This document shows positions 1 to 64,000 of a stretch of 64,000 nucleotides of DNA, one piece after another. Position numbers and translations under genes: made by a program. Under the pieces are notes generated by a model, which saw nothing but the letters and a program-made list of their open reading frames with translations, searched no databases and was not told the origin of the DNA. The DNA is from Cordylochernes scorpioides (Eukaryota; Arthropoda; Arachnida; Pseudoscorpiones; Chernetidae), in NCBI GenBank assembly GCA_030710605.1, contig CP092863.1, positions 110,226,881 through 110,290,880 on the forward strand. The letters are read 5' to 3'. Numbering within the stretch: the stretch's first letter is position 1; the number at the start of each line of letters is the position of its first letter.

Positions 1-420
1 GACAAAACTTAAGGAAGTTGTACCTTTTAGCATGTATATCGGGATTGAGACAATAACTCTGAAAGATACACTCATGGACAAAACTTAAGGAAGTTGTACC
101 TTTTAGCATGTATATCGGGATTCAGACAATAACTCTGAAAGATACACTCATGGACAAAACTTAAGGAAGTTGTACCTTTTAGCATGTATATCGGGATTGA
201 GACAATAACTCTGAAAGATACACTCATGGACAAAACTTAAAAAAGTTGTACCTTTTAAAATGTATATCGGGATTCAGACAATAACTCTGAAAGATATTAC
301 AGTGACCTTTATTGAAGACACACGAGATAATAAGGCTTTAAAAAATTGTCTCTGTCCCAAAATAACTGACGGCCGACGATATCAAAGACTTTCCATTTCC
401 TTAAGTTTTGTCTATGAGTG
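1..420 (+). mobile_element. M76 MITE/76-bp satellite, right part (cut by window edge)
   Basis: About four 76-bp units (tggacaaaacttaagg ... agatacactca) are followed by a unique right arm containing acacgagataa and gacggccgac. The element ends in the inverted terminal repeat ccttaagttttgtctatgagtg. The left end lies outside the window. The final TA border has mutated to CA. Confidence 0.85.
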
Positions 421-827
421 CATACTCGATAGACCTAAGAGAATTCTATCCAATGTAGTTCTTGGCTGCTAACATGATCAACAGTGTTGCCAACTTGAAT
501 AAACTGATGAAATATTCATAGAAGATACCGGAAATGGATTAAATGTCCCCATTCCCAGCTTGGTGATGGATTGTTGTTCTGCCGTTGTTGAACAAAGACC
601 CTCTCTCTCTTCTTATTGTTGCCATTGTTGGGGAATACGTCATTGTTAGAACTGCGGTGGTTGAACGTTAGTTATGTACATAATTGGTGATGGGAGCCTT
701 TTCCCTTCTTGTTGATACATTGCTTAATAGAGCACTGTAGCTTTTATTGAATTAACCTTCCCTCTATATCCTGGGGGGAGGAGTAAATACTCCAGTTGAA
801 ACTTTCAATATAATTTATCTCCAAGCG
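421..827. other. Intergenic, nothing recognised
   Basis: Moderately AT-rich unique-looking DNA with no convincing ORF, RNA or repeat copy found elsewhere in the window. Confidence 0.5.
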
Positions 828-1235
828 CCCACTCCCTTGAGTGACCATTTCCATATACGCCCACCTCCTTTAGCAGCGACCATGTCGATTTACGCACAAC
901 TCCCTAAGCAACCATTTCCTTAGGCACCCACCTCCTTGAGCGACCATTTCCTTGAACACTCAACTCCTTGAGCGACCATTTACATATGCGCCCACCTTCT
1001 TGAGCGACCATTTTCTTAAGCACCCACCTCCTTGAGCGACCATTTTCTTGAACACCCAACTCCTTGAGCGACCATTTACATATGCGCCCACCTTCTTGAG
1101 CGACCATTTCCTTAAGCACCCACCTCCTTGAGCGACCATTTCCGTAATAATCCACCTCCTTAAGCGACCATTTCCTCAAGCACCCATCTCTTTGAGCGAT
1201 CATTTCCATATGCGTCCACCTCCTTGAGCGGCCAC
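828..1235. repeat. 32-bp minisatellite (about 12 copies)
   Basis: Tandem imperfect units of about 32 bp, each with gagcgaccattt followed by a variable cacccacctcctt half. The unit is not a multiple of three, so the antisense reading frame across it is an artefact of the repeat rather than a gene. Confidence 0.85.
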
Positions 1236-1467
1236 TCCGGTACAAACAAAAATATATAAATAGACATAAAATCCGACCTTTAATAAGAAAATGCCTCCAG
1301 GAAAGAACAGATATTTTTTCTCGATGTACCTCCCAGGAGATAAAGATAGATATTTTGCCGAAGTTATTTCACTGAAAGAGAGAGGAAGTATTGTAAAAAT
1401 CTTAGGATAATTGTTACTTTATTGATAAAATTGTGAAAACCGTTTTAAAATACAAATATATACGTGC

Positions 1468-1778
1468 ATTTTCTCACAATGAGTTTCTTTTTATTTCAAA
1501 ATGCTAGCTTTCAAGTGATAATCGCTCTTCAACAGGCTTAATAAAAACATCAACTATATCTTACAAGAAATAATTTTTCAAATAAAATACAACTCGGTAA
1601 GTAAATATTTTTATTGTATTTTACTGACCGAAGTATATTTTATTTAAAGAACTATGAATACCGGCCAGGTAGCCTCTATCTTTAAGATTACAAGAAATAT
1701 TCACAAATACATAGTTGAAGAGTGATTATCGCTTGAAAGCTAGCATTTTAAAATAAAAAGAAACTCATTGTGGGAGAA
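1468..1778. mobile_element. Foldback element
   Basis: Inverted arms of about 75 bp (1468-1545 and 1709-1778) begin with the shared end motif caatgagtttctttt and contain gctagctttcaagtgataa. The loop contains a fragment ending in accggccagg that recurs at 21.3, 33.5 and 52.4 kb. This is the same class as the foldbacks at 3.2, 19.5, 41.1 and 47.4 kb. Confidence 0.7.
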
Positions 1779-1885
1779 TAAATTTATAATTTTAATTTAA
1801 ATTTATTAATTATTAGTAGTATTATACATTTTCCCCATATATTTGGGTTATCTGTTTTAAGAAGTTTCGATCGAATCCATAACCA

Positions 1886-1975
1886 TATGTCCAGGGTAGC
1901 CTAGTAGACATGGCATCTTCCCGGTAAGCGGAACACTAGGGGATCGAATCCATAACTCCTCAGGTAGAATGTTAT
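1886..1975 (+). mobile_element. SINE-1 fragment (tRNA-like head)
   Basis: The sequence tgtccagggtagcctagt and the following cggtaagcgg match the tRNA-like head of the fuller SINE-1 copy at 20.14 kb. It is degraded and lacks the 3' body. Confidence 0.6.
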
Positions 1976-2239
1976 GAAATCGCAGCAGCCCTTGTACTGA
2001 TAAAGACAATAGTTCGAAAGCCTGGTATGCAGTTTGATTTAGTTAATTGAATTTTACCAAAGAAAACTGTTGGTGTAGTTCATTCAATGAACTAAATTTA
2101 GGCACTTTGAGCAAAGAATATTGAATAAAATGTATTTTTGTTGCATTTAATAAATGGAATTTTGAAAGGGAGAGGTTTTGATTACCATCTTCAAATATTT
2201 TTACAATTTATTTTAAAACAAATTTAAAGGTGTAAAATA

Positions 2240-2648
2240 CACTCATGGAGACAAAACGTAAGGAAGTGAAAAGTTTTTGATGTCGCCAGTATTCTATTTT
2301 TTTTTTTAAGGAGACAGAGGCTGTTCACACTTGGTTATCTCGTGTGTCTTTCAGAGTTATTGTCCCAATCCCGATATACATGCTAAAAGGTACAACTTCC
2401 TTAAGTATTGTCCATGAGTGTATCTTTCAGAGTTATTGTCTGAATACCGATATACATGCTAAAAGGTACAACTTCCTTAAGTTTTGTCCATGAGTGTATC
2501 TTTCAGAGTTATTGTCCCAATCCCGATATACATGCTAAAAGGTACAACTTCCTTAAGTTTTGTCCATGAGTGTATCTTTCAGAGTTATTGTCTCAATCCC
2601 GATATACATGCTAAAAGGTACAACTTCCTTAAGTTTTGTCCATGAGTG
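2240..2648 (-). mobile_element. M76 MITE with about four 76-bp units
   Basis: The left terminal repeat, CACTCATGGAG with TA on its outer side, leads into the unique arm (tcgccagtattct ... ttatctcgtgtg). Four antisense 76-bp units follow, ending at ccatgagtg. The unique arm is on the left, so the element is in minus orientation. Confidence 0.8.
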
Positions 2649-2732
2649 TTAATTCAAAGAAACGTGAATCATCTTTATAATAGAGACTCAAAATTTTTGT
2701 CTAACACTTTCCAGATTCTTAACTTTTTTTAA

Positions 2733-2946
2733 ATTATCCCAAGTACACGTGGTGCAGGATATAATAATCATGATGATAAGTAGGTGACTGTTCTTACTGT
2801 AGGTACACCACATATCTACATATGTAGAAAGCAATTCGACTTTTGCACTCACAAGTGTGTCAGAATCTTGTTTAGTTACTTGCATTCACTGGTAAGATTA
2901 GACTCTTTTGCAAGAATCGGGGGTTATTGGAGCAATTTATTTTTAT
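2733..2946 (-). mobile_element. SINE-2 copy, 5'-truncated and diverged
   Basis: The reverse complement matches the SINE-2 body: the 3' tail ccaagtacacgtggtgcagg, the catgatgat block and gcaattcgacttttgcac. The tRNA head is missing. Confidence 0.7.
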
Positions 2947-2989
2947 CAGAAAAAAAGTGTAGACATCAACTTTCGATTACTATAATTAT

Positions 2990-3200
2990 ATTGTAGAACG
3001 AAATTTGACCATTATACCTCATATGTTTCTTTTGAACGGAAAATCTAAATTTATTTTAAGGAGAAATAACGATCATTTCTAACCTTAGGAATGAAGTATG
3101 AAAGGTTGAATTGTGAAGAGTAATGATAAACAGAAAATAATAGTGTCCAGGGATGGGAATCGAACCCACAGTGTTCTGCTTAACGGGCAGATGCCATGTG
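2990..3200 (-). mobile_element. SINE-1 copy
   Basis: The body (tttcttttgaacggaaa, ggagaaataacgat, gaagagtaatgataaac) and the tRNA-like head (gtccagggatgggaatcgaa, gggcagatgcc) match, in reverse, the SINE-1 copy at 20137-20365. Similar minus copies lie at 28.9 and 39.5 kb. Confidence 0.75.
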
Positions 3201-3203
3201 TTA

Positions 3204-3380
3204 GATTATAAACTCAAAAGGAGCTTCTTATGTAGATAATGTTTATTTCGCTAGCTTTTGAACAAATTCTTTCTTCAACGGGCGTAAAGACAAGCTTTCC
3301 CCCGTTGAAGAACGATGTCTTTAGAAAGCTAGCGAAATAAACATGTTTTATAGAAGTAGCTCCTTTTGAGTTTATAATCT
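3204..3380. mobile_element. Foldback element
   Basis: Inverted arms begin agattataaactcaaaag and end cttttgagtttataatct, with tttcgctagctttt / gaaagctagcgaaa inside and two opposed ttcaacggg motifs at the centre. The arms have diverged slightly. Confidence 0.75.
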
Positions 3381-3392
3381 TACAATATAGAA

Positions 3393-3480
3393 AAAAAGTG
3401 TCTGATGCGGGACTCGATCCCTGATCGTGGCTATCAAAAACTGACGGTTTATATCACTCGTCCACCAACCCATTCATTCT
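3393..3480 (-). mobile_element. tRNA-like SINE head
   Basis: In reverse it reads ggtggacgagtg ... cgatcagggatcgagtcccgcat. This is a tRNA-like box A/box B region similar to SINE-3 heads at 27.0 kb. It has no matching 3' body, so it is read as a SINE relic rather than a functional tRNA. Confidence 0.5.
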
Positions 3481-4226
3481 TATCATAACATCATATATTT
3501 TGGTCAAATATAATAAATCATTAAAAATTCACTAAGATTTATAACTAAAAATTTATAGCGCACGTCTTTACCAAGAAATTCAAACGTAAATTACTTTTAT
3601 AAATTTCCACACACGCACACAAAGAATTGTCCATATATTTGGTCAAATTTTAATAAATAATTTCACAGAGAAACTTCCATAATTCATCGTTACAACCCAC
3701 GTTCACTTTAGTGAAGAAGAAGAAAAAATATTTTGCAATTATCCTGACTATTTTTCAAATAAATTATTTGTCTTAGCATATAATTTAGTCAAAAATAAAT
3801 AAATATAGAAAATATATATTCACAGAAGAATAAAACTGTTCTTTACAACCCACGTCTAGTCTATAAAACATGATGGTCATTATCTTTTGCTCTTCTTTAG
3901 AAATACGCTTGTTGCATCGAGACAAATTGGTTCATTGTCTCAAGAAAATGGAGATGAATTCTGATTTATAGCAACATTAGGGCAAAAAAAGTATGTGGAA
4001 CTTTGGTATTCTGGCTTCACCTTTCTGAAGGCAAACAAGAAGATGAGAGATTGGTTTGTCAATGTGGCCATATAATTCATTTTTATATTATCATTTTAAA
4101 TAACAGAGTGAAAAATATTTTCCTCTTTAATATAACTGTATATGAATATTTGCATATTAACGAACAATTTGTATTTTTAAAAATAAGAATTTCCTTTTAT
4201 AATAAGTTTATTTTATTAACTATACA
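3481..4226. other. Intergenic AT-rich DNA
   Basis: No gene seen. A short phrase (tcacagaga/agaataaa ... acaacccacgt) recurs at about 3664-3703 and 3820-3862, each followed by gt-rich sequence, suggesting an old local duplication. Confidence 0.4.
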
Positions 4227-6260
4227 CACTCATGAACAAAACTTAAGGAAGTTAAAAATCTTTGATGTCGCCGGTCGTCTATTCTTTTTTTTTTTTTAAG
4301 GAAACAGAGGTTGTTCACACTTGGTTATCTCATGCGTCTTCAATAAAGGTCACGGTAATATCTTTCAGAGTTATTGTCTGAATCCCGATATACATGCTAA
4401 AAGGTACAACTTCCTTAAGTTTTGTCCATGAGTGTATCTATCAGAGTTATTGTCTCAATCCCGATATACATGCTAAAAGGTACAACTTCCTTAAGTTTTG
4501 TCCATGATGTGTATCTTTCAGAGTTATTTTCCGAATCCCAAATTACATGCTAAAAGATACAACTTCCTTAAGTTTTGTCCATGAGTGTATCTATCAGAGT
4601 TATTGTCTCAATCCCGATATACATGCTAAAAGGTACAACTTCCTTAAGTTTTGTCCATGATGTGTATCTTTCAGAGTTATTGTCTGAATCCCGATATACA
4701 TGCTAAAAGGTACAATTTCCTTAAGTTTGGTCCATGAGTGTATCTTTCAGAGTTATTGTCTAAATCCCGATATACATGCTAAAAGGTACAACTTCCTTAA
4801 GTTTTGTCCATGAGTGTATCTTTCAGAGTTATTGTCTCAATCCCGATATGCATGGAAAAAGGTACAACTTCCTTAAGTTTTGTCCATGAGTGTATCTTTC
4901 AGAGTTATTGTCTGAATCCCGATATACATGGTAAAAGGTACAACTTCCTTACGTTTTGTCCATGAGTGTATCTTTCAGAGTTATCGTCTGAATCCCAATA
5001 TACATGCTAAAAGATACAACTTCCTTAAGTTTTGTCCATGAGTGTATCTCTCAGAGTTATTGTCTCAATCCCGATATACATGGTAAAAGGTACAACTTCC
5101 TTAAGTTTGGTCCATGAGTGTATCTTTCAGAGTTATTGTCTAAATCCCGATATACATGCTAAAAGATACAACTTCCTTAAGTTTTGTCCATGAGTGTATC
5201 TCTTAGAGTTATTGTCTCAATCCCGATATGCATGGTAAAAGGTACAATTTCCTTAAGTTTTGTCAATGAGTGTATCTTTCAGAGTTATTGTCTGAATCCC
5301 AATATGCATGCTAAAAGATACAACTTCCTTAAGTTTTGTCCATGAGTGTATCTCTCAGAGTTATTGTCTCAATCCCGATATACATGGTAAAAGGTACAAC
5401 TTCCTTAAGTTTGGTCCATGAGTGTATCTTTCAGAGTTATTGTCTAAATCCCGATATACATGCTAAAAGATACAACTTCCTTAAGTTTTGTCCATGAGTG
5501 TATCTCTCAGAGTTATTGTCTCAATCCCGATATACATGGTAAAAGGTACAACTTCCTTAAGTTTTGTCCATGAGTGTATCTTTCAGAGTTATTGTCTCAA
5601 TCCCGATATGCATGGTAAAAGGTACAACTTCCTTAAGTTTTGTCCATGAGTGTATCTTTCAGAGTTATCGTCTGAATCCCAATATACATGCTAAAAGATA
5701 CAACTTCCTTAAGTTTTGTCTATGAGTGTATCTCTCAGAGTTATTGTCTCAATCCCGATATACATGGTAAAATGTACAACTTCCTTAAGTTTGTTCCATG
5801 AGTGTATCTTTCAGAGTTATTGTCTAAATCCCGATATACATGCTAAAAGATACAACTTCCTTAAGTTTTGTCTATGAGTGTATCTCTCAGAGTTATTGTC
5901 TCAATCCCGATATACATGGTAAAATGTACAACTTCCTTAAGTTTGTTCCATGAGTGTATCTTTCAGAGTTATTGTCTAAATCCCGATATACATGCTAAAA
6001 GATACAACTTCCTTAAGTTTTGTCCATGAGTGTATATCTTAGAGTTATTGTCTCAATCCCGATATACATGCTAAAAGATACAACTTTCTTAAGTTTTGTC
6101 CATGAGTGTATCTTTCAGAGTTATTGTCTCAATCCCGATATACATGGTAAAAGGTACAACTTCCTTAAGTTTTGTCCATGAGTGTATCTTTCAGAGTTAT
6201 TGTCTCAATCCCGATATACATGGTAAAAGGTACAAATTTCTTAAGTTTTGTCCATGAGAG
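4227..6260 (-). mobile_element. M76 MITE expanded into a ~25-copy 76-bp array
   Basis: The left inverted terminal repeat (cactcatgaacaaaactt) and unique arm (tcgccggtcgtctatt, ttatctcatgcgtcttc) are followed by about 25 antisense 76-bp units to 6260, ending gtccatgagag plus TA. Variant marks (catggtaaaa, taaatcccg, tccatgatgtg) recur at multi-unit spacing, which indicates higher-order repeats. Confidence 0.9.
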
Positions 6261-6264
6261 TATA

Positions 6265-7299
6265 CTGATAAGAAAGGTAAGTTTTCTTTCTTCAGGATCA
6301 ATTTACATCCAAAATTCAACATGGCTATTTTAATTTGATTGAACCAGTTTAATGGAACGTAACTTAAATGCTTACTTTCAACAACAGGTTGCGAGACCTG
6401 TGGGACTTTCAGGAACCTGTAATTACATATAATCACTATTATATTGGTGTATTTAGCGCTATGTCGTAAGTATTAGGCTTGTTAGGAAATGGTAAATACC
6501 TTCACAGTTTACACTCGAGTTCTTGATTTAACACCATACACGGGACCAAATATTTATTATCATATAATTGAGATTTGGCTTTAAAAATCGGTAATAATTT
6601 ATTATTTTATTAGATAAATATTAGTAAATAACATGCTTAATCTCACAAGAACACACACCTACAAGTTTAAAGTATCTAGAAAACACATAAGTATATAAGA
6701 TTAATGTAGCAATAACACATACGTACAAGCTAACACAAGCACACAAGAACAATATCACTATTAATAACAACACAAACAAGAAAAAACTCAATTCCAAGAA
6801 CCCAAAAGTATAGAGCAAGACGAAGGATATCAGGAAAACACGAGAAAAGAAAACACATATCATGAAGACGAATAAAAGAAAAACACCAAGAGCGCACAAT
6901 AGCCGCTTTACCATCAAAACACCTCTTTGGTAGATTTGAAAGATTGCTTGTATCCCTTGTATATCACATGAAGACCATCATCAGAAATACCTAAGAAGAA
7001 GAAAGCAAAGTACCAAGATTACAAAGTAAATAGCAAACACAGAAACAAAGAAAACACATAAGATCACACATGTAAAGAAAAATGTCAATAATACATAGAA
7101 ACGATCACAATATCCAGAGCACACACAAGTAAAGAACAAGCCTACCAAGATATAAATGATGAACAAGCACAATATCGAGAATAAAACAAGTGATTAACAA
7201 ATATTACATCAAAACACACAAGTTGAAAATATAATCACAATACCACCAAGAACACACAAGTGGAAAACAAGCGTACCATAAAGATAACAAAGACAAGTT
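6265..7299. other. Intergenic, A-rich on the plus strand, leading into the 34-bp array
   Basis: From about 6640 the plus strand is strongly A/C-rich with irregular aagaacacaca phrases that resemble a degraded version of the neighbouring 34-bp minisatellite. The open antisense frames here have biased, low-complexity translations (F, L, C, V) and are not taken as genes. Confidence 0.45.
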
Positions 7300-8105
7300 G
7301 AGAACAAGTGAGCTTCAAGAACAAAGACAAGTTGAGAACAAGTGAGCCTCAAGAACAAACACAAATTGAGAAAAAGTGCACCGCAAGAACAAACACAAAT
7401 TGAGAAAAAGTGCACTGCAAGAACAAACACAAGTTGAGAAAAAGTGCACCGCAAGAACAAACACAAATTGAGAAAAAGTGCACCGCAAGAACAAACACAA
7501 GTTGAGAAAAAGTGCACCGCAAGAACAAACACAAATTGAGAAAAAGTGCACCGCAAGAGCAAACACAAATTGAGAAAAAGTGCACCGCAAGAACAAACAC
7601 AAATTGAGAAAAAATGCACCGCAAGAACAAACACAAATTGAGAAAAAGTGCACTGGAAGAGCAAACACAAATTGAGTAAAGTGCACCGCAAGAACAAACA
7701 CAAGTTTAGAAAAAGTGCACCGCAAGAACGAACACAAATTGAGAAAAAGTGCACTGCAAGAACAAACACAAATTGAGAAAAAGTGCACCGCAAGAACAAA
7801 CACAAATTGAGAAAAAGTGCACTGGAAGAACAAACACAAATTGAGTAAAGTGCACCGCAAGAACAAACACAAGTTTAGAAAAAGTGCACCGCAAGAACAA
7901 ACACAAATTGAGAAAAAGTGCACCGCAAGAACAAACACAAATTGAGAAAAAGCACACCAAAAAGAGAAAAAAACACAAGTTGAGATCATGTGCACGACAA
8001 AGAACAAACACAAATTGGGAACAAGCATACCACAAAGAGAACAAACACAAGTTGAAAACAAGCACACATCAAAAAGAGAACAAACACCAGTTGAGAACAA
8101 GCACA
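7300..8105. repeat. 34-bp minisatellite (about 23 copies)
   Basis: Units of 34 bp read aagaacaaacacaaattgag followed by aaaaagtgcaccgc. Some units are shortened (ttgagtaaagtgc), and the array becomes irregular toward 8105. The unit lacks stops in all three antisense frames and is not a multiple of three, so frames of up to 314 residues arise with a 34-residue periodicity. No other coding signal is visible. Confidence 0.9.
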
Positions 8106-8275
8106 ACACCACCAAGAACCGGCCAAATGTCAAGGACCAAACAACGGTAAAAAGACGCCGGAAACCCAGCGGCGTGCTGTGAGGTAGAAAATATTTTTTT
8201 CGTGTCGTGACGTGGTCGGATGCGGAAAATAAACCCGTTTGTGCCATGCTTGGTGACATCCTCGGTCTTCCGCCA

Positions 8276-9360
8276 CTTGTCTGGACTCAGTCAACGGACG
8301 CTTGGACCTCACTTTGAACTTGTCTGGACTCAGTCAACAGACGCTTGGACCTCACTTTGAACTTGTCTGGACTCAGTCAACGGACGCTTGGACCTCACTT
8401 TGAACTTGTCTGGTCTCAGTCAACGGACGCTTGGACCTCACTTTGAACTTGTCTGGACTCAGTCAACGGACGCTTGGACCTCACTTTGAACTTGTCTGGA
8501 CTCAGTCAACGGACGCTTGGACCTCACTTCGAACTTGTCTGGACTCAGTCAACGGACCCTTGGACCTCACTTTGAACTTGTCTGGAGTCAGTCAACGGAC
8601 GCTTGGACCTCACTTCGAACTTGTCTGGACTCAGTCAACGGACCCTTGGACCTCACTTTGAACTTGTCTGGAGTCAGTCAACGGACGCTTGGACCTCACT
8701 TTGAACTTGTCTGGACTCAGTCAACGGACGCTTGGACCTTACTTTGAACTTGTCTGGACTCAGTCAACGGACGCTTGGACCTCACTTCGAACTTGTCTGG
8801 ACTCAGTCAACGGACCCTTGGACCTCACTTTGAACTTGTCTGGAGTCAGTCAACGGACGCTTGGACCTCACTTTGAACTTGTCTGGTCTCAGTCAACGGA
8901 CGCTTGGACCTCACTTTGAACTTGTCTGGACTCAGTCAACGGACCCTTGGACCTCACTTTGAACTTGTCTGGAGTCAGTCAACGGACGCTTGGACCTCAC
9001 TTTGAACTTGTCTGGTCTCAGTCAACGGACGCTTGGACCTCACTTTGAACTTGTCTGGACTCAGTCAACGGACCCTTGGACCTCACTTTGAACTTGTCTG
9101 GAGTCAGTCAACGGACGCTTGGACCTCACTTTGAACTTGTCTGGAGTCAGTCAACGGACGCTTGGACCTCACTTTGAACTTGTCTGGACTCAGTCAACGG
9201 ACGCTTGGAACTCACTTTGAACTTGTCTGGAGTCAGTCAACGGACGCTTGGGCCTCACTTTGAACTTGTCTGGACTCAGTCAACGGACCCTTGGACCTCA
9301 CTTTGAACTTGTCTGGACTCATTCCTGGTTTACACTCGTCTCAACGGACGCTTGGACTTC
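8276..9360. repeat. 43-bp minisatellite (about 25 copies)
   Basis: Units of 43 bp contain ctggactcagtcaacggacg then cttggacctcactttgaac. Variants cccttgg and ggagtcag alternate with gcttgg and ggactcag in a regular order, showing multi-unit duplications. The array degrades at about 9330-9360. The 170-bp spacer from the 34-bp array (8106-8275) is GC-richer and unrecognised. Confidence 0.9.
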
Positions 9361-9505
9361 GGATCTAGGCAAGATCTGGTGATTCAAGATGAAAACCAGA
9401 GTTCCCTATATTGATTGACTAAGACGAATATGAAAGACAAAACTATATTTAATACATCGTCGAATTAAAGATTCATTTATGACAAACAAGCCCAATACAA
9501 TATTA

Positions 9506-9565
9506 CAGCGGTATGGTAGATTAAACTGGTGAAACCGCTGAGAGGGTTCACCACTGATAAGCCAG
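9506..9565 (+). ncRNA. Reverse-ordered hammerhead-like motif (family RZ-C), decayed core
   Basis: In order, the strand shows CAGCGGT (9506-9512), A, TGGT (9514-9517), CTGGT (9526-9530), GAA, ACCGCTG (9534-9540), ACCA (9550-9553), CTGATAA (9554-9560) and GCCAG (9561-9565). Each stem of a hammerhead can form (CAGCGGT/ACCGCTG, TGGT/ACCA, CTGGT/GCCAG), but the strand order is reversed. The core guanine of CTGATGA is A here, so this copy is probably inactive. Confidence 0.45.
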
Positions 9566-9599
9566 GCCCTCCCATTAATTTATCATGCAGAAAGCGCAG

Positions 9600-10140
9600 T
9601 TGAAATTTATTTTAATTAAAAAAAAAAGAATCATACGGGTCAAAAAGAGTCTCAATTTCTTATATAAGAAAGACTGTCGTAAAAAAAATTAAAATAAAAT
9701 AAAATTCAGCTAATTTTGATTGTGTTGTTTTCTTAAACCCCTATACAATTCAGTTAAGGATAAAAAAAGGAGAAACTTCCATAAAAGGCCAACCAAAAAC
9801 ATTAAAACCTTTGGTCTCTCCTAGAGGTGGTCTCTTATTGGAGGTTGAAGTAGCACAATTCAAATAGTTTTTGATTCACTAAAGATGGTTGTTCTTCATA
9901 TACTTAGGTTTCTTATGGAAAGTTTCCCAATAATAACAATATAATAGAAATCAATAAACACATTCTAAAAATGAATAAACATTACTCAAACTTCTAACTC
10001 CAAACACAGATAGAATTGGACAAAAATGTCTTCTTCTTTCTTTATTATCTCCACTCAATCATATTAAGGTATCAAGCTTGTAAAACTTGAGACTTGACAA
10101 CCATCATAACTGAGTAAAGTAGAATGCATCTGCCTTTGTC
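9600..10140. other. Intergenic AT-rich DNA
   Basis: No ORF or repeat copy recognised beyond short A-runs. The start overlaps the flank of the RZ-C element. Confidence 0.4.
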
Positions 10141-10149
10141 ATTAAGACT

Positions 10150-10400
10150 GGGAGCACTACTCAGTGGTAGGACGACTTAGCTCTAAAAGAAATGGTCGCC
10201 TCTGACATGAGGATCAGACGCCATGTGCAGCTGTTCCTAACATGGAGTACAGACTCATCCTGTATCCCTGGATTAGGAGCCCTTACAGGGTACTATCAGC
10301 CGGGCCAGCTGAGCCCAGGTTTTTTAGTGAGCTTGTTACTGCTCCCCCTCCTCCTTTTTCATCCGGGCTTGGGACCGGCAAAGGCGGAATTGGACAAAAA
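10150..10400 (+). mobile_element. GC-richer dispersed-repeat relic
   Basis: A compositional island in AT-rich DNA with gggagcactactcagtggta (tRNA box A-like) and, further on, ccgggcttgggaccggcaaa. Such a phrase suits the 3' part of a retroelement, but I cannot assign a family. The 93-residue frame across it has no recognisable domain. Confidence 0.35.
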
Positions 10401-10734
10401 TGTAATTCAAATTAATAGTGAAAGTAAATACACACAAGATAAATCTAAATATGAAAAATTCTATCAAAGATAAACATCCTGAATTCCTTATTTGAAACTA
10501 TTGTACTGATCCAGCATTTGAAAGCCCATCTTGAAAGACAACAAACCATAGGAACAAATACCAATTAATGAAATATATGTGGTACCATGGATTCAAGAAT
10601 CTAATCTGCAAAAAAAACCCCTTAAAATTCCATTAACCCGTAGACTAATGTGTTTACTAACTATGAGGGGAGTAAGCGGAAATTTTACATACTTTAGTGT
10701 GTAAATATGTAAATTAAAAATTAAAAATGCATAC

Positions 10735-10925
10735 TCTAACCGCTCATATGATCATTTTTCAGATTTCAGAGTGCCATCTAGTCGATAAAAATCAACTAAA
10801 CTTTGATTCATGCTTGTTCCATGATATTTAGTCACCCCATGTTCTAGATAAATCAAGAAAATCCAACCACAAACACGTTTCGGGCTGTTGGCCTTCATCA
10901 GCGTGGTGCAGGCTGTATACCTATT
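10735..10925 (-). mobile_element. RZ-A-like retrozyme copy, diverged
   Basis: In reverse it carries the hammerhead (10867-10906), then the downstream part of the 346-bp unit: tttcttgatttatc, an atcaaagtttag hairpin and the gactagatggca block. Only about 20 bp upstream of the ribozyme is retained. Confidence 0.7.
10867..10906 (-). ncRNA. Hammerhead ribozyme motif (RZ-A variant)
   Basis: Reverse strand: CCACG, CTGATGA, stem II AGGC-CAACA-GCCC, GAAA, CGTG, TT, TGTGG. All core residues of a hammerhead are present and the residue at the cleavage site is U. Stem I pairs CCACG with TGTGG (one G-U). Stem II has an A-C closing mismatch that could lower activity. Confidence 0.75.
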
Positions 10926-11608
10926 ATGTAAATATTAATTCAATTTCAAACATTCGCTATGTAATCTAGATTAATTTTGTTACTTTTGTTAGGATGCTCG
11001 TAAGCAATAAAACAAAAGATTCATTCAAAAAAAAAAAACCTCTCATTCAAATGATACAATTCTATAAAAAAAAACGTAATTTCATCTAATTTACAAATAA
11101 CCATCAATTTATCATCTGGGAAATGCTTTAAAAAGAATAGCAGACGATGTAAACGGGCTATTTAACCTCGTTCTAAAGTACCCGGATGTTCTAATCAGAC
11201 GATACTTATATTTAGATGCAGACGATTCCATTAAGGACCAGTTTGACCAAGGGCCACCCCAGGCAAGTGTCCACTTGAAGAATTCCAGTTTGGTGGGGAC
11301 GTTTTTGCTTTTTTTTTTTCTTTCTTTTCTTTCTTTAGCAGTACCTCCAGGTATGTTGCTAGAAGGGATAACAATTTGCCTCGAATGTTTGTTCTCATTT
11401 TGCATATGGAATTCATTTTGTTCTGCGTCCAGTCATTTTATGGTGCTCCAGGCTTCCATCCTGAATGCAACGAATTTGTTTACCAATAAAAAATATTGCG
11501 TCCAAAATTGTTTTTTACAGAATATCAACAGATTTCACCTTTATTTCGTTACTTGACTTTTTTTTTCAATTGCCTCTGTTCTTTCATGTGAATAAGTTGG
11601 TAAACAGG
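10926..11608. other. Intergenic, nothing recognised
   Basis: AT-rich, with A-runs at about 11030 and 11065 and a T-run at 11311. Short overlapping frames on both strands show no domain or codon pattern. Confidence 0.4.
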
Positions 11609-11922
11609 TGTCGGTGGGAGGATGGTCTAAACCGTTGGTTTTCGACCTCTACGACCCGGGATCGAATCCCGGATTGGGTACTTTTTTTCTAATTAAAAAA
11701 ATGCTACAATGGTCCCCGATTCTTGCAAAAGTCCAATCCCACCAGCGAGTGCAGGTAACCAAACGGGGCTTTAGCACATTTGTAAGTGCCAAAGTCGAAC
11801 TGCTTTTCACATGTGTAGATATGTGGTGCACTTACAGTAAAAGCAATCGACAACTTCTAATCACCATGATTATTTTGGCCTGTACCAAGTGTACTAGGGA
11901 TAAGCAAAAAAAAAAAAAATAG
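11609..11922 (+). mobile_element. SINE-2, full length
   Basis: The tRNA-like head has box A-like ggtctaaaccgttgg, anticodon-loop-like ttttcga and box B gggatcgaatccc. The body follows with tgcaaaagtccaatcccac, aagtcgaactgcttttcac and cagtaaaagcaatcg, then the tail gtgtactagggataagc with a poly-A run. The anticodon position would read TTC (glutamate-like), though the arms are imperfect. Confidence 0.85.
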
Positions 11923-12295
11923 ATGCAGACTTTGGTCGACTCAAGAATCATGTACAGGTTTGTTATGCTCGGAGGGATAAGAAAGACCTTGAGGCCATGG
12001 ATGCCGTGAAATACGTTCTCCGTGACAACTCCATGTCAAATCTAAGATTTCCCTCCATGTAGACGATGTCCCTATAAATGATACAACGATAAAGCCGACC
12101 TTCACGCAACATGAAAAAGCACGTAAAGCCTAGAGACCATTTTAAAGACTATAAGAGAAACCTTGACCGAAATACGGTGGATCAACGTTAGTAACAACCG
12201 AATTTACAAGTTGTGGGTCACAACTTTTATAATAAAAGAAGCTAGGTGGCCGAAAATATTTTTAAATTAATCCACAAATCATTATTTTATAGGTA
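11923..12295. other. Intergenic, nothing recognised
   Basis: Moderately balanced composition between a SINE and an M76 element. No supported gene. Confidence 0.4.
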
Positions 12296-13340
12296 TACTC
12301 ATGGACGAAATTTAAGGAAGTTGTACCGTTTAGCATGTATATCGGGATTCAGACAATAACTCTGAAAGATACACTCATGGACAAAACTTAAGGAAGTTGC
12401 ACCTTTTAGCTTGTATATCGGGATTCAGACAATAACTCTGAAATATACACTCATGGACAAAACTTAAGGAAGTTGTACCTTTTAGCATGTATATCGGGAT
12501 TGAGACAATAACTCTGATACACTCATGGACAAAACTTAAGGAAGTTGCACCTTTTAGCTTGTATATCGGGATTTAGACAATAACTCTGAAAGATACACTC
12601 ATGGACAAAACTTAAGGAAGTTGCACCTTTTAGCTTGTATATCGGGATTTAGACAATAACTCCGAAAGATACACTCATGGACAAAACTTAAGGAAGTTGC
12701 ACCTTTTAGTTGTATATCAGGATTTAGACAATAACTCTGAAAGATACACTCATGGACAAAACTTAAGGAAGTTGTACCTTTTAGCATGTATATCGGGATT
12801 CAGACAATAACTCTGAAAGATACATTCATGGACAAAACATAAGGAAGTTGTACCTTTTAGCATGTATATCGGGATTCAGACAATAACTCTGAAAGATACA
12901 CTCATGGACAAAACTTAAGGAAGTTGTACCTTTTAGCATGTATATCGGGATTGAGACAATAACTCTGAAAGATACACTCATGGACAAAACTTAAAGAAGT
13001 TGTACCTTTTAGCATGTATATCGGGATTTAGACAATAACTCTAAAAGATACACTCATGGACAAAACTTAAGGAAGTTGTACCTTTCAGCATGTATATCGG
13101 GATTTAGACAATAACTCTAAAAGATACACTCATGGACAAAACTTAAGGAATTTGTACCTTTCAGCATGTATATCGGGATTCAGACAATAACTCTGAAAGA
13201 TATTTTTTACACAGGGACTTTTATTGAAGACACACGAGATAACCAAGTTTGAACAAAATTGCCTCTGTCTCCTTCAAAAAAAAAAAAAAACGGCCGGCCG
13301 CATCAAAGACTTTCCACTACCATAAGTTTGTCTATGAGTG
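12296..13340 (+). mobile_element. M76 MITE with about 12 76-bp units
   Basis: Starts actcatggacgaaattt and runs through about twelve plus-strand units, several with agcttgtata or atttagacaa variants. It ends with the unique arm (acacgagataacc, cggccggccgcatc) and the inverted end ataagtttgtctatgagtg followed by TA. Confidence 0.88.
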
Positions 13341-13654
13341 TATATCTGACACACTGTATGAGTAAGGTATTAGTTATGGTATTCAATAAAACTTGATATA
13401 AGCTTCGAGGACACTAGAATTATATGTAAATTTAGTATTGCTTATATTTATCGATTGTATCGATTTAGCGATAGCTTTTCTCGTGATCCGCGAATAAAAC
13501 CTATCTGAGTATACCACCATTCCCTTTTTCAAATAATAAATGAATTAAATGACTTCAATAGCCCATCGTTCTTGTTGCACAAGTCCGCAAGTGAGTGAAA
13601 ACAAATAAACATAACCACACCAACTGATATATCTCTTAATACTCTTTAAACTTA
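13341..13654. other. Intergenic, nothing recognised
   Basis: AT-rich unique-looking DNA between an M76 element and a SINE. No gene supported. Confidence 0.4.
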
Positions 13655-14560
13655 GGGTCGGTGGAGCAGTGGTATAACCGTCTGTTTTCGACAGCCAGGA
13701 TCTGGTTTCGAATCCCGAATTGGACACTTTTTTCCCCCGAATAAAAATAATTATCTCCAATAGCCTCCAATGCTTGCTAAAGTCCAACCTTACCAGTGAT
13801 TGCAAGTAATCAAATGGAGCCTCTTGACACAATTATGAGTGCAAGAGTCGAATTGCTGTGTAGACATGGTGCAATCGCCAACTACTAACAACCATGATTA
13901 TCATAGCCTGTGTTATGTGTACTCATCATTGTTATACTGTGTCCATACATAGTCCAACCTTACCAGTGATTGTAAGTAATCAAATGGAGCCTCTTGACAC
14001 AATTATGAGTGCAAAAGTCGAATTGCTGTGTAGACATGGTGCAATCGCCAACTACTACCAACCATGATTATCATAGCCTGTGTTATGTGTATTGATCATT
14101 GTTATACTGTGTGCATACATAGTCCAACCTTACCAGTAATTGTAAGTAATCAAATGGAGCCTCTTGACACAATTATGAGTGCAAAAGTCGAATTGCTGTG
14201 TAGACATGGTGCAATCGCCAACTACTACCAACCATGATTATCATAGCCTGTGTTATGTGTATTGATCATTGTTATACTGTGTGCATACAGTATTGGAAGG
14301 TGGTATAACCGTCGGTTTTCGACAGCCATGACCTGGGTTCGAATCCCGCATTGGACAATTTTTTCCCCGAATAAGAAAAATTCTCCAATAGCCTCCAATT
14401 CTTGTAAAATTCCAACCTCACCAGTGATTGTAAGTAATCAAACGGAGCCTCTGGCACAATTGTGAGTGCAAAAGTCGAACTTCTTTCTATATGTGTAGAC
14501 ATGTGGTGTAACCATGATTACAATGACCTGTATTATGTGTACTGATCATTGCTATACCGT
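13655..14560 (+). mobile_element. SINE-2-like copies with a tandemly amplified 170-bp 3' body
   Basis: The first tRNA-like head (gtcggtggagcagtggtata, box B gtttcgaatcccga) lies at 13656-13730. The body beginning agtccaacct repeats at 13781, 13951 and 14121, a 170-bp period. A second head (ggtggtataaccgtcgg, ggttcgaatcccg) appears at about 14294, followed by one more body to about 14560. The SINE has therefore seeded a small satellite. Confidence 0.8.
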
Positions 14561-14843
14561 GTGTATACAGTATTGGAAGGTGTGTGCCCGACTTTTCTTT
14601 CTTTGGTAAGTGATATCGAGGTGAACAAGAGAGAGGAATGGCCATATGAAATCATTAAAATATTGGCATCGTTCTTATTTTAGATTCTTGCGTTCTGTGG
14701 CGAGGGCATGCAGAGGATAAGGTCTCCACCGTGCAGGTCCGTGTAGTAGTCAGTCCGTGCTATCAGTATTGGCTGTAGTCCAGCGACGTGACCTGGTCAT
14801 TCCTCAAACTGAGATCTACACGGTCCAGTCAAGAAGCTCACAC

Positions 14844-17630
14844 TTACTTCCTGAAGAATGAATCGTCCAGTCCCGGGTCTTCTTCCTTTTCCAAGGATTG
14901 CCTTTCGGAGTCCCCGGCCTCGACTTGGCGGGAGTAGCGGTACTTGCCACGGTGGCACCAGTCCATGAGTCCCGGCCAACAGCGGTACAACACTCCAAGA
15001 AACAACAGCACTGGTACTGCGCCCATTATCAAGTTCTTCATGTAGCGAAACTTCCTTGATTCTTGAAGATAATCTTTCTTTATCATCACACTGATATCAT
15101 CTTCCCATTCTTGACGATCCTTCGGCCTTCTAACGTTCCTTTGTTCTTCTTTTGTTTTTCCAAATTCTTTCTCTGATCCTTGATCCGTCGACATTCTGAC
15201 GTCCCTTTGCTCTTTTTCTATGGGTTTTCCAAGTTCTTTCTCTGATTTTTGATTCATTGGCCTTCTGACGTTCTTTTGTTCCTGTTCTTCTTTGCTTTTC
15301 CCAAGTTCTTTCTCTGATCCTTGATTATTCGGCCTTCTGTCGTCCATTTGTTCTTGTTCTTCTTTCGTTTTCCCAAGTTCGCTCTCTGATCCTTGATCCG
15401 TCGGCCTTCTGACGTCCTTTTGTTCTTGTTCTTCTTTCGTTTTCCCAAGTTCGCTCTCTGATCCTTGATCCTTCGGCCTTCTGACGTCCTTTTGTTCTTG
15501 TCCTTTTTTGGTGTTCCCAAGTTCTTTCTCTGATCCTTGATCCATCGGCCTTCTGATGTCCCTTTGTTCTTGTCCCTCTTTCAAAGAAATGGTTCTCCGA
15601 AGTTCTTTCTCTGATCTTTGAAAATTCTTCGGCCTTCTGACATCGCTTTGCTCTTGTCCGTCTATCGAAGAGATAGTTCCGTCAAGTTCTTTCGTTGTTT
15701 CTTGAACATATCCTTCCTGTATCATCAACGTTCTGTTATCATTATTTTCATTACGATTCTTCAGTCTTATGCAGTCATTATGTATTTCTTTCAGAGAAAG
15801 GATTCCGTAAAGTTCCTTCTGTGATCCTTGAAGATAGCCTTTCCTTATTTGCATAGTTCTGTTAACTTCGTTTATTCGAATAATATTCTTCAATCTAGGG
15901 ACCTTGTCATGTTCTTTCTTCAAGGAGATGGTCAAGTAGGGTTCTTTCGTCTTGTATAGTTCGGTGGCAAAATGAGAGCTAAAAGTTTCATTTTTGTTTT
16001 CAACATGAAAGTGGCAGTTGAGGTCCTGAGTGAAGGTCGTATGTATTTCCCGCTTTTTCCGTTTAAGACTTTGGTATCTTCCTTTCTTACTTCGATAATA
16101 GGAAGATGGGTATTTTTGGCGTTTATGCAAATTAGGGTCGTTCAATCTATTTGCATATATCCTGGTGTCATAGAGGTCGCTAGCGTTGATTGATACTGCG
16201 GGAAAATTTGGTCGATTCCACAGATGCATCTTTGAATTTCCTAAATGTGTATGTCTTCTATAACGGACGGGTCTCCTATCTCTTAAATAGAGTTCTGAGA
16301 TTTTTTGGAAGGCTGGTTCGAAAAAGGATTTTCCTAAATCGACGTTATAGTACTTTTTCAATGAATTGTCAAATTCTTTCATCAAATCTATAAGCTTCTT
16401 CTTCAATGCCATCTTTTTGAATGCCTTCCTCGACTCTGCGTTCTGTACGGAGATTCTGTTGAAGGATTCCTTGCGATGTGAATCTATGAAAGAGGATGGT
16501 TCATTGATTTTCTCCCTCGATCCATCGTTTCGATATTTTTGTTTTTCCAATGGTACTGGCATCAACTTTAGAAGATAATTCTCTTCATTGGAAGGTAATT
16601 TTTGTGGTGGACTTGAATCTAACTGTAGAAGAAATTGAGGTGGTTTGTTTTTATTCATCATTTTCCAATGAGATTTGATGCTTTCTTGTTTTTCTTTTCC
16701 TCCCTGATATCGATCCGGTATAACTTCGATATCTGGAGGTTTTTCTGAATTATGAACGGAGTCTGAAAGATAATCGTAATTTGTATTTGTGGTGTTATTC
16801 AGACCTTCCATATGGTTTGGTTGTTCCTGAGCAAGTCCTGCTGGATTAACGACGTTAAACGAAGTTGATTTAGGTGCCATTCCGATTATCTTCTCTGATA
16901 TAATGATAATACGATTATAACCAACATTTTTCTTCTCTTCTGGATTTGAATTTACGAATTTCATACATCCACTCATTAGATACAATTTTGGACCTGTATT
17001 TGTTTTCTTTAAGAAAACACATTTTGGGTCTAGTAGAATCTGTTTATGATTCTTTGTAAGATTGGTTAACAAATTAAGTGCACCCATGTTATTATCAACG
17101 GCTGTATTATAATCTTCACTTTCAGGACCATTGGTGGATGGTTCGGTTGATATCAAATTCTTATCCCACGCCATATTATTCTTCTTGTATTCATACGATG
17201 GCCACGTTTTTGACAATTCTCCTTGGAATTCTTCTTCAATTTTATTTAAAGTTGTTGACTCAATGGTCAAAAGAGATTTAAAGGATTCTGCTAATGGTTT
17301 AGGACTTCTTGTTACTAATTTTATAAATTCTTGAACATTTTTTGGAAAATCTAATGGATAATCGAAAGTTGAATCAGTAAAAGTTGTATCAGTAAATTTT
17401 GGTTTGTAAATGGGTTGTTGGTTGTTAAAAAGAAATCTTCGATGATTTTTTCGTTTGATTTCGGGATTCCGGTTAAAAATTCCATCCGTTAGCCATCGTT
17501 TTTTAAGATTGTACGGATGTATCTTGGCAAGACCACCATATGGTTGTAGATAAGTCAAATCAATCGAAAAAACACTGGTGATCATTAAAGTTATTAATAA
17601 TATCAGACGATTGGGAAAATATTCAACCAT
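14844..17630 (-). CDS. Unrecognised type I membrane protein with charged repeats and a furin-like site
   Basis: A 928-residue frame whose family I do not recognise. Residues 1-22 form a signal peptide (hydrophobic LILLITLMITSV, likely cut after VFS). A single membrane helix lies at about 866-882, followed by a 46-residue basic-then-acidic tail, so most of the protein should face the lumen or outside. N-glycosylation sequons (N190, N278/N279, N482, N547, N590, N632) fit this. RKKR at 524-527 and RYRR at 456-459 match furin consensus. Cysteines are few: C204 and C222, then C539 and C620, then C884 and C892 by the membrane. Residues about 590-845 are built from a degenerate repeat. The start has a good context (ccaaaATGg) and no upstream in-frame Met is needed. 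The TAA stop overlaps a GTAAGT splice-donor-like sequence and no AATAAA follows within 260 bp, so this may be a long first exon with a different true C-terminus. Confidence 0.75.
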   Translation of the reverse strand: MVEYFPNRLILLITLMITSVFSIDLTYLQPYGGLAKIHPYNLKKRWLTDGIFNRNPEIKRKNHRRFLFNNQQPIYKPKFTDTTFTDSTFDYPLDFPKNVQEFIKLVTRSPKPLAESFKSLLTIESTTLNKIEEEFQGELSKTWPSYEYKKNNMAWDKNLISTEPSTNGPESEDYNTAVDNNMGALNLLTNLTKNHKQILLDPKCVFLKKTNTGPKLYLMSGCMKFVNSNPEEKKNVGYNRIIIISEKIIGMAPKSTSFNVVNPAGLAQEQPNHMEGLNNTTNTNYDYLSDSVHNSEKPPDIEVIPDRYQGGKEKQESIKSHWKMMNKNKPPQFLLQLDSSPPQKLPSNEENYLLKLMPVPLEKQKYRNDGSREKINEPSSFIDSHRKESFNRISVQNAESRKAFKKMALKKKLIDLMKEFDNSLKKYYNVDLGKSFFEPAFQKISELYLRDRRPVRYRRHTHLGNSKMHLWNRPNFPAVSINASDLYDTRIYANRLNDPNLHKRQKYPSSYYRSKKGRYQSLKRKKREIHTTFTQDLNCHFHVENKNETFSSHFATELYKTKEPYLTISLKKEHDKVPRLKNIIRINEVNRTMQIRKGYLQGSQKELYGILSLKEIHNDCIRLKNRNENNDNRTLMIQEGYVQETTKELDGTISSIDGQEQSDVRRPKNFQRSEKELRRTISLKEGQEQRDIRRPMDQGSEKELGNTKKGQEQKDVRRPKDQGSESELGKTKEEQEQKDVRRPTDQGSESELGKTKEEQEQMDDRRPNNQGSEKELGKSKEEQEQKNVRRPMNQKSEKELGKPIEKEQRDVRMSTDQGSEKEFGKTKEEQRNVRRPKDRQEWEDDISVMIKKDYLQESRKFRYMKNLIMGAVPVLLFLGVLYRCWPGLMDWCHRGKYRYSRQVEAGDSERQSLEKEEDPGLDDSFFRK
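15111..15668 (-). repeat. Protein-coding tandem repeat in the 928-residue ORF
   Basis: Encodes residues about 655-840. The core unit of roughly 22-26 residues reads QGSEKELGKTKEEQEQKDV then RRP, with at least seven copies and identity highest in the middle. Upstream copies are longer and carry GTISLKEGQEQ. Only E, K, R, Q, D, G and S are common, so the segment should be a charged helix or disordered. Confidence 0.85.
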
Positions 17631-18140
17631 TTTGGATTTTCCAGCATATTTTCTGCAACATTTCTTATTCTTTTATTTTTTAATAGAAATGATCAAACCG
17701 AAAAATTTTCAATAGGGAATACATATCATTAATGATTTTAATAACAAAATTCTCATTTTTTAAAAATGAATTTTCTAGCGCTATAATTCTACCTTTTTTT
17801 ATCAAGTAAAATTTCTTCAAAACTTGAAGGCGGCTAGGATGAACGTGGGTACGTGCTAGATACGTGAAGATGGTTTAATATTACGTGATTATTTTTATAC
17901 GACGTATATGAAATTTTGTAAATTGCGTGTTGTTGACATACATGACCGTCTATAATGACAATTTATTTAGCATATCAATTATGTACGAAAATCTTATAGT
18001 TAAAACCATAAAGTTTTAATTGCGTCAAATTCCTTTAAATCTTTAAATATAATATTACACTTTATATATTTTAAAAACTTATACAAGTAGAGATATGTAC
18101 TACAATCTCTATTATAAGTAGAGATACTTGTAGAAATATT
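17631..18140. other. 5' flank of the membrane-protein gene, AT-rich
   Basis: In the minus direction, an attaaaaaataaaagaat stretch lies about 45-60 bp upstream of the ATG and could serve as a promoter or 5'-UTR element, but no transcription start can be fixed. The rest is AT-rich with no feature seen. Confidence 0.35.
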
Positions 18141-18362
18141 CAATAATATAATAGATAATAAAAATACATATATTGGATTGAATAAAAGACTTATTTGTCA
18201 ATATTTCAGTTGGCTGAATGCCAACCTTTATCATTTGCAAATGCGCGCTGAGTTTGTGTATACAAAAATGTAATGGCTTGATAAAGGTTGGCGTTCAGCC
18301 AACCAAAATATTGGCAAAATAAATATTTTATTCAATCCAATATATGTCTTTTTATTATCTAA
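18141..18362. mobile_element. Foldback element with the ttgataaaggttggc motif (family D)
   Basis: Inverted arms run from tagataataaaaatac to its mirror at 18362 and include tattggattgaataaaa and the hairpin ggttggc-gttca-gccaacc. The motif in the plus arm (18274-18310) is TTGATAA, then the seven-pair hairpin, then an adenine-rich tail. It resembles a hammerhead core with C3 and G8 both changed. Related single copies lie at 36.6 and 61.1 kb. Confidence 0.65.
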
Positions 18363-18421
18363 TGATTTAAGTATGGATTGCTCTATTTTCAAAACAAACC
18401 AAAAATATAATAGTTATACCA

Positions 18422-18890
18422 ATAGTATCTGTTATCAAAATACGAAGCTATTATAGACGCGTAAGATTCTTTTAAAAATAAAACAATTTCTACTGCCCTT
18501 ACTGCAATGGAAAAATTAATAGGAGGGCCTGGCTCATCAGTGGTGAATCCTCCCAGCGGTTTCGCCAGTTTAATCTACCATACCGCTGTTATATTGCATT
18601 TTTGCAACTTCCTTTTATAGTGATACTGATGCTGGCCTCTTGGAATGGGTATTTTAGATGAACTATGGACATAAGCTTTGAGGACAGCAGAATTACATAT
18701 AATTATAAATATATAATATGCTTCGAGCAATCGCTCTTCCTCAAAATTCAATTTTTGTCTTTTATTTGAACAAATTTATTATGATGCATTAGCGCGCCAT
18801 CTGTTATCAAAATATGAAACATTTTAGACGCGTATGATTCTTTTAAAAATAAAACAATTTCTACTGTCCTTACTGTAATGGAAATATTTC
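18422..18890 (-). mobile_element. RZ-C element in partial tandem (about 372-bp period)
   Basis: The block from ctgttatcaaaata to actgcaatgg occurs at 18429-18510 and again at 18801-18881, a spacing of 371-372 bp, with the hammerhead-like motif between them. One full unit plus a partial second unit is the same layout as RZ-A and RZ-B. Copies of the flank also bracket the RZ-C motif at 30.15 kb. Confidence 0.65.
18529..18588 (-). ncRNA. Reverse-ordered hammerhead-like motif (RZ-C), intact core
   Basis: Reading the minus strand: CAGCGGT, A, TGGT, an 8-nt linker, CTGGC, GAA, ACCGCTG, a 9-nt linker, ACCA, CTGATGA, GCCAG. Pairing is perfect for stem III (7 bp), stem I (4 bp) and stem II (5 bp), with each core segment exactly at the junctions a hammerhead requires. 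The order of the three strands is the reverse of any normal hammerhead, so the fold would be a triple pseudoknot or need assembly in trans. Function is unproven. Confidence 0.5.
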
Positions 18891-19250
18891 ATAGTATCAG
18901 TTATATATTTACACTAGCCGAATGACCCGGGCAACGCCCGTGTTTTACCCGATTGAATGTTTTGATTCAAATACTATTTGTTGCAATTCTAAATTGGCGC
19001 CTTAATTAATTGCATATGTTAGTTAATAACTATAGCCTACCGCCCGCCATGCGCGCGCACAGGGAAGTCACCTGCTCGCCGACAGCCAACGGGCGCGCGC
19101 CGCCGGCAGGGGGGGGGGGGGGGGGGGCAAAGGTGGCATGACCGTAGCCAACCAATAAAAGCAAACGGTGACAGAGAGAGAGAGAGAGATGACTGTTTAG
19201 GAGATGAGGAAAGACGCTCGTAACTGTATATAGAATATGTCAACATTTAT
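18891..19250. other. GC-rich patch with poly-G run and GA microsatellite
   Basis: Contains gacccgggcaacgcccgtg at about 18925 (a common eukaryotic repeat-end phrase), alternating gcgcgcgc near 19050-19100, a G-run of more than 20 near 19110 and (ga)n near 19172. The 69-residue antisense frame here is low complexity and not accepted. Confidence 0.6.
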
Positions 19251-19495
19251 AGATTTATGTATATATATAATATTATGTACCAAGATAAGCTCATCTCTTC
19301 CTTTATATGTACATTCGAACAATGGAAATGTGCATCACCACAGTAAAATACTTTACTAGTGATAATAAAGAATGGACCACAACACCAGCTTTGGTAAATT
19401 CTGACCAAGAGCCAAGGTTGCCTATATATAGAAAACTATATGTGCATCTAAATAAGATTTAAAAATATAAATCAATAGTTAAATTAATATATCGT

Positions 19496-19755
19496 AATTA
19501 TACCTACATGAAGTAAACGAAAAAATTGCGCTACAAATTTTAAAAATAAAACTACAACCTTTCGCAATGAGTTTCTTTTATTATGATATGCGCGAGCTTT
19601 CGGGCTGGAGCCACCCTTCTACAGGCAAAAAATGAAACATTTGAATTAAATGTATCCCTGTAGAAGGGCGGCTCCAGCCCGAAAGCTCGCGCATATCATA
19701 ATAAAAGAAACTCATTGCGAAAGGTTGTAGTTTTATTTTTAAAATTATACCTACA
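19496..19755. mobile_element. Foldback element with 13-bp target-site duplication
   Basis: aattatacctaca occurs at 19496-19508 and again at 19743-19755, enclosing a 234-bp insertion. Within it, near-perfect inverted arms begin tttaaaaataaaactac and contain caatgagtttctttt, cgcgagctttcgggctgg and tgtagaagggcgg, meeting at a short unpaired centre near 19640. Confidence 0.85.
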
Positions 19756-19965
19756 GCTAAAAAAATGAAAAATAGTCAAATATATTTAAATAATAAATCA
19801 ATGAAGAAAGCTGTTTGGCCAACTTACTTTATTTAAAACGTCACTTCTCGTCTATTACGAGGATATTAAGTGTTTCAATCCCTCAGAAGAAGATAGTCGA
19901 ACTAGGCGAATCGTCGAACTATTGAGCTTTTTAAAATATTGATGAATATTTTTATACAATATAAT

Positions 19966-20110
19966 ACACTGCGGTCTGTGATTGCAAAACGACACTTGAA
20001 GTTGCACCGTATGAATTTCAATTTTTCATTGAAAAGAAACTCATGCGGTGTAACTTCAAGTGTCGTTTTGCAATCACAGGCCGCAGTGTATTATATTGTA
20101 TTATAGGTTA
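19966..20110. mobile_element. Palindromic element
   Basis: Arms tacaatataatacactgcgg and tgattgcaaaacgacacttg are mirrored in the right half, with a loop around tcaatttttcattg. The right arm carries gaaactcatgcggtgtaac, the same 3' end as SINE-1, so it may derive from two SINE-1 3' ends head to head. Confidence 0.75.
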
Positions 20111-20136
20111 CTTTATGTATCATTTACGAACGGAAA

Positions 20137-20365
20137 AATATGTCCAGGGTAGCCTAGTGGACATGGCATCTGCCCGGTAAGCGGAGCACTGCGGGTTCGA
20201 TTCCTATCCCTGGACACTTTTATTTTTCCGTTCATCATTACTTTTCATAATTCACCCTTTCATACCTCATCCAAAAAGGTTAGAAATAGTCAATATTTAA
20301 CCTTGAAATAAAATTTTGATTTTTCATTGAAAAGAAACTCATGCGGTGTAACTTCAAATATATTT
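20137..20365 (+). mobile_element. SINE-1, best copy
   Basis: The tRNA-like head starts tgtccagggtagcctagtgg and its acceptor-like ends TCCAGGG and CCCTGGA pair over 7 bp. The anticodon stem TCTGC/GCGGA pairs, with a loop reading CCGGTAA, and box B is gggttcgattcc. The T stem is poorly paired and position 33 is C, so this is a SINE head, not a working tRNA. The body continues to gaaactcatgcggtgtaac. Confidence 0.8.
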
Positions 20366-20381
20366 ATAAAAAATTATAAAG

Positions 20382-21172
20382 AAACTCATTTCCGGATGGA
20401 TCTCTTCGACTCTTTTATCTAAAATATAAACAAATAGTTATATTTTTGATTGCTCTGCTCTGAAAGAAGAACCCTTATGCTAAAAACTGGGCAACTCTGT
20501 GCTTCACTTCCATCAATAATTGACAATATGACCCAGAATAAGTATATTGCTACGGCGTTTTATGGTTTCCACAAGTCCATATCTCAGAAGAAGGCCAAGT
20601 GACACTCACTCCTCACTTTCTTACTGCTACCCTGATTTTACATTTTTGACATAATCAATAAGGAATCTAAGGTTTTGGTTTCTTTTCTCATTTCTTTTAT
20701 TTCTTGATCTTTCAGGCTAACATGCTTTTCAACACGGCGATCTATTTGTACTTCTGTATCTTCATGTTGAATGTCATGTTAGCCTGAAAGGTAATCATAG
20801 GTATGCATAAGAACAAAGCAGTGAGACAAAGGAAACAACGATATAGACAGAAGAAAAAGAAAAAAAAGAGAAAAAAAACAAGAAAGAGAAAGAGGGAAGC
20901 AAGAAAAACAACACAAAAAGAGTAGCAGTAAGAAAGTGAGGAGTGAGTGTCACTTGACCTTCTTCTGAGATATGGACTTGTGGAAACCATAAAACGCCGT
21001 AGCAATATACTTATTCTGGGTCATATTGTCAATTATTGATGGAAGTGAAGCACAAAGTTGCCCAGTTTTGAGCATAAGGGTTCTTCTTTCAGAGCAGAGC
21101 AATCAAAAATATAACTATTTGTTTATATTTTAGATATAAGAGTCGAAGAGATCCATCCGGAAATGAGTTTCT
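20382..21172. mobile_element. Large inverted-repeat element (about 250-bp arms)
   Basis: The left arm (20382-20632) starts gaaactcatttccggatgg and contains gctacggcgttttatgg and cacttccatcaataattg. The right arm (20926-21172) is its near-perfect complement, ending ccatccggaaatgagtttc. The 290-bp centre holds two opposed copies of ttcaggctaacatg. No ORF for a transposase is present. Confidence 0.85.
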
Positions 21173-21179
21173 TTATCCG

Positions 21180-21600
21180 TGATTTTATTAACTCAAGCTT
21201 TCGGGCTTTTCAGATCTTCGACGGGAGTGGCACACTAACTTTTTAATAAAGATAGAAGCTGCCTGGCCGGCATTCATAGTTCTTAAATTAAAGACACTTT
21301 GGCTAGTAAATATTTTATTATCTCGATGTTTCGACAAAAATATTTTGTAAATAGTCAGGAACGAAAAATATTAAAGCATTTGGCTAGGTGTTAAAAATTA
21401 TTCACATTTTAATCTTTTTATTTAAATTTTTAAAAGGCCTTGATAAATGCTTTAATTTTTATTGGTTTCTGAGGAGGACAAAAAATGTTTGTCGATATGA
21501 CGAGATAATAAAAAGATTTACTGGCCGAAGTATCTTTAATTTAAGAACACTAACTTTTTTATCTTCTATATATATAATTATATCTATAAAAAATTAAAGG
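21180..21600. mobile_element. Retroelement terminal fragments (ggccggcattcatag family)
   Basis: Contains aagctttcgggcttttcagatcttcgacggg, then a minus fragment (gcctggccggcattcatag ... tcgatgtttcgacaaaaat), then a plus fragment (tgaggaggacaaaaaatg ... actggccgaagtatc) with complementary ends. The same end sequences recur at 1.6, 28.2, 33.5 and 52.4 kb. The phrases have the gaaacgtt / hairpin layout seen at Penelope-like element ends, but no coding part is present. Confidence 0.5.
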
Positions 21601-21654
21601 ATTATTAAATACCATTTCTAAGATTTCACCCTTCAACGTAGCATATGTAAACAG

Positions 21655-21820
21655 AATGATCCAATACAGTATTAGAGCTCTAAGAAGCGGTCTGGTGGAT
21701 TAAATTGGCGAAACCGCTGGGAGGTTTCACCACTGATGAGCCAAGCCTTCCCAATATTTTTTGATTGCAGTAAGGATAGTAGAAGTTTTTTTTTTTGTGT
21801 ATAAAAGAAACATTTGTTCT
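21655..21820 (+). mobile_element. RZ-C element copy
   Basis: The motif at 21686-21744 is followed by the family 3' flank (ttgcagtaaggatagtagaag), also present at 18.5 and 34.9 kb in the opposite orientation. It ends in a T-run near 21795. Confidence 0.65.
21686..21744 (+). ncRNA. Reverse-ordered hammerhead-like motif (RZ-C), intact with compensatory stem II change
   Basis: AGCGGT (21686-21691), C, TGGT (21693-21696), TTGGC (21705-21709), GAA, ACCGCT (21713-21718), ACCA (21729-21732), CTGATGA (21733-21739), GCCAA (21740-21744). Compared with the 18.5-kb copy, the outer stem II pair has changed from C-G to T-A on both strands, which preserves pairing. All core residues are kept. Confidence 0.5.
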
Positions 21821-22384
21821 CAAATCCTTTCATTTTATATATATGACGTGTTATTGCTTTATTGTCAATTATATCTATTCAGGATATAGAGATGTAATCC
21901 ATGTATTTATAGTAGGCATAACTATATAGCTATGAGGGGGATAACGGATTTCTACAGGGGGAACCTTTGACTGATAGGCTGAAGAGCTGATAAGCCCTAA
22001 AGCTTGTGTTAATTAAGACTGATAAAGAAAATTATTCCCTGTATGGATCTTCGGTTTATTTTATTGATCACATTGAGGATTTTTATATTTTAGTTGGATT
22101 TTCTAAATATTGACGCGCTGAATCTTCTACATGATATGTTTCAAATTAAAATAAATCATATATATATATATAACACGACGAGACATCCTAATATCTATTT
22201 TCCTGGAAAATTACGACAGTGACTCGATTAAACGTCAGAAATCATATAAAAATAAGTTTTATATAATTCAATCATTGTTCGTTTTTATAAAATATCAACC
22301 TACAGAAAACGATTTCTCTTCTACAATCATAATTTTATGAATAGTTAATGTTGAGAGAGCTCTCTGTATATACAAATAGAGAAA
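21821..22384. other. Intergenic AT-rich DNA
   Basis: No supported feature other than a (ta)n run near 22160. Confidence 0.4.
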
Positions 22385-23160
22385 AATCTGCGGGTAAGAA
22401 TCGTGGCAGTAACGGAGAGGACTATATGCAAATGGAGGAAATTTTCGGGGAAGAACCGTGGCGGTAACGGAGAGAACTATATGCAAATAGAGAAAAATGC
22501 GGGAAAGAACCGTGGCAGTAACAGAGAGGACTATATGCAAATAGAAAAAAATCTGCGGATAAGAACCGTGGCAGTAACAGAGAAGACTATATGCAAATAT
22601 TAAAAAAAATCTGCGGGTAAGAACCGTGGCAGTAACAGAGAGGACTATATGCAAATGGGAAAAATTTTCGGGGAAGAACCGTGGCGGTAACAGAGAGGAC
22701 TATATGCAAATAGAAAAAATCTGCGGGTAAGAACCGTGGCAGTAACAGAGAGGACTATGAGCAAATAGAAAAAATCTGCGGATAAGAACCGTGGCAGTAA
22801 CAGAGAGGACTATATACAAATAGAAAAAATCTGCGGATAAGAACCGTGGCAGTAACAGAGAGGACTATGAGCAAATAGAAAAAATCTGCGGATAAGAACC
22901 GTGGCAGTAACAGAGAGGACTATATGCAAATAGAAAAAAATCTGCGGATAAGAACCGTGGCAGTAACAGAGAGGACTATATGTAAATAGAGATAATTTGC
23001 CGGGAAAAGTACATGGCAGTAACAGAGGACTATATGCAAATAAAGAAAAAATGCGGAGAAGAACCGTGACTGTAACTGAGAGGACTATGCAAATATAAAT
23101 AATTTGCGGGGAAGAACGCCATGGCAGTAACGGAGAGGGATATATGCAAATATAAATATT
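22385..23160. repeat. 55-bp minisatellite (about 13 copies)
   Basis: Units of about 55-58 bp read ctgcggataagaaccgtggc then agtaacagagaggactatatg and gcaaatagaaaaa. The period is exactly 55 bp in the centre and becomes irregular toward 23100. Open antisense frames are repeat artefacts. Confidence 0.9.
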
Positions 23161-23289
23161 GTATGCACACCGATAGAGTTGGAATTAGAGTGAGAAGTAG
23201 TTATAATATAATGAATATTATTTATATGTGAATAATATGTATTTATATATTTATATGAATTTTCTATATATACACTTAGGAAAGTGACC

Positions 23290-23955
23290 AAGTGAGAAGT
23301 GGCGCGCGCTATGATAGAAATTGGTATGTAGGAAAAAAAGGATTATATATGTAAGTAAGAAATTTATATGCAAATAGGGATATAATTTGTGAAATCGGAA
23401 TATTATATGTAAATAGAGATAATATGCGAAAATAGGGATAGCTTGTGCAACTAGCGATTTTATGTGAAAATAAGGATAGTCTGTGTAAATAAAGATAGTA
23501 TGGGGAAATAGGGGGATAGTATGTAAAAATAGCGATATTGTATCACACAAAATCTGGCTATGTGGAAAAGTAACGATGTTATGTGCCAAATAGGGATAGC
23601 ATGTGGGGAGGAAGCGCGGCTGTAAAACAGAGGGCTATGTGTAAATAGGGATAGTTCAGAGAGGGACATAGGAATAGTACATAAGCACACACATATGTAT
23701 ACTTTCTAAGCAATAAACATCAACAGTACGGAGAGAATGCTATATGTAAAGATGGATAGTATATGCAAATAGGGATAGTATGTGGGGAGGAAGCGCGGCT
23801 GTAAAACAGAGGGCTATGTGTAAATAGGGATAGTTCAGAGAGGGACATAAGAATAGCACATAAGCAATAAACATCAACAGTACGGAGAGAATGCTATATG
23901 TAAAGATAGATAGTATGTGCAAATAGGGATAGTATGCGGGGAGGAAGCGCGGCTG
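23290..23955. repeat. Degenerate minisatellite running into the PTB-gene 5' flank
   Basis: A short gaaatagggatagtatgtg motif repeats irregularly. A longer unit with ggggaggaagcgcggctgtaa, cagagggctatgtg and catcaacagtacggagag occurs at about 23601, 23780 and 23934 (spacing 179 and 154 bp). The last copy merges with the GC-rich gene flank about 100 bp before the start codon. Confidence 0.8.
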
Positions 23956-24053
23956 TAATGGAGAGCGGAGTGGAACGGCCCTGAGCGAGATTCAATTAGC
24001 GGCGGCTGCGGGAAACCGGTTGGGCGATGTAGGCCGGCACTCTCGCCGATGGC

Positions 24054-26186
24054 ATGGCAGCGGACGGCGGCGTGCGCACGCGGTACCTTGGCTGCGCCAC
24101 CTTCCGTAGCTCCCGGCCCGCGGCACCGGGGGTCTCCGTACTCCAGCGCCCGCTCCTCGAGGTTTACTCAGCGGCCCGACGTCGCGGTGAAGACCACCGA
24201 GCGCCTCTCGCACTCACCCAGCGCCTTCACGTCGCTCCGGGGTACGGTGTGGTGGTTGGAGAAGGCCCGTTGGTCACCAAAGTCATCACTCCCCTTTCCA
24301 ATCTCACACTTTGGGCGGCGGTCCGCTTCCAAGCAAGGGTTCTACGTCGACGTGGTGCGTTTGGAGCAGCGTTTGTGCCTCTAGCTTGCTCCGATGCCGG
24401 ACTCGAGCCCGTGCCTCTTTCCAACAAGCAAAGGTTCCTGGTTAGCTTGACCCATCCGTCAATTTTTGCTTGTGTTCTGCGTCGCGTCGCGTCGCCCAAG
24501 TCTTTCGAGTGCCACGCTTTTGTCTGCGCTTCTGCCGAGGAAGCGCTCACGCTCTGCGCCAGGCTGCAAGAAGCTCAGGATGCAGATCGAGCAGTGTATC
24601 CCCCAGCCCCTTTATCCCTGCCCCCCTCCACCCATCTCTACTCGGAAGAGGAGTCGCCTTCTGATGTCACTCTCTCCAGAGAGTTGCTGTCCAGAAGGGA
24701 AACCCCTGCTGTCCACTATTCCAAGCTCAAGCACAAGGATGAGCAATTTTCGTCATCGGGGCCCACGCCGCCTCCAAGAAAGTTGCGCCATCGCAGTGCC
24801 GCAAAGTCCTCCTCCCGCCTTCTCCAGCTCTCAGAAGGCCGTTATTCCACTACCCCATCTCCATCACCAAAAGAATTACCAACTCAGCCACATTTCCGCA
24901 GCAACGACGCTGAACCGCGGAGATCCGAGAAACTACGACGAAGAGCCGTTCCCAACCGCCATCGGAAAAGTTTCAGTAGACAACCCCGAAGAAGCTTACG
25001 GCTAAAACACCAGAAAACACAGGTAGCTAGCAGTAGCGATGCTGAAAACATCAGTCCTAGGAAGATCGAAGAACGATGGGAACCAGCGACCTACTGGAAA
25101 TCCTACAAGAACGCTGAGTACCATTCCTCGGTGACATCCCTGGAGAACGAAGACTACAAGCGGCAAGTTCGCAAGGTCCAAGCTGTTGACTCGCACCAAC
25201 GAGCATCATGCGACACCAGCGAGGAGATGGACTCCTCAACCTCCATACCCAACAGCGCGAGGCAGCTCCAACGAATCCGCGCGTCTAAGCAGAACAAACC
25301 CAAGGTAAGAGACCATATGGTTATCACAGAGTCCATCGAACTGAGCAGTGAGAGCGAATTCTCTTTCCTCAACAAGTCTGACCGACAGACAAATGATCGC
25401 ATCCATACCCCATCTTCATCAGGCCCTCCCAAAGCATATTACTTCGGCTACGAAGCTTACAACTCCCCCAATGATTTTGGAGCCTCCAAGAGGAATCCTA
25501 AGGTACCTATACCTCAAGTAAAAGTGATTAAGACCTCTCTAGAAGTCCATCATCCACCATCCATCCTCTCAACAACAGAAAGCAAATCCTATCTGGACTA
25601 TATCAAATCCGCAGATAAGGTGATCATCAACATTCCTTACAGTTTTGATAAGAACAGGCATGTACCGCATGGCGTCCGATGCTTTAGTCGTACGAGTCAA
25701 GTTCGGAACTGGTCGACGCTAAGTTCCGAATGTTCAGGTCCACAGAGCTGTGTAACCCTACCTGCAATCTCAAGTAGCACAAAGCCAAGCAAGATCATTC
25801 GATGGTCATCCGACGAACGGTTCGTGAAAGCAAGGCGAAGAACCAACTTCCTAGCTACATTGAAACGGGTCAGCCTCAAATCCCTGTACAAAGCTCGTTT
25901 CCACACCGAGAGGTTCTTAGCAAACATGCGGAGCAGACTAACGGACCGCAAGAAATCCTCAGAATGCTCCGAGGACTCGGCGTACGTGTCTGAAGTCTGC
26001 CGTAGTCCACGAGGAGCCCCACGTTTGGATGATTCAGACTCAGGATTGGATGAATATCACACGGACTACAGGTCAGAATCCGAGCTGGAACAACTGGCAT
26101 CTCAAGTCCGTTTCATGGGACGCGGACTACCTCCCAGGAGCTGGTCCCAAACCAATCTGAAAGATGAGCTTGGCTATATCCCTTAA
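24054..26186 (+). CDS. PTB/PID-domain protein with long disordered tail
   Basis: A 710-residue single-exon frame. The first in-frame ATG is at 24054, with an in-frame TAG at 24030, so the N-terminus looks real. Residues about 8-175 resemble a phosphotyrosine-binding/PID fold: TRYLGCATF (first strand), TKVITPLSNLTLWAA, HPSIFACVLRR, SFECHAFVCAS and the C-terminal helix AEEALTLCARLQEA. Residues about 91-132 look like an insertion between two strands. The rest is low-complexity, basic and serine-rich, with PTPPPRKLR at 238-246 as a possible SH3 ligand, the segment ESKSYLDYIKSADKVIINIP (509-528), and an acidic-serine C-terminus (DDSDSGLDEYHTDY) before PPRSWSQTNLKDELGYIP. PTB adaptors link receptors or lipids to signalling or endocytosis. 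The intronless form recalls FAM43, but the match is too weak to name the gene. GC content is far above the flanks. Confidence 0.8.
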   Translation: MAADGGVRTRYLGCATFRSSRPAAPGVSVLQRPLLEVYSAARRRGEDHRAPLALTQRLHVAPGYGVVVGEGPLVTKVITPLSNLTLWAAVRFQARVLRRRGAFGAAFVPLACSDAGLEPVPLSNKQRFLVSLTHPSIFACVLRRVASPKSFECHAFVCASAEEALTLCARLQEAQDADRAVYPPAPLSLPPSTHLYSEEESPSDVTLSRELLSRRETPAVHYSKLKHKDEQFSSSGPTPPPRKLRHRSAAKSSSRLLQLSEGRYSTTPSPSPKELPTQPHFRSNDAEPRRSEKLRRRAVPNRHRKSFSRQPRRSLRLKHQKTQVASSSDAENISPRKIEERWEPATYWKSYKNAEYHSSVTSLENEDYKRQVRKVQAVDSHQRASCDTSEEMDSSTSIPNSARQLQRIRASKQNKPKVRDHMVITESIELSSESEFSFLNKSDRQTNDRIHTPSSSGPPKAYYFGYEAYNSPNDFGASKRNPKVPIPQVKVIKTSLEVHHPPSILSTTESKSYLDYIKSADKVIINIPYSFDKNRHVPHGVRCFSRTSQVRNWSTLSSECSGPQSCVTLPAISSSTKPSKIIRWSSDERFVKARRRTNFLATLKRVSLKSLYKARFHTERFLANMRSRLTDRKKSSECSEDSAYVSEVCRSPRGAPRLDDSDSGLDEYHTDYRSESELEQLASQVRFMGRGLPPRSWSQTNLKDELGYIP

Positions 26187-26997
26187 TGAGTAAGTACAAC
26201 CACTTTATCTTTTTTTTTTTTTTGCATGTACCTTCAATTAATAAATAAAATACACACATCACAAACCTTAAAATGTCATCCTCCATCTACAGTTTCAGCT
26301 CGAGAAAACAATCGTTTATTTACAAGAGATATCCAAACATTTCGCAAAATGCTTCTTTTTTTCCTTTTTAAATCACGGCGAGCTTTCAAGCCTTCCTTCT
26401 TTAACGAGCCAAAGAATTGACTAAGATAACGAAAGAAATAAAACAGAATCCTGGGATCAGTTGATAAATTAAGATACATTTTAATCGTACAACTAAAAAT
26501 TGCTGATAAATTACACCAACAATCTAAAACGAATATATCGTTTGCTTTTTTTAGTTTACCAAAAAAAAGAGTAGTTGTGGCTAAATATATATTTTTAAAA
26601 ATAAAAACAATTTAAAAATGAACGATTAATTGATATTTATTCCTAGAGATGGCGTAAGCCATAAGAAATTATTTGTTAAAGAACGAAAAAAAGTTCCCCA
26701 TTATTAAAAACAAACAAAAAAAGATAGAAAGAAACATTTTGCAAGATTTTTTAAATAGTTCATGTATATAATTCCATCGGAATTATCAAATAAGTTTGTT
26801 ATGCAAATAAAAAAAGAACATTGTCATCAAATACATTCAGCGTATCCCGCAAACTCTTGACTTTCTCCAGACCTCCTATAGTCCATTTATACAGAACGTA
26901 AATTCATATTTGATTTAGAACTACAAACATTGATCTTAGAAATGGATATTTTGTGTGTAGAAATGTACTTTAAAAAAGCTATCGATTTAAAAAGAAG
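26187..26997. other. 3' flank/3'-UTR of the PTB gene, AT-rich
   Basis: A GTAAGT donor-like hexamer follows the stop at 26190-26195, so a 3'-UTR intron is possible. Overlapping AATAAA signals lie at 26240-26249. Beyond this, fragments such as tatttattcctagagatggc (about 26635) match the RZ-A hairpin region, and the rest is AT-rich. Confidence 0.5.
26240..26249 (+). promoter_or_regulatory. Polyadenylation signals
   Basis: Two overlapping AATAAA hexamers (aataaataaa) lie 54 bp after the PTB-gene stop codon. This fits a short 3'-UTR, although the cleavage position cannot be read from sequence. Confidence 0.5.
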
Positions 26998-27372
26998 TCG
27001 GTGGACGAGTAGATAACACCCTCAATTCCCGACAGCCATGAACTGGGTTTGAATCCCACATTAACATTTTGTTTAATATGTGAATAACCTTCACATTCAT
27101 TGTTATAAATATCATAAACTAGGTTGTTCTTGTTGAGCGGTACCTAATAAAGTGGTTTTGGAACTGGAACTCACTGACTTCATATAAAAAAAACGTCTGT
27201 GGACGAGTGGGTAAAGCCCTTGATTCCCGACAGCCATGAACTGGGATTTAATCCCGTGTTAATATTTTGTTTAATATGTGAATAACCTTCACATTCATTG
27301 TTGCAAATATCATAAACTAGGTTGTTCTTGTTGAGCAGTACCTAGTAAAGTGATTTTGGAACAGAACAGCTA
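26998..27372 (+). mobile_element. Two SINE-3 copies in tandem
   Basis: Both have a tRNA-like head (gtcggtggacgagtagata / gtctgtggacgagtgggta), a cccgacagccatgaactggg loop region and the body ttgtttaatatgtgaataac, taggttgttcttgttgagc and tacctaataaagtg. The copies start near 26998 and 27197 and differ at scattered positions. Confidence 0.8.
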
Positions 27373-28159
27373 TCGATTTAAAAATATAGTTAATATAGAG
27401 AGGAAACCTGATTTCATATTTAGATTCAGCGACTTAAATATAGTTACACAATCTGTTCTAAAATCCTAGGTACTAGAAATAAATTGTTTTTGCTGTGGTC
27501 TGTATAATTAGTGTAATTTTATATTAAAACATTTTTCAGTAATTCTCTTAGTATATTTATTTATTTCAACACACAAAACGCGATATCCCGGCTAGGGATA
27601 ATTGCGTCGATTTACATTTTTTTTAAAACAGAAACAGTTATAAACATATTATACAAGAAGAGGTAATCAAAAATAAAAAAGAGAAACAATAATATATATT
27701 AGGAACCTGAACCTTTCAGGTATATGCATGCTGTGAGATTTCATAAGAAAAACATTAAAACGAAGAAAATGATTTGCATAACTCTATTCAATATCTCTTT
27801 TTAAGAAAACCCAAGTCATCATTTTACATATTTACAATGATCATTTCTATACAAGATTCTCTATCAAGTTTACAAATGTTTATTTAACTCGACGTATTTC
27901 GAATCTAATATAAAAAAATAATATTTTTTGACTTAATAAAGACAGACACGCCATTAATCGAAATACCGAAAAGAAACCAAAAGATTATTTTTAGTACAAA
28001 GTATCTGGTACTTAAATATATTATTGGTTTTCATTTTGATAGGGAATTTGTTCTTATGCCTTATAATTATCCCTTGTTTTTAAAAAAGCCTCAAAAATAT
28101 TAAATAAAAAACAATTAGAATCAACACACACATATCTATTGTAAAAATAAATTAACAGA
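27373..28159. other. Intergenic AT-rich DNA
   Basis: No gene, RNA or repeat copy recognised. Confidence 0.4.
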
Positions 28160-28290
28160 ACACAATTTCTAACGCCTTGCCAAATGCTTTATTTACTTCT
28201 CCTGACGAAGACAAAAGATTTTTGTCGAAACGTTAAGAAAATAAAAAACACTAACTGGCCGAAGTATCTATTTTCATAGAAATTAATATA
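28160..28290 (+). mobile_element. Retroelement end with a hammerhead-like hairpin
   Basis: CTGACGA is followed by a seven-pair hairpin (gacaaaa-gat-ttttgtc), then GAAACGTT, and the end phrase actggccgaagtatct. The core letters match a hammerhead, but stem I is only about four pairs with a mismatch next to the core and there is an extra A before stem II. This is probably a decayed ribozyme at a Penelope-like end. Confidence 0.5.
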
Positions 28291-28397
28291 TATAAATGCT
28301 AAAATATAAATATACAAATATATTAATCAAAATATATCCCCAATACAGTATATAAACACGATGAATATGTCTGAAAAGTAATATTTTATTAACATTT

Positions 28398-28710
28398 AAT
28401 TATATATTAGGGGGGTCGGTTGAAGGCTGGTTAAACCGTTTGGTTTTCGACCACTACGACCCGGGTTCGATTCCCGTATTGGACACTTTTTTTTCAGTTA
28501 AAAAAAATGCTCCAATGGCTCTCGATTCTTGCAAAAGTCCAACCCCACCAGCGAGTGCAAGTAACCAAACGGGGGCTCTGGCACATTTGTAAGTGCAAAG
28601 TCGAACTGCTTTTCACATATGTAGACATGTGGTGCGCTTACAGTAAAAGCAGTCGCTAACTACCCACCATGATTATCATGGCATTGAGATAAGAAAGAAT
28701 TATATATTAG
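28398..28710 (+). mobile_element. SINE-2 with 13-bp target-site duplication
   Basis: aattatatattag at 28398-28410 is repeated exactly at 28698-28710. Between them lies a complete SINE-2 with head gggtcggttgaaggctgg, box B gggttcgattccc, the standard body and the catgattatcatgg tail. This copy lacks a long poly-A. Confidence 0.9.
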
Positions 28711-28874
28711 GTGTAAAAAAATATTTTAATGACATATTGACACACGCGAAGTAAAAAAAATAACGAAAATTTTGGTATCTTTGGAGGAGATAGCTTAAAA
28801 CTTTACAACTGAAAACTCTGTTAGTGTATTATCTATAAAGATTAAAAATAAGTATATTATTTATTGTAAACAAT

Positions 28875-29025
28875 ACTTAAAGTTATACCGCATGAGTTTC
28901 TTTTTTGTGAAAAATCAATATTTATTTCAAAGAGAAATATTTGCTATTTCTAACTTTTTTGAATGAAGTATGAGAGGGTGAAAATATAAAGAGTAATGGC
29001 GAACGGAAAAATAAAAGTGTCCATA
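28875..29025 (-). mobile_element. SINE-1 3' body
   Basis: In reverse: ggacacttttatttttccg, the gccattactctttat block, and gaaactcatgcggtataac at the 3' end. The head is missing. Confidence 0.7.
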
Positions 29026-29039
29026 TTATTATTATATAT

Positions 29040-29740
29040 ATTATTTATTGTAAAAAAAAGCAAGCTTTCGAGAAACGACGCTCTTCAACTGACTTATCAT
29101 GCTGAGAGGAAATATGGAACGTTTATAAATATTTCATATTTCCTCTCATAGCTTCGTCTTTAGTCAAAAGTTAAGTTTTCACAATAACGACAATCACTCA
29201 TTATTATAATCATTATAAATATATATATTAGGAAAAAATATTTTCTGCTGATTTTTGATTATCTTGAGGATTATGCTATGTTAATGCAGTCTTGGTTAAA
29301 ATCTTGAAAGTATAATAATAAAAATAATGAAGATTAGAAATAGCTTTAATTGAACTTATGGGATATATAAAAACATAATTTGATATAAGTACGGCCTGGC
29401 TTAAGGCGCAAGAATAAAAAAATGAAAACTTATTCACATAATGTACAAAAGGTTTTGAGCCGGCCATCGGGAAACAACAACAATGAATTTTTATAGGGGA
29501 AGCGTGATCTCTGGCGGTCGATTTAACAGAGTATTTGAATCTATGAAATATAATTTTAAAATAATATTTTAATATAACATATATATATAGATTCATATAT
29601 AAATACGTTTTATTATAATTTAATCCTCATTTTTCAGTTTTAAACAAGTTTTCAATAATGTTAATTTTTTTTTCTGTATGTAAATAAATATCAGGTAAAT
29701 ATGTATATAAGTTTGATTTCCTTAAGAGCTGTTTTATTGT
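29040..29740. other. Repeat relics and AT-rich DNA
   Basis: Around 29055-29165 an inverted pair (caagctttcgagaaacga / ggaaatatg...catatttcctc) suggests an old foldback. The remainder, including the 106-residue antisense frame at 29276-29596, shows no coding signature. Confidence 0.4.
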
Positions 29741-29744
29741 ATTA

Positions 29745-29925
29745 TTGCCCTGAAGAAGATCCTTTTTGGGATTGAAAGCTCGCGTAGTTTTAATCGAAAT
29801 ATAACGAAAGAAATCGTTATAGATTTAATTTTTTTCGTGTTTTATTGGAGACTGTATGCCAAGCTTTCGACCAAAAGATCATTATCAGGTCAACGACAAA
29901 ATACTAGATTATACCCGTGAAATTA
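29745..29925. mobile_element. Two opposed hammerhead-like retroelement ends
   Basis: Plus strand at about 29751: CTGAAGA, hairpin agatcc-ttttt-gggatt, GAAAGCTC. Minus strand at about 29900: CTGATAA, hairpin gatc-tttt-ggtc, GAAAGCTT. Both keep the CTGANRA / GAAA spacing of a hammerhead, but no convincing stem I is visible. Confidence 0.4.
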
Positions 29926-30019
29926 TAAACGTAACGATTATAAATTCTTTTTTTTTTTATTCATTTTATTCTGTTGTTAAGAAAAATGTTACCTTTGATT
30001 TATAGAGATGTTGGTCTTA

Positions 30020-30310
30020 ATTATATTATGTAAGCGCGCCATCTAGATACAAAATTAGTAACTATTTACAGGCTTATTGTTCTTTTCATGATAATAAATA
30101 ATACCCATCTATTGTGCCTTTACTACAATGATAAAATATTATTTGAAAGGGCCTGGCTCATCAGTGATGAACCCTAACAGCAGTTTCGCTATTTTAATCT
30201 ACCATGGTTTACTTTATCATTGCCGCAAGTATAGTAGGGATTTATATTATGATACATTAGTGCGTCATCTGTTATGAAAATACGAAACTATTTTAGACGT
30301 GTATGATTCA
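30020..30310 (-). mobile_element. RZ-C element, decayed
   Basis: The motif region at 30153-30205 keeps CTGATGA, GCCAG and GAAA in reverse, but stems II and III are broken. Diverged copies of the family flank (gcgccatct ... actattta) lie on both sides, repeating the dimer-like layout of the 18.5-kb copy. Confidence 0.55.
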
Positions 30311-30322
30311 AAAGAATGCTAC

Positions 30323-30544
30323 GCATCTATAATCCGTGGTTAGCTTTTCTTGATTAATCAAGAATGGGTATTTGGCCAATTCTGGAATAATTAAAAATCA
30401 ACGAGAATAGTTGATATTTATTCCGATAGATGGCGCAAGCCATCAGCAACTTTCAGTTGCACGATAAGGAGATGCCTTTTTTCATAATTATGCACCTTAT
30501 CCCAGTACAATATCACATTTGTACTATTTTTTCGCATCTATAAT
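30323..30544 (+). mobile_element. Solo RZ-A insertion starting at the ribozyme cleavage site, with 11-bp TSD
   Basis: gcatctataat at 30323-30333 recurs at 30534-30544. The 200-bp insert starts (c)cgtggttagcttttcttg, which is the 5' end expected after hammerhead cleavage of the 346-bp unit. It ends actattttttc, the same 3' boundary seen at 37.15 and 39.24 kb. The ribozyme itself is absent. Confidence 0.85.
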
Positions 30545-30898
30545 AGTTTCGTATTTTCATAGTAGGGATTTGGCACTAAGTATAGTAGGGAAATGTTTAT
30601 TTTGAAGAAAAGAAACATACGCAAACAAATAGTTGTAAATTTCGAACATAGATGGCGTAATTAAATCATGTATTTAAAGAGGTCTATAAATCAATGGTGA
30701 AAAAGTACCTTTAACATAACCATATTTTCATAAGCTTTTGAAAGTATCTCATTTTCTACTGTTATAAGTCATATATATATACATCGGTTGTATTGTATCT
30801 GTGAAATGAACGAATACTTTCGAATACCTGTGTAGATATGATTGTACCAAAAGAGTCATAGAATTTATCATTTTTGCTAGAATACACAGTTTTTATTC
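30545..30898. other. Intergenic AT-rich DNA
   Basis: No feature recognised apart from a (ta)n stretch near 30770. Confidence 0.4.
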
Positions 30899-32932
30899 TC
30901 TGGATAACACTTAAGGAAGTTGTACCTTTTAGCATGTATATCGGGATTCAGACAATAACTCTGAAAGATACACTCATGGACAAAACTTAAGGAAGTTGTA
31001 CCTTTTAGCATGTATATTGGGATTCAGACAATAACTCTGAAAGATACACTCATGGACAAAACTTAAGGAAGTTGTACCTTTTAGCATGTATATCGGGATT
31101 CAGACAATAACTCTGAAAGATACACTCATGGACAAAACTTAAGGAAGTTGTACCTTTTAGCATGTATATTGGGATTCAGACAATAACTCTGAAAGATACA
31201 CTCATGGACAAAACTTAAGGAAGTTGTACCTTTTAGCATGTATATCGGGATTCAGACAATAACTCTGAAAGATACACTCATGGACAAAACTTAAGGATGT
31301 TGTACCTTTTAGCATGTATATCGGGATTCAGACAATAATTCTGAAAGATACACTCATGGACAAAACTTAAGGATGTTGTACCTTTTAGCATGTATATCGG
31401 GATTGAGACAATAACTCTGAAAGATACACTCATGGACAAAACTTAAGGAACTTGTACCTTTTAGCATGTATATCGGGATTGAGACAATAACTCTGAAAGA
31501 TACACTCATGGACAAAACTTAAGGAAGTTGCACCTTTTAGTATGTATATCGGGATTCTGACAATAACTCTGAAAGATACACTCATGGACAAAACTTAAGG
31601 ATGTTGTACCTTTTAGCATGTATATCGGGATTCAGACAATAACTCTGAAAGATACACTCATGGACAAAACTTAAGGAAGTTGTACCTTTTAGCATGTATA
31701 TCGGGATTCAGACAATAACTCTGAAAGATACACTCATGGACAAAACTTAAGGAACTTGTACCTTTTAGCATGTATATCGGGATTCAGACAATAACTCTGA
31801 AAGATACACTCATGGACAAAACTTAAGGAAGTTGTACCTTTTAGCATGTATATCGGGATTCAGACAATAACTCTGAAAGATACACTCATGGACAAAACTT
31901 AAGGAAGTTGTACCTTTTAGCATGTATATCGGGATTCAGACAATAACTCTGAAAGATACACTCATGGACAAAACTTAAGGAAGTTGTACCTTTTAGCATG
32001 TATATCGGGATTCAGACAATAACTCTGAAAGATACACTCATGGACAAAACTTAAGGAAGTTGTACCTTTTAGCATGTATATCGGGATTCAGACAATAACT
32101 CTGAAAGATACACTCATGGACAAAACTTAAGGAAGTTGTACCTTTTAGCATGTATATCGGGATTCAGACAATAACTCTGAAAGATACACTCATGGACAAA
32201 ACTTAAGGAACTTGTACCTTTTAGCATGTATATCGGGATTCAGACAATAACTCTGAAAGATACACTCATGGACAAAACTTAAGGAAGTTGTACCTTTTAG
32301 CATGTATATCGGGATTCAGACAATAACTCTGAAAGATACACTCATGGACAAAACTTAAGGAAGTTGTACCTTTTAGCATGTATATCGGGATTCAGACAAT
32401 AACTCTGAAAGATACACTCATGGACAAAACTTAAGGAAGTTGTACCTTTTAGCATGTATATCGGGATTCAGACAATAACTCTGAAAGATACACTCATGGA
32501 CAAAACTTAAGGAAGTTGTACCTTTTAGCATGTATATCGGGATTCAGACAATAACTCTGAAAGATACACTCATGGACAAAACTTAAGGAAGTTGTACCTT
32601 TTAGCATGTATATCGGGATTCAGACAATAACTCTGAAAGATACACTCATGGACAAAACTTAAGGAAGTTGTACCTTTTAGCATGTATATCGGGATTCAGA
32701 CAATAACTCTGAAAGATACACTCATGGACAAAACTTAAGGAAGTTGTACCTTTTAGCATGTATATCGGGATTCAGACAATAACTCTGAAAGATATTACAG
32801 TGACCTTTATTGAACACACGCAAGTGTTCACATCAAATGTGAAAAAAAATTGCCTAGGCCTCCTTCAAAAAAAGAAAAAGATGACCGACGACATCAAAGA
32901 CTTTACACTTACTTAAGTTTTGTCCATGAGTG
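30899..32932 (+). mobile_element. M76 element expanded to ~25 nearly identical 76-bp units
   Basis: The left terminal repeat is truncated (ggataacacttaagg). About 25 plus-strand units follow with very few differences (ggatg, ggaac, tattggg variants), showing recent expansion. The right arm (gatgaccgacgacatc) ends tgtccatgagtg followed by TA. Confidence 0.92.
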
Positions 32933-33059
32933 TACTTTTAGTTTTTTTATCAATTCAATAAAACCGCTACTACAATAAGGAACGAAATAAAACGCAGACG
33001 CACGCTAGATCTCTTTTGTTTTCTCATTATAAATATAGTTTGTTTATTGCTATATGCAA

Positions 33060-33440
33060 ATATGTCAAAATAGTACCAAAGTGAAATTGTACTGGGATCA
33101 GGTTGATAGGTTAAAAGAAAGACATCTCCTGATCGTGTAACTAAAAGTTGATGATTGCTTGCGCCATCTGTCGGAGAAAATATCAACTAATCATTGATTT
33201 TTATTTATTTTAGAATATATTGGACAATTATCATGATTAATAAAGGAAAGCTTACCATGTAGGCGTTCCTGGTTGTTGGTCTTTATCACGGCGTGTTTTT
33301 GGTCATTGAGGTACAGCTTGCACCACGCTGATGAGGACCTATAGACTGAAACGCGTACATGGTTAGCTTTTCTTGATTAACCAAGAGAGGGTATTGGTCC
33401 AATTAGAGAATAATTAAAAATCAACGAATAGTTTTTTTTT
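33060..33440. mobile_element. Two opposed RZ-A copies, one with a decayed hammerhead
   Basis: The minus copy (33060-33290) has the 3' boundary and hairpin block (gcgccatctgtcgg), but its hammerhead is ruined (gtgataa core). The plus copy (33300-33440) has CCACG, CTGATGA (33328-33334), a weak stem II (ggac-ctata-gact), GAAA, CGCG, TA and CATGG, with four of five stem I pairs. This is the same inverted-pair layout as the 37-39 kb cluster. Confidence 0.7.
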
Positions 33441-33449
33441 TATTGATGA

Positions 33450-33660
33450 TAGAGGTTGTCTGACCGGCATTCATAGTTCTTAAAATAAGAAATACTTCGG
33501 CCAGAATATTATTTTTTATTTTCTTAACGTTTCAACAAAAGATTTTTCTTATCGTCTGTAAAAATAAAATAATACTTTAAAAGATATATTAAAATAATAA
33601 TTTAAACAAATAATTTGGTCGAAACGTCGAGAAACTAAAATATTTCTGGATGAAGTGTCT
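33450..33660. mobile_element. Retroelement end fragments (ggccggcattcatag family)
   Basis: Minus fragment gaccggcattcatagttc ... cttaacgtttcaacaaaag, followed by a plus fragment ggtcgaaacgtcgagaaac ... ctggatgaagtgtc. They pair as a degenerate foldback like 21.2-21.6 kb. Confidence 0.5.
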
Positions 33661-34007
33661 GTTATTTTATGAATTAGTTGAAATTTATTCCGATAGATGG
33701 CGCAGGCCATCAGCAACTTTTAGATACACGATCAGGAGATGGCATTCTTTTAAAATATGTAAATATGTTTCTTTTCTCCTTCTTTTATGTTTTTTACTTT
33801 CCATGTAAACCCACCAATGAAGCTACTTAATAAAGGCTTTATATATATACCATCTGTAATGTATTAGGTATTGATTTTAATGGTTTTACAGGTATCTTAG
33901 TCTCTGTATATATAATTTTTATATATTTATAAACACTCATCAAAGCTTATGTCAATGGTTCGTTTAAAATACATTTTTCTAAGAATTTGATTTCATTACT
34001 GGATTAA
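33661..34007. other. RZ-A fragment and AT-rich DNA
   Basis: 33665-33750 matches the RZ-A hairpin block (tttattccgatagatggcgc). The remainder is AT-rich and unassigned. Confidence 0.5.
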
Positions 34008-34492
34008 CACTCGTGGACAAAACTTAAGGAAATGGAATGTATTTGATGTCGCCGGTCGTCTATTATTATTATTTTTTGAGGAGACAGAGTAAATTTTGTT
34101 TTCATTTGGTTAACTCGTGTGTCTTCAATAAAAAAGTTTACTGTAATATCTTTAAGAGTTATTGTCTGAATCCCGACATACATGCTAAAAGGTACAACTT
34201 CCTTAAGTTTTGTCTATGAGTGTATCTTTCATATTTATTGTCTGAATCCCGATATACATGCTAAAAGGTACAACTTCCTTAAGTTTTGTCCATGAGTGTA
34301 TCTTTCAGAGTTATTGTCTGAATCCCGATATACATGGTAAAAGGTACAACTTCCTTAAGTTTTGTCCATGAGTGTATCTTTCAGAGTTATTGTCTGAATC
34401 CCGATATACATGCTAAAAGGTACAACTTCCTTAAGTTTTGTCCATGAGTGTATCTTTCAGAGTTATTATCTCAATCCCGATATACTTTTTTT
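34008..34492 (-). mobile_element. M76 MITE, right end lost
   Basis: The left inverted end (cactcgtggacaaaactt) and unique arm are followed by four to five antisense units. The last unit stops mid-sequence at a T-run (34484-34498), so the right terminal repeat is missing. Confidence 0.8.
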
Positions 34493-34859
34493 TTTTTTAG
34501 ACTTTCGAATTAAATTAGACGCCCTCTGAAATTTGTTAAAGAAATATTTACGAAGATTATAAAAAGATATGTGAAGAGATGAAAAGAAAGAAAGATCACG
34601 CCATGGTGTCTCTCGCAGGAAGTTCAGAGATGAAGGAAGTGCCAAAAGGAACCATTAGATTTTAAGGAACCGCCCCTGGAAAATCCAACACGCACCCTAT
34701 AAAAAAGTCAATCAGCCAAACAGACCAACCAAGAGGTGATTAGGTTTTTTTTTTTGTCCTAACACAACTTCCTTATTACAGATTCTAGCAACTTCTGATA
34801 ACACACATCATCTTTCATTATAATATCAAATGTAAGACATAAAAACGCGAATGTTTCTT
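34493..34859. other. Intergenic, nothing recognised
   Basis: Starts at the T-run that truncates the M76 element, so it may be the A-tailed end of an inserted retroelement read in reverse. No family assigned. Confidence 0.35.
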
Positions 34860-34980
34860 TTCACACAAAAATCAAACTTCTACTGTCCTTAATGCGATGA
34901 AAAAATATATTGGGAGGGCTTGGCTCATCAGTGGTGAACCCTCCCAGCGGTTTCGCCAATTCAATCTACCAGATCTCCTG
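34860..34980 (-). mobile_element. RZ-C copy, stem III lost
   Basis: In reverse: TTGGC, GAAACCGCTG, ACCA, CTGATGA, GCCAA, keeping the T-A version of stem II seen at 21.7 kb. The 5' partner of stem III is replaced by aggagat. Confidence 0.55.
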
Positions 34981-35332
34981 TATATATTTTATCTTCTAAT
35001 ATATCCTAGATAAAACGTGTTAAATATAATGTTTGATAGCATGGCTTAAATTTGCATTAAGAGAAATCTGATGGAAATATATCCTCAAAGTTTAGATAAA
35101 AAGTAATTTGCGAACACAAAGATTTATTTTAGAGAATTTTTTTGTTCATTAGTTGATAATTATGGGAACCTAAATGACTTTCATTGTTTAAGGAAGTATT
35201 AAGTTTAAAATACCCTCTCTGATTGATCAGCTAATCACGCGGCCTAACGGGTGGCCTCGAATTTTTCAAATTGACAACCCTTATTTTCAGAATGTGCGGG
35301 AGGAAGCTTAAAGAAAGAATTTTCTCTATATA
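34981..35332. other. Intergenic AT-rich DNA
   Basis: No supported feature. Confidence 0.4.
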
Positions 35333-35682
35333 CACTCATGTACAAAACTTAAGGAAGTGGAAAGTCTTTGATATCGCCGGTCGTCTGTTTACTTTTATGG
35401 AGACAGAGGCTGTTCACACTTATTTATCTCGTGTCTTCAATAAAGTCACTGTAATATCTTTCAGAGTTATTATCTGAATCCCGATATACATGCTGAAAGG
35501 TACAACTTTCTTAAGTTTTGTCCATGAGTGTATCTTTCATAGTTATTGTTTGAATCCCGATATACATGCTAAAAGGTACAACTTCCCCAAGTTTTATCCA
35601 TGAGTGTATCTTTCAGAGTTATTATCTGAATCCCGATATACATGCTAAAAGGTACAACTTCCTTAAGTTTTGTCCATGAGTG
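35333..35682 (-). mobile_element. M76 MITE, compact copy with TA borders
   Basis: TA then cactcatgtacaaaactt, the unique arm (tatcgccggtcgtctg) and three antisense units, ending tccatgagtg then TA. A near-minimal full-length example of the family. Confidence 0.9.
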
Positions 35683-36174
35683 TATATTATCTATATGCAG
35701 GATATCTGAAAAAGTCAGTGTGTGATGTTAAAAATGATTAGAACCATTCATAATGAATTTATTCAAAGGAAAATTAGAAGATATAAGAGATATGTACTCA
35801 ACCGAACTACTACACCAGTCTCATCTAGAACCATTTATGTTGCTCTGTTACTATATAAAATTACCTTTTTCTAATTAAAAAAGAAATTCAGAGAATTTTA
35901 GAAATTGTCCTAGAATTATATGAATCTAAAGTAACGTGTGTTGCATTTTAATATTTTTATTTTCACAGAGGGATTTCAAAAACGTCTCGTAACCCTGGAG
36001 GAAAATAAAAGAGAAAGCATGCGTGCGTGTTTGCTGTTTGGAAACGAAAATATTTTTTTCCTAAAAAAAAAAAAAAAAGGGAGGTCACGCAAAACCCAAG
36101 ATTAAACCTTATTTTACATTTTTATATATAAAGTAATTTATATTTAAGAACTTTAGAGATATAGTAAAAATATA
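35683..36174. other. Intergenic AT-rich DNA
   Basis: No supported feature. A-run near 36065. Confidence 0.4.
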
Positions 36175-36640
36175 AAATACACCCATGGAAACTAAACTCT
36201 TTTTCGCATAAATATCGGGATTCAGATAATAACTCTGAAAGATATTTGATACACGAGATAACCTAAGTGTGAACAAAATTGGTTCTGTCTTCTTTAGAAA
36301 TAATACAAGGTTGTCAACTACAAAATAGTAAAGGTAAATAAATTAAGAAAAATGATACTGATCGTGCAACTAAAAGTTGCTGATGGCTAGCGCCATCTAT
36401 CAAAATAAATATCAACCTGAAACGCGTAAGTGATTATCTTTTCTTTACTAATAAAAAAAAAAAAGAGTATTTGACCAAATCTGAAATATATATATTTTTT
36501 AAATTAACCTTTAGTTGATATTTATTCCGACAGATGGCGTAAGCCATCGGGATCGTTTAGTTTCACGGTCTTAATCCTATATGTTATAATACCTTGAAAA
36601 AGGTTGGCATTCAGCCAACTGAAATATTGGTAAATAAATG
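36175..36640. mobile_element. Mosaic of M76, RZ-A and family-D relics
   Basis: 36180-36310: degraded M76 (cacccatgg, acacgagataacc). 36350-36560: two opposed RZ-A hairpin blocks, with a stub of the hammerhead end (cctgaaacgcgtaag) between them. 36588-36640: the family-D hairpin ggttggc-attca-gccaact. Confidence 0.55.
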
Positions 36641-36644
36641 GGGA

Positions 36645-36780
36645 GGGCTATTTTTAGCTTTCAATTTTATTGGGGAATAATTTTCTCTCAATTAACAACA
36701 CTGTTTTATATTTAGATTATCTTTTGCTATATATTTGCATATATTATTGTTCGTAAGGCATTTATTTCGTATTTCGTTTA
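36645..36780. repeat. Left arm of a long-range inverted repeat
   Basis: gggctatttttagctttc through ttcgtaaggcatttatttcg reappears inverted at 39838-39978, on the other side of the hammerhead array. Confidence 0.8.
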
Positions 36781-37115
36781 AATTAAAGATCTATTTATGG
36801 ATTGCTCTATTTTCTAAATCCTATAATGTAAATTGACAAAATGTAAACATCATAGTTTCAGATTTTCTTCAAAAGAATGACATATCGAGTCACCAAACTG
36901 TTGAAAAAAAAAGGTTATGAAAGGCTATAATGGATTATTAATCATATTTTATAAATCCCCGACCTCTGCAAATAGGGATTTTTCTCTAAGGATTTTATCT
37001 TATTAACAGAATTATAAAAATCTTTAGCTTTCATAAACTAAAACTAAACTAAAAATTTGATGTGAACTTGGTCAGGATATGCCTTTTTTTTTATTTTAAT
37101 ATAAATATGAAAAAG

Positions 37116-37140
<25 letters not shown>
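36781..37140. other. AT-rich spacer before the retrozyme array
   Basis: No gene seen. Ends in an A-run and (ta)n immediately before the first RZ-A unit. Confidence 0.4.
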
Positions 37141-37146
<6 letters not shown>

Positions 37147-37346
37147 TATGTGAAAAAATAGTACAAATGTAACATTGTACTGGGATAAGGTGCATAAATC
37201 ATGAAAAAAGAAAAAGGCATCTCCTTATCGTGCAACTGAAAGTTGCTGATGGCTGAGCGCCATCTATCGGAATAAATATCAACTATTCTCGTTGATTTTT
37301 TTTATTCCATAATTGGCCAAATACCCATTCTTGATTAATCAAGAAA

Positions 37347-37400
37347 AGCTAACCACGGACGCGTTTCGGGCTGTTGGCCCTCATCAGCGTGGTGCAAGCT
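37347..37400 (-). ncRNA. Hammerhead ribozyme, RZ-A copy 1
   Basis: Reverse strand: outer AGCT, CCACG, CTGATGA, GGGC-CAACA-GCCC, GAAA, CGCG, TC, CGTGG, outer AGCT. Stem I is 5 bp plus a 4-bp outer helix, stem II 4 bp, stem III the palindrome ACGCGT. Predicted cleavage lies between 37358 and 37357. Confidence 0.92.
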
Positions 37401-37692
37401 GTACCTCAAAGACCAAAAAAATTGGTCATTAAGGCATCCTGAAAAATCATGAAACGGGTAGTTAAGGCCAGAATTGCGTGAGGACTCTACACAATGTGAA
37501 AAAATAGTACAAATGTAACATTGTACTGGGATAAGGTGCATAAATCATGAAAAAAGAAAAAGGCATCTCCTTATCGTGCAACTGAAAGTTGCTGATGGCT
37601 GAGCGCCATCTATCGGAATAAATATCAACTATTCTCGTTGATTTTTTTTATTCCATAATTGGCCAAATACCCATTCTTGATTAATCAAGAAA

Positions 37693-37746
37693 AGCTAACC
37701 ACGGACGCGTTTCGGGCTGTTGGCCCTCATCAGCGTGGTGCAAGCT
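37693..37746 (-). ncRNA. Hammerhead ribozyme, RZ-A copy 2
   Basis: Identical core and stems to copy 1, exactly 346 bp away. Predicted cleavage between 37704 and 37703 would release a 346-nt monomer together with copy 1. Confidence 0.92.
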
Positions 37747-38050
37747 GTACCTCAAAGACCAAAAAAATTGGTCATTAAGGCATCCTGAAAAATTATGGAA
37801 TAAAAAAAATCAACGAGAATAGTTGATATTTATTCCGATAGATGGCGCTCAGCCATCAGCAACTTTCAGTTGCACGATAAGGAGATGCCTTTTTCTTTTT
37901 TCATGATTTATGCACCTTATCCCAGTACAATGTTACATTTGTACTATTTTTTCACATTGTGTAGAGTCCTCACGCAATTCTGGCCTTAACTACCCGTTTC
38001 ATGATTTTTCAGGATGCCTTAATGACCAATTTTTTTGGTCTTTGAGGTAC

Positions 38051-38104
38051 AGCTTGCACCACGCTGATGAGGGCCAACAGCCCGAAACGCGTCCGTGGTT
38101 AGCT
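38051..38104 (+). ncRNA. Hammerhead ribozyme, RZ-A copy 3
   Basis: CCACG 38059-38063, CTGATGA 38064-38070, stem II GGGC (38071-38074) with GCCC (38080-38083), GAA 38084-38086, ACGCGT 38087-38092, C17 at 38093, CGTGG 38094-38098. The outer AGCT/AGCT helix encloses an internal loop, as in tertiary-stabilised natural hammerheads. Cleavage is predicted after 38093. Confidence 0.93.
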
Positions 38105-38396
38105 TTTCTTGATTAATCAAGAATGGGTATTTGGCCAATTATGGAATAAAAAAAATCAACGAGAATAGTTGATATTTATTCCGATAGATGGCGCTCAGCC
38201 ATCAGCAACTTTCAGTTGCACGATAAGGAGATGCCTTTTTCTTTTTTCATGATTTATGCACCTTATCCCAGTACAATGTTACATTTGTACTATTTTTTCA
38301 CATTGTGTAGAGTCCTCACGCAATTCTGGCCTTAACTACCCGTTTCATGATTTTTCAGGATGCCTTAATGACCAATTTTTTTGGTCTTTGAGGTAC

Positions 38397-38450
38397 AGCT
38401 TGCACCACGCTGATGAGGGCCAACAGCCCGAAACGCGTCCGTGGTTAGCT
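38397..38450 (+). ncRNA. Hammerhead ribozyme, RZ-A copy 4
   Basis: Same structure 346 bp downstream of copy 3. Cleavage is predicted after 38439. Confidence 0.93.
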
Positions 38451-38742
38451 TTTCTTGATTAATCAAGAATGGGTATTTGGCCAATTATGGAATAAAAAAA
38501 ATCAACGAGAATAGTTGATATTTATTCCGATAGATGGCGCTCAGCCATCAGCAACTTTCAGTTGCACGATAAGGAGATGCCTTTTTCTTTTTTCATGATT
38601 TATGCACCTTATCCCAGTACAATGTTACATTTGTACTATTTTTTCACATTGTGTAGAGTCCTCACGCAATTCTGGCCTTAACTACCCGTTTCATGATTTT
38701 TCAGGATGCCTTAATGACCAATTTTTTTGGTCTTTGAGGTAC

Positions 38743-38796
38743 AGCTTGCACCACGCTGATGAGGGCCAACAGCCCGAAACGCGTCCGTGGTTAGCT
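38743..38796 (+). ncRNA. Hammerhead ribozyme, RZ-A copy 5
   Basis: Same structure 346 bp downstream of copy 4. Cleavage is predicted after 38785. Confidence 0.93.
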
Positions 38797-39094
38797 TTTC
38801 TTGATTAATCAAGAATGGGTATTTGGCCAATTATGGAATAAAAAAAATCAACGAGATAGTTGATATTTATTCCGATAGATGGCGCTCAGCCATCAGCAAC
38901 TTTCAGTTGCACGATAAGGAGATGCCTTTTTCTTTTTTCATATATATATATATTAAGAAAAAGGGCATCTCCTTATCGTGCAACTGAAAGTTGCTGATGG
39001 CTTGCGCCATCTATCGGAATAAATATCAACTATTCTTGTTGATTTCTAATTATTCCAGAATTGGCCAAATATCCATTCTTGATTAATCAAGAAA

Positions 39095-39148
39095 AGCTAA
39101 CCACGGACGCGTTTCGGGCTGTTGGCCCTCATCAGCGTGGTGCAAGCT
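39095..39148 (-). ncRNA. Hammerhead ribozyme, RZ-A copy 6
   Basis: Complete motif in minus orientation inside a slightly diverged unit (for example cttgcgccatc in place of ctgagcgccatc elsewhere in the unit), while the ribozyme itself is unchanged. Cleavage is predicted between 39106 and 39105. Confidence 0.92.
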
Positions 39149-39329
39149 GTACCTCAACGACCAAAAAATTGGTCATTAAGGCATTTTGAAAAATCATGAA
39201 ACGGGTTATTGTCCCAGTACAATATCACATTTGTACTATTTTTTCATATATATATATATATTTTAAAGGCGAACTTTCAAATTTGCATATATGATAAATC
39301 CGCCGTTATATAAACAAATAAGGTGTGTG

Positions 39330-39375
39330 TTTAAAATATGAAACTTCCTTAAGTTTTGTGCATGAGTGTATATTT
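39330..39375. mobile_element. M76 terminal remnant
   Basis: aaacttccttaagttttgtg then catgagtgta: a right terminal repeat and TA without the rest of the element. Confidence 0.7.
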
Positions 39376-39496
39376 CTAGTGTTTAATTTTTACTTCAATT
39401 GTCTAAAACAAACATATCCTAGGGAATACTATATCACAGAAATAAATAACTAAGACTTTACTATAACATAACAGTAACAGTAATTTATAATACAAT

Positions 39497-39690
39497 ATAA
39501 TGCGGCCTATGATTGTAGAACGACATTTGAAAATTATCCCGCATGTGTTTCTTTTGAACGAAAAATCGAAATTTATTTCAAGGAGAAATAACGATTATTT
39601 CTAACCTTAAGGATGAGGTATGAAAGGATGAATTGTGAAGAGTAATGATAAACGGAAAAATTAAGTGTCCAGGGATGGGAGTAGTAATTG
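39497..39690 (-). mobile_element. SINE-1 copy
   Basis: Matches the 20.1-kb SINE-1 in reverse from the 3' end (tacaatataatgcggcct) to the start of the head (gtgtccagggatggga), then is truncated. Confidence 0.75.
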
Positions 39691-39837
39691 ATTCAATTAC
39701 TAGTTATTCAATGCTATAAGAAAGAAAGATGTAATAATTGTCATAATATAGATTATTTTTCCTTTATAATAGTTTTAAAAAAGGTAAAAATATCATCATC
39801 ATTTATTATTTTCTTTCAGACGACTTCTTTCTTTTAT

Positions 39838-39978
39838 TTAACGAAATAAATGCCTTACGAACAATAATATATGCAAATATATAGCAAAAGATAATCTAAA
39901 TATAAAACAGTGTTATTAATTGAGATAAAATTATTCACCAATAAATTCTAAAGCTAAAAATAACCCTCCCCATTTTAT
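39838..39978. repeat. Right arm of the long-range inverted repeat
   Basis: cgaaataaatgccttacgaa through agctaaaaataaccctcccc is the inverted match of 36645-36780. Confidence 0.8.
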
Positions 39979-40754
39979 ATTTATAGCAGTCGATAATAAG
40001 CGCATCTCAATACGATTTTTATTGAGCCTATAAAAATATCACAGCGGCACGCGCGCTTGCGGTTAAAGAATAGAAAAAAAAATGGAGTCAGCCGATAGAA
40101 CAATCGCATCAGAAGACATCAACCGAGTTGAAAGCAGGTCATAACTTCTGCTGCCGATAACCTTTGACCTTACGTTCTCGTCTGCGAGAAAAATAACATC
40201 CATCATTGAGGTCGAATAAACAAAATGGCGTCGATGGGATTGGAAGAGATGGTTTGTTCGTTTGATATATTTGAGTTTCTGGTATTGTGATTTTTTTATA
40301 TCTTTTGTTTAATATTTTCTCTATTTTATTGCATATAATTAACTTAATGGTATTTACTTATGCTATTTCAGTTTTTTTTTTTTTTTGTATAAGGAAAAGC
40401 TATATCAAGCTATTCAAAGGTTTGGTATTATTTAATAAATATCTCTCATAAGCTTCTAACCTCGATTGAGAAAATTTCTAATTTTTTTGCTTTGTAAAAA
40501 ACGATTTTTGGAAAGTTTGGGTAGTTAAAGAAGAAGTGGTTCATGATTTGGTCTTCGTTATGGAGATGGGTATGCAAATTGGGTCCTTTTTTACATACTT
40601 TCGCGCAGTGTCTATCTTGAGATAGCCATACACAATCAGTATGTTTTTTCATCACAGTAAAGGTAGTATGAATTTAAAAGGAAAATTCTCTCTAAAATAG
40701 TATTTTATTTATAGATGGAAATTTTTCTGGGAGGATATTGGAGATATATATAAA
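39979..40754. other. Intergenic, nothing recognised
   Basis: Mixed composition with a slightly GC-richer stretch at 40040-40230. The short antisense frame at 40446-40655 has no recognisable domain. Confidence 0.4.
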
Positions 40755-40860
40755 TAAAGGTCGTCTCTCCCGTCAAAATAGATGTCAGCTAATGACCGGC
40801 TCCGCAAATTATCGGACTCAGGTCGGTGACAAAACACAGCTTTGGCAAACTGAGGATGGA
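40755..40860 (-). mobile_element. RZ-B fragment
   Basis: In reverse, cagtttgccaaagctgtg ... gacatctattttgacggga matches the post-ribozyme part of the RZ-B element at 46.4-46.5 kb and stops near the same 3' boundary. Diverged. Confidence 0.7.
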
Positions 40861-40944
40861 TGAGGCTTAGTTTTAGCTAAAGAGTTGAAGCAAAATGAGT
40901 TTGAAAACATACACGAGAATGCATCTTTTTAACTCCTTTTACCA

Positions 40945-41045
40945 TCTGTATCCCAAGTACGCCATGATAATCATGATGGGTGATTGACGACTACTTTTAC
41001 TGTAAGTGCATCACATTTATACACCAAAAGCAGTTCGACTTTTAT
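40945..41045 (-). mobile_element. SINE-2 3' fragment
   Basis: tcccaagtacgccatgataa, gactacttttactgtaagtg and gcagttcgacttttattcc match the SINE-2 tail in reverse. Confidence 0.7.
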
Positions 41046-41054
41046 TCCAAAATC

Positions 41055-41510
41055 ACTTTATTAGGTACCGCTCAACAAGAACAACCTAAATCCAAAAGAC
41101 AAAAAACCTCTCGCAATCAGTATCTTTTATTATTACAAATAACGGACGCTAGCTTTCGAACAATTAGTTCTTCAACGGGCGTTCTTACAAAACGAAATCA
41201 GATTCTTATTAATATATAATATAGAGGTAATAGAAAAAATATATACAAATATTCGCTCAAAGATATGCTAAAAGGTAAATTAGAGAATTGAAAAATAATC
41301 AGATATGCAAAAACTTCTTTAAAACTAAATTAAGTCTAAAACTAAGCGGGGAAGCGTCCGTCCGTTATTTGTAAAGCTAGCGTCCGTTATTTGTAATAAT
41401 AAAAGATACTGATTGCGAGAGGTTTTTTGTCTTTTGGATTTAATTTTATGCGCAAGTTCTTTGATCTAAGAACAACCTAGTTTATGATATTTACAACAAC
41501 GAATGTGAAG
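41055..41510 (-). mobile_element. SINE-3 fragment split by a later insertion
   Basis: 41047-41088 and 41468-41510 together read as the SINE-3 body in reverse (cactttattaggtaccgctc ... aacctagtttatgatattt). The copy then runs into the assembly gap. Confidence 0.75.
41077..41479. mobile_element. Foldback element with 12-bp target-site duplication
   Basis: aagaacaaccta at 41077-41088 is repeated at 41468-41479, and the 379-bp insert sits inside SINE-3. Inverted arms begin aatccaaaagacaaaaaacc and include the caatcagtatctttt end motif and acgctagctttcgaa next to an internal cttcaacgggcg phrase. Confidence 0.88.
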
Positions 41511-41610
41511 NNNNNNNNNNNNNNNNNNNNNNNNNNNNNNNNNNNNNNNNNNNNNNNNNNNNNNNNNNNNNNNNNNNNNNNNNNNNNNNNNNNNNNNNNN
41601 NNNNNNNNNN
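41511..41610. other. Assembly gap (100 N)
   Basis: Exactly 100 undetermined bases, most likely a scaffold gap of conventional size. The true length is unknown. Confidence 0.98.
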
Positions 41611-41769
41611 GAGTGTAGAATATCCAATTTTATTGACATGTTGTCAATACAGGTCAAAGTGTACAATTCGCACTAATCCCCGTGAATGATAATGATAAAT
41701 TTATACAATATGATGGTGATACGATCATATTAAAAATAATTAGGTATATATATGGCTATATACATTTTT

Positions 41770-42015
41770 TTTTTGCTTTATCCCTAGTACACGTGGACAG
41801 GCCATGATAATCATGGTGGGTAGTTAGCGACTGCTTTTACTGTAAGTGCACCACATGTCTACACCTGTGAATAGCAGTTCGACTTTGCACTTACAAATAT
41901 GCCAGAGCCCCGTTTGATTACTTGCACTCGCTGGTGGGGTTGGACTTTTGCAAAAATTCAGGAATCGAACCCTGGTCGTGCCGGTCAAAAATCAACGGTT
42001 AAGACCATCCTTCCC
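41770..42015 (-). mobile_element. SINE-2 copy
   Basis: Tail (tccctagtacacgtggac), body and tRNA-like head (ggaatcgaaccctgg, caaaaatcaacggttaag) in reverse. A short internal deletion removes part of the head-body junction. A C-run and (ta)n follow. Confidence 0.8.
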
Positions 42016-42029
42016 CCCCCCCCCCCTAT

Positions 42030-42245
42030 ATATACAATGAATATGGCACCTCTGATACTGCTGCAGAGTTTGGTGGAGAATCATTAGCGTGTCTCCAGCG
42101 ACAACACGTATTTAGTGATCTAAGAAGAATACGTAGATTGCGCGCTTCGCCGCTGAGTAGATGGCGTGGTCCTCGAGACCAACTGGAAAGTTCCAGGACT
42201 GCAGGTCCGGCCGATGATGGAGAACACCTCTCGGATGTTATATTC
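42030..42245. repeat. Dispersed repeat shared with 61.5 kb
   Basis: ctgcagagtttggtggagaa, gtctccagcgacaacacgta and gcgcgcttcgccgctgag match 61510-61610 at roughly four of five positions. The other copy forms the centre of the pogo-like element, so this may be a relic of that family. Confidence 0.6.
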
Positions 42246-42313
42246 TGAAAACCACAACAGACACTTGTAAGCATCTATATAAATACTGTCTATATGTGTG
42301 TATCTTGTATATA

Positions 42314-42518
42314 CACCCATGGACAAAATATAAGGATGTGGAAAGTCTTTGATGTCGCCGGTCATCTATTTATTTTTTAAGGGAACAGAGACAATTTTGT
42401 TCACACTTGGTTATCTCGTGTCTTCAAAAAAGGTCACTGTAATATCTTTCAGAGCTATTGTTTTAATCCCGAAATACATGCTGAAAGGTACAACTTCCTT
42501 AGGTTTTGTCTATGAGTG
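42314..42518 (-). mobile_element. M76 MITE with a single repeat unit
   Basis: TA-cacccatggacaaaat, the unique arm (gtcgccggtcatctatt), one antisense unit and tctatgagtg-TA. This is the unexpanded form, about 205 bp, and shows the likely starting state of the family. Confidence 0.88.
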
Positions 42519-42621
42519 TATATCTAACCTAGCCTGACCCACTTATCCTATCTAAAGGTAAGGTATTTCTATACCCGTGGCACTATACCAGTGATCATTA
42601 GTATCTCGCTGTTTATTTGTG

Positions 42622-42927
42622 GAGTCGGTGGAAGGGAGGTCTAAACCGTTGGTTTTAGACCGCTACCATCCGGGATCGAATCCCGCATTGGGGACTTTTT
42701 CTTTCTATTTAAAAAAAATGCTCCAATGGCCCCCGATTCTTACAAAGTACAACCCCACCAGCGAGCGCAAGTAACCAAACGGGGCTCTGGCAGATTTGTA
42801 AATGCAAAAGTTGAACTGCTTTTCACATGTGTAGACATGTGGTGCACTTACAGTAAAAGCAGTTGCCAAATTTACCCACTATGATTATCATGGCCTATAC
42901 CACGTGTACTAGGGATAATAATAAAAT
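42622..42927 (+). mobile_element. SINE-2, full length
   Basis: Head gagtcggtggaagggaggtc, box B ggatcgaatcccg, the body with aagttgaactgcttttcac, and the tail cgtgtactagggataataat. Confidence 0.85.
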
Positions 42928-43069
42928 AAAACGATATCCCGGCAGCAATCTTGTGAAGACAGGTTGCGGTGTCGAGGGGTCCAGCGGGCAGCTGGCCACG
43001 TCGCACGTGCAGGTTTTCCATACAATGACCACCTGCGTCCTCCAACTCCAATTAGAGTAGGGACTGCAC

Positions 43070-44300
43070 AGGTGTCTTATGTTCCCTTTCACTGGACAAC
43101 TTCACCGCTCCACTGGATAACTTCCTCACTTCAATGGGTAATTCCGAAACTTCACTGCGCAATTTTATAGCTCCCTCATTTCGCAGTTTCACTGGGCAAT
43201 TTCATAGCTCCCTCACTTCGCAGTTTCACTGTGATATTTCATAGCTCACTCGACAAATTCGCGTATTCACTGTGAAATTTCACAGATTCACTGGACAACT
43301 TGGCAACTCCATTGTTCAATTTCACAGCTCACTGGACAATTTTATAGCTTCACTGGACAATTTCACAGCTCACGGGGCAATTTCATAGCTTCACTGGGCA
43401 ATTTCAAAGCTCACTGGACAATTTCACAGCTTCCTCACTTCGCAGTTTCACGGCGTGATTTCATAGTTCACTCGACAAATTCGCATATTTCACTGTGAAA
43501 TTTCACAGGTTCACTGGACAACTTAGCAACTCCATTGTTCAATTTCACAGCTCACTGGGAAATTTTATAGCTTCACTGGACAATTTCACAGCTCACTAGG
43601 CAACTTTATAGCTTCACTGGACAATTTCTCCGCTCACTGTGCAATTTCATAGCTTCACTGGACAATTTCACACCTCACAGGGCAATTTCATAGCTTCACT
43701 GGACAATTTCATAGCTTCACTGGGCAATTTCATAGCTTCACTGGGCAATTTCATAGCTTCACTGGACAATTTCATAGCTTCACTGGACAATTTCTCCGCT
43801 CACTGTGCAATTTCATAGCTTCACTGGACAATTTCACACCTCACAGGGCAATTTCATAGCTTCACTGGACAATTTCATAGCTTCACTGGGCAATTTCATA
43901 GCTTCACTGGACAATTTCATAGCTTCACTGGACAATTTCTCCGCTCACTGTGCAATTTCATAGCTTCACTGGACAATTTCATAGCTTCACTGGACAATTT
44001 CACACCTCACAGGGCAATTTCATAGCTTCACTGGACAATTTCATAGCTTCACTGGGCAATTTCATAGCTTCACTGGACAATTTCACACCTCACTGGGCAA
44101 TTTGATAGCTTCACTGGACAATTTCACAGCTCACTGGGCAATTTCTCAGCTCCCCTGAACAAATTCGTTAATTCGCCGGGCAATTTCATAGCTCCACTGT
44201 GCAAATTCAAAGCCTTTCAAGACAATTTCTCGTTCCACTTACAATTTCACAGATTCAAAGGTCAATTTCTCAGCTCAACTGTAATATTTCATAACTTCAC
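43070..44300. repeat. 21-bp minisatellite (over 50 units) with higher-order blocks
   Basis: The basic unit is 21 bp (actggacaatttcatagcttc). Longer blocks including tttctccgctcactgtgcaa recur at about 43624, 43792 and 43936. Variants (cacagctca, gggcaattt) are ordered rather than random. Ends are degenerate. Confidence 0.9.
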
Positions 44301-44499
44301 AGAACAATTATCAGCTCCGTATGCTCCCCCTCCAGCTCTGGAGGAGTTTCGAATCCAAATATATCCAAAATGACGGAAACCAGCCTTAGTTTGATTTTGT
44401 GATATCCTTGATCTGAGAGTTTCTGACATTGTAGAGTCAAGGCGGTTATAAATAGGATGGCGGTAGATTTTGCTTTGGAAATAAGGATCTAACAATTTA

Positions 44500-44933
44500 C
44501 ACTCGTGGACAAAAACCTAAGGAAGTGGAGATCTATGATGTCGCCGGTCGTCTAATATTTTTTAAGGAGACAAAAGCAATTTTGTTCACAGCAGGTTATC
44601 TCGTGTGTCTTCAATAAAGGCCACTGTAATGACTTTCAGAGTTATTGTCTGAATCCCGATATACATACTAAAAGGTACAACTTCCTTAAGTTTTGTCCAT
44701 GAGTGTATCTTTCAGAGTTATTGTCTGAATCCCGATATACATACTAAAAGGTACAACTTCCTTAAGGTTTGTCCATGAGTGTATCTTTCAGAGTTATTGT
44801 CTTAATCGTGATATACACGCTAAAAGGTACAACTTCCTTCAATTTTGGCCATGAGTGTATCTTTCAGAGTTATTGTCTGAATCCCGATATACATGGTAAA
44901 AGGTACAACTTCCTTAAGTTTTGTCCATGAATG
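44500..44933 (-). mobile_element. M76 MITE with about four units
   Basis: TA-cactcgtggacaaaaacc, the unique arm and four antisense units (one with cgtgatatacacgc), ending tccatgaatg-TA. Confidence 0.88.
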
Positions 44934-45349
44934 TATATTGTTCTGTTAAAAGGTGGTCTTGTGAACAGTGAGGAATGTTGGACTGTTCTTTGTGTGAGAG
45001 TCCTTTTCAAAATCAAGCTAAGTCAAATGATTGAATTCGCGCATCATCACATATTCACAAAGAGCCAACGATTGTTTAAAAATATTTGTTTTAAGTTTTT
45101 AAAATAATATTTAGAATACTATTGTACATTTCAAGCATTTATACTAAAGTCGTTTCTATATAAATCTAAATGCTAAATGTCGATTTTTTTTAATTTTTCC
45201 GATATATGTAAATGGAGGCGTGAGTGTAATGATGGAGGTGTCAAGAAAGTCCTGTCCTCGGGTCCAGGGCGGGTGACCCTGAGTTCTCCCACACCGGGCG
45301 ACGACCTCCTACAGTGATGTAGGTCGCAGGAGCAAGGTCCCATCCGTCA
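44934..45349. other. Intergenic; GC-richer toward the 75-bp array
   Basis: 45230-45345 is a GC-rich patch (cgggtccagggcgggtgac). No gene recognised. Confidence 0.4.
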
Positions 45350-45800
45350 GATCTTCCTTTGTGGTCCTGTCGTGGCCTGGCATGCATCTCAAGTTCCTCT
45401 CACCTTCTGTGGCATCTCCTTATCGTGGTGTCTGTATTTCTTCTGTGGTCTTGTCGTGGCATCTCAAGTTCCTCTCACCTTCTGTGGCATCTCCTTATCG
45501 TGGTGTCTGTATTTCTTCTGTGGTCTTGTTGTGGCATCTCAAGTTCCTCTCACCTTCTGTGGCATCTCCTTATCGTGGTGTCTGTATTTCTTCTGTGGTC
45601 TTGTTGTGGCATCTCAAGTTCCTCTCACCTTCTGTGGCATCTCCTTATCGTGGTGTCTGTATTTCTTCTGTGGTCTTGTTGTGGCATCTCAAGTTCCTCT
45701 CACCTTCTGTGGCATCTCCTTATCGTGGTGTCTGTATTTCTTCTGTGGTCTTGTTGTGGCATCTGAACTTCCTCTCACCTACTGCGGTATATTTCCCCTA
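45350..45800. repeat. 75-bp minisatellite (about 5.5 copies)
   Basis: A unit of 75 bp (ggcatctcaagttcctctca ... ggtgtctgtatttcttctg). Because 75 is divisible by three and the unit has no plus-strand stops, all three frames stay open with a 25-residue period. This is taken as non-coding. Confidence 0.9.
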
Positions 45801-46099
45801 CTGTGGTTCTTTCGTGGCATTTCAAGTTTATTTAGAATTATCCTTATCCATTTAGAAGGCCCTTCTTTAAGCCCTGAAGCTAGAGAGATAATAGATGTAA
45901 ATTGAAAGGAAATTCTTCCCTGGATCGTTAAATTTTATTTTAATTACGAAAATTCACAAAATATTTCTATATCTATCATTTTATATTCTGCAGATCTAAT
46001 TATTTCATAAATATACAGTCAAATAGAATATTTATCAAATAACCAAACATTAAATTTTGCTATTTGCTCGCGCGGTTGAATACATTTTTATTGTAAATA

Positions 46100-46525
46100 G
46101 ATCTTTATCACCGACCCAAGGCCGCTAGTTGCGGCGACGGTTAATAGATGGCGTCTGGTTTTAGACGTCTATTTTGACGGGAGAGGTGACCCTTGTCTCT
46201 TTGGATCAATTTCCTCTGGCAAAATTTCCATCTATATTTTAGCCATAAATATAGCCCAGGCACTTTGCCAGCTAAACATCTCTTTGACAGACTGTGAAGA
46301 TTCCATTAGATCCCTTGTGAATCTCAAGGAATAAAGTCCGCCCTGGGCTGACGAGGGCCATTAGCCAGAAACCATGGTCTCTAGGTGGACGCTTTTCAGT
46401 TTGCCAAAGCTGGTGATGTGGCTTTGTTACCAACCCGAGGCCGCTAGTTGCGGCGACGGTCAATAGATGGCGTCTGGTTTTAGACATCTATTTTGACGGG
46501 AGAGGCGACCCTTGTCTCTTTAGAT
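46100..46525 (+). mobile_element. RZ-B retrozyme-like element, one unit plus partial second copy
   Basis: The block gccgctagttgcggcgacgg ... tctattttgacgggagagg occurs at 46121-46200 and 46440-46515, a 319-bp period, with a complete hammerhead between. The second copy stops at gtctctttagataaa. Its composition differs from RZ-A and there is no sequence match outside the ribozyme core. No ORF of note. Confidence 0.82.
46336..46390 (+). ncRNA. Hammerhead ribozyme (RZ-B)
   Basis: GTCC (46336-46339) pairs with GGAC (46387-46390). CCTGGG pairs with TCTAGG (46380-46385) using two G-U pairs next to CTGACGA (46348-46354). Stem II GGGC/GCC(A) flanks loop CATTA, with a G-A closing mismatch. GAA is at 46368-46370, stem III the palindrome ACCATGGT (46371-46378), and C17 at 46379. 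All invariant core positions match, so cleavage is predicted after 46379. Confidence 0.85.
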
Positions 46526-47000
46526 AAATATATCTGTTTTTTATTTAATAATGGCATCCAATATTCAATTATATTAATATGAAAAACACATTGCCAGTAA
46601 ATTTATTTTTTTACAATAATTATCGATAAATGGCAAAATTGAATTTATAAATAGATTTAGCGCGATATTATTAGTGATTTTTTTTTCTATGAGAGGAAGG
46701 AAAGACAAACAGTCACACTGGTAGGTCGGCGTTGGCAACACTGCCCAAATATTATGTTTAAGGATAAACTCAAGTGAGGGATTCACACCAGTGTGGTGAA
46801 ATGGATTATCCAGATCATTGGTGGAATGCTATTGGTCGGCAGTGTTTGTTCCTCTCATGTTGAAATGACTATAGGATAGGTAGGTCGGGAATGTTTTACT
46901 TTCCTGTTGGAAGAAGTTAATTTTATAAATGGTCGTAGAGCGCTCAACAAAACCTACATTTGTTTTAAATAATTTCTTAGTGTTTATATAGACACTTATA
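46526..47000. other. Intergenic, nothing recognised
   Basis: AT-rich; the antisense 70-residue frame has no domain. Confidence 0.4.
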
Positions 47001-50000
47001 CACTCATTGACAAAACTTAAAGAAGTTGTACCTTTTAGTATGTATATCGGGATTCAGACAATACCTCTGAAAGATACACTCATTCACAAAACTTAAGGAA
47101 GTTGTACCTTTTAACATGTATATCGGGATTGAGACAATAACTCTGAAAGATACACTCATTGATAAAACTTAAAGAAGTTGTACCTTTTAGTATGTATATC
47201 GGGATTCAGACAATACCTCTGAAAGATACACATATTCACAAAACTTAAGGAAGTTGTACCTTTTAACATGTATATCGGGATTGAAACAATAACTCTGAAA
47301 GATACACTCATTGATAAAACTTAAGGAAGTTGTACCTTTTAACATGTATATCGGGATTGAGACAATAACTCTGAAAGATACACTCATTGACAAAACTTAA
47401 GGAAAAAGATTATAAAAACGAAGAGAAAATTATTTATTTTTACTATACATGGGCTACGAGCTTTCGGGCAGCCTCGCCCTTCTATTGTAGAAGGGCGAGG
47501 CTGCCCGAAAGCTCGTAGCCCATGTATAGTAAAAATAAATAATTTTCTCTTCGTTTTTATAATCTTTTTACAGTTCTATAGAGAAACTTTCATGATTCAA
47601 GTCAAACTTAAGGAAGTTGTACCTTTTAACATGTATATCGGGATTCAGACAATAACTCTGAAAGATACACTCATGGACAAAACTTAAGGAAGTTGTACCT
47701 TTTAATATGTATATCGGGATTCAGACAATAACTCTGAAATATACACTCATTGACAAAACTTAAGGAAGTTGTACCTTTTAACATGTATATCGGGATTCGG
47801 ACAATAACTCTGAAATATACACTCATGGACAAAACTTAAGGAAGTTGTACCTTTTAGCATGTATATCGGGATTGAGACAATAACTCTGAAATATACACTC
47901 ATGGACAAAACTTAAGGAAGTTGTACCTTTTAGCATGTATATCGGGATTGAGACAATAACTCTGAAAGATACACTCATGGACAAAACTTAAGGAAGTTGT
48001 ACCTTTTAGCATGTATATCGGGATTCAGACAATAACTCTGAAAGATACACTCTTGAACAAAATTTAAGGAAGTTGTATCTTTTAACATGTATATCGGGAT
48101 TCAGACATTAACTCTGAAATATACACTCATGGACAAAACTTAAGGAAGTTGTACCTTTTAGCATGTATATCGGGATTCAGACAATAACTCTGAAAGATAC
48201 ACTCATGGACAAAACTTAAGGAAGTTGTACCTTTTAACATGTATATCGGGATTCAGACAATAACTCTGAAAGATACACTCATGGACAAAACTTAAGGAAG
48301 TTGTACCTTTTAATATGTATATCGGGATTCAGACCATAACTCTGAAATATACACTCGTTGACAAAACTTAAGGAAGTTGTACCTTTTAACATGTATATCG
48401 GGATTCGGACAATAACTCTGAAATATACACTCGTGGACAAAACTTAAGGAAGTTGTACCTTTTAGCATGTATATCGGGATTGAGACAATAACTCTGAAAG
48501 ATACACTCATGGACAAAACTTAAGGAAGTTGTACTTTTTGCATGTATATCGGGATTCAGACAATAACTCTGAAAGATACACTCATGAACAAAATTTAAGG
48601 AAGTTGTACATTTTAGCATGTATATCGGGATTCAGACAATAACTCTGAAAGATACACTCATGGACAAAACTTAAGGAAGTTGTACCTTTTAATATGTATA
48701 TCGGGATTCAGACCATAACTCTGAAATATACACTCATGGACAAAACTTAAGGAAGTTGTACCTTTTAGCATGTATATCGGGATTCAGACAATAACTCTGA
48801 AAGATACACTCATGGACAAAACTTAAGGAAGTTGTACCTTTTAGCATGTATATCGGGTTTAAGACAATAACTCTGAAAGATACACTCATGGACAAAACTT
48901 AAGGAAGTTGTACCTTTTAACATGTATATCGGGATTCAGACAATAACTCTGAAAGATACACTCATGGACAAAACTTAAGGAAGTTGTACCTTTTAATATG
49001 TATATCGGGAATTAGACCATAACTCTGAAATATAAACTCATTGACAAAACTTAAGGAAGTTGTACCTTTTAACATGTATATCGGGATTCGGACAATAACT
49101 CTGAAATATTCACTCATGGACAAAACTTAAGGAAGTTGTACCTTTTAGCATGTATATCGGGATTCAGACAATAACTCTGAAAGATACACTCATTGACAAA
49201 ACTTAAGGAAATTGTACCTTTTAACATGTATATCGGGATTCAGACAATAACTCTGAAATACACACTCATGGACAAAACTTAAGGAAGTTGTACCTTTAAG
49301 CATGTATATCGGGATTGAGACAATAACTCTGAAAGATACACTCATGGACAAAACTTTAGGAAGTTGTACCTTTTAGCATGTATATCGGGATTCAGACAAT
49401 AACTCTGAAAGATACACTCTTGAACAAAATTTAAGGAAGTTGTACATTTTAGCATGTATATCGGGATTCAGACAATAACTCTGAAAGATACACTCATTGA
49501 CAAAACTTAAGGAAATTGTACCTTTTAACATGTATATCGGGATTCAGACAATAACTCTGAAATACACACTCATGGACAAAACGTAAGGAAGTTGTACCTT
49601 TAAGCATGTATATCGGGATTGAGACAATAACTCTGAAAGATACACTCATGGACAAAACTTTAGGAAGTTGTACCTTTTAGCATGTATATCGGGATTCAGA
49701 CAATAACTCTGAAAGATACACTCTTGAACAATATTTAAGGAAGTTGTATCTTTTAACATGTATATCGGGATTCAGACATTAACTCTGAAATATACACTCA
49801 TGGACAAAACTTAAGGAAGTTGTAACTTTTAGGATGTATATCGGGATTCAGACAATAACTCTGAAAGATACACTCATGGACAAAACTTAAGGAAGTTGTA
49901 CCTTTTAGCATGTATATCGGGTTTAAGACAATAACTCTGAAAGATACACTCATGGACAAAACTTAAGGAAGTTGTACCTTTTAATATGTATATCGGGATT

Positions 50001-50999
50001 CAGACAATAACTCTGAAATATACACTCATTGACAAAACTTAAGGAAGTTGTACCTTTTAACATGTATATCGGGATTCAGACAATAACTCTGAAATATACA
50101 CTCATGGACAAAACTTAAGGAAGTTGTACCTTTGGGCATGTATATCGGGATTGAGACAATAACTCTGAAAGATACACTCATGGACAAAACTTAAGGAAGT
50201 TGTACTTTTTAGCATGTATATCGGGATTCAGACAATAACTCTGAAAAATACACTCATGAACAAACCTTAAGAAAGTTGTACCTTTTAGTATGTATATTGG
50301 GATTCAGACAATAACTCTGAAAGATACACTCATGGACAAAACTTAAGGAAGTTGTACCTTTTAGCATGTATATCGGGTTTAAGACAATAACTCTGAAAGA
50401 TACACTCATGGACAAAACTTAAGGAAGTTGTACCTTTTAATATGTATATCGGGATTCAGACAATAACTCTGAAATATACACTCATTGACAAAACTTAAGG
50501 AAGTTGTACCTTTTAACATGTATATCGGGATTCAGACAATAACTCTGAAATATACACTCATGGACAAAACTTAAGGAAGTTGTACCTTTGGGCATGTATA
50601 TCGGGATTGAGACAATAACTCTGAAAGATACACTCATGGACAAAACTTAAGGAAGTTGTACTTTTTAGCATGTATATCGGGATTCAGACAATAACTCTGA
50701 AAAATACACTCATGAACAAACCTTAAGAAAGTTGTACCTTTTAGTATGTATATTGGGATTCAGACAATAACTCTGAAAGATACACTCATGGACAAAACTT
50801 AAGGAAGTTGTACCTTTTACCATATATATCGGGATTCAGACAATAACTCTGAAAGATATTACAGTGACCTTTATGGAAGACACGCGAGATAACCAAGTGT
50901 GAACAGCCTCTGTCTCGTACAAAAAAATATATATATATATAATAGTCGACCGACCGCATCAAAGACTTTCCACTTCCTTAAGTTTTGTCTCCATGAGTG
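47001..50999 (+). mobile_element. M76 MITE expanded to ~4 kb (about 48 units)
   Basis: TA-cactcattgacaaaactt at the left and the unique arm with ccatgagtg-TA at 50999 bracket about 48 plus-strand units. Marks such as tttaagacaata, tttgggcatg and ctcttgaac recur at 304-bp (4 units) and 456-bp (6 units) spacing. The array is interrupted by a foldback at 47405-47603. Confidence 0.92.
47393..47615. mobile_element. Foldback element inside the 76-bp array, 12-bp TSD
   Basis: aaacttaaggaa at 47393-47404 and 47604-47615 flank a 199-bp insert. Arms of about 80 bp (aagattataaaaacgaagag, cgagctttcgggcagcctcg) are near-perfect complements joined by a two- to three-base loop. A single-copy tail (cagttctatagagaaacttt) follows. 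Confidence 0.92.
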
Positions 51000-51170
51000 T
51001 AGTCATACAGTAGCCAATATAAAGGAGACAACACCTAGTTGCAGAGCCAAAGTGTCGATTGGAGAGAGGTGTGTCTTCTTACCAGAGAATTTCCAATATG
51101 TAAAAATGGCAATTTTAGCCATGAAAACCGTCCTTTGTAGAGAGGTGTCTCTAGCGGGAGTGTCCTCTCA

Positions 51171-51666
51171 AGAGTATGTTCTTTTTTTTTTTTTTGCTTA
51201 TCCCTAGTACACGTGGTACAGGTCATGATAATCATGGTGGGTAGTAGGGGGTCGGTGGAAGGCTGGTAAACCGTTTGGTTTTCGACCACTATGACCCGGG
51301 TTCGATTCCCGCATTGGACACTTTTTTCTGTTTAAAAAAAAAATGCTCCAATGGCCCCCGATTCTTGCAAAAGTCCAACCCCACCAGCGAGTGCAAGTAA
51401 CCAAACGGGGCTTTGGCATTTGTAAGTGCAAAGTCGAACTGATTTACACATTGTAGACATGTGGTGCGCTTACAGTAAAAAGCAGTCGCTAACTACCCAC
51501 CATGATTAGCATGGCCTGTACCACGTGTACTAGGGATAAGCAAAAAAAAAATGGTGGGTAGAAGTAGACGACTGCTTTTACTGTAAGCGCACCACATGTC
51601 TACACATGTGAAAAGCAGTTCGACTTTGCACTTACAAATGTGCCAGAGCCCCGTAGAGTATGTTCT
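51171..51666. mobile_element. SINE-2 nested in SINE-2, both with TSDs
   Basis: Outer: agagtatgttct at 51171-51182 and 51655-51666 bracket a minus, 5'-truncated SINE-2 with a T-run first. Inner: a full plus SINE-2 (about 51247-51550) sits within it, with atggtgggtag on both sides (about 51235 and 51551). Confidence 0.85.
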
Positions 51667-52265
51667 ACTGTATATGAGATGTGACAAATTTTATAAACAA
51701 GAAGTTAATTAATCTTGAGACCTACCTATAATTTCAACATCTTGTTGATTTTAGTTTTTTAAAAATTCTTATATACATATATCCCTGTAATTCATGCGTT
51801 CTCTCAATGCAAATATATAATATGTAAAAAATTAATTTTCCTAAAGAAAAATAAAGAAGAAAACAAAAAATGTAAATAGACAATGAGATCAATTTTAAAA
51901 GAATAAATTCAAAATATATTTTCAAAAATTGTTGTATACAAAGAGGGGAGAAAAAATGGCAGATTGCCTATTGACAAACACAATGGGAGAAGAAATGGAG
52001 AAAATGTTATTTACAAACAGGGAGGATGAGAAATGATGATAGTCAAAGATGATGATGAGTGTTGAAACGAAGTGTTGCCACATGACACCAAGGTTGTCAA
52101 AATACTCTTCGTACACGCCACGCCCCTACGCAATATGCGTTCTCCTCTCGTGGAGGAGAGACCATTGTTAACGTTTTCAAACTGTCTAGTTGGGAAATCT
52201 GACAGCCATCTTGGCAACTCTTGATTCTATTTTGTAAACAAACACATAAATCATGGATATAAGTG
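51667..52265. other. Intergenic, nothing recognised
   Basis: AT-rich with a slightly GC-richer part near 52110-52215. No supported gene. Confidence 0.4.
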
Positions 52266-52267
52266 GG

Positions 52268-52575
52268 AAAACACTATAAACGGTGAAATTGTATTGGGAT
52301 TAGGAAAAAAGGCATCTCCTGTGATCGTGTAACTAAAAGTTGATGATGGTTTGCGCCATCTGTCGGAATAAATATCAATTATAGTAAAGATAGAGGCTGC
52401 CTGGCCGGCATTCATAGTTCTTTACTGGCCGAAGTATCTTTAATTTAAAGAAATATCAACTAATTGTTGATTTTTAAATTATTCCGGAATTGGCTAAATT
52501 TCCATTCTTGATTAATCAGTTAGTTGGTATTTATTCTGATAGATGGCTCAACGATTAGCTGTACGATCACAGGAG
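52268..52575 (-). mobile_element. RZ-A relics with a 70-bp nested insertion
   Basis: In reverse this is an RZ-A body (ggcatctcctgtgatcgtg, gcgccatctgtcggaataaa) split by 52381-52450, a short piece of the ggccggcattcatag family. aaatatcaa(t/c)t lies on both sides (52370-52380 and 52451-52461). A second, plus RZ-A piece follows (tttattctgatagatggc). Confidence 0.7.
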
Positions 52576-53499
52576 ATGCCTTTTCCCAAATGGATAAAAG
52601 TATTATATCCATGTACAAGAGTTGGCACTACCCGAAAGCTTTAGAAGTATTTAATAAAAAAATATATAATTCATCCTCGAAGCCTGCGTTTTATTGTAAT
52701 TATAAGTATTATAATATCCTATGTACATATCATATTGTTTTATATAAAAAAAACATCCAAGAATGTTGATTTCTTGTATGAATCTTTTGATATGTCAAGA
52801 TTTCGGGCTTTGAACTCTTTTTACAGGATAATTGATGATATATTTTATATCAATTTATAGCGCTATGTCCCCCTAGGGACACTTTCGTTGTCATACATAT
52901 ATGTCTTTACACCTGTCTATACATATGTATACAATACTTTTAGGCCGTGAATAGAATAGTCATATGATGTTAACAATGAGAAAGAGAGAAAAAACGAGAA
53001 AAAAATAACTGTGTACAAAAGAAAGAAGTGTCTGGCAATATGTACAATAAACATAATATAAATTATCAGTTTCTTAAAAGATATTTGTTGTTATATAATT
53101 TAAAATATATCTACAAAAGGTATTTAATATACATTTCTTTAATGGAAATAAAAATATTTGGATCTATTACTATTAAATTATTGTCGATTCTGTAGTATTG
53201 AAAAACAGGACAATCTAGTAAAAGATGTATTGTGATTTATGGTGAATATAGTTGACTGATTTTGATAGCCACAACAACAAGCTGATTATACGAATACAAG
53301 AATACATTATTTATTTCTCTTCTAGTTTTTTGTATTCTCTCCTATTACAGCCTGTTAAAGGAAGTTATTGTCTGAAAGCTCGCCAAGCTTATATATCTTC
53401 AATAAAGAAACTTGTCACTTTTACTCTTGGTTTCTTCTTAGCAAATAAGGAGTTTGTTGGCACACGGTAAAGGCAGGGAGAAAGAAAAGAGGAAGAATT
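52576..53499. other. Intergenic AT-rich DNA
   Basis: Includes caagatttcgggctttgaac (about 52797), similar to other retroelement ends. The rest is unassigned. Confidence 0.4.
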
Positions 53500-53715
53500 T
53501 GGAAGATGGATCTGGAGTAAAATGGAAAGAATTGTTGAGGCAGGATCAGGAATGTCTTGAGAAAATTTGGAATATGGATCTGGAGTAAAATGGAAAGAAT
53601 TGTTGAGGCAGGATCAGGAATGTCTTGAGAAAATTTTGGAATATGGATCTAGAGTAAAATGGAAAGAATTATTGGGGCAGGATCAGGAATGTCTTGAGAA
53701 AATTTGGTAGAGGAA
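53500..53715. repeat. 68-bp tandem repeat, three copies
   Basis: ggatctggagtaaaatggaa then agaattgttgaggcaggatc and aggaatgtcttgag recur at 53508, 53576 and 53645. Confidence 0.85.
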
Positions 53716-53981
53716 GGAAGGCTGTTGAAGATCATTAGAAAAAGATAGATGAAATGAATAGAACCTATATTGAGAGGAAATGAATGATGAAGAAATTTCT
53801 GGAGTGTAACCTGAATGGAAAAATAATGGTAGGAATCAGAATCTGCTACCGTTAACCACTTTACAAACTTTCAATTATCTCCCAATTATCAATAAATCTT
53901 CAGCTCCTTTGACCCCCCATGGCTTCCACACATTAATATTGTTACATAGAATAAAACGTGCATTCCAAAATAGATTTTTTA

Positions 53982-53994
53982 GAACGTTCTAGAA
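53982..53994. promoter_or_regulatory. Heat-shock-element-like site 1
   Basis: GAA-cg-TTC-ta-GAA: three perfectly phased, inverted nGAAn units, the minimum binding site for a heat-shock factor trimer. It lies 42 bp inside the candidate LTR. Confidence 0.5.
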
Positions 53995-54404
53995 TAATGT
54001 AGAACAATCGGAGAACAACTGATTGGCCAATTTAAATCGATTATGCAAATTTTAGTGCTGGCTACATTCTGATTGGCTGATTGACCTTGAGCGTTCTGGA
54101 AAGATCTATTCTAGGATAATAGGGATACGGAGCTCATGCCAGAGAAGAAAGAGGTTAGTAAGAGGTTTTTGCTAAACACCAAGATTCTAACTGCCTTCTA
54201 ATATGCAAATAAATGTGGTTCAACTTACAGTATATGACTACCATGATTATCGTAGTTTGTACCACGTGTTCTCGGGATTAGCTATATCTTTGCAGATATA
54301 TGCAACTTAGTTTTGCTGTGTAAATTTTAAAATGCAACGTACAAGCAAACGAGAGCTACTGTCTCAAGAGGTCGGACTGCTGCTTACCGCCGAGGCTGGT
54401 GTAC

Positions 54405-54428
54405 TTCGTGAAAGATTCTGGAAGGTTC
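54405..54428. promoter_or_regulatory. Heat-shock-element-like site 2
   Basis: TTC-gt-GAA, one extra base, then TTC-tg-GAA-gg-TTC: five GAA/TTC units, three in perfect phase. A two-unit TTC-tg-GAA also lies at 54094-54101. Confidence 0.5.
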
Positions 54429-54624
54429 TACCAACTTCTGTCTACTGTTCCTGCCTTCCTTATCTGCGCTGAAGTAGGTGAGTTTGCGACAGCTGTATAT
54501 TTTTTTGTTATTTTCTTTTGCATTCTTCTGTAATTCTCTTATTGATTAAGCTTAAATGGAGAGTCCTAAAGATCCTTTATACCCACGGAAGTTATTCTTT
54601 CGTCAAACAACAACGTAACAATAT

Positions 54625-55112
54625 CAATAAAAAGTTAAATTAACTATTCAAACTTCAATTGTGACATTCAATTAAAAGATGACCAATAAAATTGTACAAG
54701 ATAGATGACATTATGGCCTTGAGACTCCTCCCCAATCACAAGATTGACCAATCAGATTAGCTCTTGATCTTCAGCTGAACGAATCACCTTATTGTATGGT
54801 GATCCCAATTTGCATAAGTATTGGCTATCCTGACATCACACCACCTTGTTACACCAGGAATTAGGACGGCGGTTGAGAAATATAGCAGAGAATGATGTTT
54901 TCACCAACCCCTTGTCTAGTTTGAAACTTACACATTGTAAGGTTCTTTTAAAAAATTGTTTCACTGTTTTCCTATTTTTTTGCGCAAGTCCAAAATCACC
55001 AGTGAGATTACTTAAACCAAATAGGTAATTCTGTCATCTTGTTGAGTTTAAAATTATAAAATTTAGTAGCATCATATTTTCTTATCAATGAAACAAGTAA
55101 AATAAGATATTT
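54625..55112. other. Intergenic, nothing recognised
   Basis: No gene. CCAAT-like words (ccaatcaca, gaccaatca) lie near 54730-54755. Confidence 0.4.
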
Positions 55113-56388
55113 ATACTCGTAGATATAAAACTTAAGAAAGTTGTACCTTTTAGCATGTATATCGGGATTGAGACAATAACTCTGAAAGATACACTCATGG
55201 ACAAAACTTAAGAAAGTTGTACCTTTTAGCATGTATATCGGGTTTCAGACAATAACTCTGAAAGATACACTCATGGACAAAACTTAAGGAAGTTGTACCT
55301 TTTAGCATGTATATCGGGATTCAGACAATAACTCTGAAAGATACACTCATGGACAAAACTTAAGAAGGTTGTACCTTTTAGCATGTATATCGGGTTTCAG
55401 ACAATAACTCTGAAAGATACACTCATGGACAAAACTTAAGGAAGTTGTACCTTTTAGCATGTATATCGGGATTCAGACAATAACTTTGAAAGATACACTC
55501 ATGGACAAAACTTAAGAAAGTTGTACCTTTTAGCATGTATATCGGGATTCAGACAATAACTCTGAAAGATACACTCATGGACAAAACTTAAGAAAGTTGT
55601 ACCTTTTAGCATGTATATCGGGTTTCAGACAATAACTCTGAAAGATACACTCATGGACAAAACTTAAGGAAGTTGTACCTTTTAGCATGTATATCGGGTT
55701 TCAGACAATAACTCTGAAAGATACACTCATGGACAAAACTAAAGGAAGTTGTACCTTTTAGAATTTATATCGGTATTCAGACAATAACTCTGAAAGAAAC
55801 ACTCATGGACGAAACTTTTGGAAGTTGTACCTATTAGCATGTATATCGGGATTCAGACAATACCTCTAAAAGATGCACTCATGGACAAAACTTAAGGAAG
55901 TTGTATCTTTTAGCATGTATATCGGGATTTAGACAATAACTCTGAAAGATACACTCATGGACAAAACTTAAGGAAGTTGTACCTTTAACCATGTATATCG
56001 GTATTCAGACAATAACTCTGAAAGAAACACTCATGGACGAAACTTATGGAAGTTGTACCTTTTAGATTGTATATCGAGATTCAGACAATAACTCTGAAAA
56101 ATACACTCATGGACAAAACTTAAAGAAGTTTTACCTTTTAGCATGTATATCGGAATTCAGACAATAACTCTGAAAGATACACTCATGGACAAAACATAAG
56201 GAAGTTGTACCTTTTAGCATGTATATCGGAATTCAAACAGTAACTTTGAAAGATATTGCAGTAACCTTTAATGAAGACATGCGAGATAACCTAGTGTGAA
56301 CTAAATTGACTCTGTCTCCTTAAAAAAAAAAAGCAGATGACCGGCGATATTAAAGACTTTCCAATTCCTTAAGTTTTGTCCATGAGTG
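55113..56388 (+). mobile_element. M76 MITE with about 15 units
   Basis: The left end is degraded (tactcgtagatataaaactt). About 15 plus units follow with gggtttcagaca and tcggtattcag variants, then the unique arm and tccatgagtg at 56388. The TA border has mutated to TG. Confidence 0.88.
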
Positions 56389-56639
56389 TGCAGGCTTTTC
56401 TCTGATTCATTGGCCGATGATAGGCTTGTATACTTATACTACCAGTTCTACAGTGGGTTAGAAAGGTTAATAATCTCGTTAAAAATGGAAAAAAGAAGAT
56501 GACCAGATGACACAGAGATTGTTATATCTCTCCACCAAGACTGTATGTAACTGTATTTACATATTGGTACTTTATACCTTTGTTTTTATTCCTTGGACTC
56601 TGGTACGAGTCTATATAAGGCCAAATGTTTTAGTTAAAG

Positions 56640-57175
56640 GCCAGTAAGTTAAACCAAGGAGGACAGAAGGGGCCAGTAAGTTACATCAAGGTGGACAGAA
56701 GGGGCCAGTAAGTTAAACCAAGGAGGACAGAAGGGGCCAGTAAGGTAAACCAAGGGGTACAGAAGGGGCCAGTAAGTCACATCAAGGAAGACAGAAGGGG
56801 CCAGTAAGTTACACCAAGAAGGACAGAAGGGGCCAGTAAGTTTAACCAAGGGGGACAGAAGGGGCCAGTAAGTTACATCAAGGAAGACAGAAGGGGCCAG
56901 TAAGTTACACCAAGGAGGACAGAAGACAGAAGGGGCCAGTAAGTTAAACCAAGGAGGACAGAAGGGGCCAGCATGTTACACCAAGGAGGACAGAAGGGGC
57001 CAGTAAGTTACACCAAAGAGGACAGAAGGGGCCAGTAAGTTAAACCAAGGAGGACAGAAGGGGCCAGCATGTTACACCAAAGAGGACAGAAGGGGCCAGT
57101 AAGTTACACCAAAGAGGACAGAAGGGGCCAGTAAGTTCAACCAAGGAGGACAGAAGGGGCCAGTAAGGAGTCCAT
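56640..57175. repeat. 32-bp minisatellite (about 17 copies)
   Basis: A unit of 32 bp (gaaggggccagtaagttaca then ccaaggaggaca). Substitutions alternate between acaccaagg, aaaccaagg and acatcaagg. Antisense frames are artefacts. Confidence 0.9.
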
Positions 57176-57752
57176 CCAACGAAGGGAAAGAGGATCCGTC
57201 CAGTGGCAGGATGAAGGATCACCAGATAGGGCGTAGCCTGGAGTCTTTGTCCTCCTTGCTCCTGAACTCTGCCAGATTTGCATAACCCCTCCGCCAGGAA
57301 TGTGTGTGGGATACTCTACAGTGCCCATCACCTGTTCCTTCACCCTTGGCTTCTTTCTTAACTGAGTGGACGACTTTTTATGTTTTGTAATAGAGAGGAA
57401 TGTTTTCTATTGGATGTCTTATTTTTATAAGAGTACTCAGGGGAACCCTTTAGTTGTATCATTTCATTGCCATTGTTGTATCTTGAAGCCTTGCTTATTT
57501 AACACTCATCCCACTGTAAATTTTACATATTTCACCTCTGTTCATTATCAATTTAAGAACTAACGGTTTAAAGACCTATTTAAGAATGTGATTTTCTTGA
57601 CCCGTTACCAAATACCATTCTGATATCAAAAATGAATTATATTGAAGAACAAATCGTATTTCTATACCGAATTTTAAAAAATCTTACAACTTTTTTAAAT
57701 TATAGAAAAATTTCTTATTTAATACTGAAATTTGTTTTTTGATTTGTGTATC
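57176..57752. other. Intergenic, nothing recognised
   Basis: 57180-57345 is GC-richer than the surroundings. No gene recognised. Confidence 0.4.
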
Positions 57753-57754
57753 TA

Positions 57755-58159
57755 CACTCATGGACAAAACTTAAGAAAGTTTTACCTTTTGGTATGTATA
57801 TCGGGATTCGGACAATAACTCTGAAAGATACACTCATAGACAAAACTTAAGGAATTTGTACCTTTTAGCATGTATTTCGGGATTCAGACAATAACTCTGA
57901 TAGATACACTCATGGTCAAAACTCAAAGAAGTTGTACCTTTTAGCATGTATATCGGGATTCAGACAATACCTCTAAAAGATGCACTCATGGACAAAACTT
58001 AAGGAAGTTGTATCTTTTAGCATGTATATCGGGATTTAGACAATAACTCTGATAGATATTACAGTGACCTTTATTGAAGAACAACCTCTGTCTCCTCCAA
58101 AATACAAACCTCAGTCGATATAAAAAACTTTCAACTTCTTTAAGTTTTGTTCATGAGTG
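57755..58159 (+). mobile_element. M76 MITE with about four units, TA on both sides
   Basis: TA-cactcatggacaaaactt at the left, about four plus units, a diverged unique arm (cctcagtcgatataaa), and ttcatgagtg-TA at the right. Confidence 0.88.
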
Positions 58160-58161
58160 TA

Positions 58162-58640
58162 AAAAAAACGGTATGTTTCTAAACAAAAGACACATAAATC
58201 TATAGCTATACCAGGATACAGCATGATTTATTCATAATTTAAAAAATACATAAAAAAAGCAAACCAATTGTTTTTGGAAAGTAAAAAATGCGGATAGGTT
58301 GTAAATCACAATTTACATACATAGCTAGAGATGGTTGAACAATGTGGATTTACCATTCTGGTAGCGGTGGACAGCTAGCTAGCTGCGATGTATGCCAAGG
58401 CTGCCTCTAAACTTGTTTACCCACCAATTTAGCCATTTATACCTCTCCAATCAATCAATCGTTGATCAATAACTTGTCTTTTAATGTCTCCCTCCTTCCT
58501 TTTTTATGAATATATCTTTTTGATAGCGTTCTGTGGTCTAGAGGCGTGTGTAGAGAATAGATTGGTGTTTTTAGATAGTTCTTTTATTTTGGGATATTTT
58601 TTTAGTTTAAAATTGAATAGTTAGAGGTTATACTTTGATG
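58162..58640. other. Intergenic, nothing recognised
   Basis: AT-rich; no supported feature. Confidence 0.4.
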
Positions 58641-59485
58641 TATATATATGTGTGTATCTCTTGTGTCGAATGTAGTGTTGTGTTGTGTTTGTAATTGTAT
58701 TTTATGTGTTTTGTGTGTAGGTGTATATGTTATGTTTGTTGTTTGTGTTTTTAATTTTTTGTTATGTGAGTTTTATTGTTTGTGTGTGTGTTTGTAGTAA
58801 GTTTTTTTCTTTTTTTTTTTTTTGTTATGTAGTTTTGCCTGCTGTATAACGAAATCTATGTGTTGTATGTATTGTATTTTTTATGTTTGTGTTTGTCTGT
58901 TGTTTTTGTTATGTGAGTTTTGCCTGTTGTGTTTCTAAATATATGTGTTTGTTGTAGGTGTTGTGTTTTTATGCAAGTTTTTTCTGTTGTGTTTTAAAAT
59001 CTGTTTGTTGTATGTGTTGTGTTTTTTATGTGAGTTTTGTCTGTTGTGTTTCAAAATCTGTTTGTTGTATGTGTTGTTGTTTGTTATGTGAGTTTTGTCT
59101 TTTGTTTCAAAATATATTTATTTGTTGTTTGTTTTGTGAGTTTTGTCTATTGTGTATCTAAATCCATTTGTTTGTTGTAAGTGTTGTTGTTTGTTATGTG
59201 AGTTTTGTCTGTTGTTTCAAAATCTGTTTGTTGTATGTGTTGTGTGTTTCTTATGTGAGTTTTGTGTTTCAAAATCTATTTATTTGTTGTTTATTATGTG
59301 AGTTTTGTCTGTTGTGTATCTGAATCTATGTGTTTGTTGTAAGTGTCGTTGTTTGTTATGAGAGCTTTGTCTTTTGTGTATCTAAATCTATATATTTTTT
59401 TATTGTATGTGTTGTTTTTGTTATGTGAGGTTTGTCTGTTGTGTTTCAAAATCTGTTTGTTGTATGTGTTGTTGTTTGTTTTGTG
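58641..59485. repeat. Degenerate GT-rich tandem repeat
   Basis: Irregular units of about 65-75 bp built from tgtgagttttgtctgttgtg and tttcaaaatctgtttgttg. It appears to be the diverged edge of the 125-bp array. Confidence 0.75.
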
Positions 59486-59489
59486 ACTT

Positions 59490-60345
59490 TTGTCTGTTGT
59501 GATTGTAATGGATGTTGTGTGTATAGAAAAGGTGTGCTTGTACTGAGTGTTGTGTCAAGTATTGTCTAACGAGTGTCGTATTTGTTGTGTGTGTTGTTGT
59601 ATGTTTTGTGACTTTTGTCTGTTGTGATTGTAGTGGATGTTGTGTGTATAGAAAAGGTGTACTTGTACTGAGTGTTGTGTCAAGTATTGTCTAACGAGTG
59701 TCGTATTTGTTGTATGTGTTGTTGTTTGTTTTGTGACTTTTGTCTGTTGTGATTGTAGTGGATGTTGTGTGTATAGAAAAGGTGTGCTTGTACTGAGTGT
59801 TGTGTCAAGTATTGTCTAACGAGTGTCGTATTTGTTGTGTGTGTTGTTGTTTGTATTGTGACTTTTGTCTGTTGTGATTGTAGTGGATGTTGTGTGTATA
59901 GAAAAGGTGTGCTTGTACTGAGTGTTGTGTCAAGTATTGTCTAACGAGTGTCGTATTTGTTGTATGTGTTGTTGTTTGTTTTGTGACTTTTGTCTGTTGT
60001 GATTGTAGTGGATGTTGTGTGTATAGAAAAGGTGTGCTTGTACTGAGTGTTGTGTCAAGTATTGTCTAACGAGTGTCGTATTTGTTGTATGTGTTGTTGT
60101 TTGTTTTGTGACTTTTGTCTGTTGTGATTGTAGTGGATGTTGTGTGTATAGAAAAGGTGTGCTTGTACTGAGTGTTGTGTCAAGTATTGTCTAACGAGTG
60201 TCGTATTTGTTGTGTGTGTTGTTGTTTGTTTTGTGACTTTTGTCTGTTGTGATTGTAGTGGATGTTGTGTGTATAGAAAAGGTGTGCTTGTACTGAGTGT
60301 TGTGTCAAGTATTGTCTAATGAGTGTCGTATTTGTTGTGTGTGCT
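59490..60345. repeat. 125-bp satellite (about 7 copies)
   Basis: An exact 125-bp period (for example gtatagaaaaggtgt at 59521, 59646, 59771 and 59896). Units contain gtctaacgagtgtcgtattt and gtgacttttgtctgttgtg. Extreme strand asymmetry: almost all pyrimidines are T and nearly no C occurs. Confidence 0.9.
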
Positions 60346-61064
60346 GTTTTTTTATTATTGCTGTTATGATTATGTAAGTGTGTGTTGTCTATATTCTGTG
60401 TGTTATACATGTATTATTGTGCCTATTATGGTTGTTGAGTTGTGTATATTTATATATATATATTTTTTTTTTTTTTAGCCCCACGCTCTCTCTCTCTCTC
60501 TCTATCTCTGGCGGTCCATCGGTGGCGGAGTCTTTCCCGTGGTGAAGCCCTTGTATATATATATATATAATATATGAGCTTTTTTAGATGGCATAGTGCC
60601 ATCATTTTTGACTCTCCAAAAAAACCTCCCCAATCACCAAGAACCAAGGATTAATTTCCAAGGTATCCTTCGGCTATTTGGTTAAAGAAATAGTAATTAG
60701 CACGTCCAATTAGGAAAAACATAACGACATCAACCAATGATTTATTTAACTCCCAGTTTCAGTGACATGATGTCATTCTCTTCAGTGGAATGGTTACTTT
60801 GAATCCTAGTTCTACTTATATACATACACCATTTTATAAAATACATGTCGTGAATTAAATAAACAATGGGTTGATGTAGCTATTCCTTTTTTCCAAACCA
60901 ACTTTTTCAACCAACAAATAAATCTTTAAAAATAGTACGTCCACTTTATTGTTTTTTTGTTGACAGTCCAAACATTTTGGTGATAACCTATCATCTTAAT
61001 TCTCTATTTTTATACCTTATTAAGATATAAAAGATATATATAAATATAACACTATGTTATGCTG
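60346..61064. other. Intergenic with microsatellites
   Basis: Contains (ta)n, a T-run and (ct)n at 60455-60505, followed by tctctggcggtccatcggtgg. No gene recognised. Confidence 0.5.
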
Positions 61065-61200
61065 AGTTTGTTTATATAACACTATGCGGCACTGAGTTTG
61101 TTTATACAAAAATGTAATTGCTTGATAAAGGTTGGCGTTCAGCCAACCGAAATATTGGCAAATAAATCTTTTATTCAATCCAATATATGCCTTTTTTATT
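61065..61200 (+). mobile_element. Family-D element copy
   Basis: TTGATAA (61122-61128), hairpin ggttggc-gttca-gccaacc, GAAATATTGG, then ttattcaatccaatatatg, matching the plus arm of the 18.2-kb foldback. Confidence 0.65.
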
Positions 61201-61226
61201 ATCTAATATAACACTATATACAATGT

Positions 61227-61896
61227 ATACCTAACCCCCGATTTACACGGTACTTGTTTTACACGTTTTCGCTTTTACACGGTTTTCCAAATACGTTTTT
61301 TTTTTCGCACTATACTAAATGCTACTGTGATTGAACACATGCGCTGTGTGCACATCTTACGAGGAATCCCGAGCTTATGTGCTGACTACATATTTTAACC
61401 TGTCAATGCATTTTATTTTTATTTCTGTGTACACCTATCCCCCGATTTACACGTTTTTCTCAGGAACGTATCTACCGTGTAAATCGGGGGATAGGTGTAC
61501 ATGGTACCGCTACAGAGTTTGGTAGAGAATCACCAGTAGGTCTCCAGCGACACCACGTATTTTGACATCTACGAGGAAAACGCAAATCGCGTGCTTCGCC
61601 AGCTGAGATGTAAATAAACCTATCCCCCGATTTACACGGTAGATACGTTCCTGAGAAAAACGTGTAAATCGGGGGATAGGTGTACACAGAAATAAAAATA
61701 AAATTCATTGACAGTTTAAAATATGTAGTCAGCACATAAGCTCAGGATTCCTCGTGAGATGTGTACACAGCATATGTGTTCAATCACAGTAGCATTTAGT
61801 ATAGTGCGATAAAAACAAAAAAAAAGCTTATTTTGAAAACCGTGTAAAAGCGAAAACGTGTAAAACAAGTACCGTGTAAATCGGGGGATAGGTGTA
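61227..61896. mobile_element. pogo/Tigger-like non-autonomous inverted-repeat element
   Basis: Arms of about 270 bp start cccccgatttacacggt and contain caatcacagtagcattt in reverse. Inside, smaller palindromes carry agatacgttcctgagaaa, the kind of phrase seen in pogo/Tigger ends. The centre (61505-61610) matches 42.03-42.2 kb. No transposase. Confidence 0.65.
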
Positions 61897-61900
61897 TAAA

Positions 61901-62239
61901 AAATCGTTATTATTTTTCTTGAAATATCATTGTTGGGTTCTCATTGTGTAACTACACATGTTTCATTTTAAATAGACATTTCAATCACTCTATTATTTTC
62001 AACAATTTTCCAATAATTCCTCTTGTTTTCATCAAAACATAGAATGATGCTAAAGTCTTTTGTGAAACATTATGAAAAATCTAAAACAATTTGTACACTG
62101 TGGACGAAATGTCTATTCAAAAACAAATATTTACAAAAGTAAAAGTATAACTTGTATTTTCCTATGTTAAATATCAACATTAACCTAGCCCCTTCAATTG
62201 ATGAAAAATATAAATATTTCGATTGTTACTTTTCTCTTA
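61901..62239. other. Intergenic AT-rich DNA
   Basis: No supported feature. Confidence 0.4.
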
Positions 62240-62241
62240 TC

Positions 62242-62526
62242 CACTCATGGACCAAACTTAAGGAAGTTGTACCTTTTAGCATGTATATCGGGATTAAGAC
62301 AATAACTCTGAAAGATACACTCATGGACCAAACTTAAGGAAGTTGTACCTTTTAGCATGTATATCGGGATTGAGACAATAACTCTGAAAGATATTTGATA
62401 CACAGTGACCGTTATTGAAGACACACGAGATAACCTAGTGTGAAAAAAATTGCCTTGTCTCCTTAAAAAAAAAGACGACCGGCCATATCAAAATATGAAA
62501 CTTTACAAGTTTTGTCCTTTTGAATG
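62242..62526 (+). mobile_element. M76 MITE with two units
   Basis: cactcatggaccaaactt, two plus units, the unique arm (acacacgagataacc, gacgaccggccatatc) and a degraded right end (tttgaatg-TA). Confidence 0.85.
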
Positions 62527-62990
62527 TATATATAATATAATTAAGAACTTTTTACAGCCCTTATATTGTGTGCCAAGAATAAAAATTAATAATAAATAAA
62601 TTATCTATATATATTTTTAAAGAAAAGTATAGCGATAAAAATATCTATAATTTTCATATTTCAATGTGTTCTTCGCCTCTCAATATAAATTTAAATTAAA
62701 ATAAACTCTTCAATATTTCACTATAAACCATTGAGAATATAATAAAGTATGACATCAACTGTTTTCTTCTATTCTCACATCCCACATACTTGTTTAACGT
62801 AAATTTCAAACAACACCAAACTACAGTAAAGGATACACATCAAAACAGTCACCAATGTTATCAAATAACTTGTCCTGACATAGGTCAATTCCAATGAGAG
62901 ACCACCTTCAGGAGAGACCACACAGAGAAAATTTATAAATTAACCCCCAGTTCTCAAATCACGGCCAAACGAATTATTCAACAAAGTCTC
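62527..62990. other. Intergenic AT-rich DNA
   Basis: No supported feature. Confidence 0.4.
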
Positions 62991-62997
62991 AGCTTTA

Positions 62998-63245
62998 TGG
63001 ACCACATATCAGCTCGACGGTGGCGCTCGAGTGGCAGAAGTGAGAACTAAATTTATTTATTTATTTTTTACTATTCACGTTCTGTTTAATGGAAAATTCC
63101 AGAGGAATTACTTTAATAATTGTTATTTATAAATATAAAACTCACACATGTGGATCACACTTTAAACTGAGCGTAAAAAATTAAGGTAATTTTAGTTCCA
63201 AATTTCGCCACGCGAGCGCCGCCGTCGAGCTGATATGTTGTACAT
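62998..63245. mobile_element. Small inverted-repeat element
   Basis: acatatcagctcgacgg with tggcgctcgagtgg at the left is mirrored by ccacgcgagcgccgc and cgtcgagctgatatgt at the right, with diverged inner arms (agaactaaattta / ttttagttcc) and an AT-rich loop. Confidence 0.7.
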
Positions 63246-63379
63246 AAAGTTCGCTAAATGACAATTTACAATTTATTATTTTTTAATTATAATTTGTGCC
63301 TATATAAGTTTTATAATTTGTATATAATAAAAATTTAGATTTAACTCATTCCGTATTTTATAAAATTGATTTATTTTTG

Positions 63380-63960
63380 TTTCTAGATATGGTGATGGGA
63401 GTTGATGGAACAGTGGTCTTTTTTTGACAGCCATTATTTTTTATATATATTTATATACAAAAAATAAAAAAGGCATATCCTGACCAGGAGCACATGTGCT
63501 TTTCAGAAGGCAGAACGCCATCTAGTGGAACAGAAATCAACTAAACGTTGATTTAACCTGTTTCCTGATATTTGGCCAACCCAATTTCTTGATAAATCAA
63601 GAAAAGTCATTCACGAATTGATATACATATATTTATAAATTTCTCGTTATGGTGATGGGAGTTGATGGAACATTGGTCTTTTTTTGACAGCCATTATTTT
63701 TTATATATTGATATATATACAAAAAATAAAAAGTCATATCCTATAAAAAATATTTTTGGTCGCAGTGGTTACAGCCTACTCCACACTGACGAACGCCAAC
63801 AGCGCGAAACGCGTTTGTGGATGGCTTTTCTTGATTTATCAAGAAATTGGGATGGCCAAATATCACGGAGCAAGCTAAATAAACGTTTAGTTTATTTTTG
63901 CTCCACTAGATGGCGCTCTGCCATCTAAAAAGCACATGTGCTCGTGGTCAGGAGATGTCT
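63380..63960. mobile_element. Diverged RZ-A elements within a local duplication
   Basis: atggtgatgggagttgatgg ... ttgacagccattatttttta occurs at about 63389 and 63649. The first copy is followed by a minus RZ-A-like body (63460-63610) that ends near the cleavage-site boundary (gtcattcacg). The second is followed by a plus RZ-A-like body with a full hammerhead (63740-63960), including gctccactagatggcgctct. Confidence 0.7.
63780..63821 (+). ncRNA. Hammerhead ribozyme, diverged RZ-A
   Basis: TCCACA (63780-63785), CTGACGA (63786-63792), stem II ACGC-CAACA-GCGC, GAA (63806-63808), ACGCGT (63809-63814), U17 at 63815, TGTGGA (63816-63821). Stem I is six perfect pairs. Relative to the 38-kb copies, the pair next to the core is A-U instead of G-C. 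Cleavage is predicted after 63815. Confidence 0.85.
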
Positions 63961-64000
63961 TCTTTAGTTTTAATATCAACACCTGACCCACCTATCTTTT

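Follow-up and report, generated by a model that had tools for sequence, protein, structure and literature searches.

How did six hammerhead ribozyme motifs, lying in tandem and inverted units in the genome of the pseudoscorpion Cordylochernes scorpioides, come to stand where they are, and what kind of enzyme could have placed them there? The window analysed here is a stretch of 64,000 nt from contig CP092863.1 (assembly GCA_030710605.1, positions 110,226,881 to 110,290,880 of the forward strand). Judged from its sequence, the cluster is a metazoan non-LTR retrozyme, called RZ1 here, which is non-autonomous and has a unit of about 340 bp.

An exact pattern search of the window found six type I hammerhead cores within 37358–39135, all six intact as the initial annotation had stated. 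The pattern, CTGATGAG-N12-GAAACGCGTC, covers 30 bases, and the cores lie at 37358(-), 37704(-), 38064(+), 38410(+), 38756(+) and 39106(-). The tandem spacing of 346 bp reported earlier holds within each run (37358–37704; 38064–38410–38756). With up to three mismatches allowed, nine matches occur in the window, against a mean of 0.01 in shuffled sequence. The stem I with its outer helix, the 4-bp stem II and the palindrome ACGCGT of the first description can be read directly in the sequence; stem III is reduced to the palindrome or to a 1-bp stem only, that is, 0–1 bp in the monomer with a palindromic tetraloop. The predicted elements are as follows.

37338..37403, minus strand: type I hammerhead ribozyme 1 (core pattern and Rfam match)
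37684..37749, minus strand: type I hammerhead ribozyme 2 (core pattern and Rfam match)
38048..38113, plus strand: type I hammerhead ribozyme 3 (core pattern and Rfam match), predicted cut between 38093 and 38094
38394..38459, plus strand: type I hammerhead ribozyme 4 (core pattern and Rfam match)
38740..38805, plus strand: type I hammerhead ribozyme 5 (core pattern and Rfam match)
39086..39151, minus strand: type I hammerhead ribozyme 6, in insertion 2 (core pattern and Rfam match)
38094..38439, plus strand: one predicted 346-nt monomer between successive cut sites (fold)

An Rfam covariance-model hit above threshold, proposed as a check in the initial annotation, was not obtained: Hammerhead_HH9 matches all six motifs at 26.5 bits (E 0.0012), against a gathering score of 52, and at the gathering threshold Rfam finds no hammerhead in the window. 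This model expects a longer stem III than the 0–1 bp of RZ1. The stems were also examined in an alignment of 14 copies drawn from motif windows (75 distinct, 38 with an exact core). Of 196 cells in the named stems, 91.8% are paired, and this share falls to 23.5–43.4% when the partner is slid by 1–3 columns. Double changes occupy 16 cells where shuffles average 5.0, and none of 500 shuffles reaches that number, the copies being related and the cells hence not independent events; stem pairs with a double change number 6 against 3.4 in shuffles, and this was matched in 23 of 500. The invariance of the core in this alignment was dropped as evidence because the copies had been picked by a pattern that already demanded most of the core letters. 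The predicted 346-nt monomer folds at -118.5 kcal/mol (z -9.66), and the isolated 66-nt hammerhead folds barely better than its shuffles (z -1.20). With the core residues and three helices present, and with stems I and II both pairing and covarying, the six motifs are type I hammerhead ribozymes for which self-cleavage is predicted.

The single cluster of the initial annotation has to be divided. The six cores belong to two adjacent insertions in an (AT)n tract and not to one array; each insertion consists of two arms joined 5'-to-5', and the copy at 39106 is a separate insertion because its identity to the reference unit is only 94.9%. The reference unit (346 bp) was taken from the plus arm of insertion 1 and is numbered from the predicted cut, with u1 = 38094.

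37148..38941, no single strand: RZ1 insertion 1, five hammerheads, bounded by site B on the left and site A on the right, in the (AT)n tract
37148..37800, minus strand: minus arm of insertion 1, 1.89 units, u250 to u210 (99.7% against the reference unit), with site B at its outer (3') end
37791..38941, plus strand: plus arm of insertion 1, 3.33 units, u44 to u157, 99.9%, outer (3') end at site A
37791..37800, no single strand: head-to-head junction of the insertion 1 arms, whose alignments overlap by 10 nt
37876..37921, plus strand: site-A hairpin (GATAAGG ... CCTTATC, with a T-rich loop holding site A), repeated at 38222–38267 and 38568–38613
37904..37954, plus strand: 'tail' from site A to site B, about 50 nt, in the first plus unit (unit alignment and end classification)
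38946..39249 (start approximate), no single strand: RZ1 insertion 2, one hammerhead, ends A/B

In insertion 2, which follows an (AT)n stretch, the minus arm (about 38946–39206) carries the hammerhead and has its end at site A, and the end at site B belongs to a plus stub of about 41 nt (39209–39249). The head-to-head junction previously placed near 37797 is real. As the arms of insertion 1 are 100% complementary over 653 nt, a read-through transcript could fold as long double-stranded RNA; of the double-stranded RNA potential noted at the outset, the complementary arms are thus present in the DNA, and the folding of such a transcript stays a possibility. Matches to microRNAs at 38874–39015 were set aside, as they coincide with the inverted repeat between insertions 1 and 2. 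No ORF of at least 150 aa is found at the locus, and none combining a reverse transcriptase with a GIY-YIG endonuclease, as an autonomous Penelope-like element (PLE) would have. A comparison of the RZ1 unit with plasmid records gave no match.

RZ1 has the features of a retrozyme: tandem units within about 150–450 bp, a type I hammerhead in each, GC below 50%, target repeats longer than 4 bp and no ORF; when the unit was read by eye, no LTR, PBS or PPT was seen. Across the 2.62 Gb and 24 contigs of the genome, an exact search for the core pattern gave 6243 + 6228 = 12,471 matches, and its reversed control gave none. The locus is not special: it holds two copies of a family with thousands of genomic hammerhead cores. 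A census, like the end counts given below, covered the window and the initial 28.6 Mb of contig 1, the copies being taken with their flanks. It yielded 80 clusters with at least one exact core, the window's included, arranged as '-+' (30), '---+' (1), '+' (27), '-' (20), '-+-' (1) and '-+-+' (1, the window); 47 of the 80 are of single orientation, and the arrangement '+-' is absent from these core-bearing clusters. Three of the loci (L001, L002 and L009) represent a single copied segment, and L024 duplicates the insertion of L011. The RZ1 copies in the sampled 28.6 Mb lie scattered, and most of them measure close to one unit. Their divergence from the RZ1 consensus ranges from 0.9 to 9.0%, with a median of 3.0% (77 loci), older copies being under-counted because pieces under 85% identity were excluded. 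RZ1 is a fairly young, abundant retrozyme family in a chelicerate. The window also contains a further RZ1 copy and members of two other retrozyme families, RZ2 and RZ3.

30333..30537, plus strand: RZ1 copy whose 5' end is 2 nt away from where the ribozyme is predicted to cut and whose 3' end is at site B
46103..46529, plus strand: RZ3 retrozyme, 1.3 units of 319 bp, hammerhead near 46336–46390
63745..64000, plus strand: RZ2 retrozyme, hammerhead near 63786, the match running to the end of the window

The RZ3 copy looks decayed (fold z -0.27). Elsewhere in the window, 24057–26186 encodes a protein whose best-matching named relatives come from Centruroides, spiders and horseshoe crabs; several of these relatives are called PID-domain proteins.

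The outer (3') ends of the arms fall at two fixed internal sites about 50 nt apart: site A, at about u147–u157, lies in the T-rich loop, and site B, at about u205–u211, follows TTTTTTCA. They share a strand of the unit and reappear within tandem copies. For the formal count of ends, each family was aligned to its own unit, compound elements were split and L002, L003, L008, L009 and L081 were left out. This gave 55 head-to-head elements, with both ends classed in 43 and at least one end unclassed in 12. Among the 43 fully classed two-armed insertions of the three families, 41 are A/B, two are A/A and none is B/B (40 of 42 are A/B without L024). RZ1 contributes 32 A/B, 2 A/A and 0 B/B, with 9 having an unclassed end; RZ2 contributes 8 A/B and 1 with an unclassed end, RZ3 1 A/B and 2 with an unclassed end. 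Single-orientation elements end at A, at B and at neither in 43, 14 and 10 cases for RZ1, 13, 1 and 1 for RZ2, and 2, 2 and 4 for RZ3.

Scoring by motif in the 80 core-bearing clusters gave A/B in 33, A only in 28, B only in 12 and A/A in none, the rest being a weak B stub combined with A (4) or with B (1), B/B (1) and no end (1). The reading of the window as a B/B element was rejected, since it consists of two A/B insertions side by side. If each end were chosen independently at the A frequency of single ends (28/40), 33 A/B out of 33 would have a probability of 4e-13. An unconditioned first look at 42 fragments without an exact core gave four A/A and one A/B. One of the four (L016) was an artefact of applying RZ1 ends to an RZ2 copy, for which RZ2's own unit gives A/B; another (L033) has one unclassed end. 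The other two are the A/A exceptions: L031:2160, which stays as A/A and is without a clear target repeat, and L036:1886, which sits in a larger palindrome and is likely to be a later palindromic duplication because its flanks are inverted as well.

The hairpin whose loop holds site A is conserved in relatives, where GATAAGG...CCTTATC of RZ1 becomes GATCAGG...CCTGATC or GGTCAGG...CCTGACC, and 92.1% of its cells are paired (15 sequences, 14 distinct). Double-change cells number 11 against 6.1 in shuffles and are confined to two pairs, so that few events lie behind this covariation; two of the five measures are not above shuffles (double-change pairs 2 versus 2.8, pair types 6 versus 6.8).

In 48 of 78 elements the two edges carry an exact repeat of at least 10 nt, where mismatched flanks give 7.2 on average and at most 13; repeats of at least 12 nt are found in 31, against 2.9. 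In this control the left and right flanks of different elements were paired in 40 reshuffles, L002 and L009 being left out. The count of 7-nt repeats (67 of 78) was dropped and the threshold set at 10 nt because 7-nt repeats are common in mismatched flanks, with a mean of 47.6. The repeats differ in length among elements; TTGTCTATATAGT in L029 and GCGTCTAAAATA in L054 are two of non-repetitive sequence. The 42 head-to-head junctions of RZ1-like pieces comprise 16 with overlap, 4 blunt and 22 with filler; the 5' ends of the two arms meet there at unrelated unit positions, and arm truncations are scattered.

Fifteen whole units were found, in six loci. Counting substitutions only, with indels not counted, units within one insertion differ by 0–2 of about 340 positions in 14 pairs, five of them from opposite arms, whereas units of different insertions differ by 1.86% on average over 91 pairs, the closest being L014 and the window at 0.3%. 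Tandem units of one arm share one length; units of opposite arms differ by 3 nt in L014 and by 7 nt in L019. Such near-identical units fit the copying of one circle or of one homogeneous multimer. The 5' ends show no clear peak at the ribozyme cut: 5 of 119 core-less arms begin within 3 nt of it (2 artefact rows of 121 having been dropped), against about 2.4 computed by hand for a uniform distribution. The 91 core-bearing arms, 4 of them within 3 nt of the cut, are biased by the selection for the core and were not counted. Consequently, the genome does not show ribozyme-cut linear RNA as the template.

A PLE of the same genome is built in a similar way. Pieces of a GIY-YIG ORF lie on both arms of one insertion (L066/L081; Pfam E 2.2e-6 and 2.2e-5), in which 874-bp arms matching at 99.5% stand head-to-head with a 15-bp target repeat and an extra stretch of about 28 nt, the tail, is carried by the left arm only. 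The same element has left a remnant, its 3' end, in the window itself.

19509..19746, no single strand: 3' end of a PLE, minus and plus arms meeting head-to-head, of which only the left has the tail, with the 13-bp direct repeat AATTATACCTACA

Both PLE insertions examined thus combine one tail, head-to-head arms and direct repeats. The local PLE has no Rfam-listed hammerhead, and a BLAST search with its last 325 bp (E 1e-6) found no RZ1 copy; the PLE and RZ1 have only their build in common. RZ1 insertions display the head-to-head arms, two fixed internal start sites and one-arm tail of Penelope-type insertions. The connection with retrozymes and PLEs suggested in the initial annotation is therefore backed by the insertion ends, the tail, the target repeats and the like-built remnant in the window.

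Published work on PLEs offers several parallels. In vitro, the Anolis PLE starts reverse transcription at two adjacent internal sites, the interval between them being the genomic tail; it cuts and extends both strands, prefers AT-rich DNA and uses a start that sits in an AC-rich stem-loop and does not differ by strand, and its hammerhead mutants were still inserted (PMC11167929). In Penelope of Adineta vaga the tail is described as 'optionally present' on one inverted pLTR (PMC3846280). The one-tail pattern is thus already known qualitatively for PLEs; its near-exclusive form (41/43), and its occurrence in retrozymes, were not found in print in a search that covered the subscription literature thinly.

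The best explanation of the locus, and in our judgement a very probable one, is that two RZ1 retrozymes were inserted by Penelope-type integration. It is supported by the covariation of the hammerhead, the fixed ends A and B, the presence of one of each in nearly all cases and the head-to-head joins, and further by target repeats above the mismatched-flank control, the near-identity of units within an insertion and the two PLE insertions of like build. Weighing against it are the sub-threshold Rfam score, the lack of a clear peak of 5' ends at the cut, the two A/A elements, the 47 single-orientation clusters, the two hairpin measures that do not rise above shuffles, and a local PLE that shares with RZ1 no more than its build.

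Head-to-head arms could instead arise by self-priming on an antisense template and not by copying from two ends, as was proposed for rotifer Penelope elements from the palindromes at their inverted junctions (PMC3846280). For RZ1 we regard this as unlikely: the 5' ends at the 42 junctions, whether overlapping, blunt or with filler, lie at unrelated unit positions, and self-priming gives no reason for the second outer end to coincide with the other fixed start site.

Transposition of a SINE-like element by a LINE, the inverted arm being a product of twin priming, has a very low probability. Target repeats and 5' truncation are compatible with target-primed copying of any kind; a shared poly(A) tail was not seen by eye at the ends examined. 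In LINE twin priming the inverted segment begins at variable internal positions, in contrast to the outer ends of RZ1, which are both fixed internal sites. Equally hard to credit is an ordinary satellite DNA grown by unequal crossing-over, in which the ribozyme would be a relic without function. Nearly identical 346-bp tandem units would be expected of it, and the ribozyme may be a relic; however, the sampled copies are scattered and mostly close to one unit, exact repeats of at least 10 nt bracket 48 of 78 elements, opposite arms match with 0–2 substitutions despite the length differences in L014 and L019, and covariation of the hammerhead stems is seen between families. A DNA transposon or MITE, with A and B as its left and right ends and hence one of each per copy, would account for the A/B pairs and for both ends reading TGAAAAAA in some copies, but is very improbable, since edge repeats vary in length where a fixed-length target repeat and constant ends round one fixed sequence would be expected, the insides differ, with arms truncated at scattered positions and joined 5'-to-5' (42 junctions), A and B lie about 50 nt apart on a single strand of the unit and reappear within tandem copies, 28 + 12 of the 80 clusters have only A or only B, several of these keeping edge repeats of at least 10 nt, and a PLE with a GIY-YIG piece has a like build.

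Returning to Penelope-type integration, we propose a cycle of which cleavage, circles, helper and the order of steps are the parts that we infer. A tandem RZ1 copy would be transcribed, and its type I hammerheads would cut the RNA into monomers of about 340 nt; since stem III amounts to no more than the palindrome ACGCGT, the ribozymes probably act as dimers. The monomers may then be closed into circles by a host ligase. RZ1 RNA would then be taken up by a Penelope-like reverse transcriptase with a GIY-YIG endonuclease, which would nick both strands of an AT-rich target. Copying could begin at A, in the loop of the conserved hairpin, on one DNA end and at B, about 50 nt downstream, on the other, and the two cDNAs would be joined 5'-to-5'. 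Tandem units would result from more than one lap of a circle or from a multimer template.

It is conceivable, though we would stop short of calling it probable, that Penelope-type enzymes copy one RNA from both DNA ends at once, the subunits of a dimer standing at A and B and the RNA probably being circular. If this is true, it would explain the single tail and the 5'-to-5' joining of arms, as well as the near-identical units on both arms and the spread of animal retrozymes.

The enzyme that moves animal retrozymes had been an open question, on which the footprint of RZ1 bears. PLEs were considered a strong candidate helper in the Discussion of PMC7229834, and are named only as candidate movers in PMC7761336 and PMC11722881. 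The anatomy of the insertions is the new part, and suggests, as structural evidence, that PLEs mobilise retrozymes, which was earlier a conjecture. Because nearly all of the 43 two-armed insertions carry the Penelope footprint, the question of the mover is now directly testable in vitro. The pattern of one A and one B also constrains second-strand synthesis by Penelope elements.

RZ1 resembles the metazoan non-LTR retrozymes of Cervera & de la Pena 2020 (PMC7229834) in its type I hammerhead, a unit within 170–400 bp, tandem copies, GC below 50%, the apparent lack of LTR features, target repeats longer than 4 bp, a highly self-paired monomer and thousands of motifs; it differs in its chelicerate host and in its inverted two-armed insertions, neither of which is named in the main text of that paper. 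Its short palindromic stem III, of a type expected to work in dimers and recognised in the initial annotation, matches the published axolotl motif HHR_Amex1, which has a one-bp stem III with a palindromic tetraloop and cuts well only as a dimer (PMC7229834). Amphibian satellite 2 and HHR_Amex1 are alike to RZ1 in stem III type and in repeats of about 330–350 bp (PMC7229834), a likeness by description, whereas the sampled RZ1 insertions are dispersed and mostly near one unit. Plant LTR retrozymes (PMC4918200) are likewise non-autonomous hammerhead repeats, and yield circular RNAs. In contrast to RZ1, they have type III hammerheads, LTRs, PBS, PPT and 4-bp target repeats (PMC7229834, PMC7761336). 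With PLEs (Poseidon of Anolis, PMC11167929; Penelope of Adineta vaga, PMC3846280) RZ1 shares head-to-head arms, a one-arm tail, AT-rich targets and target repeats, and with Anolis Poseidon also a hammerhead near two internal start sites (PMC11167929). Unlike PLEs, RZ1 is without an ORF, and its hammerhead has a canonical core where those of PLEs are of the minimal kind (PMC7761336); its tail measures about 50 nt, compared with about 28 nt in the local PLE and 30–40 nt in published PLEs.

Besides RZ1, the hammerhead retrozyme family with a unit of about 340 bp, we distinguished a second family, RZ2 (unit of 350 bp), and a third hammerhead family, RZ3 (319 bp). Their copies, from the window and from loci sampled within the first 28.6 Mb of contig 1 (L numbers, locus coordinates), are listed with the neighbouring repeats.

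Window 63460-64000: RZ2
Window 10713-10917: RZ2
L005:2169-2619: RZ2
Window 46103-46529: RZ3
L032:1799-2425: RZ3
L022:1542-1983: RZ3
Window 36636-36770 and 39841-39975: 135-bp inverted repeat, its two arms
Window 45384-45784: 75-bp minisatellite
Window 30901-32794, 47604-50858 and others: 76-bp satellite arrays, both orientations

In RZ2, compensatory changes affect hammerhead stems and the hairpin at site A, one of two fixed internal positions (A and B) of the outer ends. RZ3, located outside the RZ1 cluster, has a hammerhead with the palindromic stem III ACCATGGT; its L032 copy carries head-to-head arms with one A end and one B end. Compared with shuffled sequences, the L022 copy folded better (z -2.41) and the window copy did not (z -0.27).

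Rearranged RZ1 copies were also observed. Tandem repeats of a 114-bp arm part including the hammerhead occupy L011:2051-2490, which has three cores versus one in the related L024. A palindrome at L036:1840-2480 takes in an RZ1 copy plus its flanks, pointing to inverted duplication after insertion.

The 135-bp inverted repeat (94.8% identity) flanks the RZ1 cluster at about 0.4-0.6 kb on each side, and the 76-bp satellite unit forms many separate arrays throughout the window. A tRNA-like match (41.8 bits) at window 20143-20215 is a candidate gene or SINE. The 17 nt GGCATCTCCTTATCGTG adjoining site A in RZ1 also occur inside the 75-bp minisatellite, which may have captured a retrozyme end.
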